A DNA stretch of 46,337 bases, from contig JAHEMI010000008.1 in NCBI GenBank assembly GCA_024643785.1, positions 3,941-50,277 of the forward strand, written 5' to 3'. Origin of the DNA: Burkholderiaceae bacterium. GTDB taxonomy: Bacteria > Pseudomonadota > Gammaproteobacteria > Burkholderiales > Burkholderiaceae_E. Of this stretch, positions 1 through 46,337 are shown piece by piece (the stretch's first letter is position 1; the number at the start of each line of letters is the position of its first letter). Made by a program: the position numbers and the translations under genes. The notes under the pieces are model-generated. The model was not told the DNA's origin. It ran no database searches and saw only the letters and a list, made by a program, of their open reading frames with translations.

Positions 1-44
1 CCGGCGACCGACCAACGGTCGAAACGGGTGAGTGGGCGCATCAT
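1..44 (-). CDS. possible 5' end of a divergent gene, cut by the left edge
   Basis: On the minus strand an AGGAG (49-45) is followed at once by two ATG codons (44-42 and 41-39), and the frame stays open to the window edge, giving MMRPLTRFDRWSVA. The spacing from AGGAG to either ATG is short (0 or 3 bases), so this is only a weak start signal. If real, it would be divergent from dapA. Fourteen residues are too few to name a family. Confidence 0.3.
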   Translation of the reverse strand, partial: MMRPLTRFDRWSVA

Positions 45-207
45 CTCCTGGCCGGTTTGTTGGTCGCCCGCGACTCGCCCTGGCAGCGGGCGGCGCAGTG
101 CAACCCACCGTGACCACGGGCGGGTTATTCTTGCGCTTCGCCAGCCGGTTCCGTACGGGCGTCGCGGGCTCGGCTAAAATGACGTTTCTTTTTCTTGCGC
201 TAGAGCC
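45..207. other. upstream region of dapA
   Basis: This 163-base gap precedes dapA. A TAAAAT hexamer at 175-180 could be a -10 box for dapA, but no matching -35 hexamer is seen at 16-18 bases upstream, so the promoter is not established. No RNA gene or clear hairpin was recognised. Confidence 0.3.
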
Positions 208-1086
208 ATGATCAAAGGAAGTCTGGTCGCGATCGTCACCCCGATGCACGAGGACGGAAGTCTCGACCTCGATGCCTATCGCCGGCTGATCGATTGGCAC
301 GTCGCCTCGGGAACGGCGGCCATCGTTGCGGTTGGCACGACCGGCGAGTCGCCGACCGTCGACGTCGCCGAACACGCCCGGCTGATCGGTGCCGCAGTGG
401 AATACGCCGCGGGGCGGATTCCGGTCGTGGCCGGTACGGGTGGCAACTCCACCCGCGAGGCGATCGAACTTACCGAAGCAGCCCGTAAGCTTGGCGCGGC
501 CGCGTCGCTACAGGTCGTGCCCTACTACAACAAACCAACCCAGGAAGGGATGTACCGGCATTTCAAGGCGGTCGCCGAGTCGGTCGGCCTGCCGGTGATC
601 CTCTACAACGTCCCGGGGCGGACGGTCGCCGACTTGTCCAACGACACGGTCCTGAGGCTGTCCCAGGTTCCGGGTGTCATCGGGCTCAAGGACGCAACTG
701 GCGACATCGCCCGCGGTTCCGAACTGCTGGCCAGGCTGCCGGAAGGATTCGGGGTCTACAGCGGCAACGACGACTCGGCCTTGGCGCTGATGGCGATGGG
801 CGGGCACGGGGTGATATCGGTCACCGCCAACGTGGCGCCCGAGCCGATGGCGCGGATGTGCGCCGCGGCGCTCGCTGGCGACTGGAAGGGCGCGCTCGCA
901 TTGCACCGCAAGCTGTTGCCGCTGCATTTCAAGCTCTTTGTCGAAGCCAATCCGATTCCGGTCAAGTGGGCTCTAACGCGCACGGGCCAGATTGGCGCCG
1001 GTATTCGTCTCCCGCTCACTCCACTATCGCAGCCAATGCAGGCAGTGGTGGAAGAAGCTCTGCGTGCATCAGGAGTGATTAGTTGA
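208..1086 (+). CDS. dapA: 4-hydroxy-tetrahydrodipicolinate synthase
   Basis: DapA condenses pyruvate with aspartate semialdehyde, the first committed step of lysine and diaminopimelate synthesis, in the cytoplasm. The 292-residue length is normal for the family. Expected active-site residues are visible: Thr44-Thr45 in GTTGES, Tyr133 in YNVPGRT, Arg138, and the Schiff-base Lys161 in GLKDATGD. The ATG at 208 is the first good start and the family-typical N-terminus ([10 protein letters not shown]) follows directly. The stop overlaps the TTG start of bamC by four bases, so the two are probably translated together. lysC, which feeds the same pathway, lies about 18 kb downstream. Confidence 0.97.
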
Positions 1087-2249
1087 ACTTGACTACTGCC
1101 CGGACAGGACGTCCGCTCTACATTTCCGGCCTTTCCCTGCTGGTTGCCGCCAGCCTGCTCGGAGGCTGTTCGCTCAACGAATACATCAGCGAAAAGACCG
1201 CGATCGACTACAAGTCGGCCGGCAAGCGGCCATCGCTGGAGATTCCGCCCGATCTGGTGACGCCGGCTCGCGACGAACGTTTTGCCCTGCCGGCCGGTTC
1301 GGAACAGACTCTCTCGGACTACCAGCGCAGCAAGGCGGCTGGACCGAGCGTTGCCGCTGGCGGTTCCCATGTCCTGCCGACGCTCAAGAACGCCCGCATC
1401 GAGCGGCAAGGACAGCAGCGCTGGCTGGTAGTCTCGTTGCCACCGGAGCGCGTCTGGCCGCAGGTGCGCGAGTTCTGGCAGGAGAACGGTTTCCTGATCC
1501 AGTCGGAGTCGCCGGCTACCGGAATCATGGAGACCGATTGGGCTGAAAACCGCGCCAAACTGCCTCAGGACCTGATCAGGAAGGCCATCGGTGGCCTGGT
1601 GGACTCGCTCTACTCGACTGGCGAACGGGACAAGTTCCGGACCCGGCTCGAACGTGTCCCCGGGGGGACCGAGATCTACGTCAGCAATCGTCGCATGGTG
1701 GAGGTCTACAGCGACAGCATGAAGGACTCCACCATCTGGCAACCGCAGGCCGGCGATGTCGAACTGGAGGTTGAATTCCTGCGCCGCTTGCTGGTCAAGC
1801 TCGGCGCTTCGGCTGAAGATGCCAACAGCATTGCGGCGGCGCCCGAGACCGCCACCGTGGCCAAGGTCAGCCTGGTGACCGGGCCCGGCGGAGCCAGCAG
1901 CGTTGAAATAGGGCAGGGTTTCGACCGTGCCTGGCGGCTGGTCGGGGTGGGCCTCGACCGCGCCGGCTTCACCGTCGAGGACCGCGACCGCTCCAAGGGG
2001 ATCTATTTCGTCCGCTATATCGATCCCGAGAGCGACTCGCGCAATCGCGCCGAGAAGGGCTTCTTCTCGAGACTGTTCAGCTTTGGCAGCAACGAACCGG
2101 TAGCTGCCGAGCGCTTCCAGGTGCTGGTAACGGGCAGTGGCGAGAAGGTCACGGTAACCGTGCGCGGTTTCGACGGCAAGGACGTTGCCGCCGGCGAGAA
2201 GAAGACCGCCGCGCGCCTGCTTACGGTGCTGCACGAGCAACTCAGGTAA
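1083..2249 (+). CDS. bamC: outer membrane assembly lipoprotein BamC
   Basis: A 388-residue lipoprotein. The start is TTG at 1083, overlapping the dapA stop (TTGA); a second in-frame TTG lies at 1089. A hydrophobic signal segment ends in a lipobox LLGGC with Cys29 as the lipidation site. The N-terminal linker and two repeated alpha/beta modules fit BamC, a subunit of the BAM complex that inserts beta-barrel proteins into the outer membrane. The dapA-bamC pairing is widespread in beta- and gammaproteobacteria and supports the call. Low sequence conservation of BamC outside the N-terminal part makes the name slightly less certain than the lipoprotein nature. Confidence 0.88.
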
Positions 2250-2267
2250 CGTACGCCGCGAAACGGA

Positions 2268-3041
2268 GTGCGGTTCGCGAGTTTAGGCAGCGGCAGCGAG
2301 GGTAACGCCACGCTCGTCCAGAGCCGTGATCGACAGCCCACCAAGGTGCTGGTCGATTGCGGCCTCGGGCGGCGCGAGCTGGAGCGGCGCATGGCGCGCC
2401 TCGGGTGCGCTGCCGATTCGCTGGATGCCATTGTCCTGACCCATGCCCACGGCGATCATGTGCGCGGTGCGTTCAGCGTCGCCGCGGCCCACGGCCTCAA
2501 GGTGCACATGACCCATGGCACTGCGCGTGCCCTCGCCGGACGGATCGGCGGCGCCAGTGTCGAGTTGTTTGCCGCCGAGGAGCGGTTCGAGGTCGGCGCA
2601 CTGAGCTTCGAGCCGGTGGCCGTGCCGCACGATTGCCACGAACCGGTCCAATACGTGCTCGCGGACGGCGATCACCGGATGGCCGTATTGACCGACCTGG
2701 GACACCCGACTGCGCACGTGATTCGCGCGCTGCGCGACCTGGACGCGCTGGTGCTCGAGTGCAATCACGACGAGGCCATGCTGGCTGCCAATCCGCGTTA
2801 TCCGGCCGAACTGAAGCGACGGATAGCCGGGCCGTACGGGCATCTGGCCAACAGCCAGGCCGCCCAGATCCTGGCGGCGATCGGACAGGAAAAATTGCGG
2901 GTAGTGATCGGGGCACACCTCTCGAAACACAACAACACGCCGGAACTGGCCCGGGCGGCGCTGGTCGGGGCATTGACCCAGTCTCGGGACGTGGTAATGA
3001 TCGCCGATCAGGAAGGGTCCGGCGGCTGGGTAGCGCTCTAG
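2268..3041 (+). CDS. MBL-fold metallo-hydrolase, WalJ/YycJ-like
   Basis: A 257-residue metallo-beta-lactamase-fold protein. The metal-binding motif HAHGDH (His59, His61, Asp63, His64) is intact, and later motifs (TDLGH, ECNHD) are typical of the YycJ/WalJ branch of small hydrolases, some of which are exonuclease- or ribonuclease-like. The start is GTG at 2268, with the family-typical MRFASLGSGSEGNATLV following. It sits 18 bases after bamC on the same strand and ends just before a strong terminator, so it is probably the last gene of a dapA-bamC unit. The substrate cannot be told from sequence. Confidence 0.88.
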   Translation: MRFASLGSGSEGNATLVQSRDRQPTKVLVDCGLGRRELERRMARLGCAADSLDAIVLTHAHGDHVRGAFSVAAAHGLKVHMTHGTARALAGRIGGASVELFAAEERFEVGALSFEPVAVPHDCHEPVQYVLADGDHRMAVLTDLGHPTAHVIRALRDLDALVLECNHDEAMLAANPRYPAELKRRIAGPYGHLANSQAAQILAAIGQEKLRVVIGAHLSKHNNTPELARAALVGALTQSRDVVMIADQEGSGGWVAL

Positions 3042-3089
3042 CTTGCCGGCAAACTTACGGATCGCTGGACTACCTTCGCCCATTAAATG

Positions 3090-3128
3090 AAAACCCCCGC
3101 TGGCTAAGCCAACGGGGGTTTTGTTTTG
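3090..3128. terminator. bidirectional rho-independent terminator
   Basis: A perfect 10-bp stem, AAAACCCCCG (3090-3099) with CGGGGGTTTT (3113-3122), is extended by TGGC/GCCA across one C-A mismatch and closed by a TAA loop. The plus strand continues with GTTTTGG, and the minus strand also leaves a T run after the stem. It lies between the metallo-hydrolase (plus) and the small lipoprotein (minus), so it can stop both. Confidence 0.85.
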
Positions 3129-3198
3129 GCGGAACCAGTCAAGGCTCCTTGCCACATCGAACGGGCGTTGACCCGTTCGATGCTCAAGCGCGTATGAC

Positions 3199-3426
3199 TC
3201 AGGGCTTCTTGGGCTCTTCCTTGGCGGCTTCCGCGGGAGCGGCGGCCGGGGCAGCAGCCGGGGCAGCAGCGTCAGCAGCGGGGGCAGCAGCCGGGGCAGC
3301 TGCGTCAGCGGCAGGAGCGGCCGGGGCGGCGGCGGGTGCCGGGGGGGCAACCGGGGCTTCTTCTTTCTTGCCGCAAGCAGCAACGGCCAGGGCGAACAAT
3401 GCGGCTACGAGTAGTGACTTCTTCAT
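3199..3426 (-). CDS. small Ala/Pro-rich lipoprotein
   Basis: The 75-residue reading starts at ATG 3426, which has AAGGA eight bases upstream; longer in-frame starts lack this signal. The protein begins MKKSLLVAALFALAVAACGKK, a lipoprotein signal with Cys18 as the lipidation site. The rest is low-complexity: repeated AAPAAAPAAD blocks and a charged tail (AKEEPKKP). No fold is expected. Similar short Ala/Pro lipoproteins may act as envelope spacers, but no function is known. The terminator at 3090-3128 lies just past its 3' end. Confidence 0.8.
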   Translation of the reverse strand: MKKSLLVAALFALAVAACGKKEEAPVAPPAPAAAPAAPAADAAAPAAAPAADAAAPAAAPAAAPAEAAKEEPKKP

Positions 3427-3685
3427 GGTGTGTCCTTGGGGTAAGAAAAATAAACAGGCTGGAGCCAGCAAAAAGGGTGGATGGTCATCAAGCAATAGGC
3501 ATAACGTACGCGTTAACACTAACTCGCGCGGTGCCTAGCAAAGAATTGTAGTGGCATCCGCATCTTTATGCTAGTGATTTCCCGTAGTGCTCACATGCCT
3601 GTTGTGCCGATGCAATGAGGGGGCCGGCCTGGGCCCGCGGTCCGCTCGGATACACTGCCGCGATCAACAAGTCTCAGGAGTGAGG

Positions 3686-4165
3686 ATGGAAACGATTGCG
3701 CCTGGCAGATGGGTACGGCTGCGCTACCGCATGTTTGACTCCACCGGGCTGGAGCTGGAACCGGTGCCGCGCGAACTGACCTACCTGCACGGCGGTTTCG
3801 GCGACTTGCTCAGTGCCCTCGAAGCAGCGTTGGCCGGGCATGGCGAGGGCGAGAGCGTCAGCGCCTACCTGGAGCCGGAGGCAGCTTTCGGGAACTACGA
3901 TCCCGAACTCATCCGGCTCGTGCCGCGGGCGGGATTGCCGGCTGAAATCGAGGCGGGGATGACCTTCGAAGGCGTTCCCGGCGAGGCCTCTGACGGGCGG
4001 CTGTACGTGGCTACCGACCTTACTGCCGACACCGTAGTCCTCGATGCCAACCATCCGCTATCGGGAATGGCGGTACGTTTTGAAATCGAGATCCAGGAGG
4101 TTTGGCCGGCCAGCGAGGAGGAAATCGCCGCCGAGCGTGACCGGCTCGGGACAACGCAAAAATAG
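3686..4165 (+). CDS. FKBP-type peptidyl-prolyl isomerase, SlyD-like
   Basis: A 159-residue protein. ATG 3686 is chosen because AGGAG lies at 3676-3680; an in-frame GTG at 3680 would overlap that site. The sequence follows SlyD: an FKBP start (VRLRYRMFDSTG), the LTYLHGG and LEAALAGHGEGE segments, an insert-in-flap region with AFGNYDPELIRLVPR, and closure with VVLDANHPLSGMAVRFEIEI. Such proteins speed proline isomerisation and act as chaperones. There is no His-rich metal-binding tail as in E. coli SlyD, so a role in nickel delivery is not supported. It is convergent with mutS. Confidence 0.9.
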   Translation: METIAPGRWVRLRYRMFDSTGLELEPVPRELTYLHGGFGDLLSALEAALAGHGEGESVSAYLEPEAAFGNYDPELIRLVPRAGLPAEIEAGMTFEGVPGEASDGRLYVATDLTADTVVLDANHPLSGMAVRFEIEIQEVWPASEEEIAAERDRLGTTQK

Positions 4166-4209
4166 CGTGCTGCAGCCCTTAGTCCGGCCCGCCGTCAATC
4201 CCCGACGGG

Positions 4210-6936
4210 CTAGGATTGGGCGGCGCGCAGGGCGCGCAGCTCATAGAGCAATTCGAGCGCTTCGCGGGGCGTCAGCTGGTCGGGGTCGACCTCCGACAGG
4301 CGTGCCAGCAGCAGCTCGGCCGACCCACTGGCATGAACCTTCGGCAAAGCCTCCTCGCCCGGTACTTCACCAGCCGGCTCTGGTGGCGGCGCAAACAGGT
4401 CGAACTGGTCGTCGGTTTCGCGCGCTCGGGCCTCGAGACGCTGGAGCAGCGCGCCGGCGGCCCGGATGACGGTCGGTGGCACACCGGCCAGGCGAGCTAC
4501 CTGGAGCCCGTAGCTGCGGCTCGCCGGACCCTCGCGGACTTCGTGAAGGAACACCACGCCACTGCGGCCCTCGGCGGCAGCGAGGTGGACGTTGACCGCC
4601 GCCGGGTAGTGGGTCGCAAGTTCGGTAAGTTCGAAATAGTGGGTGGCGAACAGCGTCAGGGCGCGATTGTGGGTCACCAGCCGCTCGGCAATTGCGTGGG
4701 CCAGGGCCAGCCCGTCGAACGTCGACGTACCGCGGCCGATTTCGTCGAGCAGCACCAGTGAGCGCTCGGTGGCGGAGTTCAGGATCGTCGCCGCCTCGGT
4801 CATCTCGACCATGAACGTCGAGCGCCCGCCGGCCAGGTCGTCCGAGGCGCCGATCCGGGTGTAGATCCGGTCGATCGGCCCCAAGGTGCATTCGCTGGCC
4901 GGGACGAAGCTGCCGCAGCAGGCGAGGACCACGATGAGCGCGACCGAGCGCATGTAGGTCGACTTCCCGCCCATGTTGGGGCCGGTGATGATCAGCATCC
5001 GGCGGCGGTCGTGCAGCGCAACGTCGTTGGCGGTATAGCGCTCGACGCGCTCCTCAACCACCGGGTGGCGTGCGCCCCGGATCTCGACCGTTGGCACGGT
5101 CGTGAACGCCGGCCTGACCCAGCCCAGGGTGCCGGCGCGTTCGGCAAAATTGGCCAGTACGTCGACTTCAGCCACCGCCCGTCCGAGCAGTTGCCAGTCG
5201 CGCACCGATGCGCCCAGTTCGGCGACCAGCATCTGGAACAGTTCGCCTTCGCGGGCCAACGCCCGGTCGCGTGCCGACAGCGCGCGATCCTCGAACTGCT
5301 TGAGTTCGGGCGTGATGTAGCGCTCGGCATTCTTGAGCGTTTGCCGGCGCCGGTAGTCATCGGGCACGCGGGTACTCTGGCCGCGGGTCACCTCGATGAA
5401 GAAGCCGTGCACCTGGTTGAAGCCTACCCGCAGGTTGCCGATGCCGGTGCGCTCGCGCTCGCGCAATTCGAGTTGCGCGAGGTAGTCATCGCAGCCGCTG
5501 TCGATGGCGCGCAACTCGTCGAGTTCGGCGTCGAAGCCCGCCCGGATCACCCCGCCGTCACGGGCCAGCGCGGCTGGTTCGTCGGCGATCGCCTGGCCGA
5601 TGCGTTCGGTCGCAGCGGCGGGTGGCGCGAGTGCGTCAGCGTGCTTTTCAAAAACCACCTGGTCGATCGCGCGCAACCGGTTGGCCAGGGCAACGCAGGC
5701 CGGGGCGGCGTCGCGCAACGCCGCCAGTTCGCGAGGGCGCACCGAACCCAGCGCAATGCGGGCAGCGATGCGCTCGAAGTCGGCGGTGTCCCCGACCAGC
5801 GCCTGGAGCGCCGGCAATCCCGGGCGCGCCGCCCCGCTGCCTGCCGGCGCCAGGGCACCGGGCTGGTCATTGCCGGCCAGGATCGCAACCAGGCGGTTGC
5901 GCTCGGCCGCCTCACGGCCATCGCGCAATGGCTCCTGGACCCAGCGCCGCAGCAGGCGGCTGCCGGCGCTGCAGCGGCAGCGATCGAGCACGTCGAGCAG
6001 GGTGGCGCCGTCGCGCGCCCCCAGCGCCTCGACCAGTTCGAGGTTGCGCCGGGCGACCTGGTCGATGACCAGGTGCTGATCGTCGCGCCAGGCGTGCAGG
6101 GTCCGCAGATGCGCCAGCGAGCGCCCCTGGGTGTGGGTCACATAGCTCAGCAACGCTCCCGCGGCACCGATCGCCAGCGGCAGTTCAGCGACGTCGTGGC
6201 CACGCAGATCGGTTACCCCGAGCAGTTCGCAGAGTTGCCGCCGGCCCCGCTCGGGATCGAAATTCCAGTCCGGGAAATGCACGAGCGCCGCCGGGCTGCT
6301 GCCCGCAGGATCGCTCTCGCCCGGCACCTGGCCGGCGCCATCGGCAACGATGATCTCGGCTGGCCGCAGGCGTTCGATCTGGGCGTCAAGGGCGCCGCCA
6401 TCGACCTCGGCGAGCCAGCATTCACCGCTGGCCAGCGACATCCAGGCCAGTCCGCAGCGCGCTCCCCCGCGGATGGCGAGCAGCAGCGGCTCCTCGCGTT
6501 CCGGCAGCAGGTTCGCATCGGTCAGAGTGCCGGGGGTAACGATGCGCGTTACCCGCCGCTCGACCGGCCCCTTGCTGGTGGCCGGGTCGCCAACCTGTTC
6601 GCAGATCGCCACCGACTCGCCGGCCTTGAGCAGCCGTGCCAGGTATTGTTCGACTGCATGGAACGGCACGCCGGCCATCCTGATCGGCTGTCCCGCCGAA
6701 GCCCCGCGCCGGGTCAGGGTGATGCCCAGCAGCCGCGAGGCCTTCTCGGCGTCTTCATGGAACAGTTCGTAGAAGTCGCCCATGCGGTAGAACAGCAGCA
6801 GCCCCGGGTGCTGCGCCTTGATGCCGAGGTACTGCTGCATCATGGGGGTGTGACCGGCCAGCGCCGCGCCGCCGGTTGGCTTGGCAGTCGCCGCGACGGG
6901 TTTCGCGCGCTTTCTCAAGTCTGTCCCAGCCAGCAC
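4210..6936 (-). CDS. mutS: DNA mismatch repair protein MutS
   Basis: About 908 residues from GTG 6936. MutS recognises mismatches and signals to MutL. The mismatch-reading motif GDFYELF (Phe55, Glu57), a Walker [10 protein letters not shown] near residue 651, and a Walker B with [14 protein letters not shown] are all present, so the ATPase looks intact. The start is uncertain: GTG 6936 lies five bases after the stop of the upstream permease and has only a weak ribosome site, while TTG 6918 has GGGA at a better distance. Either keeps the conserved HTPMMQQY segment. It is probably cotranscribed with the permease gene. Confidence 0.96.
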
Positions 6937-6941
6937 ACGGT

Positions 6942-8771
6942 TCAGATCCCGTAGAAGTAGCCGAGCAAACCGGTGTACGACAGCCACATGATGAGCGCCA
7001 GCGGCAGGCCGACGCGTACGAAGTCGCCGAAGGTGTAGCCGCCGGCCGCCATCACCAGCACGTTGATCTTGTGCGCCAGCGGCGTCGCATAGCACAGGTT
7101 GGAACCGAAGATCACCGCCAGCACGAAGGCTTCCGGTGGCTGTCCGAGCTGCTGGGCGATGCTCGCGGCAATTGGCGTGCCGATCACCGCCGCCGCGTTG
7201 CTCGACACCACATTGGTGAGAACGCCCATGAGCATGATCAGGCCGCCAAGTACCACCAGCGGTGGCGCGCCAAAGGTTGCCGCCACGAACGTCCGCGCGA
7301 GGAACTCGGCGCCGCCGGTCTCGAGCAGCGCGGTGCCCAGTCCAAGACTCGCCACCACCACCAGGATGACCTGGGCGTTGAGCGCACCGGCGGCCTCGCG
7401 CCAGTTCAGGCAGCGGGTCACGATCATGGCCAGCACACCGCACATTGCGCTGATCGCGATCGGCACGATGCCCAGGGCAGCAGCGAGGATGACGGCGATC
7501 ATGATCATCACCGCAGTAGGCGAACGGCTGGTGTGCGGCAAGTCGGCAGTGGCGTCGACGACCAGCATCTCGTCGTCGCGGCGCAGTGCGGCGATCTGCT
7601 GCGCCGGTCCCTGTACCAGCAGCACATCGCCGGCCTGGAGTTCGACATCGCCCATTCCGGAGCCGATCGCGGTGACCTTCTTGCCGGCGCGGTGGATGGC
7701 CAGCACCACCAGCTGGTAGCGGTCGATGAAACGGACGTCCTTCAGGGTCACGCCCTCGATCGGCGATCCGCTCACCACTACGATCTCGGAAATCTGCTGG
7801 TCCTCGGCGCGCAGCGGATTGTCTTCGTCGACCTCCACTCCGCCCGAGTACAGCGTCGCCCCGAGCGCCTTCTCGAAGCGCTTGAGGTTGTTCGGGGTGT
7901 CAGTGATCAGCAGGCGGTCGCCGGCCTTGAGCCGGGCATCCGGAAATGGCGTGACGTAGAGTCCTTCGCCGCGCTCCACTCGCAGCACCTTCATTTGTCC
8001 GCCGGCCTTCTTGTCGGCTTCGGAGAGCGTCATGCCGACCGCGACGCTGTCATTGGGCAGATAGAGGTGGGCGGTAAAGATACGCGGCGAAGCGTCGGCC
8101 AGGGGGGTGCTGCGCTTGGGCAGCAGGCGCGGCGCTACCAGCCAGAGAAAGATTATGCCCACCGCGCCGGCCAGTGCCGCCGGCACGATGAAGTCGAACA
8201 TGCCGATCGGCCGCAACCCCATGTCGGCGGCCACCGAGACCACCAGCAGATTGGTCGAGGTGCCGATCGTCGTCGCGGTCCCGCCCAGCAGGGTGGCGAT
8301 GCCCATCGGCATCAGTACCTTCGAGGGCGACATCCTGGTGCGGATGGAAACGCTGATCAGCACCGGCAGCAGCAGCACGACGATCGGGGTGTTGTTGACA
8401 AAGGCGCTCAGCGTGGCCGCGATCACGATGGTCAACAGCAGCGAAAGCATCGGGCTGGCCTGCCACATGCGCGCCAGGAGCCCACCGAGCGGTTCGAGCG
8501 CTCCGGTGCGCACCAGCCCCTGGCCGACGATCATCAGGGCGCACACCGCCACCAGCGCCTCGTGGCCAAAGCCGTGGAAGAAGTCGATCGCGCGCACCAC
8601 GTGGCCGTGCGAGACGTATGGGAAGATCTCGAAGACCAGCGCCAGCATGGCGATAACTGCCATGCTCGAAGTCTCGAGCGGAATCTTGTCGCGCATGAAC
8701 AGCGCCAGTGCGACCAGCGTGAGGATCATCACGGTGATGGCATGGGGGTCCGGCAACGCTGGAAAATTCAT
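6942..8771 (-). CDS. SLC13-family permease with two RCK_C (TrkA-C) domains
   Basis: A 609-residue inner-membrane transporter. Two hydrophobic halves (about residues 10-215 and 415-609) flank a soluble middle of about 200 residues that reads as two RCK_C domains. Each half has an Asn-containing motif of the DASS/SLC13 fold: [16 protein letters not shown] in the first and [15 protein letters not shown] in the second. Members move sodium-coupled dicarboxylates, citrate or sulfate; the substrate cannot be assigned here. It lies directly upstream of mutS on the same strand with a five-base gap, although no functional link to repair is known. Confidence 0.9.
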
Positions 8772-8933
8772 CGCTCAACCTTGGTTCTGGCGGCAGGCGA
8801 CTAGTCTAGCCCAAGCCCGGTGGATGGCGCAGCCGGCCACTGCGCTGCCATGGCGACAGCCGGTGAGCGTTGAATGCGTGATAGTGGTGCCCCGCGCGCT
8901 GCGCGGCGATGCCGCTGCCAGCCGGGCTTGCGC

Positions 8934-9773
8934 TCAGTCCTTGGCCGGACCGGCGCCGGCCGCACCGCTCTTGCGGCAGCCCGCCAGCAGGTTGACCATG
9001 GCGCCGAAGACCTTGGGATTGCCGGCCACGACCTGTTCGCCGTTGAGGTGGTTGGGTTCGCCCGTGAAGTCACCGATCAGCCCGCCGGCTTCGGTGATCA
9101 GCAGGCTGCCGCCGGCGACGTCCCAGGGCATCAGCCCCAGCTCGAAGAAGCCGTCGTAGCGTCCGCAGGCGACGTAGGCGAGGTCGAGCGCCGCAGCGCC
9201 CGGGCGGCGCACCGCGGCGGTCTTCTCGATCATCGCCCGGAACATCACGAGGTAGTCTTCGAGATCGTCCATCCTGCGAAACGGGAAACCGGTGCCGACC
9301 AGCGCTTCGTCGAGCCGTGGCCGGTTCGACACCCGGATCCGGCGATCGTTGAGGAAAGCGCCGCGGCCGCGCGAGGCAGTGAACAACTCGTCACGGGTCG
9401 GATCGTAGACCACCGACTGGGTGATGATCCCTTTCTCGCGCAGCGCGATCGAAACCGCGTACTGGGGAAAGCCATGGATGAAGTTGGTGGTGCCGTCGAG
9501 CGGATCGATGACCCAGACGAAGGGTGCATCTTCGACCGAAGCGCCGTCGGCGCCGGGTTTGTGCCCGGACTCCTCTGCTAAGATCGCGTGCGTCGGGAAG
9601 GCCCCGAGCAAGGTCTCGATGATGGCGGTTTCGGCCGCCTTGTCGACCTCGGTAACGAAGTCGTTGCGGGTCTTGCGGGTGATCTTGAGCGTGTCGAGGT
9701 CGAGGCTGGCGCGATTGATTACGCGTCCGGCACGTCGAGCTGCCCGAACCGCTACGTTTAGCATCGGATGCAT
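8934..9773 (-). CDS. suhB: inositol-1-monophosphatase family protein SuhB
   Basis: A 279-residue member of the magnesium-dependent phosphatase family. The metal site is complete: Glu67 in AEESG, Asp90 and Asp93 in [10 protein letters not shown], and the WDVAGG motif near the C-terminus. SuhB hydrolyses inositol monophosphates and, in E. coli, also joins the transcription antitermination complex on rRNA operons; whether that holds here is not visible. An alternative start lies at Met4 (9764). It is divergent from trmJ with 55 bases between, and this suhB-trmJ neighbourhood is common in beta- and gammaproteobacteria. Confidence 0.94.
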
Positions 9774-9828
9774 GAGGCAATGCCTGTCGCGTGAAAACCC
9801 TTCATTCTAATCGATCACCGGACGGCAG

Positions 9829-10605
9829 ATGGCACTGAGCTTTCAGGACGCAGCGGCGCGCACCGAGTTCGTGCTCGTCAGGCCCAGCCATCCCGGCAAC
9901 GTCGGCGCGGCGGCGCGGGCGCTGCGGGTGATGGGTTTCACTCGTCTGACGGTGGTCGAGCCGCGCCATGCCGACGTTGCCCGGCACCCGGAGGCGCTGG
10001 CTTTCGCGAGCGGTGCCCAGGACGTGCTGGCCTCGTGCCGGGTGGTTGGCTCGCTCGACGAAGCCCTGGCCGGTGCGACGCTGGCGGTCGCGATCAGCGC
10101 CGCCGGGCGCGAGTTCGCCCCCGAGGCGCAGCTGCCCGAAGTCATCGCGGCGCGCTGTCGCAGCGAACTTGCCGCCGATGCACAGGCGGCGGTGACGCTG
10201 GTCTTCGGCACCGAACGCACCGGGCTGCTGATCGGCGAAGCGCTGCGCTGCCAGGCCCTGTGCTCGATACCCGGGGCTCCCGACTACGGCTCGCTCAACC
10301 TGGCCCAGGCAGTACAGGTGCTCGCCTACACCATGCGGCGGGTTCTGCTCGGCGAGGCGGCTGCGGCTCCCGAGCCCAGTCGCTCCGAGGGCGCATCCTA
10401 CGCCACCAATGAACAGGTGGAAGCATTGTTCGTCCACCTCGAGAGTTCGCTCGTCGAGATCGGCTTTCTTGATCCGCGCCATCCCAAGAAGCTCATGCCG
10501 CGCCTGCGCCGGCTGCTCTCCCGCACCCGGCTCGAGGTTGCCGAGGTCGACCTGTTGCGCGGGATCTGCACCCAGATCGAACGCTATCCGGAGCGTTTCA
10601 AGTGA
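9829..10605 (+). CDS. trmJ: tRNA (cytidine/uridine-2'-O-)-methyltransferase TrmJ
   Basis: A 258-residue SPOUT methyltransferase. Family signatures are clear: FVLVRPSHPGNVGAAARAL at the N-terminus, VFGTERTGL in the middle and PDYGSLNLAQAVQVLAY in the knotted cofactor site. TrmJ methylates the ribose at tRNA position 32 using S-adenosylmethionine. The C-terminal part (about 195-258) has the helical extension with LDPRHPKKLMPRLRRL typical of the bacterial enzyme. It is followed 48 bases later by the prpF-like gene on the same strand. Confidence 0.95.
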   Translation: MALSFQDAAARTEFVLVRPSHPGNVGAAARALRVMGFTRLTVVEPRHADVARHPEALAFASGAQDVLASCRVVGSLDEALAGATLAVAISAAGREFAPEAQLPEVIAARCRSELAADAQAAVTLVFGTERTGLLIGEALRCQALCSIPGAPDYGSLNLAQAVQVLAYTMRRVLLGEAAAAPEPSRSEGASYATNEQVEALFVHLESSLVEIGFLDPRHPKKLMPRLRRLLSRTRLEVAEVDLLRGICTQIERYPERFK

Positions 10606-10653
10606 GTGCACGGTGCGGCGCAACGCTGCCGCCACTAGCGCAGGGAGCCTGAC

Positions 10654-11844
10654 ATGAGCCAGCAGCGGATCCCGGCCGTCTACATGCGCGGCGGCACCAG
10701 CAAGGGGGTGTTCTTCCATGAACGCGACCTGCCGCGCCCAGGGCCACTGCGCGACGCGCTCTTCGCGCGGGTGATCGGCAGCCCCGACCAGTACTCCCGG
10801 CACACTGACGGCATGGGCGGCGGCACCTCGAGCACCAGCAAGGTGGTGGTGATCGCGCCGTCCCGGCGCCCCGACTGCGACGTCGACTACCTGTTTGGCG
10901 CGGTCGCGATCGAGACCGGTCTGCTCGACTACAGCGGCAACTGCGGCAACCTCTCCGCGGCGGTCGGCCCCTTTGCTGTTCTCGAAGGCCTGGTAGCGCC
11001 GAGCGAGGGGCTCACCAGGGTCAGGATCTGGCAGCGCAATCTCGGGCAAAGAATCGACGCGCTGGTCCCGGTGCGGGGCGGCGAGGTCGTCGAGGACGGC
11101 AGTTTCAACGAGGATGGCGTGCCGTTCCCGGCCGCCGAAGTGCGGCTCGAGTACTACGGGGCGGAGCCCGCGGCCGACGCGGCGCCATTGTCTTCGGCCG
11201 GCACATCGTCGATTTTTCCGACCGGCGCAACCCAGGACATCTTGCGGGTTCCGGGAGTCGGGGCACTGCCGGTGACCATGATCACGGCGGGCAACCCGAC
11301 CATCTTCGTGCGTGCGCAGGCGCTCGGTCTCACCGGGCGTGAGTTGCCCGATGAGATCAACCGCGACCGGCGGCTGCTCGAGCGCCTGGAATTGGTCCGC
11401 GCGCACGGGGCCGTAGCGATGGGCCTGGCCGAGAGCAGCGCCGAGGCGACCAGGGTGCGGCCGGCGACTCCCAAGCTGTCCTGGGTCGCGCGACCGGGCA
11501 ACTATCGTTCCAGTGCCGGTGTCGAACTGGACGCCGATCGCGTCGATGTGCTGGCACGGATCATGTCCATGGGCAAACTGCACCACGCCTTTACCGGCAC
11601 CGGCGCGATCGCGTTGGCCGCGGCGGCGGCCACGCCCGGAACCATCGTCAACGAGATTGCCCGCACCCTGCCGGGAGTAGCGACCAGGATCGGGCACGTT
11701 TCCGGGGTGCTCGCGGTTGGCGCCGACATCTCGGCGCACGATGGCCGGTGGCGGCTCGACAAGGCGATCATGTCGCGCAGCGCCCGGCGCCTGATGAGCG
11801 GCTTTGTACACGTCCCCGCGACAGGGGTTCTGGGTAAGACCTAA
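10654..11844 (+). CDS. prpF: PrpF-family isomerase (2-methylaconitate cis-trans isomerase-like)
   Basis: A 396-residue protein of the PrpF / 4-oxalomesaconate tautomerase family, diaminopimelate-epimerase fold. Seen motifs are [11 protein letters not shown] at the N-terminus, [15 protein letters not shown] (with Lys63) and SGNCGNL (with Cys97), which match the positions of the proposed catalytic Lys and Cys. PrpF helps AcnD in the 2-methylcitrate cycle of propionate use; relatives isomerise other unsaturated tricarboxylates. No prpB, prpC or acnD is nearby, so the substrate is uncertain. It sits between trmJ and cysE on the same strand. Confidence 0.88.
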
Positions 11845-11902
11845 ACTTTGCTCATGGTGCGGGCGCCCGTCGGTTGACTGGTACGCATCTGGAGGCAGTG
11901 AA

Positions 11903-12649
11903 ATGTTTGAACGGATTCGGGAAGATATCGCCACGATCATGGAGCGCGATCCGGCGGCCAGATCGAGCTTCGAGGTGCTGCTGTGTTGTCCGGGCCTGCA
12001 CGCGCTGGCCTTTCACCGGCTCGGCAATCGCCTGTGGTTCGCCGGTTATCGCACCCTGGCGCGCTGGATTTCCAATCTCGCGCGCTTCCTCACCGGGATC
12101 GAGATCCACCCTGCGGTGCGCGTCGGCAGAAGGGTGTTCATCGATCATGGCATGGGAGTGGTGATCGGCGAGACTGCCGAGATCGGCGACGATTGCACGA
12201 TCTACCAGGGTGTGACGCTGGGCGGAACCTCGCTCGAGCGGACCAAGCGCCATCCGACGCTCGAGGCCGGGGTGGTGGTTGGCGCCGGCGCCAAGGTGCT
12301 GGGCCCGTTCACGGTGGGCGCCGGGGCACGCATCGGGTCGAACTCGGTGGTGGTCAAGGCCGTGCCGCCAGGGGCCACGGCAGTGGGCATCCCGGCGCGC
12401 ATCATTGTCGAGGGTGACGACGCCCAGCGCGAGGAACATGCCGCCAGGATGGGCTTCTCGGCCTATGCCGTAACCCAGGGCGGCGACGATCCGCTGTCGC
12501 TGGCGCTGCACCGGCTGATCGATCACGTCGCGGCCCAGGACCGGGTGATCGAGGAGTTGCAGAGTGCCATCAAGGGGCTGGGCGCCGAGGTCAGCGAATC
12601 AGCGGGCGAACCGCTCGACGCCCCGTCGCTCAACCGGATCGTCGACTGA
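11903..12649 (+). CDS. cysE: serine O-acetyltransferase
   Basis: A 248-residue CysE, which acetylates serine with acetyl-CoA as the first step of cysteine synthesis. ATG 11903 is chosen because GGAGG lies at 11891-11895, seven bases upstream. The N-terminal helical domain ([20 protein letters not shown]) is followed by a left-handed beta-helix of hexapeptide repeats with [15 protein letters not shown], and the GGTS loop. The tail after about residue 185 is longer than in short CysE forms and is acidic. The start lies 58 bases after prpF, so they may share a transcript, though the good ribosome site permits independent translation. Confidence 0.95.
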
Positions 12650-12676
12650 TAGCGGTCCTGCTGCGCTCGGGCGGGA

Positions 12677-13519
12677 TTACCCGGCTGCGATGCTCGCGGC
12701 CCACGGACCTACCGGTTCCCAGCCAGCCGAGCTGACGCGCAGGAACCCGCCGCGCTGCGGATGTTCTTCGCTGCGTTCCTCGGGAGCCCACCAGTCGGGC
12801 AGGACCCAGCGCACCAATTCACCGTCCGGACCACGGTGGTGATGGCGGGCCGGGCGGTGGGTGTGCCCGTGGATCATGGTTCCAGCGCCTTGGGCGCGCG
12901 CCGTCTCCAGGACCGCCGCGGCGACCACGTCCATCCATTCCGGCCGCTTGCCGGCCTTGGAACGCTCGCTTTGTGCCCGCAACACCCGGGCATACTCGGT
13001 GCGTTCGGCGAGCGAATGCTGCAGGAAGCTTTCCTGCCAGCCGGCGCCGCGGGACAGGGTCCGGAATTCCTGGTACGAGAGGTCGGCGGTGCACAGGGAG
13101 TCGCCGTGGAGCAGCAGCGTCGGAGTGCCGAACAGCTCGATCCGGGTCGGGTCCGCCAGCATCCGGGCTCCGGTCCGATCGGCAAAGCCGGCGCCGGCTT
13201 GGGCGGGTTTGCCCCGGTCGAGCAGGAAGTCCCGGTTGCCGCGCATCACGAAGACCTGGATGCCGCCGCCAGCCAGGGCGTGCAACAGTCCGATGGCGGC
13301 CGCCACGGTGGCGCCGGGCTGGTCATCGCCGACCCAGTAATCGAACAGGTCGCCGAGCAGGAACACGTGGGTCGCATCGCTCGAAGCGTGCCCGAGCGCC
13401 TCCAGGAACCAGCGCGCCGTGCCCGGATCGTGGTCGTCGAGGTGAATGTCGGAGGCGAACAGCGCCACGTCACCACCGCCGATATTGATCACCGGTTGCT
13501 CCCCGCGGCGCTGGTGCAC
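12677..13519 (-). CDS. lpxH: UDP-2,3-diacylglucosamine diphosphatase LpxH
   Basis: A 280-residue metallophosphatase that cleaves UDP-2,3-diacylglucosamine to lipid X in lipid A synthesis, on the inner face of the membrane. The calcineurin-like metal motifs are in order: SDIHL (Asp24, His26), LLGDLFDYW, MRGNRDFLL and GHTHRP. The start is GTG 13519, four bases after the stop of the cyclophilin gene, so the two are probably one transcript. The C-terminal residues after about 245 are slightly longer than usual. It shows the organism makes lipid A. Confidence 0.95.
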   Translation of the reverse strand: MHQRRGEQPVINIGGGDVALFASDIHLDDHDPGTARWFLEALGHASSDATHVFLLGDLFDYWVGDDQPGATVAAAIGLLHALAGGGIQVFVMRGNRDFLLDRGKPAQAGAGFADRTGARMLADPTRIELFGTPTLLLHGDSLCTADLSYQEFRTLSRGAGWQESFLQHSLAERTEYARVLRAQSERSKAGKRPEWMDVVAAAVLETARAQGAGTMIHGHTHRPARHHHRGPDGELVRWVLPDWWAPEERSEEHPQRGGFLRVSSAGWEPVGPWAASIAAG

Positions 13520-13523
13520 CCGG

Positions 13524-14120
13524 TCAATGCGCCGGCAGGAGCCGGACCGATTCGATCACGACGGGCTCGACCGGAACGTCGCGCATCGGCCCGACGGTCG
13601 TGGTGGGAACGGCCCGGATCACGTTGACGACCTCCATTCCCTGCACCACCTTGCCGAAGACCGCATAGCCGTGACCATCGGGCGAGGGGTAGTTCAGGCC
13701 GTCGTTGTTGACCGTGTTGATGAAGAACTGGCTGGTCGCCGAATTGGGGTTGCCGGTCCTGGCCATGGCGATCCAGCCGGCATCGTTGCGCAGCCCGTTC
13801 TGGGACTCGAGCGCGATCGGTGCCCGGGTCGTCTTCGGCTGCAGGCGGTTCTGGTAGAAGTCCTTGCCGAAACCGCCGCCCTGGATCATGAAGTTCCCGA
13901 TGACGCGGTGGAAGATCGTGCCGTCGTAGTGACCGCTCTTGACGTATTCGAGGAAGTTCTCGACGGTGCGCGGTGCTTTGGAGGGGTAGAGTTCGACCAC
14001 GATCTCGCCAGCGCTGGTCTTGATCTCCACCCGCGGTGCGGCGTCGGCGGCGGCGCCGTCGTCGGCCACTGCGCTCAGGCCAATCAGCACGGCGCCGAGA
14101 ATCGGAAGTTTGAATCGCAT
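13524..14120 (-). CDS. periplasmic cyclophilin-type peptidyl-prolyl isomerase
   Basis: A 198-residue cyclophilin with an N-terminal signal peptide (about residues 1-27, [17 protein letters not shown]), so it should act in the periplasm like PpiA. The core has the expected [31 protein letters not shown] and [13 protein letters not shown] motifs, with the catalytic Arg in FHRVI. It lies between a TPR protein gene and lpxH on the same strand. In E. coli and many other proteobacteria a ppi gene also sits beside lpxH, which supports the operon. It could be named ppiA, but that is a matter of convention. Confidence 0.93.
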
Positions 14121-14147
14121 TTGGGGCTCCTGAAGAGGGGGGCTGGG

Positions 14148-14825
14148 TTATTTGTTCGGTGTCGTGCCGATGATCTTGTCGATCATCTCGCGGGCCAGAG
14201 CCAGCTTGGCGCGCAGGCCACCGTCCTCGGGCCGCGCCTGAAGTGCAAGCTGGTAGGAACGTTCGGCCAGCCGCAGGTACAGGTCGCCGAGGTTCTCCCG
14301 GGCCAGCGCGTAGCTGGGCAGGGCGCGCAGCGCCATCTCCAGTTGCGCGCGGGCAAGGTCGAGTTCACCCCGGCCGGCGTAGATCGTCGCCAGGTTATTG
14401 TGCGGCTCGGGCAGTTCGGGAAATTCCTGGGTGAGCTCGGTGAACGCGGTCAGCGCCAGTTCCTGGCGTCCGGCTTCGGCCAGTTGCACCGCCCGGGTGA
14501 AGCGCAGCCGGGCGTCGCGCGGGTTGTCGCGCAACGCCGCCGTGAGAATCTCGAGGGCGCGCTCGCGATTGCCGGCATCGGCGGCCGCCCTGGCCGCGGC
14601 GATTGCATCGCTGACCGGATCGGCTGCAACGGCGCGCGCCGGGCTTGCCGCTGCGCTGGCGGCACCAGCCGCTGCCGTTGCCGGGGGCGTCGCCGGCTGG
14701 GCGGTGGCCGGTTTGCCGCTCACGCACGCCAGCACAATGAGCGCGCCGAGCCACCCCGAGTTGCGGGTCAGGAACCGGTTCGCTACTGCTGGCCGGGTGC
14801 AGCCCGGTGCTATACTCATTTGCAT
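14148..14825 (-). CDS. exported tetratricopeptide-repeat protein
   Basis: A 225-residue protein with a hydrophobic export segment (about residues 24-40, [11 protein letters not shown]), a low-complexity Ala/Pro linker to about 70, then three to four TPR-like helical repeats ([52 protein letters not shown]). TPRs bind protein partners; the partner is unknown. Start choice is uncertain: Met1 (14825), Met3 (14819) or a later codon. A possible cysS -10 box overlaps the first codons. It is the first gene of the TPR-cyclophilin-lpxH strand run. Confidence 0.82.
14808..14816 (+). promoter_or_regulatory. possible extended -10 promoter element for cysS
   Basis: The sequence TGCTATACT is an extended -10 (TG-N-TATACT). 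No good -35 is visible, as is common for extended -10 promoters. Transcription would begin near 14823, about 130 bases before the cysS start. The element overlaps the first codons of the divergent TPR gene if that gene starts at 14825 or 14819. Confidence 0.4.
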
Positions 14826-14953
14826 CCCCGCATTCTAGCAACGGACGACCTGCGCGGTCAGGGATCGTGCCGGCAAAATTGGCGCGGGTGGCCGCGGCGC
14901 GGCACGCAAGGACCTCGACAACGGACCTTCAGTCCACCACCACCGACCCCAAT

Positions 14954-16441
14954 ATGCTGCGAATCCACAACACGCTCACGCGAAGCAAGGAAACCTTCGT
15001 TCCGCTCGAGCCCGGCAAGGTCCGCATGTACGTCTGCGGGATGACGGTCTACGATTTCTGCCACATCGGCCATGCCCGCGTCCTGGTGGTTTTTGATGCG
15101 GTGCAACGCTGGTTGCGCGCGAGCGGCTACCAGCTGACCTACGTGCGCAACGTCACCGATATCGATGACAAGATCATCGCCCGCGCCCGCGAGACCGGCC
15201 AGAGCATCGGCGCGCTGACCCAGCGCTTCATCGACGCGATGCACGAGGACGAGCGCGCGCTGGGCGTCGCGCCGCCCGATCATGAACCACGCGCCACCGG
15301 GTATGTCCCCCAGATGCTCGGCCTGATCGAGCGCCTCGAGGGCAACGGCTACGCCTATCGTGCGGCCGACGGGGACGTCAACTACGCGGTGCGGCAATTC
15401 GCGAGCTATGGCCGGCTCTCGGGCAAGACGCTGGACGACTTGCGCTCGGGCGAACGGGTTGCGGTGACCGACGCCAAGCACGATCCGCTCGATTTTGTGC
15501 TCTGGAAGTCGGCCAAGGAGGGCGAACCTGCCGAGGCCAAATGGGAGTCGCCATTCGGACTGGGCCGGCCCGGCTGGCATATCGAGTGCTCGGCCATGTC
15601 CAACGCGCTGCTCGGCGACACCCTGGACATCCACGGCGGCGGCGCCGACCTCCAGTTCCCGCATCACGAGAACGAAATCGCGCAGAGCGAAGGGGCGCTG
15701 TTCCACAACCGCGACGGGCAATTCGTGCGCTACTGGATGCATAACGGCTTCGTCCGCGTCGACGACGAGAAGATGTCCAAGTCGCTGGGCAATTTCTTCA
15801 CCATCCGGGAGGTGCTGCGCGCTTTCGACCCGGAGGTGGTGCGGCTGTTCATCCTGCGCGCCCACTACCGTAGCCCGCTGAACTACTCCGACGCCCATCT
15901 CGAGGATGCCCGCCAGGCGCTGCTGCGCCTGTACACGGCACTGAGCGACGACTTCGTGGCGGCGCGTGCCGGGCCCGGCGGCATTGGCCTGTGCACCTGC
16001 AGCGGCCGCGAGGACGATTGCACCGGCAGCTGCGACGATCCGCCGCCGGACGCCATCACCACCGAGTTCGTGACCCGCTTTCGGGCCGCCATGGACGACG
16101 ACTTCAACACGCCGGAAGCGCTCGCCGTGCTGTTCGATCTCGCCACCGAACTCAATCGTACCCGCGCCCCGGTGCTCGAACGCACCCTGCGCTCGCTGGC
16201 CGGCGTGCTCGGATTGTTGCGCAAGAAGCCGGCCGACGCGCGCCGCAGCGGCCTGCTGGGCAGTGAAGCGGAGGCTGCCGCGGGACTCGACGACGCGGCC
16301 ATCGAGGCCGCCATCGCCGCGCGAGCGCTCGCCAAGCAGGAGCGCAACTGGGCCGAGGCGGACCGGATCAGGGACGAACTGACGGCCAGCAACATCGTGC
16401 TCGAGGATTCTCCCGGCGGCACGACCTGGCGGCGCGGGTAG
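14954..16441 (+). CDS. cysS: cysteinyl-tRNA synthetase
   Basis: A 495-residue class I synthetase that charges tRNA-Cys. ATG 14954 gives the family-typical [13 protein letters not shown]. Zinc ligand Cys28, the HIGH motif (37-40) and KMSKS (273-277) are present. Downstream homologous blocks ([20 protein letters not shown] and [18 protein letters not shown]) are also intact. Between them lies an unusual insert with four cysteines (Cys347, Cys349, Cys356, Cys360), described in the findings. It is followed four bases later by the DNA glycosylase gene. Confidence 0.97.
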
Positions 16442-16445
16442 GCAG

Positions 16446-17081
16446 ATGTCCGGCGCGCCAGTGGGCAAGCCGCACTATTGGGACCAGGCCTGCGCCGAAC
16501 TGGCTGCGGCCGACCCGGTCATGGCGCGCCTGGTCGGCACGCTGGGAACCAGCCATCTCATCGCCAGGGGCGATTCGTTCGTGACCCTGGCGCGCGCCAT
16601 CATCGGCCAGCAGATTTCGGTCCGGGCCGCGCAAACGGTCTGGGACCGCTTCGCGGCTGCCGCCCGCGAGGTCCATCCGGAGCGGGTGGCACGGATGCGC
16701 GAGAGCACGCTGCGCCGCTGCGGACTGTCGCAACGCAAGGCCGAATACGTTCGTGACCTGGCCCGCCAGTTCGCTGGCGGAGATATCGATCCCCGGGCGC
16801 TGCCGCAACTCGATGACGAGGCAGTAATCGGCCAGCTGGTCGAAGTCCGCGGCATTGGCCGCTGGACAGCGGAGATGTTTCTGATATTCAATCTGTTGCG
16901 GCCGGACGTATTTCCGGTCGACGACCTGGGGCTGCAGCGCGCCATCGCGCGGCACTACAGGGATGGAGCTGAGGTGAGCCGTGGCGAAGCGCTCGCGATC
17001 GGGGAATCGTGGCGTCCCTGGCGCAGCGTCGCAACCTGGATAATGTGGCGCAGCCTCGACCCCGTGCCGGTGGAGTATTGA
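16446..17081 (+). CDS. DNA-3-methyladenine glycosylase II, HhH-GPD family
   Basis: A 211-residue AlkA-type base-excision enzyme that removes alkylated bases. It has the conserved [14 protein letters not shown] entry helix, a helix-hairpin-helix ([18 protein letters not shown]) and the catalytic Asp (Asp160 in [11 protein letters not shown]). It lacks the N-terminal domain of E. coli AlkA, as do many short members. Its TGA stop shares one base with the accA ATG (TGATG), so the pair is translationally linked, and this glycosylase-accA order is common in betaproteobacteria. Confidence 0.93.
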
Positions 17082-18052
17082 TGAAGACCACGTATCTGGA
17101 CTTTGAGCAGCCGATCGCGGAGCTCGAACAGAAGATCGAAGCCCTGCGCTTCGTGCAGGACGATTCGGCGCTCGACATCGCGGACGAAATCGAGCGCCTG
17201 GGCAAGAAGAACCACGCCCTGCTCAAGACAGCCTATTCCAAGCTCAGCCCGTGGCAGGTCGCCCAGGTTGCGCGCCATCCCCAGCGGCCCTATACGCTCG
17301 ACTACCTGCGGGCGATCTTCACCGACTTTCACGAGCTTCACGGCGATCGTGCCTACGCCGACGATCCTTCCATCGTCGGCGGTCTCGCCCGCTTCAATGG
17401 CCAGCCGGTGATGGTGATCGGGCACCAGAAGGGGCGCGATACCCGCGAACGTACCTACCGCAATTTCGGGATGTCACGGCCAGAGGGCTACCGCAAGGCG
17501 TTGCGGCTGATGAAACTGGCCGAGAAGTTCGATATCCCGGTGCTGACCTTCGTCGACACCCCCGGCGCCTTCCCGGGGATTGGCGCCGAGGAGCGCGGCC
17601 AGTCCGAGGCGATCGGGCGCAACCTGTTCGAGATGGCTGGCTTGCGGGTGCCGATCATCGCCACCGTGATCGGGGAGGGCGGCTCCGGCGGCGCCCTGGC
17701 GATCGCGGTGTCGGATACGGTGCTGATGCTCCAGTTTGCGATCTACTCGGTGATCTCCCCCGAGGGCTGTGCCGCGATCCTCTGGAAGAGCGGCGAGCAG
17801 GCTCCCGAGGCGGCAACCGCGCTGGGCATCACCGCGCTGCGGCTCAAGGCGCTGGGGCTGATCGACCGGATCGTCAACGAGCCGGTCGGAGGCGCCCATC
17901 GCGACCCCGACGAGATGGCCAAGCTGCTGCGGCGCGCGCTCTCGGAGGCGTTGCGCCAACTCTCCGGACTGCGTCCCGACGAACTGGTCGAGCAGCGTCA
18001 CAAGCGAATAATGGCTTATGGCAAGTTCCGGGAAACCGCGGCGCCGCGCTAA
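17081..18052 (+). CDS. accA: acetyl-CoA carboxylase carboxyltransferase subunit alpha
   Basis: A 323-residue AccA. With AccD it transfers the carboxyl group from biotin to acetyl-CoA to make malonyl-CoA for fatty acid synthesis. ATG 17081 is chosen for GGTGGAG at 17069-17075 and the typical [16 protein letters not shown]. Key segments are present: [30 protein letters not shown] and [12 protein letters not shown]. The stop lies 35 bases inside tilS. accD is not in this window. Confidence 0.97.
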
Positions 18053-19505
18053 GACTCCTGACGCAGCCCCGGCGCCTTCCGACGCCGGTGCCCTCGACGT
18101 TGTCCTGGACGCGGCCCTTGCCGCGCTCGACGAACAGCTCCCCGGTGCCACCGTGGCGGTGGCGGTCTCCGGCGGGCGCGATTCGGTGGCGCTGCTGCAT
18201 GCGCTGGCCAGTCGCGGCCGGGCCAGCCTGGCGTTGAGCATCGATCACGGCCTGCATGCCGAGTCAGCAGCATGGGTCGATTGCGCGCGCAACTGTGCAT
18301 TGGCGCTGGGCGTCAGGTTCCAGGCGGCAACGGTGGCGGTGAGCGGGGTCGAGCGGCGCGGTCTCGAGGAGGCGGCCCGCGTCGCGCGCTACGGCTGCCT
18401 GGCGGAGTTGTGCCGCGAGTCGGGGGCCAATGTGCTGGCGCTCGCCCATCATCTCGATGACGTTGCCGAAACGGTGCTGCTGCAGGCGCTGCGGGGCAGC
18501 GGCCTGGCGGGGATCGCTGCGATGCCCGCCCTGGCTGCCGACGCCAGCGCGAGCGCAGATTCCGACACGGCCGCGGAACCAGCAAGGCTGTGGCGCTGGC
18601 GCCCGCTGCTCGAAATTCCGCGCTCGGCCATCGACGCCTACCTGGCGGCCCATGACCTGGCTCACGCCGAAGATCCGAGCAACAGCGATGCCCGTTTCGT
18701 GCGCAATGCGCTGCGGCTGCAGGTGCTGCCGGCGATCGCGCGCCATTTCCCGGCCTACCGCCAGACGCTGGCCCGGCTCGCCGGTCACGCGGCCGAGGCC
18801 GCTTCCTTGCTCGCCGAGGTTGCCGTTTCAGACCTGGAAGCGACGGCCGAGACCGACCCCGTGCTCGGTGACACGATCAGGCTGTCGCGCTGGCTGGAAC
18901 TGCCGGCGGGGCGCCAGGCACAGGTTTTGCGGGCCTGGCTGGCGCGGCACGGCCTGAGAGCGCCGTCGCAGGCACGATTACAGGAGATGCAGCGCCAGCT
19001 GGCGCGCGCCGCTCCCGACGCAGCAGTGCTCCTTACCCATGAGGGGCGGCACGTTCGGCGCTATCGCGACTGGATCGTGGTCGAGACCCGCAGCAGCGCT
19101 ACAGCGGTTCCGGTGAGCGCGGCCGAGGTGACGATCAACTGGCGCGGGGAGGCGAGCATCGATGTTGCCGAACTAGGTGGCCGCTTGTGCATCGAGGACG
19201 AGCAGCGGCCGGGTGTCTGGGGGGTGGCGCGAACCGCACTGGCTGCCGGGCCCCTGGTCCTGCGCGCCCGGCGGGGGCGCGAGCGACTGCAGCTGACCCA
19301 GGAAGGGCCCAGCCGTAGCCTTAAGAATGTCTTTCAGGAGCACGGGGTGCCGAACTGGCAGCGGGCGCGCGTGCCGCTCGCCTATCTCGGAGACCGCCTG
19401 CTTTGGGTTGCCGGCATAGGTTTTGACACCCGAATCGCAAGTCGCAGCGGTGAAAGGCTGGCATTGCGTTGGGAAAACGCCCAAGAAGCCAAGTACTTCA
19501 TTTGA
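18018..19505 (+). CDS. tilS: tRNA(Ile)-lysidine synthetase
   Basis: A 495-residue TilS, which attaches lysine to C34 of tRNA-Ile(CAU) so that it reads AUA. The PP-loop SGGRDS (51-56) and the HHLDD motif of the N-terminal ATP pyrophosphatase domain are clear. A middle TilS domain and a C-terminal domain ([14 protein letters not shown] through [19 protein letters not shown]) follow. The start ATG 18018 lies 35 bases inside accA in another frame. The last codons overlap the -35 box proposed for lysC. Confidence 0.95.
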
Positions 19506-19530
19506 ACTGAAGTTAAACAAACCCTAAAAT
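19502..19530 (+). promoter_or_regulatory. sigma-70 type promoter for lysC
   Basis: TTGAAC (19502-19507) and TAAAAT (19525-19530) are separated by exactly 17 bases, a near-consensus sigma-70 promoter. The -35 overlaps the tilS stop codon. Transcription would start near 19537, giving a leader of about 30 bases before the lysC ATG. The leader is too short for a lysine riboswitch. Confidence 0.72.
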
Positions 19531-19565
19531 AGACCGGTTTTGTTCAATTGAGACTTGAGACCAGC

Positions 19566-20846
19566 ATGGCGTTGATTGTTCATAAGTACGGCGGCACTTC
19601 AATGGGCTCGCCGGAACGCATTCGCAACGTCGCCGCGCGGGTCGCCAAGTGGCACAAGGCAGGGCACCAGATGGTGGTAGTGCCCTCGGCCATGGCTGGT
19701 GAAACCAATCGCCTGATAGCCTTGGCCAAGGAAATCGACGCCGAACCGGACGGGCGCGAACTCGACATGATCGCCGCGACCGGCGAACAGGTCTCGGTCG
19801 GATTGCTGGCAATGGCCCTCAAGGCTTGCGGCGTGCCGGCGGTCAGCTATGCCGGATGGCAGGTGCCGGTGCGCACCGACAATGCCTTCGGCAAGGCGCG
19901 CATCATGTCGATCGACGCCGAGCGCGTGCTGGCCGACCTGGCGGCCGGGCGGGTGGTCATCATCACCGGCTTCCAGGGCATCGATCCCGGCGGCAACGTG
20001 ACCACGCTCGGCCGTGGCGGATCGGACACTTCGGCGGTGGCAGTCGCTGCCGCCCTGCAGGCCGAAGAATGCCTGATCTTCACCGACGTCGACGGTGTCT
20101 ACACGACCGATCCCCGGATCGTTCCCGAGGCGCGGCGGATGCAGAAGATCACCTTCGAGGAAATGCTCGAGATGGCCAGTCTTGGCTCGAAGGTCTTGCA
20201 GATTCGTTCGGTCGAATTTGCCGGCAAGTACAAGGTCAAGACCCGCGTTCTGTCGAGCTTGACCCCGCCCGACATCGATCTCGCCCAAGAGGCAGTATCG
20301 GGGACCCTGATTACATTCGAGGAAGATGAGACGATGGAAAAAGCGGTCATCTCGGGGATCGCGTTCAACCGCGATGAAGCCAAGATCACGGTGATGCGGG
20401 TGCCAGACCGGCCCGGGATCGCCTACCAGATCCTGGGCTCGATAGCCGACGCCAACATCGACGTCGACATGATCATCCAGAACCAGTCGGTCGACGGGCT
20501 GACCGACTTTTCGTTCACGGTGCACCGCAACGAGTACCAGAAGGCGCTGGCGGTACTCGAGTCCAAGGTGCGCAATCAGGTCGGGGGCGGCGAGATCATT
20601 GGCGATACCAAGATCTGCAAGATCTCGGCGGTCGGCATCGGGATGCGCTCCCACGTCGGCATCGCCAGCCAGATGTTCCGTACGCTCGCCGACGAGGGCA
20701 TCAACATCCAGATGATCTCGACCTCCGAGATCAAGATCTCGGTGGTGATTGAAGACAAGTACATGGAACTCGCTGTGCGGGCGCTGCACAAGGCTTTCGG
20801 CCTTGAGCAGCAACCGGGCAACGTCAACCAGGGCGAGGCTGTTTGA
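19566..20846 (+). CDS. lysC: aspartate kinase
   Basis: A 426-residue aspartokinase that phosphorylates aspartate at the head of the lysine, threonine and methionine pathway. ATG 19566 gives MALIVHKYGGTSMGS, with the KYGGTS substrate motif. The kinase domain covers about 1-245; two ACT domains (about 265-335 and 345-410) should bind the feedback amino acids. ATG 20334 (Met257) has GAGGA ten bases upstream and would make a 170-residue regulatory subunit, as in the alpha2-beta2 aspartokinases of Bacillus and Corynebacterium. The promoter at 19502-19530 precedes it, and tRNA-Ser follows 49 bases later. Confidence 0.97.
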   Translation: MALIVHKYGGTSMGSPERIRNVAARVAKWHKAGHQMVVVPSAMAGETNRLIALAKEIDAEPDGRELDMIAATGEQVSVGLLAMALKACGVPAVSYAGWQVPVRTDNAFGKARIMSIDAERVLADLAAGRVVIITGFQGIDPGGNVTTLGRGGSDTSAVAVAAALQAEECLIFTDVDGVYTTDPRIVPEARRMQKITFEEMLEMASLGSKVLQIRSVEFAGKYKVKTRVLSSLTPPDIDLAQEAVSGTLITFEEDETMEKAVISGIAFNRDEAKITVMRVPDRPGIAYQILGSIADANIDVDMIIQNQSVDGLTDFSFTVHRNEYQKALAVLESKVRNQVGGGEIIGDTKICKISAVGIGMRSHVGIASQMFRTLADEGINIQMISTSEIKISVVIEDKYMELAVRALHKAFGLEQQPGNVNQGEAV

Positions 20847-20895
20847 CCGCTGATGGTGCTGTCGATACACTTCGCAGCGCTCGCAAGGCGAGCGT

Positions 20896-20988
20896 GGAGA
20901 CGTGGCCGAGAGGTCGAAGGCACTCCCCTGCTAAGGGAGCATGCGGGCAAAACCTGCATCGAGGGTTCGAATCCCTCCGTCTCCGCCA
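20896..20988 (+). tRNA. tRNA-Ser (anticodon GCU)
   Basis: The 93-base gene folds as a class II tRNA. The 7-bp acceptor pairs GGAGACG (20896-20902) with CGTCTCC (20978-20984), then discriminator G and encoded CCA (20986-20988). The anticodon stem CTCCC/GGGAG encloses CTGCTAA, with anticodon GCT at 20930-20932, reading AGC and AGU. A long variable arm follows, as expected for serine, and the T loop is GGTTCGAATCC. The lysC-tRNA-Ser order is frequent in betaproteobacteria. Confidence 0.97.
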
Positions 20989-21119
20989 CTTGCAAACCAG
21001 TGGCGGCCAACGCTATTTATCCGATCCCATACCCCCACGACCCGGCACGCATGAAACCATGCGAGCGACCTGGTCGCGTCCATTGATTTCCTTTGCAGGC
21101 TGAGCCAGAGGTATTCCAG

Positions 21120-21998
21120 ATGTCCGAATTCGAAATCGTCGCGCGTGAGGACTTTTCCGACGTCACGTACTTGCTGGAGATCCGGCACCCGCTGATGGCC
21201 AAGGCCGCGAGGCCGGGGCAGTTCGTGATCGCCATGCTCCACGAGAACGGGGAACGCATTCCCCTGACCATCGCCGACTTCGACCGCGACAAGGGCACCA
21301 TCACCCTGGTGATCCAGGCGGTCGGCAAGAGCACCCGCGAGATGCAGCAGGCTTGCCAGGTCGGCACCAATCTCTACGGCCTGGTCGGACCGATGGGGCT
21401 GCCCAGCGAACTCGGTCATGCCAAGAAGGCGATCTGCGTCGGCGGCGGCCTGGGTGTCGCACCGGTCTACCCGCAGGCGCGCGCGCTCAAGGAGAGCGGC
21501 GCCTACGTGATCGGCGTCATCGGCTTCCGCAACAAGGACCTGGTGTTCTGGGAAGACAAGTTTCGCGCGGTCTGCGACGAACTCATCATCTGCACCGATG
21601 ACGGTTCGGCCGGGATCAAGGGCCTGGTCACCGACGGGATCAGGATGGCGCTCGAGAAGCACGACGACATCGACGAGTGCATCGCCATCGGGCCGCCGAT
21701 CATGATGAAGGCGGCGGTCGAGGCCACCCGCGAGCGCAAGATCAAGACCATGGTCAGCCTCAACCCGGTGATGGTCGACGGCACCGGGATGTGCGGTGGC
21801 TGCCGGGTCAACGTGGGCTCGGAGGTCAAGTTCGCCTGTGTCGACGGGCCCGACTTCGACGGTCACCAGGTCGATTTCGACGACCTGATGATGCGCCTGC
21901 GCCGCTACAAGGAGGTCGAGCGCCAGGCGGTCGAGCGCTGGAGCGAGAAGTGCCGCATGGAAGGTGCCCGCGAAGTCTCGCGTGCCGGCAGCAAATAG
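21120..21998 (+). CDS. NfnA-like FAD/[2Fe-2S] ferredoxin:NADP reductase subunit
   Basis: A 292-residue flavoprotein of the sulfide dehydrogenase / NfnA / PyrK type. ATG 21120 has AGAGG at 21107-21111. An FAD-binding barrel covers about 1-100, a Rossmann NAD(P) domain (CVGGGLGVAPVYPQA) follows, and a C-terminal [2Fe-2S] site has Asp220, Cys225, Cys228 and Cys240, the Asp-Cys3 pattern known from Thermotoga NfnA. With the next gene it should form an NfnAB-like ferredoxin:NAD(P) oxidoreductase in the cytoplasm. It is the first gene of the five-gene redox block. Confidence 0.9.
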   Translation: MSEFEIVAREDFSDVTYLLEIRHPLMAKAARPGQFVIAMLHENGERIPLTIADFDRDKGTITLVIQAVGKSTREMQQACQVGTNLYGLVGPMGLPSELGHAKKAICVGGGLGVAPVYPQARALKESGAYVIGVIGFRNKDLVFWEDKFRAVCDELIICTDDGSAGIKGLVTDGIRMALEKHDDIDECIAIGPPIMMKAAVEATRERKIKTMVSLNPVMVDGTGMCGGCRVNVGSEVKFACVDGPDFDGHQVDFDDLMMRLRRYKEVERQAVERWSEKCRMEGAREVSRAGSK

Positions 21999-22071
21999 GA
22001 ATTGAAAGGGACGGTCGGCCTGCGGTGATGGGGCGGACCGGTTGGGTTTATCTCAGGAGCTAGAGCAGCAC

Positions 22072-23571
22072 ATGGCGAAGAAAAGAACGATTCGCACGAT
22101 CCCGCAGGAGCGCACGCCGGTTCGCGAACAACCGGCCGTCGAACGGGCCCGCAACTTCACTGAAGTAAATCTCGGCTACAACCCGGTTGAGGCTGCCAGG
22201 GAGGCCGAGCGTTGCCTGCTGTGCGCCGACCCCAAGTGCATTGCCGGCTGTCCGGTGGGCATCAACATCCCGGCGTTCATCGAGAAGATCCACGGCAAGG
22301 ATTATCGCGGCGCCTATGAAGTGATCGCGCGCACCAACCTGTTGCCGGCCGTATGCGGCCGGGTCTGCCCCCAGGAGAACCAGTGCGAGGGCGTGTGCAT
22401 CGTCGGCGACAGCCTCGAGCCGGTCGCCATCGGGCGGCTCGAGCGCTTCATCGGCGATCTCGCCATCGAGAAGAACTGGGCGACTGCCCCCTACGTCGAG
22501 CCGACCGGCTTCAAGGTCGGGATCGTCGGCTCGGGGCCGGCGGGAATGGCGTGCGCCGCCGACATGGCCAAGGCCGGTTGCGACGTGACGGTATTCGAGG
22601 CGTTCCACCAGCCCGGCGGCGTGCTGCGTTACGGGATCCCCGATTTCCGGCTGCCCAACGTCGTCATTGACGCCGAGATCGACAATCTCAAGAAGCTTGG
22701 CGTCAAGTTTCAGAACAATACCCTGGTCGGGCGCCTGTTCACGATCGAGCAGATGATCGACGAGCTTGGTTTCCACACCGTGTTCATCGGCACCGGGGCT
22801 GGCTATCCGACGATGATGGGCATCCCCGGCGACTCGCTCAACGGCGTGCTTTCTGCCAACGAGTTGCTGACGCGCTGCAATCTGATGCGGGCCAAGGAAT
22901 TCCCCAATTTCGACACCCCGTTGCCGATCGGTCGGCGCGTGGCGGTCATCGGTTCCGGCAACACCGCGATGGACGCGACCCGCGTCAGCCGCCGTCTCGG
23001 CGCCGAAAAGGTCTACTGCGTTTATCGCCGGACCAAGGCCGAAAGTCCGGCCCGGGCCGAGGAACTGCACCATGCGATGGAGGAGGGGGTCGAGTTCCAT
23101 TGGCTGACCGCCCCGATCGAGGTGCTCGACGACGGCAACGGTTCGGTCCGCGGGATGCGCTGCGTGCGCATGGAACTGGGTGAGCCCGATGCTTCGGGGC
23201 GGCGCCGTCCGGTCCCGGTCAAAGGCAGCGAGCACGAGTTCGAGTGCGACATGATCGTCTACGCGATCGGCACCAATGCCAACCCGATCATCGGCCAGAC
23301 CTCACACCTCGAGCTCAACAAGTGGGGCTACATCGCCGCCAACGGCGAGTTCGAGACTTCGATCTCGGGCGTATTTGCCGGCGGCGACATCGTCACCGGC
23401 GCGGCAACGGTGATCGAGGCCATGGGTGCCGGACGCCGGGCTGCGGCAGCGATGAAGGTGTACCTCGGGGTCCATGGAATCGGCAAGGACGAGCAGGGCG
23501 CTCCGAAGGCACCGGAACTCTTTGGAATCGACCGGCGCGAGCACAATTTCGTGCGCGTGCGGGCCGGATAG
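22072..23571 (+). CDS. NfnB/GltD-like NADPH-dependent oxidoreductase subunit
   Basis: A 499-residue flavoprotein of the GltD (glutamate synthase small chain) family, often annotated gltA or gltD. The N-terminal domain carries two [4Fe-4S] motifs: Cys48, Cys51, Cys56, Cys60 and Cys95, Cys99, Cys105, Cys109. FAD-binding (GIVGSGPAGMACAADM) and NADPH-binding (VAVIGSGNTAMDATRVS) folds follow. No large glutamate synthase gene is present here, and the partner upstream is NfnA-like, so an Nfn role (electron exchange among ferredoxin, NADH and NADPH) is more likely than glutamate synthesis. A ribosome site AGGAG lies 12 bases before ATG 22072, a rather long spacing. Confidence 0.9.
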   Translation: MAKKRTIRTIPQERTPVREQPAVERARNFTEVNLGYNPVEAAREAERCLLCADPKCIAGCPVGINIPAFIEKIHGKDYRGAYEVIARTNLLPAVCGRVCPQENQCEGVCIVGDSLEPVAIGRLERFIGDLAIEKNWATAPYVEPTGFKVGIVGSGPAGMACAADMAKAGCDVTVFEAFHQPGGVLRYGIPDFRLPNVVIDAEIDNLKKLGVKFQNNTLVGRLFTIEQMIDELGFHTVFIGTGAGYPTMMGIPGDSLNGVLSANELLTRCNLMRAKEFPNFDTPLPIGRRVAVIGSGNTAMDATRVSRRLGAEKVYCVYRRTKAESPARAEELHHAMEEGVEFHWLTAPIEVLDDGNGSVRGMRCVRMELGEPDASGRRRPVPVKGSEHEFECDMIVYAIGTNANPIIGQTSHLELNKWGYIAANGEFETSISGVFAGGDIVTGAATVIEAMGAGRRAAAAMKVYLGVHGIGKDEQGAPKAPELFGIDRREHNFVRVRAG

Positions 23572-23636
23572 GACAGCAGGAGCCGGTCGCGTCGCGGCCG
23601 GCTGGTCAGAAGTCAACAGGGCATGACGGAACGAAC

Positions 23637-25544
23637 ATGAACGATGTGATTGCGGCGCAAAAGGAACGGGACGCACAGGCCGTGCCGAAGCAGAAATCGG
23701 CCAAGGCGGTCCAGGTGCTCTCCGAGCATGTTATCGAGGTGATCAGCGACTCCGGCGAGGGGGCCCAGCGTTGCGGGCAGGCGCTTGGCGGGCTGGCGGC
23801 GAAGATGGGCAATGGGGTCTGGACGGTGGAGATCATCCCCGCCGAGATTCGGCCACCGGCGCGCAGCGTCGCGGGCGCCAGCGGCAACCGCATCCGGATC
23901 GGTTCCCAGCGGATCACCAACGGCGGTGACGAGGCTGACCTTGTGGTGGCATTCAACGAGCAGGTCCTGCTCGGTCGGGTGCGGGCACGCGAACTCAAGC
24001 AGGGCTGCAAGATCCTGCTCGAGGCCGCCTGGCGCGACAGCGCCGACCCGGCAGTTTCCAAGGCCTACGTCGAGACCTATGACGAACTGGTGGCCGCCGG
24101 GTTCGAGGTCATCGAGGTTCCGATGGAGATCGAGAGCCGCAAGGTGATGTCCGATCCGCGCCGCGGCAAGAACATGTTCGTGCTCGGCGTCCTGGCTAGC
24201 GTCTACAGCCTCGACCTGGACATGGCCCGCGACCAGATCGCGCTGACCTTCGGCAAGAAGGCGCAGAGCGTCATCGACATCAACATCAAGCTGCTCGAGG
24301 CGGGTTTCGCCTGGGCCGAGAAGGCGCTCGAATTCAAGTACGCCATTCCGGCCGAGCGGCCAACCACACCGCAGATCGTCGTCAACGGCAACACCTCGCT
24401 GGCGCTCGGTGTGCTCGCATCGGGGATGGAAATCTGCTCGATGTACCCGATCACGCCGGCTACTTCGGCCTCGCACTACCTGGCCGAGGTGTTCCAGAAC
24501 GTCGGCGGCATCGTCCATCAGGCTGAGGACGAGATCGCGGCCTGTGCGTTCGCGATCGGTGCTTCCTATGCCGGCAAGTGCACGATCACGATCACCTCGG
24601 GTCCGGGCTACTCGCTCAAGCAGGAGGCCCTCGGGTTGGCGGTGATGGGCGAGATCCCGCTCGTCGTGGTCAACGTGCAGCGCGGCGGCCCCAGTACCGG
24701 GCAGCCCACCAAGGGCGAGCAGAGCGACCTGTTTGCAGCGGTCTACGGCAGTCACGGTGACGCGCCCAAGGTGGTGATGGCGGTGTCGACCCTGGAAGAA
24801 TGCTTCTACTCGATGATTACCGCCCGCAAGATCGCCGAGACCTTCAACATGGTGGTCGTGGTGCTCTCGGATGCCCACCTCGCGGCCTCGCAGCAGCCGT
24901 TCACCAGGCCGCAGTTCTCCGAGAACTGGATGGCGCCCCCGGTCGACCAGAGCGCGGTTCCCGAAGGCATGAAACCCTACGACTGGGACCACGAGACCGG
25001 CCTGGCGCGGCGCTTCATTCCTGGCCAGCCCGGCGGCATGCATACGCTCACCGGCCTGGCCCACGACGCCAACTCCAAGGTCGCGTATGACGCCGACACC
25101 AACGAGCAAACCCTGCGCTTGCGCAGCCTCAAGCTCGCCGCCCTGCAGAAGACGCTCAAGACGCCGCCGGTGTTCGGCGACCCCGAGGGCGACCTGCTGG
25201 TGGTCGGCTGGGGAAGCACCCGCGGCGCGATCGAGGAAACCGTTGCTGGCCTGAGGGCGGATGGCCACAAGGTTTCCTCGCTGCACCTGACGTTCCTGCA
25301 GCCGATGGCCTCTGGGGTCAAGGAAGTGATGCAGCGGTTCAAGAAAGTGATGACCGTCGAGAACAGCTGGTCGGACAAGATCGAAGACACGCTCATCGAC
25401 GAGGACAATCGCCGCTATTCACAGCTCGCGACGATGCTGCGCGCCCGCTACGTGATCGACATCGACTGCTGGAGCGAGGCCCAGGGCCGGGCGCTCAAGC
25501 CCAATGTCGTGCGCAAGGCACTCCTGAAAAAACTGCAGAACTGA
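23637..25544 (+). CDS. 2-oxoacid:acceptor oxidoreductase, fused gamma-alpha subunit
   Basis: A 635-residue subunit. A gamma domain (about 30-230) contains the acyl-binding type fold with SGEGAQRCGQALGGLA; an alpha domain (about 240-600) has CSMYPITPATS, EDEIAACAFAIGASYAG and TSGPGYSLKQEALGLA. Together with the beta subunit downstream this makes a KorAB-type enzyme that oxidatively decarboxylates a 2-oxoacid (2-oxoglutarate is the usual substrate of this two-subunit layout) and reduces ferredoxin. ATG 23637 is the first start that gives a normal N-terminus; its ribosome site is weak. The substrate is inferred. Confidence 0.92.
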   Translation: MNDVIAAQKERDAQAVPKQKSAKAVQVLSEHVIEVISDSGEGAQRCGQALGGLAAKMGNGVWTVEIIPAEIRPPARSVAGASGNRIRIGSQRITNGGDEADLVVAFNEQVLLGRVRARELKQGCKILLEAAWRDSADPAVSKAYVETYDELVAAGFEVIEVPMEIESRKVMSDPRRGKNMFVLGVLASVYSLDLDMARDQIALTFGKKAQSVIDINIKLLEAGFAWAEKALEFKYAIPAERPTTPQIVVNGNTSLALGVLASGMEICSMYPITPATSASHYLAEVFQNVGGIVHQAEDEIAACAFAIGASYAGKCTITITSGPGYSLKQEALGLAVMGEIPLVVVNVQRGGPSTGQPTKGEQSDLFAAVYGSHGDAPKVVMAVSTLEECFYSMITARKIAETFNMVVVVLSDAHLAASQQPFTRPQFSENWMAPPVDQSAVPEGMKPYDWDHETGLARRFIPGQPGGMHTLTGLAHDANSKVAYDADTNEQTLRLRSLKLAALQKTLKTPPVFGDPEGDLLVVGWGSTRGAIEETVAGLRADGHKVSSLHLTFLQPMASGVKEVMQRFKKVMTVENSWSDKIEDTLIDEDNRRYSQLATMLRARYVIDIDCWSEAQGRALKPNVVRKALLKKLQN

Positions 25545-25554
25545 GAGACCGACC

Positions 25555-26508
25555 ATGACCATCGCCCCTACCGAATGCCTGCTTCAACTCTACGAGAAGC
25601 GCCACGAACTCGAGGACTACAAGGGTGGCATACCGCGCTGGTGTAGCGGCTGCGGAGACAACGCCATCCTGGCGGCAGTCCAGCGGCTCTGCCGCGACGA
25701 GAACCTGCGCCCCGAGAAGACCATGTTCGTGTCGGGAATCGGCTGCTCGAGCCGCTTCCCGCACTACATGAAGACCTACGGTTTCCATGGAATCCACGGC
25801 CGCGCCTTCCCGGTGGCCGAGGGCATCAAGATGGCCCGTCCGGACCTCAACGTGTTCGTCAACACCGGCGACGGTGACTGCTGCAGCATCGGCGCGGCGC
25901 ACTGGATCCACGCCGTGCGCTACAACATGAACATCACGGTGATGTTGCACGACAACCAGGTCTACGGCCTGACCAAGAAGCAGGCTTCACCGACCTCGCC
26001 GATCGGCCTCAAGAGCAACACCACGCCGCAGGGCGCGTACCTTGACGGCCTGCATCCGCTCGCCGTCACGCTCGGCATCCAGAACGTTTCGTTCGTGGCG
26101 CAGGCGGTGGATTGGATCCCCGAGGTGCTCTACGACATCCTCTCCAAGGCCTATCACCACAAGGGCTTCTCGTTCGTGCGCATCGTGCAGCGCTGCCCGG
26201 AGTGGCTGCCCAAGCTGCACGAAGCCTTCCTTAGCGACCCGAGCCGGATCCAGCTGTTGCACCATGACAATGGCCTGAAGCTGAGCAGCGGGATCTCCAA
26301 GACCTACCAGAACCAGCTTGAACACGACCCCTCGAACATTCATCGGGCGCGCGAGATCATTTCCGACCTCGAGCAGATTCCGGTCGGGATCCTGTACCAG
26401 GACAAGAGCGTCCCGTGCTACGAGGAAGTTCGCAACGCCGGTCAAGCCCGCACCACGGAGTATGTCCGGGCGGGCCTCGAGGCCGAGTTCGACAAGTTTT
26501 CCGTGTGA
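25555..26508 (+). CDS. 2-oxoacid:acceptor oxidoreductase, beta subunit
   Basis: A 317-residue thiamine-diphosphate subunit. TPP binding is shown by GDGD (105-108) followed by Asn134 in MLHDNQVYGLT. Four cysteines, Cys30 and Cys33 (WCSGCGDN), Cys64 (IGCSS) and Cys214 (QRCPEW), match the [4Fe-4S] ligands of OFOR beta chains. ATG 25555 lies ten bases after the alpha stop, with GAGAG just before it. It completes a catalytic pair with the fused gamma-alpha subunit. The gene order resembles the 2-oxoglutarate:NADP oxidoreductase loci known from aromatic-degrading Azoarcus and Thauera; that link is inferred. Confidence 0.94.
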   Translation: MTIAPTECLLQLYEKRHELEDYKGGIPRWCSGCGDNAILAAVQRLCRDENLRPEKTMFVSGIGCSSRFPHYMKTYGFHGIHGRAFPVAEGIKMARPDLNVFVNTGDGDCCSIGAAHWIHAVRYNMNITVMLHDNQVYGLTKKQASPTSPIGLKSNTTPQGAYLDGLHPLAVTLGIQNVSFVAQAVDWIPEVLYDILSKAYHHKGFSFVRIVQRCPEWLPKLHEAFLSDPSRIQLLHHDNGLKLSSGISKTYQNQLEHDPSNIHRAREIISDLEQIPVGILYQDKSVPCYEEVRNAGQARTTEYVRAGLEAEFDKFSV

Positions 26509-26556
26509 TCGCCGACTGATCCCCACGTAACCAAAACGAGCAAGCGCAGAATCCAA

Positions 26557-28779
26557 ATGGAAGCGGAACTTCAATCCCACATTGCCTTTCACCTCACCGG
26601 CAAGCGACCCAATGACGGGCTCGAGCTGATTGCCGGCCAGAACCTGCGACCCGCGCTGATGGCGCAGTATCGCGATCTCTCAGCGCTGCGCCACGATTTC
26701 CCCGTGGTGCTGGTGGAGGGCGCCGAACCAGCGGCATGCATCCAGTCGCTCTGCGCCGTCTTCGACGCGCTTGCGGCGCGGCTGGCGGCTGGTCCGGAGC
26801 CGGAGCGCACCGCGCAGCACTTGCGGCGTCTCGAGCGCGAGATTCGCACCGCGGTCATCGCTGGCGGCGCCCGCGCCACACTCACTTCAATCTGGGACAC
26901 CCTCGCGGCGAAAATGACCGCGGCCGGCGATGATCCCGCCTTTGCCGACAGTCTCGAGCGTGCTCGCACCCTGCTCAAGATCGACGGCGCGGTCGTGGCC
27001 TGCGATGCCGATTTGCCGCAGAGCTTCGTCACCCACGCCTGGCGGGCGGTCGAAGCGGCCCGGGCGAAACGGTTCCGCGCCGAGATCGGGGCGCTGATCG
27101 CCCGGCTGGCCGATATCCTGCGCGCCGACTTCTCGTTGTCGCCCGAGGGGCGTTCACCCGAGAACCTGCGCGCGGCGATGGCCAATGCTTTCGCCGACGA
27201 ACTCGATTTCAGTGCGCTCTCGGGCGTGCTGTCGCGGATGTCAGCCAAGGTCCCGGTGCCCGAGGCGCGTCTCAAGCGGGTGCGCGAGGTACTGGCTGTC
27301 CTGCAGGGACAGCGTTTCGTGAGTCTCGAGGGGGTGACTACCGAAGGCCGGCCGAAGTCCGAGCTCCACGATTTCCTGTTTGGCAGTTCGGCGGAGGCGC
27401 TCGCGGCGTATCGGGCACGCCTGCCCGAAATCATCGAACTGGTGCGGGCGATGTCGATCGCGCGGCTCGAGTTGCGCTCGGACTACGTCGCTGAGCGGCA
27501 CGACCCGTTCTTCCGCGACTTCAGCGCCCAGATGCTGGGCGAGGATGAACTCGCGCGCTTCCCCGGCTACCTGGTGCGGCTGCGTGCCGCGGACTTCAAG
27601 CCCGGCGACAACTCGGAACTCATGGAATTGCTCGGCGCCGGATTGCCGGTCAAGTTCCTGCTGCAGATCGACGACATACTCGAGCCTTCCAACATCGGTG
27701 ACGGCCGGATTGCTTTCCGCGCCGGTGCGAAGCAGCTCGCCAAGATGGCGCTCGGATTGCACGACGTTTACGTGATGCAGGCCGCTGGTTCCGGGCTCTA
27801 CAAACTGCGCGAGCAGATGATGGCCGGTCTGGGCAGCTATGGTCCGGGCCTGTTGAGCATCTTTTCGGGCGATTCAGGGACCACCGGCGGCATCTCGCCC
27901 TATCTGGTCGGAGCGGCAGCGACCGAATCGCGCGCCTTCCCGAGCTTCTGGTACGACCCGGCAGCGGGTGCCGACTGGGCGAACCGCTTCTCGCTCGCCG
28001 AGAATCCCCAGGTCGCCGCCGATTGGGCGGGCCACGACATGCGCTACGAGGACGCGACCCATCAGCGGATCGACGTCAAGTTGCGCTTCACGATGATCGA
28101 TTTCGTCGCCAGCGACAGCCGCTATTCCAACCACTTCGCGGTGGTGCCGAGTGGCAAATGGGACGATGACCTGTTCCCCGCGGCCGAGGCCCTCGGTGCC
28201 AGGGTCATCGTCGCCGGGTCGACCCAGCGCAGCGTGCCCTACGTCATGATGGTCGACGACCAGAACTCAATGAACCGGGTGATCGTCGACGAGAAGATGA
28301 TGATTGCGGGCGAACACTGCCTGAGGCAGTGGCACAGCCTGCAGGAACTCGGCGGCCTGCACAACTCGCACGCTCAGGCTTTGCTGAAACGCGAACGGAG
28401 CGCATGGGAGGCCGCACAGACTGTTCTCGACGTGGCGCGAACGGCGCCGACGCCGGCGGTTGCCGCGGCTCCCGCCGCTGCGGCTCCGGCCGCCAGCCCG
28501 GCGCAAGCCGCGGAAGAACCAGAGCGCGCAGTTGGCGAGCCCTACATCGATTCAGGGCGCTGCTCGAGTTGCGACGAGTGCATCAACATCAACAACAAGA
28601 TGTTTGGCTATGACGCCAACCGCCAGGCCTTCATCGTCGACGCCAAGCTGGGAACATTCCGGCAACTGGTCGAGGCGGCAGAGGGCTGCGCCGTGTCGAT
28701 CATTCATCCGGGGGTGCCGGTCAATCCTGATGAATCGGGGTTGGAGGATTTGATCGAGCGCGCCGAACCGTTCCAGTGA
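26557..28779 (+). CDS. large protein with PFOR-like region and C-terminal single-cluster ferredoxin motif
   Basis: A 740-residue protein of no certain family. Residues 1-330 are helical and unrecognised. Residues about 355-620 resemble by eye the distal part of the TPP-binding domain of pyruvate:ferredoxin oxidoreductase (LAKMALGLHDVYVMQAAGSG, SYGPGLLSIFSG, FPSFWYDPAAG), but the GDG TPP motif that should precede it is not seen. An Ala/Pro linker (about 625-655) leads to a ferredoxin-like tail with Cys669, Cys672, Cys675 and Cys711. It ends the NfnAB-KorAB block, 48 bases after the beta subunit, and is followed by a terminator. It may carry electrons to or from the oxidoreductase. Confidence 0.75.
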   Translation: MEAELQSHIAFHLTGKRPNDGLELIAGQNLRPALMAQYRDLSALRHDFPVVLVEGAEPAACIQSLCAVFDALAARLAAGPEPERTAQHLRRLEREIRTAVIAGGARATLTSIWDTLAAKMTAAGDDPAFADSLERARTLLKIDGAVVACDADLPQSFVTHAWRAVEAARAKRFRAEIGALIARLADILRADFSLSPEGRSPENLRAAMANAFADELDFSALSGVLSRMSAKVPVPEARLKRVREVLAVLQGQRFVSLEGVTTEGRPKSELHDFLFGSSAEALAAYRARLPEIIELVRAMSIARLELRSDYVAERHDPFFRDFSAQMLGEDELARFPGYLVRLRAADFKPGDNSELMELLGAGLPVKFLLQIDDILEPSNIGDGRIAFRAGAKQLAKMALGLHDVYVMQAAGSGLYKLREQMMAGLGSYGPGLLSIFSGDSGTTGGISPYLVGAAATESRAFPSFWYDPAAGADWANRFSLAENPQVAADWAGHDMRYEDATHQRIDVKLRFTMIDFVASDSRYSNHFAVVPSGKWDDDLFPAAEALGARVIVAGSTQRSVPYVMMVDDQNSMNRVIVDEKMMIAGEHCLRQWHSLQELGGLHNSHAQALLKRERSAWEAAQTVLDVARTAPTPAVAAAPAAAAPAASPAQAAEEPERAVGEPYIDSGRCSSCDECININNKMFGYDANRQAFIVDAKLGTFRQLVEAAEGCAVSIIHPGVPVNPDESGLEDLIERAEPFQ

Positions 28780-28803
28780 CGGATTGCGGATAGGCACAAA
28801 CTG

Positions 28804-28838
28804 ACAGGGGCGGCCGCGAGGTCGCCCCTGTTTCATTT
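28804..28838 (+). terminator. rho-independent terminator after the redox operon
   Basis: ACAGGGGCG pairs with CGCCCCTGT, extended inward by one G-T wobble and CC/GG to a 12-bp stem (28804-28831) closed by a GCGA tetraloop. TTTCATTT follows. It lies 25 bases past the stop of the 740-residue gene and fits the end of the 21.1-28.8 kb transcript. Confidence 0.82.
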
Positions 28839-28870
28839 GCTGCCGGCCAAGCGCGGCCGGCGTCGTCGAA

Positions 28871-29089
28871 CTAGTCGAACCACGATCGGACTACGGCCTC
28901 GCTCGATAGTCCAGAGTTTCCGCCGCCGCCCGCCTCTTGGTCGGACTGCTTGGTGATCCAGTGAATGATGCGTTCGCTGTAGAGGTCGGCGACGAACGCG
29001 TTGCCGGCATGCTCTTCTTCGCTGCGCCAGGCGATGGCGTTGCGCTCCGTCTGGAGAAGGTTGAGGGGATCGTCGGCTGTCGTGACCAT
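28871..29089 (-). CDS. small hypothetical protein
   Basis: The 72-residue reading begins at ATG 29089, which has AGGAG five bases upstream; this signal, rather than a longer in-frame start, decides the gene. The protein is hydrophilic and acidic (MVTTADDPLNLLQTERNAIA), with no signal peptide, no membrane segment and no cysteine. I do not recognise a family. It stands alone between the redox-operon terminator and the glycine-zipper lipoprotein gene. Confidence 0.6.
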   Translation of the reverse strand: MVTTADDPLNLLQTERNAIAWRSEEEHAGNAFVADLYSERIIHWITKQSDQEAGGGGNSGLSSEAVVRSWFD

Positions 29090-29222
29090 ATGCGCTCCTG
29101 TGCAGTTGCGTAATGGTCGATGTTCGAGTCGCAGTTCGACAAGGACTGCGGCGACAGGATGCGCACAACACCCGACCGGCGGCACTGCGGCCGCCGCTCG
29201 GGCGTTGCTTGCACCACAAGAA

Positions 29223-29690
29223 CTAGCGCGGAACCACCCTGGCGGTTTCGCCACTGCCCTCGACGATGACCCTCATCCCGGTGCGCAACCGGTCGTTGAC
29301 CCGCTGCGTGATGACCAGGCGTCCGCCGGTGTCCATGTCGACGGTAACCTGATGCGCCGGCTGCTTGCGGCTCTTGCTCTCGAGCGCGCTACCGGCAACC
29401 CCGCCGGCGACAGCACCGAGGACAGTAGCCAGGGTGTTGCCGCTGCCGCCACCGATTTGCGAGCCGATGATGCCGCCGGCGACCACGCCTACTGCAGTGC
29501 CCACTCCGAAGCGATAGTCGTCGTCGACTTGCACCAGTTCGATCCGGAAGATCCTGCCGTAGCGATCCTGGATCCGCTCGTTGATCGGCGCCGGTACTGC
29601 CCGCTCGCCATAGCGCACCGGCCTCATGTCGGCGCACCCGGCCGCCAGCACCGTGGCAAGGACGACGACCGCGTATTTGGTGATGTTCAT
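29223..29690 (-). CDS. SlyB-type glycine-zipper outer membrane lipoprotein
   Basis: A 155-residue lipoprotein. ATG 29690 has GGAGGG seven bases upstream. The signal ends in LAAGC with Cys19 as the lipidation site. A central glycine-zipper (about 65-105: [33 protein letters not shown]) is the 2TM motif of the SlyB/PcP family, and a beta-rich C-terminus follows. Such proteins sit in the outer membrane and are often induced by envelope stress or low magnesium. No regulator site is identified here. It precedes the Spy-like gene on the same strand. Confidence 0.9.
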   Translation of the reverse strand: MNITKYAVVVLATVLAAGCADMRPVRYGERAVPAPINERIQDRYGRIFRIELVQVDDDYRFGVGTAVGVVAGGIIGSQIGGGSGNTLATVLGAVAGGVAGSALESKSRKQPAHQVTVDMDTGGRLVITQRVNDRLRTGMRVIVEGSGETARVVPR

Positions 29691-29763
29691 ATAGACGCCC
29701 TCCGTTTTAACTTAGGCGAACGTTAATTTTACCGCGATTGGCCTGGCGAGGTCACGATATATC

Positions 29764-30387
29764 TTATCGCTGCCAGCGTCGTCCCGGGCCGTTCTGGTCG
29801 ACGAGCGCGCGCTGTTCGGGCGTCAGTGCGGCATAGAGATCCTTCAGCGCTCCCGCCATCGAGTCCATCTCGGTGACGCGCTGCTTCATCATCGTGCTGC
29901 GCAGCGCGGCACGCTCGGGAGCGGTCATCTTGGGATCCTGCATGGCGGCAAACATCGCCTCGTGGCTGGCGCGCATGGTTTCGGCCTGTTGCTTGGACTT
30001 GCCGACGAATGCTTGCCAGGCGCCATCCTGGGCAGCAGTGATCCCGAGATAGGACTTGAACCGCTCGAGCCGGGCTGCGACGTAGTCAGCGTCCCCGCCC
30101 ATCATGCCGGGACCGTAGCCGCCACCCATCATGCCGGGGCCGTACCCGCCGCCCATCATGCCGGGGCCGTAGCCGCCGCCCATCATGCCAGGGCCGTGGC
30201 CGCCACTAAATCCACCGGGACCGAAGCCGCAGCCATCTCCTCCCGGACCGTAGCCGCCACCCATCATGCCGTAGCCCGGGCCGTATCCGCCGCCCATGCC
30301 CCAGCCGCCGGGATGGGCGTAGGCTACTGCGGCCACCGCGATAGCGGCGCCGGCGAGCACTGCAACTACTGTCTTGCGAGCTTTCAT
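29764..30387 (-). CDS. Spy/CpxP-like periplasmic protein with Met/Gly repeats
   Basis: A 207-residue exported protein. ATG 30387 has GGAG six bases upstream. A signal peptide (about 1-24, ending AVAYA) precedes a Gly/Met/Tyr/Pro-rich tract (about 25-98) with repeats of the form GYGPGMMGG, then a helical domain (100-200) that ends in the LTPEQ signature of the Spy/CpxP family. Family members are periplasmic chaperones or stress modulators, some linked to metals. Met-rich repeats often bind Cu(I) or Ag(I), but binding is not shown. It is divergent from an OmpR-type regulator whose sensor carries a similar tract. Confidence 0.85.
   Translation of the reverse strand: MKARKTVVAVLAGAAIAVAAVAYAHPGGWGMGGGYGPGYGMMGGGYGPGGDGCGFGPGGFSGGHGPGMMGGGYGPGMMGGGYGPGMMGGGYGPGMMGGDADYVAARLERFKSYLGITAAQDGAWQAFVGKSKQQAETMRASHEAMFAAMQDPKMTAPERAALRSTMMKQRVTEMDSMAGALKDLYAALTPEQRALVDQNGPGRRWQR
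30094..30290. repeat. 27-base tandem repeat inside the Spy-like gene
   Basis: CATCATG recurs at 30100, 30127, 30154 and 30181, spaced exactly 27 bases, and again at 30262, which is three more periods on. Each unit encodes nine residues of the GYGPGMMGG type on the minus strand. The units between 30182 and 30262 are diverged. The exact period keeps the reading frame, so copy number could vary without breaking the gene. Confidence 0.85.
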
Positions 30388-30609
30388 GTCGAACTCCCTG
30401 CGTTTGTCTGTCCGGAACTGGCCTCTTGCTGGCCAGCCAAGTTGTTGGAGGATCGTGTTGCCCTCCACGACGCCATGAGAACATCGCAATGTAAGCGCAG
30501 CGTGTCACGGCGAGGCTAGTTTGTAGCGCGGTATGTCGCAGGTTGGTCAGGACACAATGGCTTACACAATTTTCTGTTACGGCAGCGAGAACGCGGTATA
30601 AGACTGGCC

Positions 30610-31332
30610 ATGGAGCAAAGTGACCACATCCTGATCGTCGACGACGACCAGGAGATCCGGCAACTGCTGGGCGATTACCTGGCGCGCAACGGCATGCGCG
30701 TCACTACGGTGGGCGAGGGCGGGGCGATGTGGCGCGCGCTCGAGTCCGGCCAGATCGATCTGATCGTGCTCGACCTGATGCTGCCGGGTGACGACGGGCT
30801 CACCTTGTGCCGCAACCTGAGGGCTCGCTCCGATATTCCGGTGATCATGCTGACCGCGCGCGGCGATGAAACCGACCGGATCGTCGGCCTCGAGATGGGC
30901 GCCGACGACTATTTGCCCAAGCCGTTCAATCCTCGGGAGTTGCTGGCGCGCATCAAGGTGATCCTGCGCCGCGCGCGCAGCCTGCCGCGCAACTTGCGCC
31001 CAGCGGAGTCACGGGGGCTGAAATTCGCCGGCTGGACGCTGGACAACCAGCATCGTCACGTCGTGTCGCCTGAAGGAGTCGTGGCGCCGTTGAGCGGAGC
31101 GGAGTACCGGCTGTTGCGGGTCCTGCTCGAGCATCCCAACCGCGTGCTGAGCCGTGACCAGCTGCTGGACCTCACGCAGGGTCGCGAGGCCGATGCGCTC
31201 GACCGCAGCATCGACGTCTTGATCAGTCGGCTGCGCCACCGCATCAATGACGACCCGCGCGATCCCGCGCTGATCAAGACCGTCCGTGGCGAAGGCTACG
31301 TGCTCGCGAGTCCGGTCGAGGAGCTCGACTGA
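30610..31332 (+). CDS. OmpR-family response regulator
   Basis: A 240-residue regulator. The receiver domain (1-120) has acidic residues Asp11-13, phosphorylation site Asp55 (VLDLMLPG) and Lys104 (LPKPF). A winged-helix DNA-binding domain (about 140-235) ends with TVRGEGYVL. The stop TGA shares one base with the sensor kinase ATG (TGATG), so the two are one translational unit. Two TTAC half-sites lie at 30562-30565 and 30577-30580 in the divergent region and could be binding sites, unproven. Confidence 0.95.
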   Translation: MEQSDHILIVDDDQEIRQLLGDYLARNGMRVTTVGEGGAMWRALESGQIDLIVLDLMLPGDDGLTLCRNLRARSDIPVIMLTARGDETDRIVGLEMGADDYLPKPFNPRELLARIKVILRRARSLPRNLRPAESRGLKFAGWTLDNQHRHVVSPEGVVAPLSGAEYRLLRVLLEHPNRVLSRDQLLDLTQGREADALDRSIDVLISRLRHRINDDPRDPALIKTVRGEGYVLASPVEELD

Positions 31333-32783
31333 TGAGGCTGCTGCCGCGATCCCTGTTCGGACGCATGGCGCTGGTGCTGTTTGCCGGCCTGCTGTTCGCG
31401 CAACTGCTCAGTTCGGTCATCAATTTTGCAGAACGCGATCGCCTGCTCCTGCATGCCAGCGGCAGGCAGCCGGTGCAGCGCATCGCCGACATCGTTCGCC
31501 TGCTCGATTCCGTTGCCAGTGACGAACGCGCGCGGATCGTGAATATTCTCAACGCGCCCCCGCAACTCGTGTCGCTCGATCGCGACCCGGTGGTGGCAGA
31601 TCCAAATCCGGACTTCGACGTGGCACGCTTCGCGGCACTGCTGCGCGACGCTCTGGGCAGCGGACGTGACTTCCGGGTCAGGGCCGTGCAATGGGCCCAG
31701 GAGTCTCCCGGAGGGCGTGGCGCCCCGGGCGGATGGCCCGGTAGGTGGGCCCCGCCGGCAAGAGGCGCGGGGCCGGGCGGCGGTCCGGGGATGATGATGG
31801 GGCCGGGCATGGGAATGGGCATGGGTCCGGGAATGCACGGTGGCATGCTGTTCCTGACCCAGGTGCGGCTCGCCGATGGCACCTGGGTGACGTTCGATAC
31901 GCTGGTGCCGCGCGAGTCGGCCGATCTGCCGCTGCGGCTGGTGGCGACGCTGGCGATTTCGCTGGTGGCAGTGCTGCTGCTGTCATTGTTCGCGGTGCGC
32001 TGGGTGGTGCGGCCGCTAGGTGTGCTGGCCAAGGCCGCTGACGAACTCGGCCGCGACATCGATCGCGCCCCCTTGCCGGAGACCGGCCCGCTCGAGGTGC
32101 GCCACGCCGCCGCGGCGTTCAACGCCATGCAGGGCCGCCTGCAGCGCTTCATCAGGGAGCGGACCGGCATCCTGGCCGCGATGTCGCACGATATCAAGAC
32201 CCCGCTTACCAGGATGCGCCTGCGCGCCGAGCTGCTCGACGAGGAGACCCGCGAGCGGTTCGGGAAGGATCTTGGCGAGATCGAGGAGATGGTCGCCGAA
32301 ACGCTCGAATTCATCCGCGGGGTCGGGGCCACCGCGCAGCGCCAGCCGGTCGATGTCGACGCCCTGCTCGAGAGTCTCCAGGCGGACTACGTTGAAACTG
32401 GCCGCAGCGTGCGCATCGAGGGCGATCCTGGCGGGCAGATCGTCGCCAACGCGCCGCTGTTGCGGCGCTGTCTTGGAAATCTGCTGGATAACGCGCTGGC
32501 GTACGCTGGTCCGGCAACGATCTCGGTTAGCGCCGGCGGTACAGAACTGGTGATCTGCGTGCTTGACCAGGGACCCGGCATCCCCGAGGCCGATCTCGAG
32601 AATGTTTTCGAGCCTTTCCACCGGCTCGAGGGATCACGCAGCCGCGCCACCGGCGGCACTGGGTTGGGGTTGACCATCGCGCGCAACATTGCGCAAGGTC
32701 AGGGCGGCGACCTGGTGCTGCGCAATCGCGCGCACGGCGGCCTGGAGGCAGTGCTGACCCTCCCGAGGGGCACCCGGAACTGA
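31332..32783 (+). CDS. sensor histidine kinase with Met/Gly-rich periplasmic segment
   Basis: A 483-residue membrane kinase. Transmembrane helices lie near 10-32 and 198-222, with a periplasmic sensor domain between. HAMP (about 223-275), the H-box AAMSHDIKTPLTR with phospho-acceptor His286, and N, G1 and G2 boxes (NLLDNALAYA, DQGPGIP, GTGLGLTIA) follow. Within the periplasmic part residues 154-172 are a Met/Gly/Pro tract with eight Met and one His. The tract resembles that of the adjacent Spy-like protein, suggesting they sense or handle the same ligand, perhaps copper or silver. Partner of the preceding regulator. Confidence 0.94.
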   Translation: MRLLPRSLFGRMALVLFAGLLFAQLLSSVINFAERDRLLLHASGRQPVQRIADIVRLLDSVASDERARIVNILNAPPQLVSLDRDPVVADPNPDFDVARFAALLRDALGSGRDFRVRAVQWAQESPGGRGAPGGWPGRWAPPARGAGPGGGPGMMMGPGMGMGMGPGMHGGMLFLTQVRLADGTWVTFDTLVPRESADLPLRLVATLAISLVAVLLLSLFAVRWVVRPLGVLAKAADELGRDIDRAPLPETGPLEVRHAAAAFNAMQGRLQRFIRERTGILAAMSHDIKTPLTRMRLRAELLDEETRERFGKDLGEIEEMVAETLEFIRGVGATAQRQPVDVDALLESLQADYVETGRSVRIEGDPGGQIVANAPLLRRCLGNLLDNALAYAGPATISVSAGGTELVICVLDQGPGIPEADLENVFEPFHRLEGSRSRATGGTGLGLTIARNIAQGQGGDLVLRNRAHGGLEAVLTLPRGTRN

Positions 32784-32805
32784 GTTCCCGCCACATCCCG
32801 GCGGA

Positions 32806-32822
32806 CCGGGATCTCGTCCCGG
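32806..32822. terminator. hairpin between convergent genes, possible terminator
   Basis: CCGGGA (32806-32811) pairs with TCCCGG (32817-32822) across a TCTCG loop. It lies between the sensor kinase and the convergent CMD-family gene. No T tract follows on either strand, so termination is only a possibility. Confidence 0.35.
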
Positions 32823-32829
32823 CCCCCGC

Positions 32830-33396
32830 TTAGCGGGAAGGTTTGGCGCCGCCGCTGGCGGGCAGTTCGCAGAAGCCCTGCGGCGGTACGTCGAGCGCGT
32901 TGTTGAACTTGGTCGACATGTTCTGGAAGGCGATCAGCGCGGTCAATTCAATGATGGTGTCGTCATCGAAATGCTCCCGCAATGCCGCAAACAGCTCGTC
33001 GCTCACTTCCTCGCCGCTATGGGTGATCGCCTCGGCATAGGCGAGCGCGGCCCGCTCCGGAGCCTCGAACAGCTCGCTGCTCGACCATTGTGACAGGGCC
33101 CGGACCTTGTCCAGCGATCCGCAACGCTTGGCCAGGGTTGCCGAGTTGATGTCGATGCAGAAATGGCACGAATTGAGCTGCGAGACCCGCACCGTTACCA
33201 GCGAGCGCAGCACCGGATTCAGGCGCCGGCTGCTGTCGAGCGCGCCATAGAGCGTCGCGACGACGGCAAACAGGCGCGGTACCCGTCCCCACAGCAAAGC
33301 CGGATCGAGTACCTGTCCGTACTTGCGTTTCTGGTTCCAGAAAAACGGGTGCAGGAACCAGGGGTAGTGCCGCAGTCGCTTGACTGCTATTCGCAT
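32830..33396 (-). CDS. carboxymuconolactone decarboxylase/AhpD-family protein
   Basis: A 188-residue all-helical protein of the CMD/AhpD family. The redox motif Cys77-His-Phe-Cys80 (NSCHFCIDINSA) matches the CxxC of AhpD-like peroxidase partners, rather than true decarboxylases. The start overlaps the 3' end of gshA by ten bases, so it is probably cotranscribed with glutathione synthesis, which fits a thiol-redox role. The substrate is not known. Confidence 0.88.
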   Translation of the reverse strand: MRIAVKRLRHYPWFLHPFFWNQKRKYGQVLDPALLWGRVPRLFAVVATLYGALDSSRRLNPVLRSLVTVRVSQLNSCHFCIDINSATLAKRCGSLDKVRALSQWSSSELFEAPERAALAYAEAITHSGEEVSDELFAALREHFDDDTIIELTALIAFQNMSTKFNNALDVPPQGFCELPASGGAKPSR

Positions 33397-35036
33397 GGCG
33401 CCTCTCCCGCCGGCCCATTGCCGCCGGCACTGCCACCGATCAGGCGTTGCGCCAGGTATTGCTGGCGGTAGGTCTCGAACGGGACGTCATCGGCCTGTTC
33501 CAGGGCGATGCGCTCGCTTACCGAATCTGCCGTGATCTTGCGCAACCGCTCCACCTGTTCCCCGGGGAGGTCGGTCGCCAGCAACTGCGCACGATGGCGC
33601 AACGATTGCGCCAGGGAAAAGCGCAGATGCGAATTCTCGTAGCCTGCCGCCATCTCCTGCAGCACCCGCGAGGAGGGCGTCAGGGTGGGGTCGATGAGTG
33701 CCGCGCGGGCGCGCGCGAGCGCCTCACGGTGAGGCCCCTCTGATTGGTCAGCCGGACCCGCCACTGCAGCGGCCTGGCTGGCGTGGGCCGCGTCGAGCGC
33801 CGCCGCGACCGGCGCCAGGTTCTCGAGCAGTTCCAGTCCCCACTGCGCCAGCGAGACTTCATTCTCGCCGCGCGTCAGGCGCATCGCCGGATCGCGCCCG
33901 CGCTCCGCGGTCAGGTACTGGTTGCGGGCAATCGCCTTGATCTCTTCCGGCGTATCGGGAGCACTGTCCGCGAGCAGGCAGTGGAGCAGGAAGACGTCGA
34001 GAAAGCGCATCGTCGACGGCTCGATGCCGACGGCCGAGAACGGATCGACGTCCATGCAACGCACCTCGACGTACTCGACTCCGCCTTCGCCGATCGCGTG
34101 CAGTGGGCGTTCGCCGCGATGAATGCGGCGCTTGGGACGAATCGTTCCGTAGAACTCGTTCTCGATCTGGAGCAGCGTGGTATTGAGCTGGTGATAGTCG
34201 TCGCCATCCCGGATTCCCACCGCCTCGTAGGCGGGATACGGCTCGCGCAGCGCGCGACAGAGCCGCCGGGCATAGGACTCGAGACTGTTGTAGCTGACGG
34301 CGAGCGAGGCCTGGGCGTCGCTCTGGTAGCCGAGCGGACCCATCCGCAGCGTAGTTCCCTGGGGCAGGAAAAGCGTGCAGGCTTCCAGCTCCGAGAGGCC
34401 CCGCGCGGTGTGGGTCACGAATGATCGGCTGGCAGCCGGCGAGGCCCCGAACAGGTAGAGCAGGAGCCAGGAGTGACGCCGGAAGTTGCGGATCAGGGCA
34501 AAGTAGGCGTCATTTCGGTAGGCCACTGGATCGGCTGCCGAGCCGTCACGTTGCTGCAGAAACTCCCAGGCCGAATCAGGCAGCGAGAAGTTGTAGTGAA
34601 CCCCGGAGATGGTCTGCATCCGGCTGCCGTAGCGGTACGAGAGCCCCTTGCGATAGACCGTCTTCATCCGCGCAAGGTTGGAGCTGCCGTACTTGCCGAG
34701 CGGAATTTCGTCGTCGGCTGGAAGCCGGCAGGGCATGCTGCTCGCCCAGATCACCTCGTCGTCAAGCTGGCGCTGGACGAACTGGTGGACGTAGGTCAGC
34801 TCCTGGACACAGGCGTCGGCGTCGCCGTGAATGCCGGTGATCAGCTCAAGCTGCGACTCGCTGAAGTCGGTGGTGATATTGGGGTGGGTCAGCGGCGCGC
34901 CAAGCGCGGCCGGATGCGGGAGTTCCGAGAGCATGCCATCGGGGCGTGCGCGCAGTCCTTCCTTCTCGACGCCGCGCTTGAGATCGCGCAACACCTCTGC
35001 CGGAAGCGCCGCCAGGCGATCGATTATGCGGTCCAA
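33387..35036 (-). CDS. gshA: glutamate-cysteine ligase
   Basis: A 549-residue ligase that joins glutamate and cysteine, the first step of glutathione synthesis. Family segments include GVEKEGLRA near residue 25, ITTDFSESQLELITG, SGVHYNFSLP and RMGPLGYQSD. The start is TTG 35036, preceded by a GGAGATAAGG stretch; no better ATG or GTG lies close. It is slightly longer than E. coli GshA. No gshB is in the window. The CMD-family gene overlaps its end. Confidence 0.94.
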   Translation of the reverse strand: MDRIIDRLAALPAEVLRDLKRGVEKEGLRARPDGMLSELPHPAALGAPLTHPNITTDFSESQLELITGIHGDADACVQELTYVHQFVQRQLDDEVIWASSMPCRLPADDEIPLGKYGSSNLARMKTVYRKGLSYRYGSRMQTISGVHYNFSLPDSAWEFLQQRDGSAADPVAYRNDAYFALIRNFRRHSWLLLYLFGASPAASRSFVTHTARGLSELEACTLFLPQGTTLRMGPLGYQSDAQASLAVSYNSLESYARRLCRALREPYPAYEAVGIRDGDDYHQLNTTLLQIENEFYGTIRPKRRIHRGERPLHAIGEGGVEYVEVRCMDVDPFSAVGIEPSTMRFLDVFLLHCLLADSAPDTPEEIKAIARNQYLTAERGRDPAMRLTRGENEVSLAQWGLELLENLAPVAAALDAAHASQAAAVAGPADQSEGPHREALARARAALIDPTLTPSSRVLQEMAAGYENSHLRFSLAQSLRHRAQLLATDLPGEQVERLRKITADSVSERIALEQADDVPFETYRQQYLAQRLIGGSAGGNGPAGEAPCE

Positions 35037-35160
35037 GCCTTATCTCCCCAGTGGGACCATAAACGATCAAGCTTAGCAGAATAAGCTCGCGATCCTGGCA
35101 GTCGCCAGGCAGTCACGGCGCCGGCGCGGGAGCCGCGGCGGACGCCGGAAATGCCGATCA

Positions 35161-36090
35161 TCAACTCGCCGGGAAACCGGCCTCGCGCGCCTTGACCAGC
35201 GCCACCACCATCTCGTTGATCGGAGTGGGGACCCCGAGCTTGGCACCTTCGCGGGGGATCGCCCCGTTGATCACGTCGATCTCGCTGCGCCGGCCGGCGA
35301 GGTAGTCGAGCAGCATCGAAGGCCGCGCCCCGGGGATGCGTTCGCCGAGCTTGCGCACGTGCTCGTAGGGGTCGCCGACATCGAGGCGGATGCCGGCGGC
35401 ATTGGCCACCGCGACCGCTTCGCGGGTGCAGGCATGGGCCACCTGCCAGGCGTTGGGGTCGGCCATGATGCCGCCGATCGTCAGGCCGGTCAGGGACGAA
35501 GGACCGGAAAACGTGACGTTGAAGATCAGTTTCTCCCACACCATCTGGCGCAGGTCTTCGAAGATCCGGACCTTGAAACCGGCTGATTCCCAGACCGCCG
35601 CTGAGGCCTCGAGGGCGGGGCGCGGCAAACCGGCGAAGGCGCCAAAGCGGATCATCTCCATGCCGTTGTGGTGAACGTGTCCGGGAGCACGCAGCGACGC
35701 GCCGAAGCCGCCCACCACGCCGACCGCAAGTTGATCAGGGCCGATGATTGCCGCCACCCGTTCGGCCGACCCCAGGCCGTTCTGGACCGCCTGGACGGTG
35801 GTGTTGGGGCCAAGCAGGGGAGCGAGGGAGCGTGCCGCAGCTTCCACGTCGAATGCCTTGGTGGCGATTATCACCAGGTCACAGGGTCCGACGCCGGCGG
35901 TGCTGGTGCCGGCGTGAATCTCCACGGTGCGATCGCCACTCGCGCCCTCGACCCTCAGGCCATTGCTGGCCATCGCCGCGGCGTGGTCCTCCCAGAGGGT
36001 GACCGCGTGCACTTCATGGCCGGCGTCGACCATCAACGCGGCATAAACCGAACCCATCGCTCCGCAACCGACAATAGCTACCTTGGCCAC
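35161..36090 (-). CDS. panE: 2-dehydropantoate 2-reductase family protein
   Basis: A 309-residue NADPH-dependent ketopantoate reductase (PanE/ApbA) of pantothenate synthesis, or a paralogue. GTG 36090 is chosen because AGAGGAG lies seven bases upstream and it gives MAKVAIVGCGAMGSVYA directly; an ATG at 36126 would add 12 residues. The Rossmann motif GCGAMG, the VIATKAFD segment, QNGLG, and KLIFNVTFSGPSSLTGL of the C-terminal helical domain are present. Several paralogues occur in many proteobacteria, so the exact substrate is less certain. Confidence 0.88.
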   Translation of the reverse strand: MAKVAIVGCGAMGSVYAALMVDAGHEVHAVTLWEDHAAAMASNGLRVEGASGDRTVEIHAGTSTAGVGPCDLVIIATKAFDVEAAARSLAPLLGPNTTVQAVQNGLGSAERVAAIIGPDQLAVGVVGGFGASLRAPGHVHHNGMEMIRFGAFAGLPRPALEASAAVWESAGFKVRIFEDLRQMVWEKLIFNVTFSGPSSLTGLTIGGIMADPNAWQVAHACTREAVAVANAAGIRLDVGDPYEHVRKLGERIPGARPSMLLDYLAGRRSEIDVINGAIPREGAKLGVPTPINEMVVALVKAREAGFPAS

Positions 36091-36160
36091 ACTGGACTCC
36101 TCTCGTTGTTCAAAGCCGCCGCGCAATTATCAGGGTTTCGGCGCGACAACGGTGGACGCA

Positions 36161-36721
36161 CTATTTCCAGCGCACCGGCTCGATGCGCACGTTGCGTTCG
36201 GGATTGCTGAGCGTCAGGGCGCCTTCCATGACCGTCGCGTCGAGCTTCATGTTGCGACTCGCGACTACGGCTAGCTGCTGCGTGGTAATCGCGGGCAGCC
36301 GCCAGACCTGGAGGTTGTCGAGCCTGCTCAGCTTGCTCCCGATGCCCCGCCACCAGATCTCGGCAGCATGGTGAAAGGCGTAGACCACCACCAGGTCGGC
36401 CTTGCTGCAGGCCTTGGCAAGCGGCTTGTCGTCGGGCTGGCCGACTTCTATCCACAGGCGCCTGTGGCCCGTGAAATCGGTCAGTGAGGCATCCGGATCG
36501 TCAGGGTCGGACAATCCGGCGCCGAAACCCAGGACGCCGTCGCCATTGCACATGTCCTGAAGCTGGTGGGCGCTGAGAGCCAGGGCCGCCAGGCGCACCA
36601 TCATGCGCTCGTCGGTCTCGCTCGGATGGCGGGCAAGCGTCAGGACATGGTCGGCGTAATAGCCGTGGTCGATGTCGGCGATTTGAAGGGTCGCCTTGAA
36701 GATGGTTGATTTGAGAGCCAT
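36161..36721 (-). CDS. yaeQ: YaeQ family protein
   Basis: A 186-residue YaeQ. ATG 36721 gives MALKSTIFKATLQIADIDHG, the usual family start. Later conserved blocks are HPSETDERMMVRLAAL, DFTGHRRLWIEVGQP and IWWRGI. The fold is a PD-(D/E)XK nuclease-like domain, and the cellular role is not established. It is 70 bases upstream of the panE-type gene on the same strand. Confidence 0.93.
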   Translation of the reverse strand: MALKSTIFKATLQIADIDHGYYADHVLTLARHPSETDERMMVRLAALALSAHQLQDMCNGDGVLGFGAGLSDPDDPDASLTDFTGHRRLWIEVGQPDDKPLAKACSKADLVVVYAFHHAAEIWWRGIGSKLSRLDNLQVWRLPAITTQQLAVVASRNMKLDATVMEGALTLSNPERNVRIEPVRWK

Positions 36722-36916
36722 GGAGTGGGATTGTAGGCTGCGCGCACCGCCTCGATGGCGCAGGCTCTGCGCCCGGCGCGTGAATGTTCGCAAACCATTC
36801 AATTGTTCCCGCAGTAGGGATAATCAATCTCCCATTTCGGCGTTTATCCGATACTTGTCGGCAGTAAAGTTCCGCTTGCACCAACCGACGCGGATCATCA
36901 GCCTTTGGAGCTGACC

Positions 36917-37693
36917 ATGGGTAAGTTGCCAGTATTGTTCCTGGCGCACGGCGCACCGACTTTTGCCATCGAACCGGGGATCCTCGGTCCGCGGCTGCGG
37001 GAACTGGGCGAGAGCCTTTCCGGGGCCGCTGCCGTGCTGGTGATTTCTCCCCACTGGCAGAGCGAACAGTTGCAGGTAATGGCCACGGCGGCGCCGGAAA
37101 CGATTCACGATTTCGGTGGTTTCGCCCCGGAACTCTACGAACTGGAATACCCGGCACCGGGACACCCGCAACTCGCGGCTCGGACGGCCGGGCTACTGGC
37201 CGAAGCCGGCTTCGAGGTCAGTCTCGAGCAACGCCGTGGCCTGGATCACGGCGCCTGGGTGCCACTGCTATACCTGTTCCCGAAGGCGGAAGTGCCGGTT
37301 TTCCAGGTGTCGCTACCGTATGCCATCGATCCTGCCGGCGCATTGCGCCTTGGCCACGCCCTGGCGCCGCTGCGCGAGTTCGGGGTCGTGATCGCCGGGT
37401 CCGGCAGCATGACCCACAACCTCGGCGAGTTCCGCGGTCCGGTTGACGGCAACGCCGCCTACGTCAGCGAGTTTCGCGACTGGGTGCGCAAGGCGGTGCT
37501 GGGCAACGCGACTGCGGAACTGGTCGACTATCGCCGCCGGGCGCCGCACGCGGTGCGTGCCCACCCGAGCGAGGAACACTTCCTGCCGCTGCTCGTGGCC
37601 GCCGGGGCCGCCGAAGGCGATGCGGCGCGAGTTATCGATGGCGGCATCTGCTACGGGATGATCTCGATGGAGTCGTATAAGTGGGGCAATTGA
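36917..37693 (+). CDS. DODA-type extradiol aromatic ring-opening dioxygenase
   Basis: A 258-residue member of the 4,5-DOPA dioxygenase/YgiD family. ATG 36917 is preceded by GGAG at 36907-36910; an in-frame TTG at 36905 would overlap that site. Zinc- or iron-site histidines are seen in LAHGAP, ISPHWQ, HDFGGF and MTHNLGEF. Bacterial members open catechol-like rings in vitro; the physiological substrate is usually unknown. The 3' end overlaps the cytochrome b561 gene by 13 bases, so they are probably cotranscribed. Confidence 0.9.
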   Translation: MGKLPVLFLAHGAPTFAIEPGILGPRLRELGESLSGAAAVLVISPHWQSEQLQVMATAAPETIHDFGGFAPELYELEYPAPGHPQLAARTAGLLAEAGFEVSLEQRRGLDHGAWVPLLYLFPKAEVPVFQVSLPYAIDPAGALRLGHALAPLREFGVVIAGSGSMTHNLGEFRGPVDGNAAYVSEFRDWVRKAVLGNATAELVDYRRRAPHAVRAHPSEEHFLPLLVAAGAAEGDAARVIDGGICYGMISMESYKWGN

Positions 37694-38412
37694 GCGGCCA
37701 GCAAACGCGCTCGGAGCAAGGCACCCCCGGAATTGCGGCGATTGCGGTCTGGGACCTGCCCCTGCGGCTGTTCCACTGGCTGCTGGCGGTGACCGTGATC
37801 ACCGGCATATCTGCGGCCCTGCTCGGCAATCTCGATGTCCACCTGCGCTGCGGCCAGATCGCGCTCGCGCTGCTGCTGTTTCGGTTCGTCTGGGGGTTCG
37901 TGGGCCCCGAACACGCCCGGTTTGGCAGCTTTGTGCGCGGGCCGCGGGCGATCGGTGCCTACGCGCGCTCGCTCATCAGGCCGCCGCACCATTTCCATGC
38001 CGGCCACAATCCGCTCGGGGCGATGATGGTGGTGCTGATGCTCCTGCTGCTGTTGCTCCAGGCCGTTTCGGGCCTCTTTGCCAACAACGACATTGCCACC
38101 GAGGGACCGCTGGCGCGCTTCATCAGCAAGGCCGCTTCCGATGCCGTCTCGGTCCTGCATAACCGCAACGGATGGTTGATCGGCGGGCTGATTACCTTGC
38201 ACATCGTCGCTGTTGTCGGTTACCTGCTGAGGTTTCGCGACAATCTCATTCGTCCGATGCTGACCGGGCGCAAGACACTCCCGGCTGGCGCGCGCGCGAT
38301 CGCGATCAGCGGCAATCGCCTCGGGTTGGCGGCGGTGGTGCTGGCCCTCTGCGCGCTTGCCGCCTGGCTGGTATTCGCGGCACCGCGCTGGATTGCGCCA
38401 CTGACTTTCTAG
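37681..38412 (+). CDS. cytochrome b561-type membrane protein
   Basis: A 243-residue integral membrane protein of the cytochrome b/b561 family. Hydrophobic helices lie near 25-48, 55-75, 115-135, 165-185 and 210-232, with heme-ligand-type histidines in LFHWLL, HNPLGAMM and LITLHIVAV. It starts at GTG 37681 inside the dioxygenase gene. Such proteins often deliver electrons to a soluble cytochrome c; a cytochrome c-prime gene lies convergent just downstream, a common pairing. The electron donor is not known. Confidence 0.9.
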   Translation: MGQLSGQQTRSEQGTPGIAAIAVWDLPLRLFHWLLAVTVITGISAALLGNLDVHLRCGQIALALLLFRFVWGFVGPEHARFGSFVRGPRAIGAYARSLIRPPHHFHAGHNPLGAMMVVLMLLLLLLQAVSGLFANNDIATEGPLARFISKAASDAVSVLHNRNGWLIGGLITLHIVAVVGYLLRFRDNLIRPMLTGRKTLPAGARAIAISGNRLGLAAVVLALCALAAWLVFAAPRWIAPLTF

Positions 38413-38425
38413 TTTGGCGGGGCCG

Positions 38426-38462
38426 CCGGTAACGCCGGCACCAGTGGCACCGCCGTTACCGG
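38426..38462. terminator. hairpin between convergent cytochrome genes
   Basis: CCGGTAACG (38426-38434) is a perfect 9-bp complement of CGTTACCGG (38454-38462), with a G/C-rich loop region that can pair further. There is no T tract on either side, so it may be a non-canonical terminator or a transcript-end stabiliser for the b561 and c-prime messages. Confidence 0.45.
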
Positions 38463-38475
38463 GTTCACAAGATCG

Positions 38476-38931
38476 CTACTTGCTTTTGAAGTCGTCGTGG
38501 CAGGTCTTGCAGGTCTTGGCCGTGGCGCCGAACGCCACCTTGATCTGGTCCATGTTGCCGCTGGCAGCAGCCTGGGCCAGCGCCGCTGCGGCCTTGCCGG
38601 CGTCGTCACCTGCCGACTTGAACTTGCCCGTATCGAGCCAGATGTCGGCCTTGGCCTTGGTGGGCGCGCCGGCTTCGGTGCCCGGGCCATAACCGTCCCA
38701 TGGCATCTGCAACAATTGCGAAAGGAAGGTGGCGCTGCGCGCAAAATCGTCCTTGTTGTAGGGTTTGTCACCCCTGACCTGGGCGGCCATGTTGCCCAGG
38801 TGCCAGCCCTGTGCCCGCATCACGCCCTGGCGATACTGGATGGCGCGTTCGGCGGCGCTTTGAGCGTAGGCACCAAACGACAGGCTGGCCAGTAGTGCCG
38901 TCGCGGCGATGATCTTGTATTTCCGGTGCAT
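38476..38931 (-). CDS. cytochrome c-prime
   Basis: A 151-residue periplasmic cytochrome. The signal peptide (1-23, ending GAYA) is followed by a four-helix bundle sequence and a C-terminal heme motif CKTCH (Cys141, Cys144, His145). The single C-terminal heme site in a helix-bundle protein is diagnostic. Cytochromes c-prime bind nitric oxide and are linked to nitrosative-stress defence in denitrifiers; here that role is inferred. The neighbour is a b561 gene. Confidence 0.94.
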   Translation of the reverse strand: MHRKYKIIAATALLASLSFGAYAQSAAERAIQYRQGVMRAQGWHLGNMAAQVRGDKPYNKDDFARSATFLSQLLQMPWDGYGPGTEAGAPTKAKADIWLDTGKFKSAGDDAGKAAAALAQAAASGNMDQIKVAFGATAKTCKTCHDDFKSK

Positions 38932-39051
38932 GGAGGTCTCCGAGTAGGTGGGGTTTGGCGATGGTCAGGCGCGCTGGGATTATTCGATATTTCCCAGTTC
39001 CGGCCGCGAATCTGCCTTGTTCATTCATGGGTACTGCCGGTGTGGCAGCGC

Positions 39052-39996
39052 TCAGAGCAGCCTGGCAAACACCATCGCGATCGTGAGCAGGACGCCGTGA
39101 GCCGTTGCAGCGGCGATCGTCATGGGCAGTGCCGGAGCGAGTTGCGCCGGGCTGTTCGCATGGGCAAAGAGAATCCTCGTCGCCCTGAACGTCACAATCG
39201 CTGGTGCCAAGGCAATGAGTGTCGGCCAGGGAAGCACGCCCTGGGCAACGGCGCCGGCGAGCCACAGGTAGCCCGCGCCAGCGAGCAGCGGATAACCCCA
39301 GCGCGCCTGTTCAGTGGGCAGGCGCACTACCCAGTGGCGCTTGCCCGCTGCCGCATCCGCGGCGCGATCCGGAAACTGGTTGATATAGAGAATGCAGACG
39401 ACCAGCAGCGCAAAGCTCAGGTCCGCGGCCAGCGGCAACGCGGCCAGTTCGGCGCGCTGCACGAAGTCGGCCCCCAATGCCACGACCAGGAAGCCGATCA
39501 GCAGGCAGGCTTCGCCCAGGCCGCGGCTGTTGAGTGCAATCGGTGGGGCCGAGTACGCCCAGCCGATCAGGAGCCCGGTCGCCCCGATCAGCAGCAGGGC
39601 GGCGCCCGATTGCGCGGTCAGCCAAAAGCCGGCGATCATCGTCGCCACCAGCAAGGCAATGCCGTAGGCCAGCGTCTGGGGAGGGGTCAAGATGCCGTTC
39701 TGGATGAAGCGACTGCCGCCGGTGTAGGGATAGATCCGTTCGGCATTGGCGCCATCGGTGCCGCTCATGGCGTCGTAGTAATCGTTAAGGACGTTGAATC
39801 CGCCCTGGGCGACGGCGATGAAGAGCAGGGTGATGATCGCGCTCAGGGGGTGCAGCAGGATGCCGCTGGCGTAGGCCGATGCCAGGCCGATCACTCCCGA
39901 GAGCACGGTCACAGTGACGAACGGCGGCCGGGTTGCCAGGAAATAACGCAATACCGGATTGCCCAACCCGGCGACGTCAGGTTCGATAGCTGGAAT
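39052..39996 (-). CDS. MenA/UbiA-type prenyltransferase, possible ATT start
   Basis: A membrane prenyltransferase with about eight hydrophobic helices. The two Asp-rich motifs are NVLNDYYDAMSGTD and DRAADAAAG, the NDxxD/DxxxD pattern of MenA-like enzymes that attach a polyprenyl chain to an aromatic acid. The conventional start is TTG 39966 (304 residues), but it lacks a ribosome site. AAGGAG (40008-40003) lies six bases before an in-frame ATT at 39996, and no ATG, GTG or TTG lies upstream in the frame, so ATT may be the true start (314 residues). The acceptor is not known; the organism likely uses ubiquinone, so it may act on another ring. Confidence 0.8.
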   Translation of the reverse strand: MPAIEPDVAGLGNPVLRYFLATRPPFVTVTVLSGVIGLASAYASGILLHPLSAIITLLFIAVAQGGFNVLNDYYDAMSGTDGANAERIYPYTGGSRFIQNGILTPPQTLAYGIALLVATMIAGFWLTAQSGAALLLIGATGLLIGWAYSAPPIALNSRGLGEACLLIGFLVVALGADFVQRAELAALPLAADLSFALLVVCILYINQFPDRAADAAAGKRHWVVRLPTEQARWGYPLLAGAGYLWLAGAVAQGVLPWPTLIALAPAIVTFRATRILFAHANSPAQLAPALPMTIAAATAHGVLLTIAMVFARLL

Positions 39997-40019
39997 GGCG
40001 AACTCCTTGGCGCAGTTGT

Positions 40020-40150
40020 AAAAAATAGCTAGAAAACAGTCACTTGGCTAATATATTTAAAGTTATTGATTAATATATGCCGAGCCTGATCTCAGCATAT
40101 GTTGGCAAGGCCATGATCTGGCGCCGGTCGGCCCGGCGGCTCAGTACACC
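40020..40150. other. AT-rich intergenic region with imperfect palindrome
   Basis: This region is strongly AT-rich in an otherwise GC-rich segment. An inverted repeat ATATGCCGAG (40075-40084) and CTCAGCATAT (40091-40100) matches at nine of ten positions with a six-base spacer. It lies between the 3' end of the PCuAC gene and the start of the prenyltransferase gene, both on the minus strand, so it could hold the prenyltransferase promoter and an operator. No T tract supports a terminator. No regulator is identified. Confidence 0.5.
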
Positions 40151-40612
40151 CTATTTCCTGGGCATCGCCCCCCTGCCGCCCGCGTTGAGTGCCCGTGCCG
40201 TGGCCTTCACTTCCACGCTGCTGCGCTGGTGATCCTGTCCTTCGATTACCAGGGTGATCGGAATCACGTCCCCGGCCTTGATCTGCGACTTGAGGTTGAT
40301 CAGCATCAGGTGGTAGCCGCCGGGCCGGAGATCAACGCCTTTGCCAGCCGGGATCTCGATCCCGGCGACGGGCGTCATCTTCATGACGTTGTTGTCCATG
40401 CTCATGCGATGCAGTTCAACCGCGTCCGCAACCGGCGTGGTGGCGGAAACCAGCCGCGCGTCGGTGGACGAGTCGAGGTGCATGAACGCGCCGGTGATGC
40501 TTTGCTGGGCAACCGTCGCCCGGACCCAGGCATCGACCGCCTTTACCTGGGCAAGTGCGTGGGAACTGGCGAACATCGCCAGCGTCATGGCCAGCAGGTA
40601 TCTCGACTTCAT
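40151..40612 (-). CDS. periplasmic copper chaperone PCuAC
   Basis: A 153-residue exported protein (signal about 1-22, ending AHALAQ in effect). The Cu(I) site has His68 and Met70 (HRM), Met72, Met77 and Met79, then His101 and Met103 (YHLM), the known H(M)X10MX21HXM arrangement. PCuAC passes copper to the CuA or CuB site of cytochrome oxidase together with Sco. The Sco gene is 14 bases upstream on the same strand, which supports a copper-insertion operon. Confidence 0.93.
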   Translation of the reverse strand: MKSRYLLAMTLAMFASSHALAQVKAVDAWVRATVAQQSITGAFMHLDSSTDARLVSATTPVADAVELHRMSMDNNVMKMTPVAGIEIPAGKGVDLRPGGYHLMLINLKSQIKAGDVIPITLVIEGQDHQRSSVEVKATARALNAGGRGAMPRK

Positions 40613-40626
40613 GCTCGTGGGTTCCG

Positions 40627-41217
40627 TCAGGAAGCTTCGCGCATCAGGTTGCGCAAGTCCGAGACCAGGGCTTCGGCGCCGAGCGTGTGCTGCTCGACCA
40701 GCCGCATCCGGCCGCTCGGGTCGAACACGTAGGTCAGGGCGGTGTGATTGACGATATAAGTGCTGCCCGTCGGGACTTTTTCGAAGAACACCTTGAATTC
40801 CTTGGCGACCCTGCCGGTCTCTTCGGCGTCGCCGTACAGCCCGAGGAAGTCGGGATCGAACGCCCCGGTGTAGCTGCGCAGCAGTTCCGGCTTGTCGCGC
40901 TCCGGGTCGACGGTCACCAGAATCACCTGGACCTTGGCGCCGTCGCGGCCGAGCAACCGGCGCACGTCGACGGCGCGCGCGAGCGCTGTCGGGCAGACGT
41001 CCGGGCAGGTCGTATAGCCGAAGAACAGCATCACGTACTTGCCGCGAAAATCGGCCAGCTTGCGAACCGCGCCGTCGGGGTCACGGAGCGAGAAATCCCG
41101 CCCCCAGTCGGCACCGGTCACGTCGATGCCGTTGAACTGCGGCGCCTCCTTGCTGCAACCGGCGACCAGCAGCGCCACAACCAGGACCCAAACCCTCAAA
41201 ATCGTTGCCAATTGCAT
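40627..41217 (-). CDS. Sco1/SenC-family copper chaperone lipoprotein
   Basis: A 196-residue Sco protein. The signal ends in LLVAGC with Cys21 as the lipidation site, so it is a lipoprotein. The thioredoxin-like domain has Cys71 and Cys75 (TCPDVCP) and the distal ligand His158 (VNHTA), all three Cu ligands. Sco assembles the CuA site of cytochrome c oxidase with PCuAC, encoded directly downstream. A DUF1847 protein is encoded just upstream, on the same strand. Confidence 0.95.
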   Translation of the reverse strand: MQLATILRVWVLVVALLVAGCSKEAPQFNGIDVTGADWGRDFSLRDPDGAVRKLADFRGKYVMLFFGYTTCPDVCPTALARAVDVRRLLGRDGAKVQVILVTVDPERDKPELLRSYTGAFDPDFLGLYGDAEETGRVAKEFKVFFEKVPTGSTYIVNHTALTYVFDPSGRMRLVEQHTLGAEALVSDLRNLMREAS

Positions 41218-41238
41218 TCCCCGTCGGTCGCGCCGGTA

Positions 41239-41937
41239 CTATTTGTCGCGCTTGCCGCCACCGGGCTTGGTGGGCAGTTTGGCCGGCTTGTGCGGCCCCC
41301 AGACCCGGCTGAAGTAGGTGTCGGCGAGGTGCAGCGCACCGACTGGATTGTGCGCCAGGACGCGGTCCTTGGTTACCAGTGTCGTGACCAGGCCCTCGCT
41401 GTGACGGATGAACAGGCTGTCGTGCCCGACGCACAGCCCCATGATCACGTTCAATTCGCAGCCGGCGCGATTGAGCAGCTGGGCCTGCGAAATGGGATTG
41501 CACATCGGCTCGAACGTGCCGGGCCGGATCTTCTCCTCGTCCTTGAGGCCAATCTCCTCCTTGGGGACGCCGCCGTTCTTGCACGCGATCGAAGTGACTT
41601 CCAGCCCGTGGCTCTCGAGGATGGCGCTGAACACCCGCGACAGATCGACGAACGAGATGCACATCGCGATGCCAACCTTGCGAAACCCCATCCTGGTGGC
41701 AAACTTGCAGATCTCCTCGACCCGCGACCACTGGCAGTAGCCTTCGCTCTCGATAATGGCCGCCGTCTGCGACACCTTCATGGTGAACGGGTCAGCGTAC
41801 GACTCCCAGGCCCCGGATACTCCCTCGGGATCCACCTTGGAGGGGCAGAAGCCAGGTCCGCGCTCATCCCCTTCGCCCTGGCGGCAGGCGCGCACCGTAC
41901 TCGGGCAGTATGCGCAACCCGGGGTGTCATAGCTCAT
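41239..41937 (-). CDS. DUF1847 cysteine-rich putative metal-binding protein
   Basis: A 232-residue cytoplasmic protein. ATG 41937 has GGAG seven bases upstream; an earlier ATG at 41958 lacks one. It has eleven cysteines (8, 11, 18, 31, 68, 77, 93, 119, 146, 160, 169). The first four, in GCAYCPSTVRACRQ and GFCPSK, form a probable metal or Fe-S site. The family is DUF1847, whose role is unknown. It lies 21 bases upstream of the Sco gene on the same strand, so it may be cotranscribed with the copper cluster. Confidence 0.85.
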   Translation of the reverse strand: MSYDTPGCAYCPSTVRACRQGEGDERGPGFCPSKVDPEGVSGAWESYADPFTMKVSQTAAIIESEGYCQWSRVEEICKFATRMGFRKVGIAMCISFVDLSRVFSAILESHGLEVTSIACKNGGVPKEEIGLKDEEKIRPGTFEPMCNPISQAQLLNRAGCELNVIMGLCVGHDSLFIRHSEGLVTTLVTKDRVLAHNPVGALHLADTYFSRVWGPHKPAKLPTKPGGGKRDK

Positions 41938-42032
41938 GCTCGATCTCCATCCCTGCATCTGGCGGCTCGACGCGCCGCGAACAGTGTTAATGTTATCTGA
42001 ATCGCCTGATTTGCCACCATAGGAAACGAACC

Positions 42033-42995
<963 letters not shown>

Positions 42996-42999
42996 CGAC

Positions 43000-43512
43000 T
43001 CAGTGCCCGAGAGTCTCCCGGGCGACGCTCATCGTGGGCCGGTTGACCAGGGTCTGATACACCACGCAGTAGCGCTCGGTCAGGCGCAACAGCGTGGCCA
43101 ACTCGTCATCCGAGGCGTCGGTGTCGAGCGTGAATTTGAGGCGAATGTTCTTGAAGCCGACCGGCGCATCCTTGGCCACTCCCATGGTGCCCCGGACGTC
43201 GAGGTCGCCCTCGGCATGCAATGACGCGTCGCGCAGCTCGATGCCCAGTGCCGTGGCGACTGCGTTGAGCGTGACCCCAGCGCACGCTACCAGTGCTTCG
43301 AGCAGCATGTCGCCCGAGCAGGCGCTAAGCCCATTGCCGCCGGTGGCCGGATGCAGCCCAGCGACCACCAGCGCCTTGCCGGTTTCGACGCTGCAGCTGA
43401 TGCCTTCGCCGATGCGACCCCTGGCGCTCAGCGTGATCAACGCCGCGTCCGGCGCCTGCCGATACTTGTCCTTCAGTGGCGCCTGGGCCGCGCGCAACTC
43501 AGCTGCCTTCAT
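43000..43512 (-). CDS. OsmC/Ohr-family peroxide-reducing protein
   Basis: A 170-residue OsmC-family protein. The two catalytic-type cysteines are Cys77 (LVACAGVTLNAVA) and Cys149 (RYCVVYQTL), spaced as in peroxidase members, which reduce organic hydroperoxides. Extra cysteines at 40 and 65 are less usual. It ends four bases after the convergent DUF808 stop and lies 33 bases downstream of the mini oxidase-like gene on the same strand. Confidence 0.9.
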   Translation of the reverse strand: MKAAELRAAQAPLKDKYRQAPDAALITLSARGRIGEGISCSVETGKALVVAGLHPATGGNGLSACSGDMLLEALVACAGVTLNAVATALGIELRDASLHAEGDLDVRGTMGVAKDAPVGFKNIRLKFTLDTDASDDELATLLRLTERYCVVYQTLVNRPTMSVARETLGH

Positions 43513-43545
43513 GGCCGGATCCTCACATCTGATGTTGACTAAGTG

Positions 43546-43920
43546 CTACTTCTGGCCAACACCCGTGAATTTCCAGAGATTGATCGCGAAGCACAGGAAA
43601 CCGATCGCGATCGCCAGTGAGGAGGCCGCCAGTATCGGTCCGGCGGCAGTGTTTCCGGTCACCTCCATGGTCAGGGTGGCCATCTGGATCGGCAACGCGA
43701 TGTTGTATACCCAGAAGTGGAACTTTGCCAGCCGGGTTTCTGCCGCTGCCGGGGCGCTGCGGTACCACAGCCCGAACAGGCCCATGCTCGCCCAGCCAAG
43801 CAGGTTGATGTGGGCATGCACCGGCCGCAAGGTGAAATCCATGGTCGCACCCATGACATTGCCAATGATCACCCCCAACACTATGTAGATCACTGCCAGA
43901 CGCAAGAACCGATTGCCCAT
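43546..43920 (-). CDS. small heme-copper-oxidase-subunit-I-like membrane protein
   Basis: A 124-residue protein with four hydrophobic helices (about 6-24, 35-53, 70-90, 95-115). ATG 43920 has GGAGG five bases upstream. The segment VHAHINLLGWASMGLFGL (His35, His37) resembles the helix that carries two heme-ligand histidines in cbb3 oxidase and nitric oxide reductase subunit I. No other catalytic ligands are present, so it cannot be a complete oxidase. Similar short proteins are found in betaproteobacteria and are often called cytochrome c oxidase; the function is unknown. Confidence 0.8.
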   Translation of the reverse strand: MGNRFLRLAVIYIVLGVIIGNVMGATMDFTLRPVHAHINLLGWASMGLFGLWYRSAPAAAETRLAKFHFWVYNIALPIQMATLTMEVTGNTAAGPILAASSLAIAIGFLCFAINLWKFTGVGQK

Positions 43921-44098
43921 GTTGACCTCCCAAGCGTTTGCAGCGCGCCAGCGGCGCTGGCGCCGTCAATCCAGTGTTTGCCCGGGGAAGTCTATGCTCA
44001 GTAATCGGCTCTGCCGCGATATCCGCATCGCGCGTCAGGTTTCGGGCGGTGTGCCCGGTGGAGCGCCAGGTTGCTGGCGCCAGGCCACACGCCTGTCG
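43921..44098. other. intergenic region with nothing recognised
   Basis: A 178-base gap between two minus-strand genes. A short inverted repeat of GCGCCAG/CTGGCGC type occurs near 43946-43962 (CGCGCCAGCGGCGCTGGCG) and could end transcription of the upstream lipoprotein gene, but no T tract follows. No other gene or site is seen. Confidence 0.3.
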
Positions 44099-44668
44099 CT
44101 ATTCCTTGATCCTGGCGCTCAACGCGATCTTCTCGACCTGGGCCGAGTGCTGGGCGAAGAATCCCAGCCTCGGTGCCATGTAGATCATCGCGAAGAGCTC
44201 GCCTTTGCTCACGGTGCCCCAACCGACTCCGGTGAGGATCACGTTGTCCATCTTCCGGATCATGTTGTATTCGAAGTGAAAGCCCTTGAGGCCGCCAAAG
44301 ATCGCCGGCTCGAGCTTGGTGAGCGTGAAAGTCGAGCCGTCGCGGGTCAACATGCCCTCGAACATGGTGACGATCTCGTCCGGCTGCATCGTCGCCCGGA
44401 AGGCGAAATTCCTGATCTTGCCGTACGACTTGGAATGAACCAGTGCGCCGTCCTTGATGCCGGTGTACAGAAGGAGCTGGTCGAGCGGCAACCCTTCCAT
44501 GGTCCAGGTCTGAGCCGGTCCGAGATCAGGCGCAGTGAGGTGATTCCACGGACCCTCGATGGTTACAGTGAGCCGCTCGCCAAGGCCATGGCTGCCGCTG
44601 TCGACCTTGGCCATGGAGACGCATCCGGCGAGAATCGTTGCACAAAGAATTACTGCCAGTTTCTTCAT
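44099..44668 (-). CDS. lipoprotein of unknown function
   Basis: A 189-residue lipoprotein starting MKKLAVILCATILAGC, with Cys16 as the lipidation site. ATG 44668 overlaps the stop of the M48 protease gene by four bases (ATGA), so the two are translationally linked. The body is a mixed alpha/beta sequence without recognised motifs; I cannot name a family. Its tight linkage to a periplasmic protease suggests an envelope role. Confidence 0.85.
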   Translation of the reverse strand: MKKLAVILCATILAGCVSMAKVDSGSHGLGERLTVTIEGPWNHLTAPDLGPAQTWTMEGLPLDQLLLYTGIKDGALVHSKSYGKIRNFAFRATMQPDEIVTMFEGMLTRDGSTFTLTKLEPAIFGGLKGFHFEYNMIRKMDNVILTGVGWGTVSKGELFAMIYMAPRLGFFAQHSAQVEKIALSARIKE

Positions 44669-45819
44669 TTGCCGAGCTCCTCGACGTAGGTCCTGATCAT
44701 CGGGGCATCGGGCGCGCCCGGTGCCAGTTCGAGATAACGCTGGAAACTGTTGCGGGCCTGCTCTGGTGCGCCGCGCTGGCGGTAGATCAGGGCCATGGTG
44801 CGGTGAGTCTCGGGAGGCTCGGTGCCCTGAGCCGACGCTGCCTTGAGATCGGCCAGCGCCAGGTCGAGATCCTGGTCTTTGGCGCGTCGGCGGTAGACTT
44901 CGCCGCGCGCGACCAGCAAGTCCACATCTGCCGGTGAATTGCCCAGCATGCGGGTCAGCAGCACCAGGCTCTCCTCGTGCTGGCCGCGCTTGATCTCGTC
45001 CTTGAGCCACTGCCCGCGCAATGGCGCGACTCTCGCCCGCCAGGTTTCCTGGTTGGTCACGCCGCCCGGCAACGTCGTTGCGAGCGTCGCCAGGGTCTCC
45101 ATGCGCTCGGCAGCGCCGGGATGGGTGGCAAACATCGGCGTCGATGTCTCGCCGGCGCCGTCCGGGCGCGCCTTGATCTCGGCAAACAGGTTTCCCCAGA
45201 CTTTGGAAGCTTCGGCCGCGTCGTAGCCCGCCTGGTGCATCAGGCTCACCCCGATGCGGTCGGCATCGCGCTCCTGGTCACGCGAGTAGCTGAACATTCC
45301 GGCCAGGACTGCCAATTGCCCCAGGGCGCCAACGGCGCCGAAGATGCCGATGAATTGCCCGAAGGCCGACGCCGACTTGGTGTCGCGCAGCCGTGCGAGC
45401 GTGTGGCGCTCCACGTAGTGGCCGATCTCGTGGGCCAGCACTGCCGCCAGCTGGGCTTCATTCTCCATGCGCAGCATGAGTCCGCTCCAGACCTGCATCA
45501 TGCCGTTGGGGGCCATGCTGGCGTTGAAGAGCGGCGTGCGCACCAGATGCACGCGGATGTCGGGGCAGTGCTCGGTGCCGAGGTGGCAGGCCATGGACTG
45601 CACGTAATCATGGAGCGTCTTGTCGTGGATGGCGAACGGGCTGCGGCGCAACCTGGTTTCGGCGCGATCCATCATCGCCCACAGTCCACCTTCGTCGGTG
45701 GCGAGCTCCGGTCGCGCGAAGCGCTGCGGCATCTGCCAATCCGCCTGGGCCTTTGCCCCGAGCGCCCACAATGCCGCACAGCAGGCGCATCCTCCGGTGA
45801 TGAAATCCCTGCGCTTCAC
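44665..45819 (-). CDS. M48-family metalloprotease with TPR tail, exported
   Basis: A 384-residue periplasmic zinc protease of the BepA type. The start is GTG 45819, overlapping the upstream stop by four bases. The N-terminus MKRRDFITGG has a twin-arginine motif and a Cys-rich stretch (Cys11, Cys13, Cys14) before a hydrophobic run. The zinc motif is HEIGH (His130, Glu131, His134); DQERDADRIG likely supplies the third ligand. Residues about 280-375 read as TPR repeats. BepA-like proteases clear misassembled outer membrane proteins. It is the middle gene of a three-gene operon. Confidence 0.92.
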   Translation of the reverse strand: MKRRDFITGGCACCAALWALGAKAQADWQMPQRFARPELATDEGGLWAMMDRAETRLRRSPFAIHDKTLHDYVQSMACHLGTEHCPDIRVHLVRTPLFNASMAPNGMMQVWSGLMLRMENEAQLAAVLAHEIGHYVERHTLARLRDTKSASAFGQFIGIFGAVGALGQLAVLAGMFSYSRDQERDADRIGVSLMHQAGYDAAEASKVWGNLFAEIKARPDGAGETSTPMFATHPGAAERMETLATLATTLPGGVTNQETWRARVAPLRGQWLKDEIKRGQHEESLVLLTRMLGNSPADVDLLVARGEVYRRRAKDQDLDLALADLKAASAQGTEPPETHRTMALIYRQRGAPEQARNSFQRYLELAPGAPDAPMIRTYVEELGK

Positions 45820-46337
45820 TTGGTTACGGGAAAATCCTCGAGCATTGCGTCGAGGGTTTCACGGGCCGCCTCCTGCTTGCGCAAATCGCCCGACATGCGG
45901 GCGAGCCGGTTGAACCACAGTACCCGGCCGGTATTCAGATCGACCAGTGATGCATAGCCAACCTGGACGCCTCCCCCAACTCCCACCCCGGCCAGCGCGA
46001 ACAGGAACATCGTGGCCTTGCGTTCGCTGCTGGCGTAGCTGTCGCGGATCCAGCTGAAAAAGGCGTAGTCAGCGCCGGTCTTCTGTTTGATGGCCCGCAC
46101 CGATTGGCCCATCGACCAGTCGAGCTTGCCGGCCTTGGTCGGCAGGTTCATGTCGCCCGAGCCGAAATGGTGGAACGAGATCGCCCGTGCGACTGCGGCG
46201 TGGAGCGCGTTGATCTCTGCGAGGTCGTCAGTGTCATTCTCGCTGACCAGGACCGATTGAATGCCGAGTCTGGCCCGCCTTTCATCCAGCGCGGCTCTGA
46301 AGTACTCGGTGGCCGCGGCGGTCCAGTCGGCCTTGGG
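45816..46337 (-). CDS. hypothetical protein, 5' end cut by the window edge
   Basis: The reading frame is open from the window edge (46337) to the TGA at 45816, giving 173 residues with the N-terminus missing. An internal ATG at 46151 is not preceded by a ribosome site and conserved-looking sequence continues upstream (EYFRAALDERRARLG), so the gene starts outside the window. A Gly/Val-rich hydrophobic stretch (LFALAGVGVGGGVQVGYASL) is followed by VDLNTGRVLWFNRLA. The stop overlaps the M48 GTG by four bases. I do not recognise the family. Confidence 0.8.
   Translation of the reverse strand, partial: PKADWTAAATEYFRAALDERRARLGIQSVLVSENDTDDLAEINALHAAVARAISFHHFGSGDMNLPTKAGKLDWSMGQSVRAIKQKTGADYAFFSWIRDSYASSERKATMFLFALAGVGVGGGVQVGYASLVDLNTGRVLWFNRLARMSGDLRKQEAARETLDAMLEDFPVTK

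Follow-up and report, generated by a model that had tools for sequence, protein, structure and literature searches.

The 2-oxoglutarate:NADP+ oxidoreductase of Azoarcus evansii reportedly consists of three subunits, a GltD/NfnB-like flavoprotein together with KorA and KorB, and is said to be a directly NADP-linked enzyme with no NfnA and no PFOR-derived ferredoxin subunit. Two-subunit OFORs are without domain V and hold a single cluster near a pocket where an external ferredoxin was modelled (PMC5020499). The StOFOR of that work combines a fused gamma-alpha subunit with a one-cluster beta subunit and was modelled with free ferredoxin; the available part of the report mentions no third subunit of the kind described below. 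Extra OFOR subunits occur in the five-subunit OGOR and PFOR of Aquificaceae, where, in the accessible portion of the account, epsilon is ferredoxin-like with two [4Fe-4S] sites and delta is akin to the epsilon subunit of CODH/ACS (PMC10052474). The Nfn-type enzyme AadN is a fused protein, and in the available text AadN and KorAB figure as alternatives among R. palustris strains rather than as members of a single operon joined by a ferredoxin linker (PMC9973337).

The locus studied here lies in a 46,337-nucleotide stretch of DNA (the window) from a Burkholderiaceae bacterium (GCA_024643785.1, contig JAHEMI010000008.1). The last of five same-strand genes, nfnA-nfnB-korA-korB-P0001, is an open reading frame at 26557-28779 (+) that starts with ATG, has no internal stop, and encodes the 740-residue protein P0001, with a gap of 48 bases between korB and P0001. 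A tRNA-Ser is located at 20896-20988, upstream of the five-gene set. The features are as follows:

21093..21998, + strand: nfnA-like FAD/NAD-binding subunit (NF004862/PRK06222 over cut-off; PF10418)
22042..23571, + strand: nfnB/gltD-like large subunit with Fer4_20 (TIGR01316 over cut-off)
23637..25544, + strand: korA, fused gamma-alpha subunit (TIGR03710 over cut-off; POR, POR_N; first ATG after nfnB)
25555..26508, + strand: korB, TPP/[4Fe-4S] beta subunit (PF02775 and PF12367 over cut-off; motifs)
26557..27384, + strand: P0001 residues 1-276, remnant of giant-PFOR domain V/linker that has lost both four-Cys [4Fe-4S] motifs (hhalign E 7.9e-14; motif map)
27385..28416, + strand: P0001 residues 277-620, homologue of the TPP domain (domain VI) without GDG and NTGGQ (hhalign, motif map)
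28417..28536, + strand: P0001 Ala/Pro linker, residues 621-660 (sequence; dN)
28537..28776, + strand: P0001 C-terminal predicted single [4Fe-4S] ferredoxin domain, Cys669/672/675/711 (Fer4_13; 1dax; family motif)

The neighbouring korA and korB are of the StOFOR type. KorB scores 239 bits against PorB_KorB TIGR02177, under the cut-off of 261.9, and has GDGD and Cys30/33/64/214, so that by its motifs the KorAB next to P0001 looks active. The upstream genes encode both Nfn-type subunits that are fused in AadN (PMC9973337). Compared with the Aquificaceae enzymes, which likewise have extra subunits, P0001 carries a one-cluster rather than a two-cluster ferredoxin site, and is PFOR-derived where the delta subunit is not, as far as the source describes it (PMC10052474). 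A description of a P0001-like subunit was not found in searches of open full-text literature, a scope outside which most subscription journals fall.

Homologues were sought in several genome samples. In the class sample of 274 genomes, 25 had a P0001 match at E <= 0.001; these comprised full-length homologues, mostly ~1650-residue frames matched only C-terminally, and weaker local matches. Neighbourhoods were taken in for 21 full-length homologues, 8 from the class sample, 4 from the relatives sample, and 9 from the order sample. Spread beyond the Gammaproteobacteria (in the GTDB sense) was considered and rejected, as the sole full-length match in the 398-genome phylum sample was the window's own genome, G000, and the remaining matches were to ~1650-1700-residue frames or to shorter frames (mostly ~550 residues) matching part of the TPP-like region only.

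The 21 loci fall into two types. The order nfnA-nfnB-korA-korB-P0001 was found in 13/13 evaluable of the 15 beta-type loci (contig ends truncate L041 and L117), while all six gamma-type loci read korA-korB-P0001like-rnfB-pseudoPFOR, followed by rnfC in 5/5 evaluable cases. In the gamma-type loci, TfrA-like and NuoF-like genes precede in 5/6, and sucC-sucD are found in 4/5 evaluable operons (L047 has none, and in L057 the contig ends); sucCD was not seen beside the beta-type operon in the loci read. The first-pass annotation had asked whether homologues occur away from korAB or nfnAB. The tie to korAB stood, with korB upstream of the P0001 homologue in 21/21, while the tie to nfnAB proved to be a property of the beta-type loci only, the gamma-type having rnfB and rnfC instead. 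The gamma-type proteins share only 25-28% identity with P0001 and adjoin a different module, so their role may differ from that of P0001.

This linkage extends to the type of KorB. A search of the 274 class genomes with the KorB of the window gave 35 with a match at E <= 1e-40. In 8 of these the match is nearly full-length at E <= 1e-100, and the same 8, and no others, carry a full-length P0001. None of the other 27 (E 2.5e-65 to 1e-43) has a full-length P0001, although a giant PFOR or a match in part occurs in some, among them G265, whose C-terminal match at a contig end (L017) keeps the TPP motifs. In the relatives sample, 28/61 genomes have a KorB at E <= 1e-10, with the close type in five, the same five that have full-length P0001. 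In a tree of 35 KorBs (midpoint-rooted, with a tool warning that long branches part the P0001-linked group from the others), the P0001-linked sequences form one group of 20 rows with 100/100 support, apart from 15 others. The tree omits L041, a fragment, and, without need, L112, over-long frames were trimmed to their last 330 residues, and row L137, labelled as other, is the KorB of G318, parted from its own P0001 by a contig break. G000 itself has three KorB matches, one of which adjoins P0001. Judged from these searches, P0001 is a gene marker that tells its linked KorAB type from other KorAB; since KorB homologues occur elsewhere without P0001, it is dispensable for that chemistry. The most likely substrate of the neighbouring KorAB would be 2-oxoglutarate, to which the sucCD genes of the gamma-type operons point.

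To trace the origin of P0001, hhalign profiles were built from 11 of the 21 full-length short proteins and from 7 giant PFORs. One of the giant proteins, L044 (~1650 residues), was scanned for domains and contains POR_N, PFOR_II, POR, an internal Fer4, a domain for TPP, and Fer4_13 at its end; it matches solved PFORs at E down to 6.4e-84. L044 and its relatives are PFORs that bear an additional ferredoxin at the C-terminus. The short-protein profile is collinear with giant PFOR columns 747-1652, the C-terminal half (hhalign E 1.2e-95). Residues 277-640 match columns 1171-1544 (hhalign E 5.4e-59), which bears out the PFOR-like stretch first noticed at about residues 355-620 and makes it longer. 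The first 330 residues had been thought to match nothing, a view that did not hold, as residues 1-276 alone match giant PFOR region 753-1121 at E 7.9e-14, against E 0.096 for the best of 30 column shuffles, 0.36 for the reversed profile, and 0.43 for the giant PFOR N-terminal half. Against the solved PFOR 1b0p the family profile matches residues 974-1116, weakly when alone (E 0.065). KorB as direct ancestor of the TPP-like part found no support, since residues 277-640 give E 0.33 against the KorB group. AlphaFold2 models of P0001 (full length, and residues 277-625, with three close sequences each) had a mean pLDDT of 35.5.

Homology to the giant PFORs runs along the whole length of P0001, including the terminal ferredoxin, and what differs is what has been lost. 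In this stretch the 7 aligned giants have, in order, CxxCxxCxxxC, CKxCxxCVxxC, GDGxCxGC(G/S)EK, GGDGAM(Y/F)DIG, and DTQVYSNTGGQ. Both internal four-Cys [4Fe-4S] motifs, present in 7/7 giants, are deleted or replaced in 11/11 aligned short proteins. The proximal-cluster CxxC, again present in 7/7 giants, is missing from the same 11, in which at most one Cys is left (C149 in the window, kept in register in 15/15 beta-type proteins and replaced by Tyr in 6/6 gamma-type). GGDG and NTGGQ, which 7/7 giants have, are replaced in register in 11/11, and both TPP motifs are absent in register across all 21 full-length homologues. In contrast, 28 of the 30 loci matched only in their C-terminal part show TPP motifs in the matching frame, the pattern used on them giving no confirmation for L101 and L109. 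Domains I-IV (POR_N, PFOR_II, POR) were not found in P0001 by Pfam. A motif regular expression, drawn up after the alignment was seen, matches 9/11 short proteins and 7/7 giants, with 0/5 pseudo-PFORs and 0/145 other ORFs. As these alignments indicate, P0001 is the split-off C-terminal half of a ~1650-residue giant PFOR, without the TPP site and the internal cluster motifs.

The missing GDG motif, already noted in the first reading of the sequence, bears on the possibility that P0001, too, is an active TPP enzyme, one whose cofactor motif is unusual. A GDG string does occur at residues 381-383 of P0001; L042 and L043 have one in the corresponding position, and in L047 one lies six residues downstream of the true register; further stray strings are found elsewhere in L045 and L119 (GDG) and in L052 (NTGG). 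These strings are out of register and not common to the rest of the 21, and the residues that occupy the motif registers, LRAADFKPGD at 342-351 and IDDILEPSNI at 371-380 in the window, vary widely in the others, which leaves an active TPP site very improbable.

Loss of the TPP and internal cluster motifs would also be expected if P0001 were what is left of a giant PFOR gene in decay, a reading that we find barely credible. Whole-protein dN/dS is 0.125 and 0.147 against congeners L043 and L052 and 0.230 against L042, with operon neighbours at 0.05-0.11 and 0.13-0.19 in the respective comparisons; for the dead TPP-like domain (residues 277-620) it is 0.10-0.11 against L043 and L052. P0001 is under purifying selection and is not a relic. 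Decay is likewise at odds with the 21 genomes, from two lineages, in which a full-length homologue is invariably linked to korB, and with the lack of a second P0001 match in G000 at E <= 10, where the only match is P0001 itself, so that no giant PFOR is detectable there in this way. Among the four segments of P0001 the Ala/Pro linker has the highest dN (0.22 against both congeners). Over longer distances P0001 evolves faster than its neighbours, at 40-46% identity where KorB has 72-75% (L111-L119), a rate that suits a scaffold but equally a loosely constrained accessory.

The part of P0001 that retains a recognizable redox motif is its C-terminus. Fer4_13 is the sole Pfam match at E <= 0.1 (residues 664-717, E 3.1e-6, 28.2 bits against a cut-off of 24.5), an NCBIfam scan gave no match at E <= 0.1, and the family profile matches ferredoxin I 1dax at E 1.1e-6. 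The single-cluster site first read from Cys669, Cys672, Cys675, and Cys711 is present, and the domain is predicted to be a one-cluster [4Fe-4S] ferredoxin that would bind its cluster through these residues. The absence of a Pro after the last Cys was also correctly seen, Ala following Cys711, and is not peculiar to P0001: the Pro is lacking in 7/7 aligned giants and 6/6 aligned beta-type proteins and present in 4/4 readable gamma-type proteins. The terminal ferredoxin motif was found in 19/21 family members, the exceptions being L116, where the contig ends, and L045, where a frame break places the ferredoxin in the next frame.

Conservation of this tail is relevant to a redox-silent role, in which the body would stabilise KorAB or hold NfnAB near, as scaffold or regulator, and the ferredoxin tail would act as a redox or iron-sulfur sensor. 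Such a role is compatible with a body that is still selected, at the dN/dS given above for residues 277-620 in two congeners, after its inherited internal cluster motifs have gone. Among close congeners, moreover, the ferredoxin is not the most conserved part (80-81% identity against 87-88% for residues 277-620). In distant relatives (the window against L111-L119 except L116), however, it is the best conserved part, at 56-68% compared with 37-44% for the N-terminus and 41-49% for the TPP-like part, and L040 carries it in triplicate; both observations fit electron carriage better, and we regard the redox-silent role as unlikely.

Relatives of this body recur in other gene neighbourhoods. Giant PFORs, of which 8 loci with flanks were read, have rnfB before them in 8/8 and rnfC after them in 7/7 evaluable loci (L044 and L055 are examples that lie between the two), and two loci that were read further hold more rnf genes (rnfD and rnfA in L044, rnfG and rnfE in L053); they go with Rnf, while P0001 goes with KorAB and NfnAB. 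The gamma-type pseudo-PFORs, with longest frames of 1264-1599 residues, have lost the TPP motifs and kept both internal four-Cys motifs in 6/6, and none of the five that were aligned has the terminal ferredoxin. Together these suggest three systems in which a common ferredoxin-tailed PFOR body adjoins a site for 2-oxoacids and a module for NAD(P)H: a giant PFOR paired with Rnf; in the gamma type, KorAB with a half-PFOR, a pseudo-PFOR, and Rnf; and in the beta type, KorAB with a half-PFOR and NfnAB. The PFOR part of the second and third is dead by motif, and KorAB would supply catalysis. P0001 is one of several re-uses of the same body. That picture, together with the origin of P0001 and the regularity of its linkage, goes beyond the first-pass annotation, whose central proposal, a one-cluster ferredoxin joined to a catalytically dead PFOR-like module next to a KorAB pair that looks active, is supported by the homology, the loss of motifs, and the gene linkage found here.

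Related arrangements may have been noted in tubeworm symbionts. In the Riftia symbiont, a dimeric OGOR (korAB) and a 'PFOR-like' gene drop together in expression under sulfide limitation, according to the available part of the report (PMC11636981); that gene, known by its description only, is a candidate half-PFOR or pseudo-PFOR. The accessible text of a further study places a tubeworm-symbiont dimeric korAB with other TCA-cycle genes (PMC6315080), which by description, not by sequence, fits the gamma-type operon.

Several physiological settings were considered for the enzyme. Replacement of OGDH in the TCA cycle was rejected, as each of the five genomes with P0001 in the relatives sample has a match to the OGDH E1 gene (sucA) at E 0, and the KorAB-P0001 enzyme is an addition there. 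Nitrogen fixation was rejected as a general client (nifH over cut-off in 1/15 beta-type genomes), as was autotrophy as a general setting (RuBisCO at E < 1e-100 in 9/15, with no match in G000). BcrA is over cut-off in 8/15 beta-type genomes, with two partial matches on two contigs in G276. It is over-represented in the order sample (searches covering 399 and 398 genomes), at 6/11 P0001-bearing genomes against 7/~387 others (Fisher p 1.4e-7, uncorrected for kinship). On these figures P0001 might be a tethered carrier, a ferredoxin anchored on KorAB, for a client other than NfnAB, for example benzoyl-CoA reductase or some other enzyme of low potential. In G000 a BcrA is found on contig C59, yet that contig carries its own, different KorB ~7.6 kb from bcrA, which suggests a separate KorAB for the aromatic pathway. 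With 5 of the 11 P0001-bearing genomes having no BcrA match and 7 BcrA-bearing genomes having no P0001 match, benzoyl-CoA reductase is neither needed nor sufficient and was rejected as the required client. Linkage to nfnAB, complete where evaluable, further counts against another client, and we consider a carrier of this kind improbable.

The reading that we favour, at a probability of roughly 0.7, is that a dead PFOR half has been retained to serve a two-subunit Kor-type oxidoreductase as a dedicated third subunit, one that transfers electrons and wires the enzyme to an NAD(P)H module. The PFOR-derived body would dock on KorAB as an anchor, with the Ala/Pro linker serving as a tether for the ferredoxin head. 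The head would take electrons from the single [4Fe-4S] cluster of KorB and pass them to the NfnAB flavoproteins, creating a 2-oxoglutarate:NAD(P) oxidoreductase in which P0001 would supply, inside the complex, the ferredoxin that KorAB lacks intramolecularly. Nfn-type electron confurcation or bifurcation may take place in such a complex, and the direction could also be reversed for CO2 fixation. More tentative, and in our judgement somewhat doubtful, is a broader proposal in which P0001 would nucleate an NfnAB-KorAB supercomplex that wires 2-oxoglutarate oxidation into flavin bifurcation without free ferredoxin, reversibly, so that NADPH could drive CO2 fixation into 2-oxoglutarate. The gamma-type versions would plug the same module into the Rnf pump, and dead PFOR scaffolds would make up a general type of adaptor, so far undescribed, by which 2-oxoacid enzymes are switched from one NAD(P)H module to another.

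If the favoured reading is true, a large metabolic enzyme would have been halved, disabled, and reused by a related enzyme as an electron-transfer part. It would explain how an oxidoreductase that has no ferredoxin domain of its own can have a fixed connection to NAD(P)H. Such wiring may occur in bacteria exposed to oxygen, for which free ferredoxin of low potential would be a liability. P0001 would then be a candidate third subunit for a central-carbon enzyme that is usually described as having two.

Cys149 of P0001, the half-PFOR encoded at 26557-28779 in the window, is a lone cysteine that aligns with the CxxC of the PFOR proximal cluster. A cysteine is retained in register at this position in every beta-type homologue (15/15), and a tyrosine occupies it in all gamma-type homologues (6/6). 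In one P0001 homologue (locus L040:8152-11070), the linker-ferredoxin unit is repeated three times in tandem. At locus L112 (20-4172), a second, divergent NfnB-KorA-KorB set, similar to a three-subunit NADP-linked KGOR, lies immediately upstream of the P0001 operon on the opposite strand. On contig C59 (11599-21088) of the window's own genome, the gene for subunit A of benzoyl-CoA reductase is separated by about 7.6 kb from a second korB, which differs from the one beside P0001. Downstream of P0001, the window contains:

29764-30489, minus strand: open reading frame beginning with a signal-like sequence and containing GYGPGMMGG repeats
30610-32783: response regulator and histidine kinase pair, adjoining the minus-strand frame at 29764-30489

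The product of the former is possibly a secreted protein.

The gamma-type operons (L045, L046, L047, L048, L057, L120) combine KorAB, the half-PFOR and rnfB with a second dead PFOR, which is longer than the half-PFOR (1264-1599-residue frames) and has lost the TPP motifs while retaining the internal 4-Cys motifs; sucCD, TfrA-like and NuoF-like genes are also frequent. At L045 (8649-8902), in a single-contig genome, a frame break has moved the half-PFOR ferredoxin tail into a separate reading frame.

In L023, L024, L025, L027 and L069-L087, frames of 517-592 residues match just a portion of the TPP region of PFOR; each may correspond to a split PFOR's beta half. The giant PFOR gene (~1650 residues) is housed within rnf operons (L044, L049, L050, L051, L053, L054, L055, L122), where it lies between rnfB (8/8 loci) and rnfC (7/7 evaluable loci), a placement that points to a possible PFOR-Rnf supercomplex.
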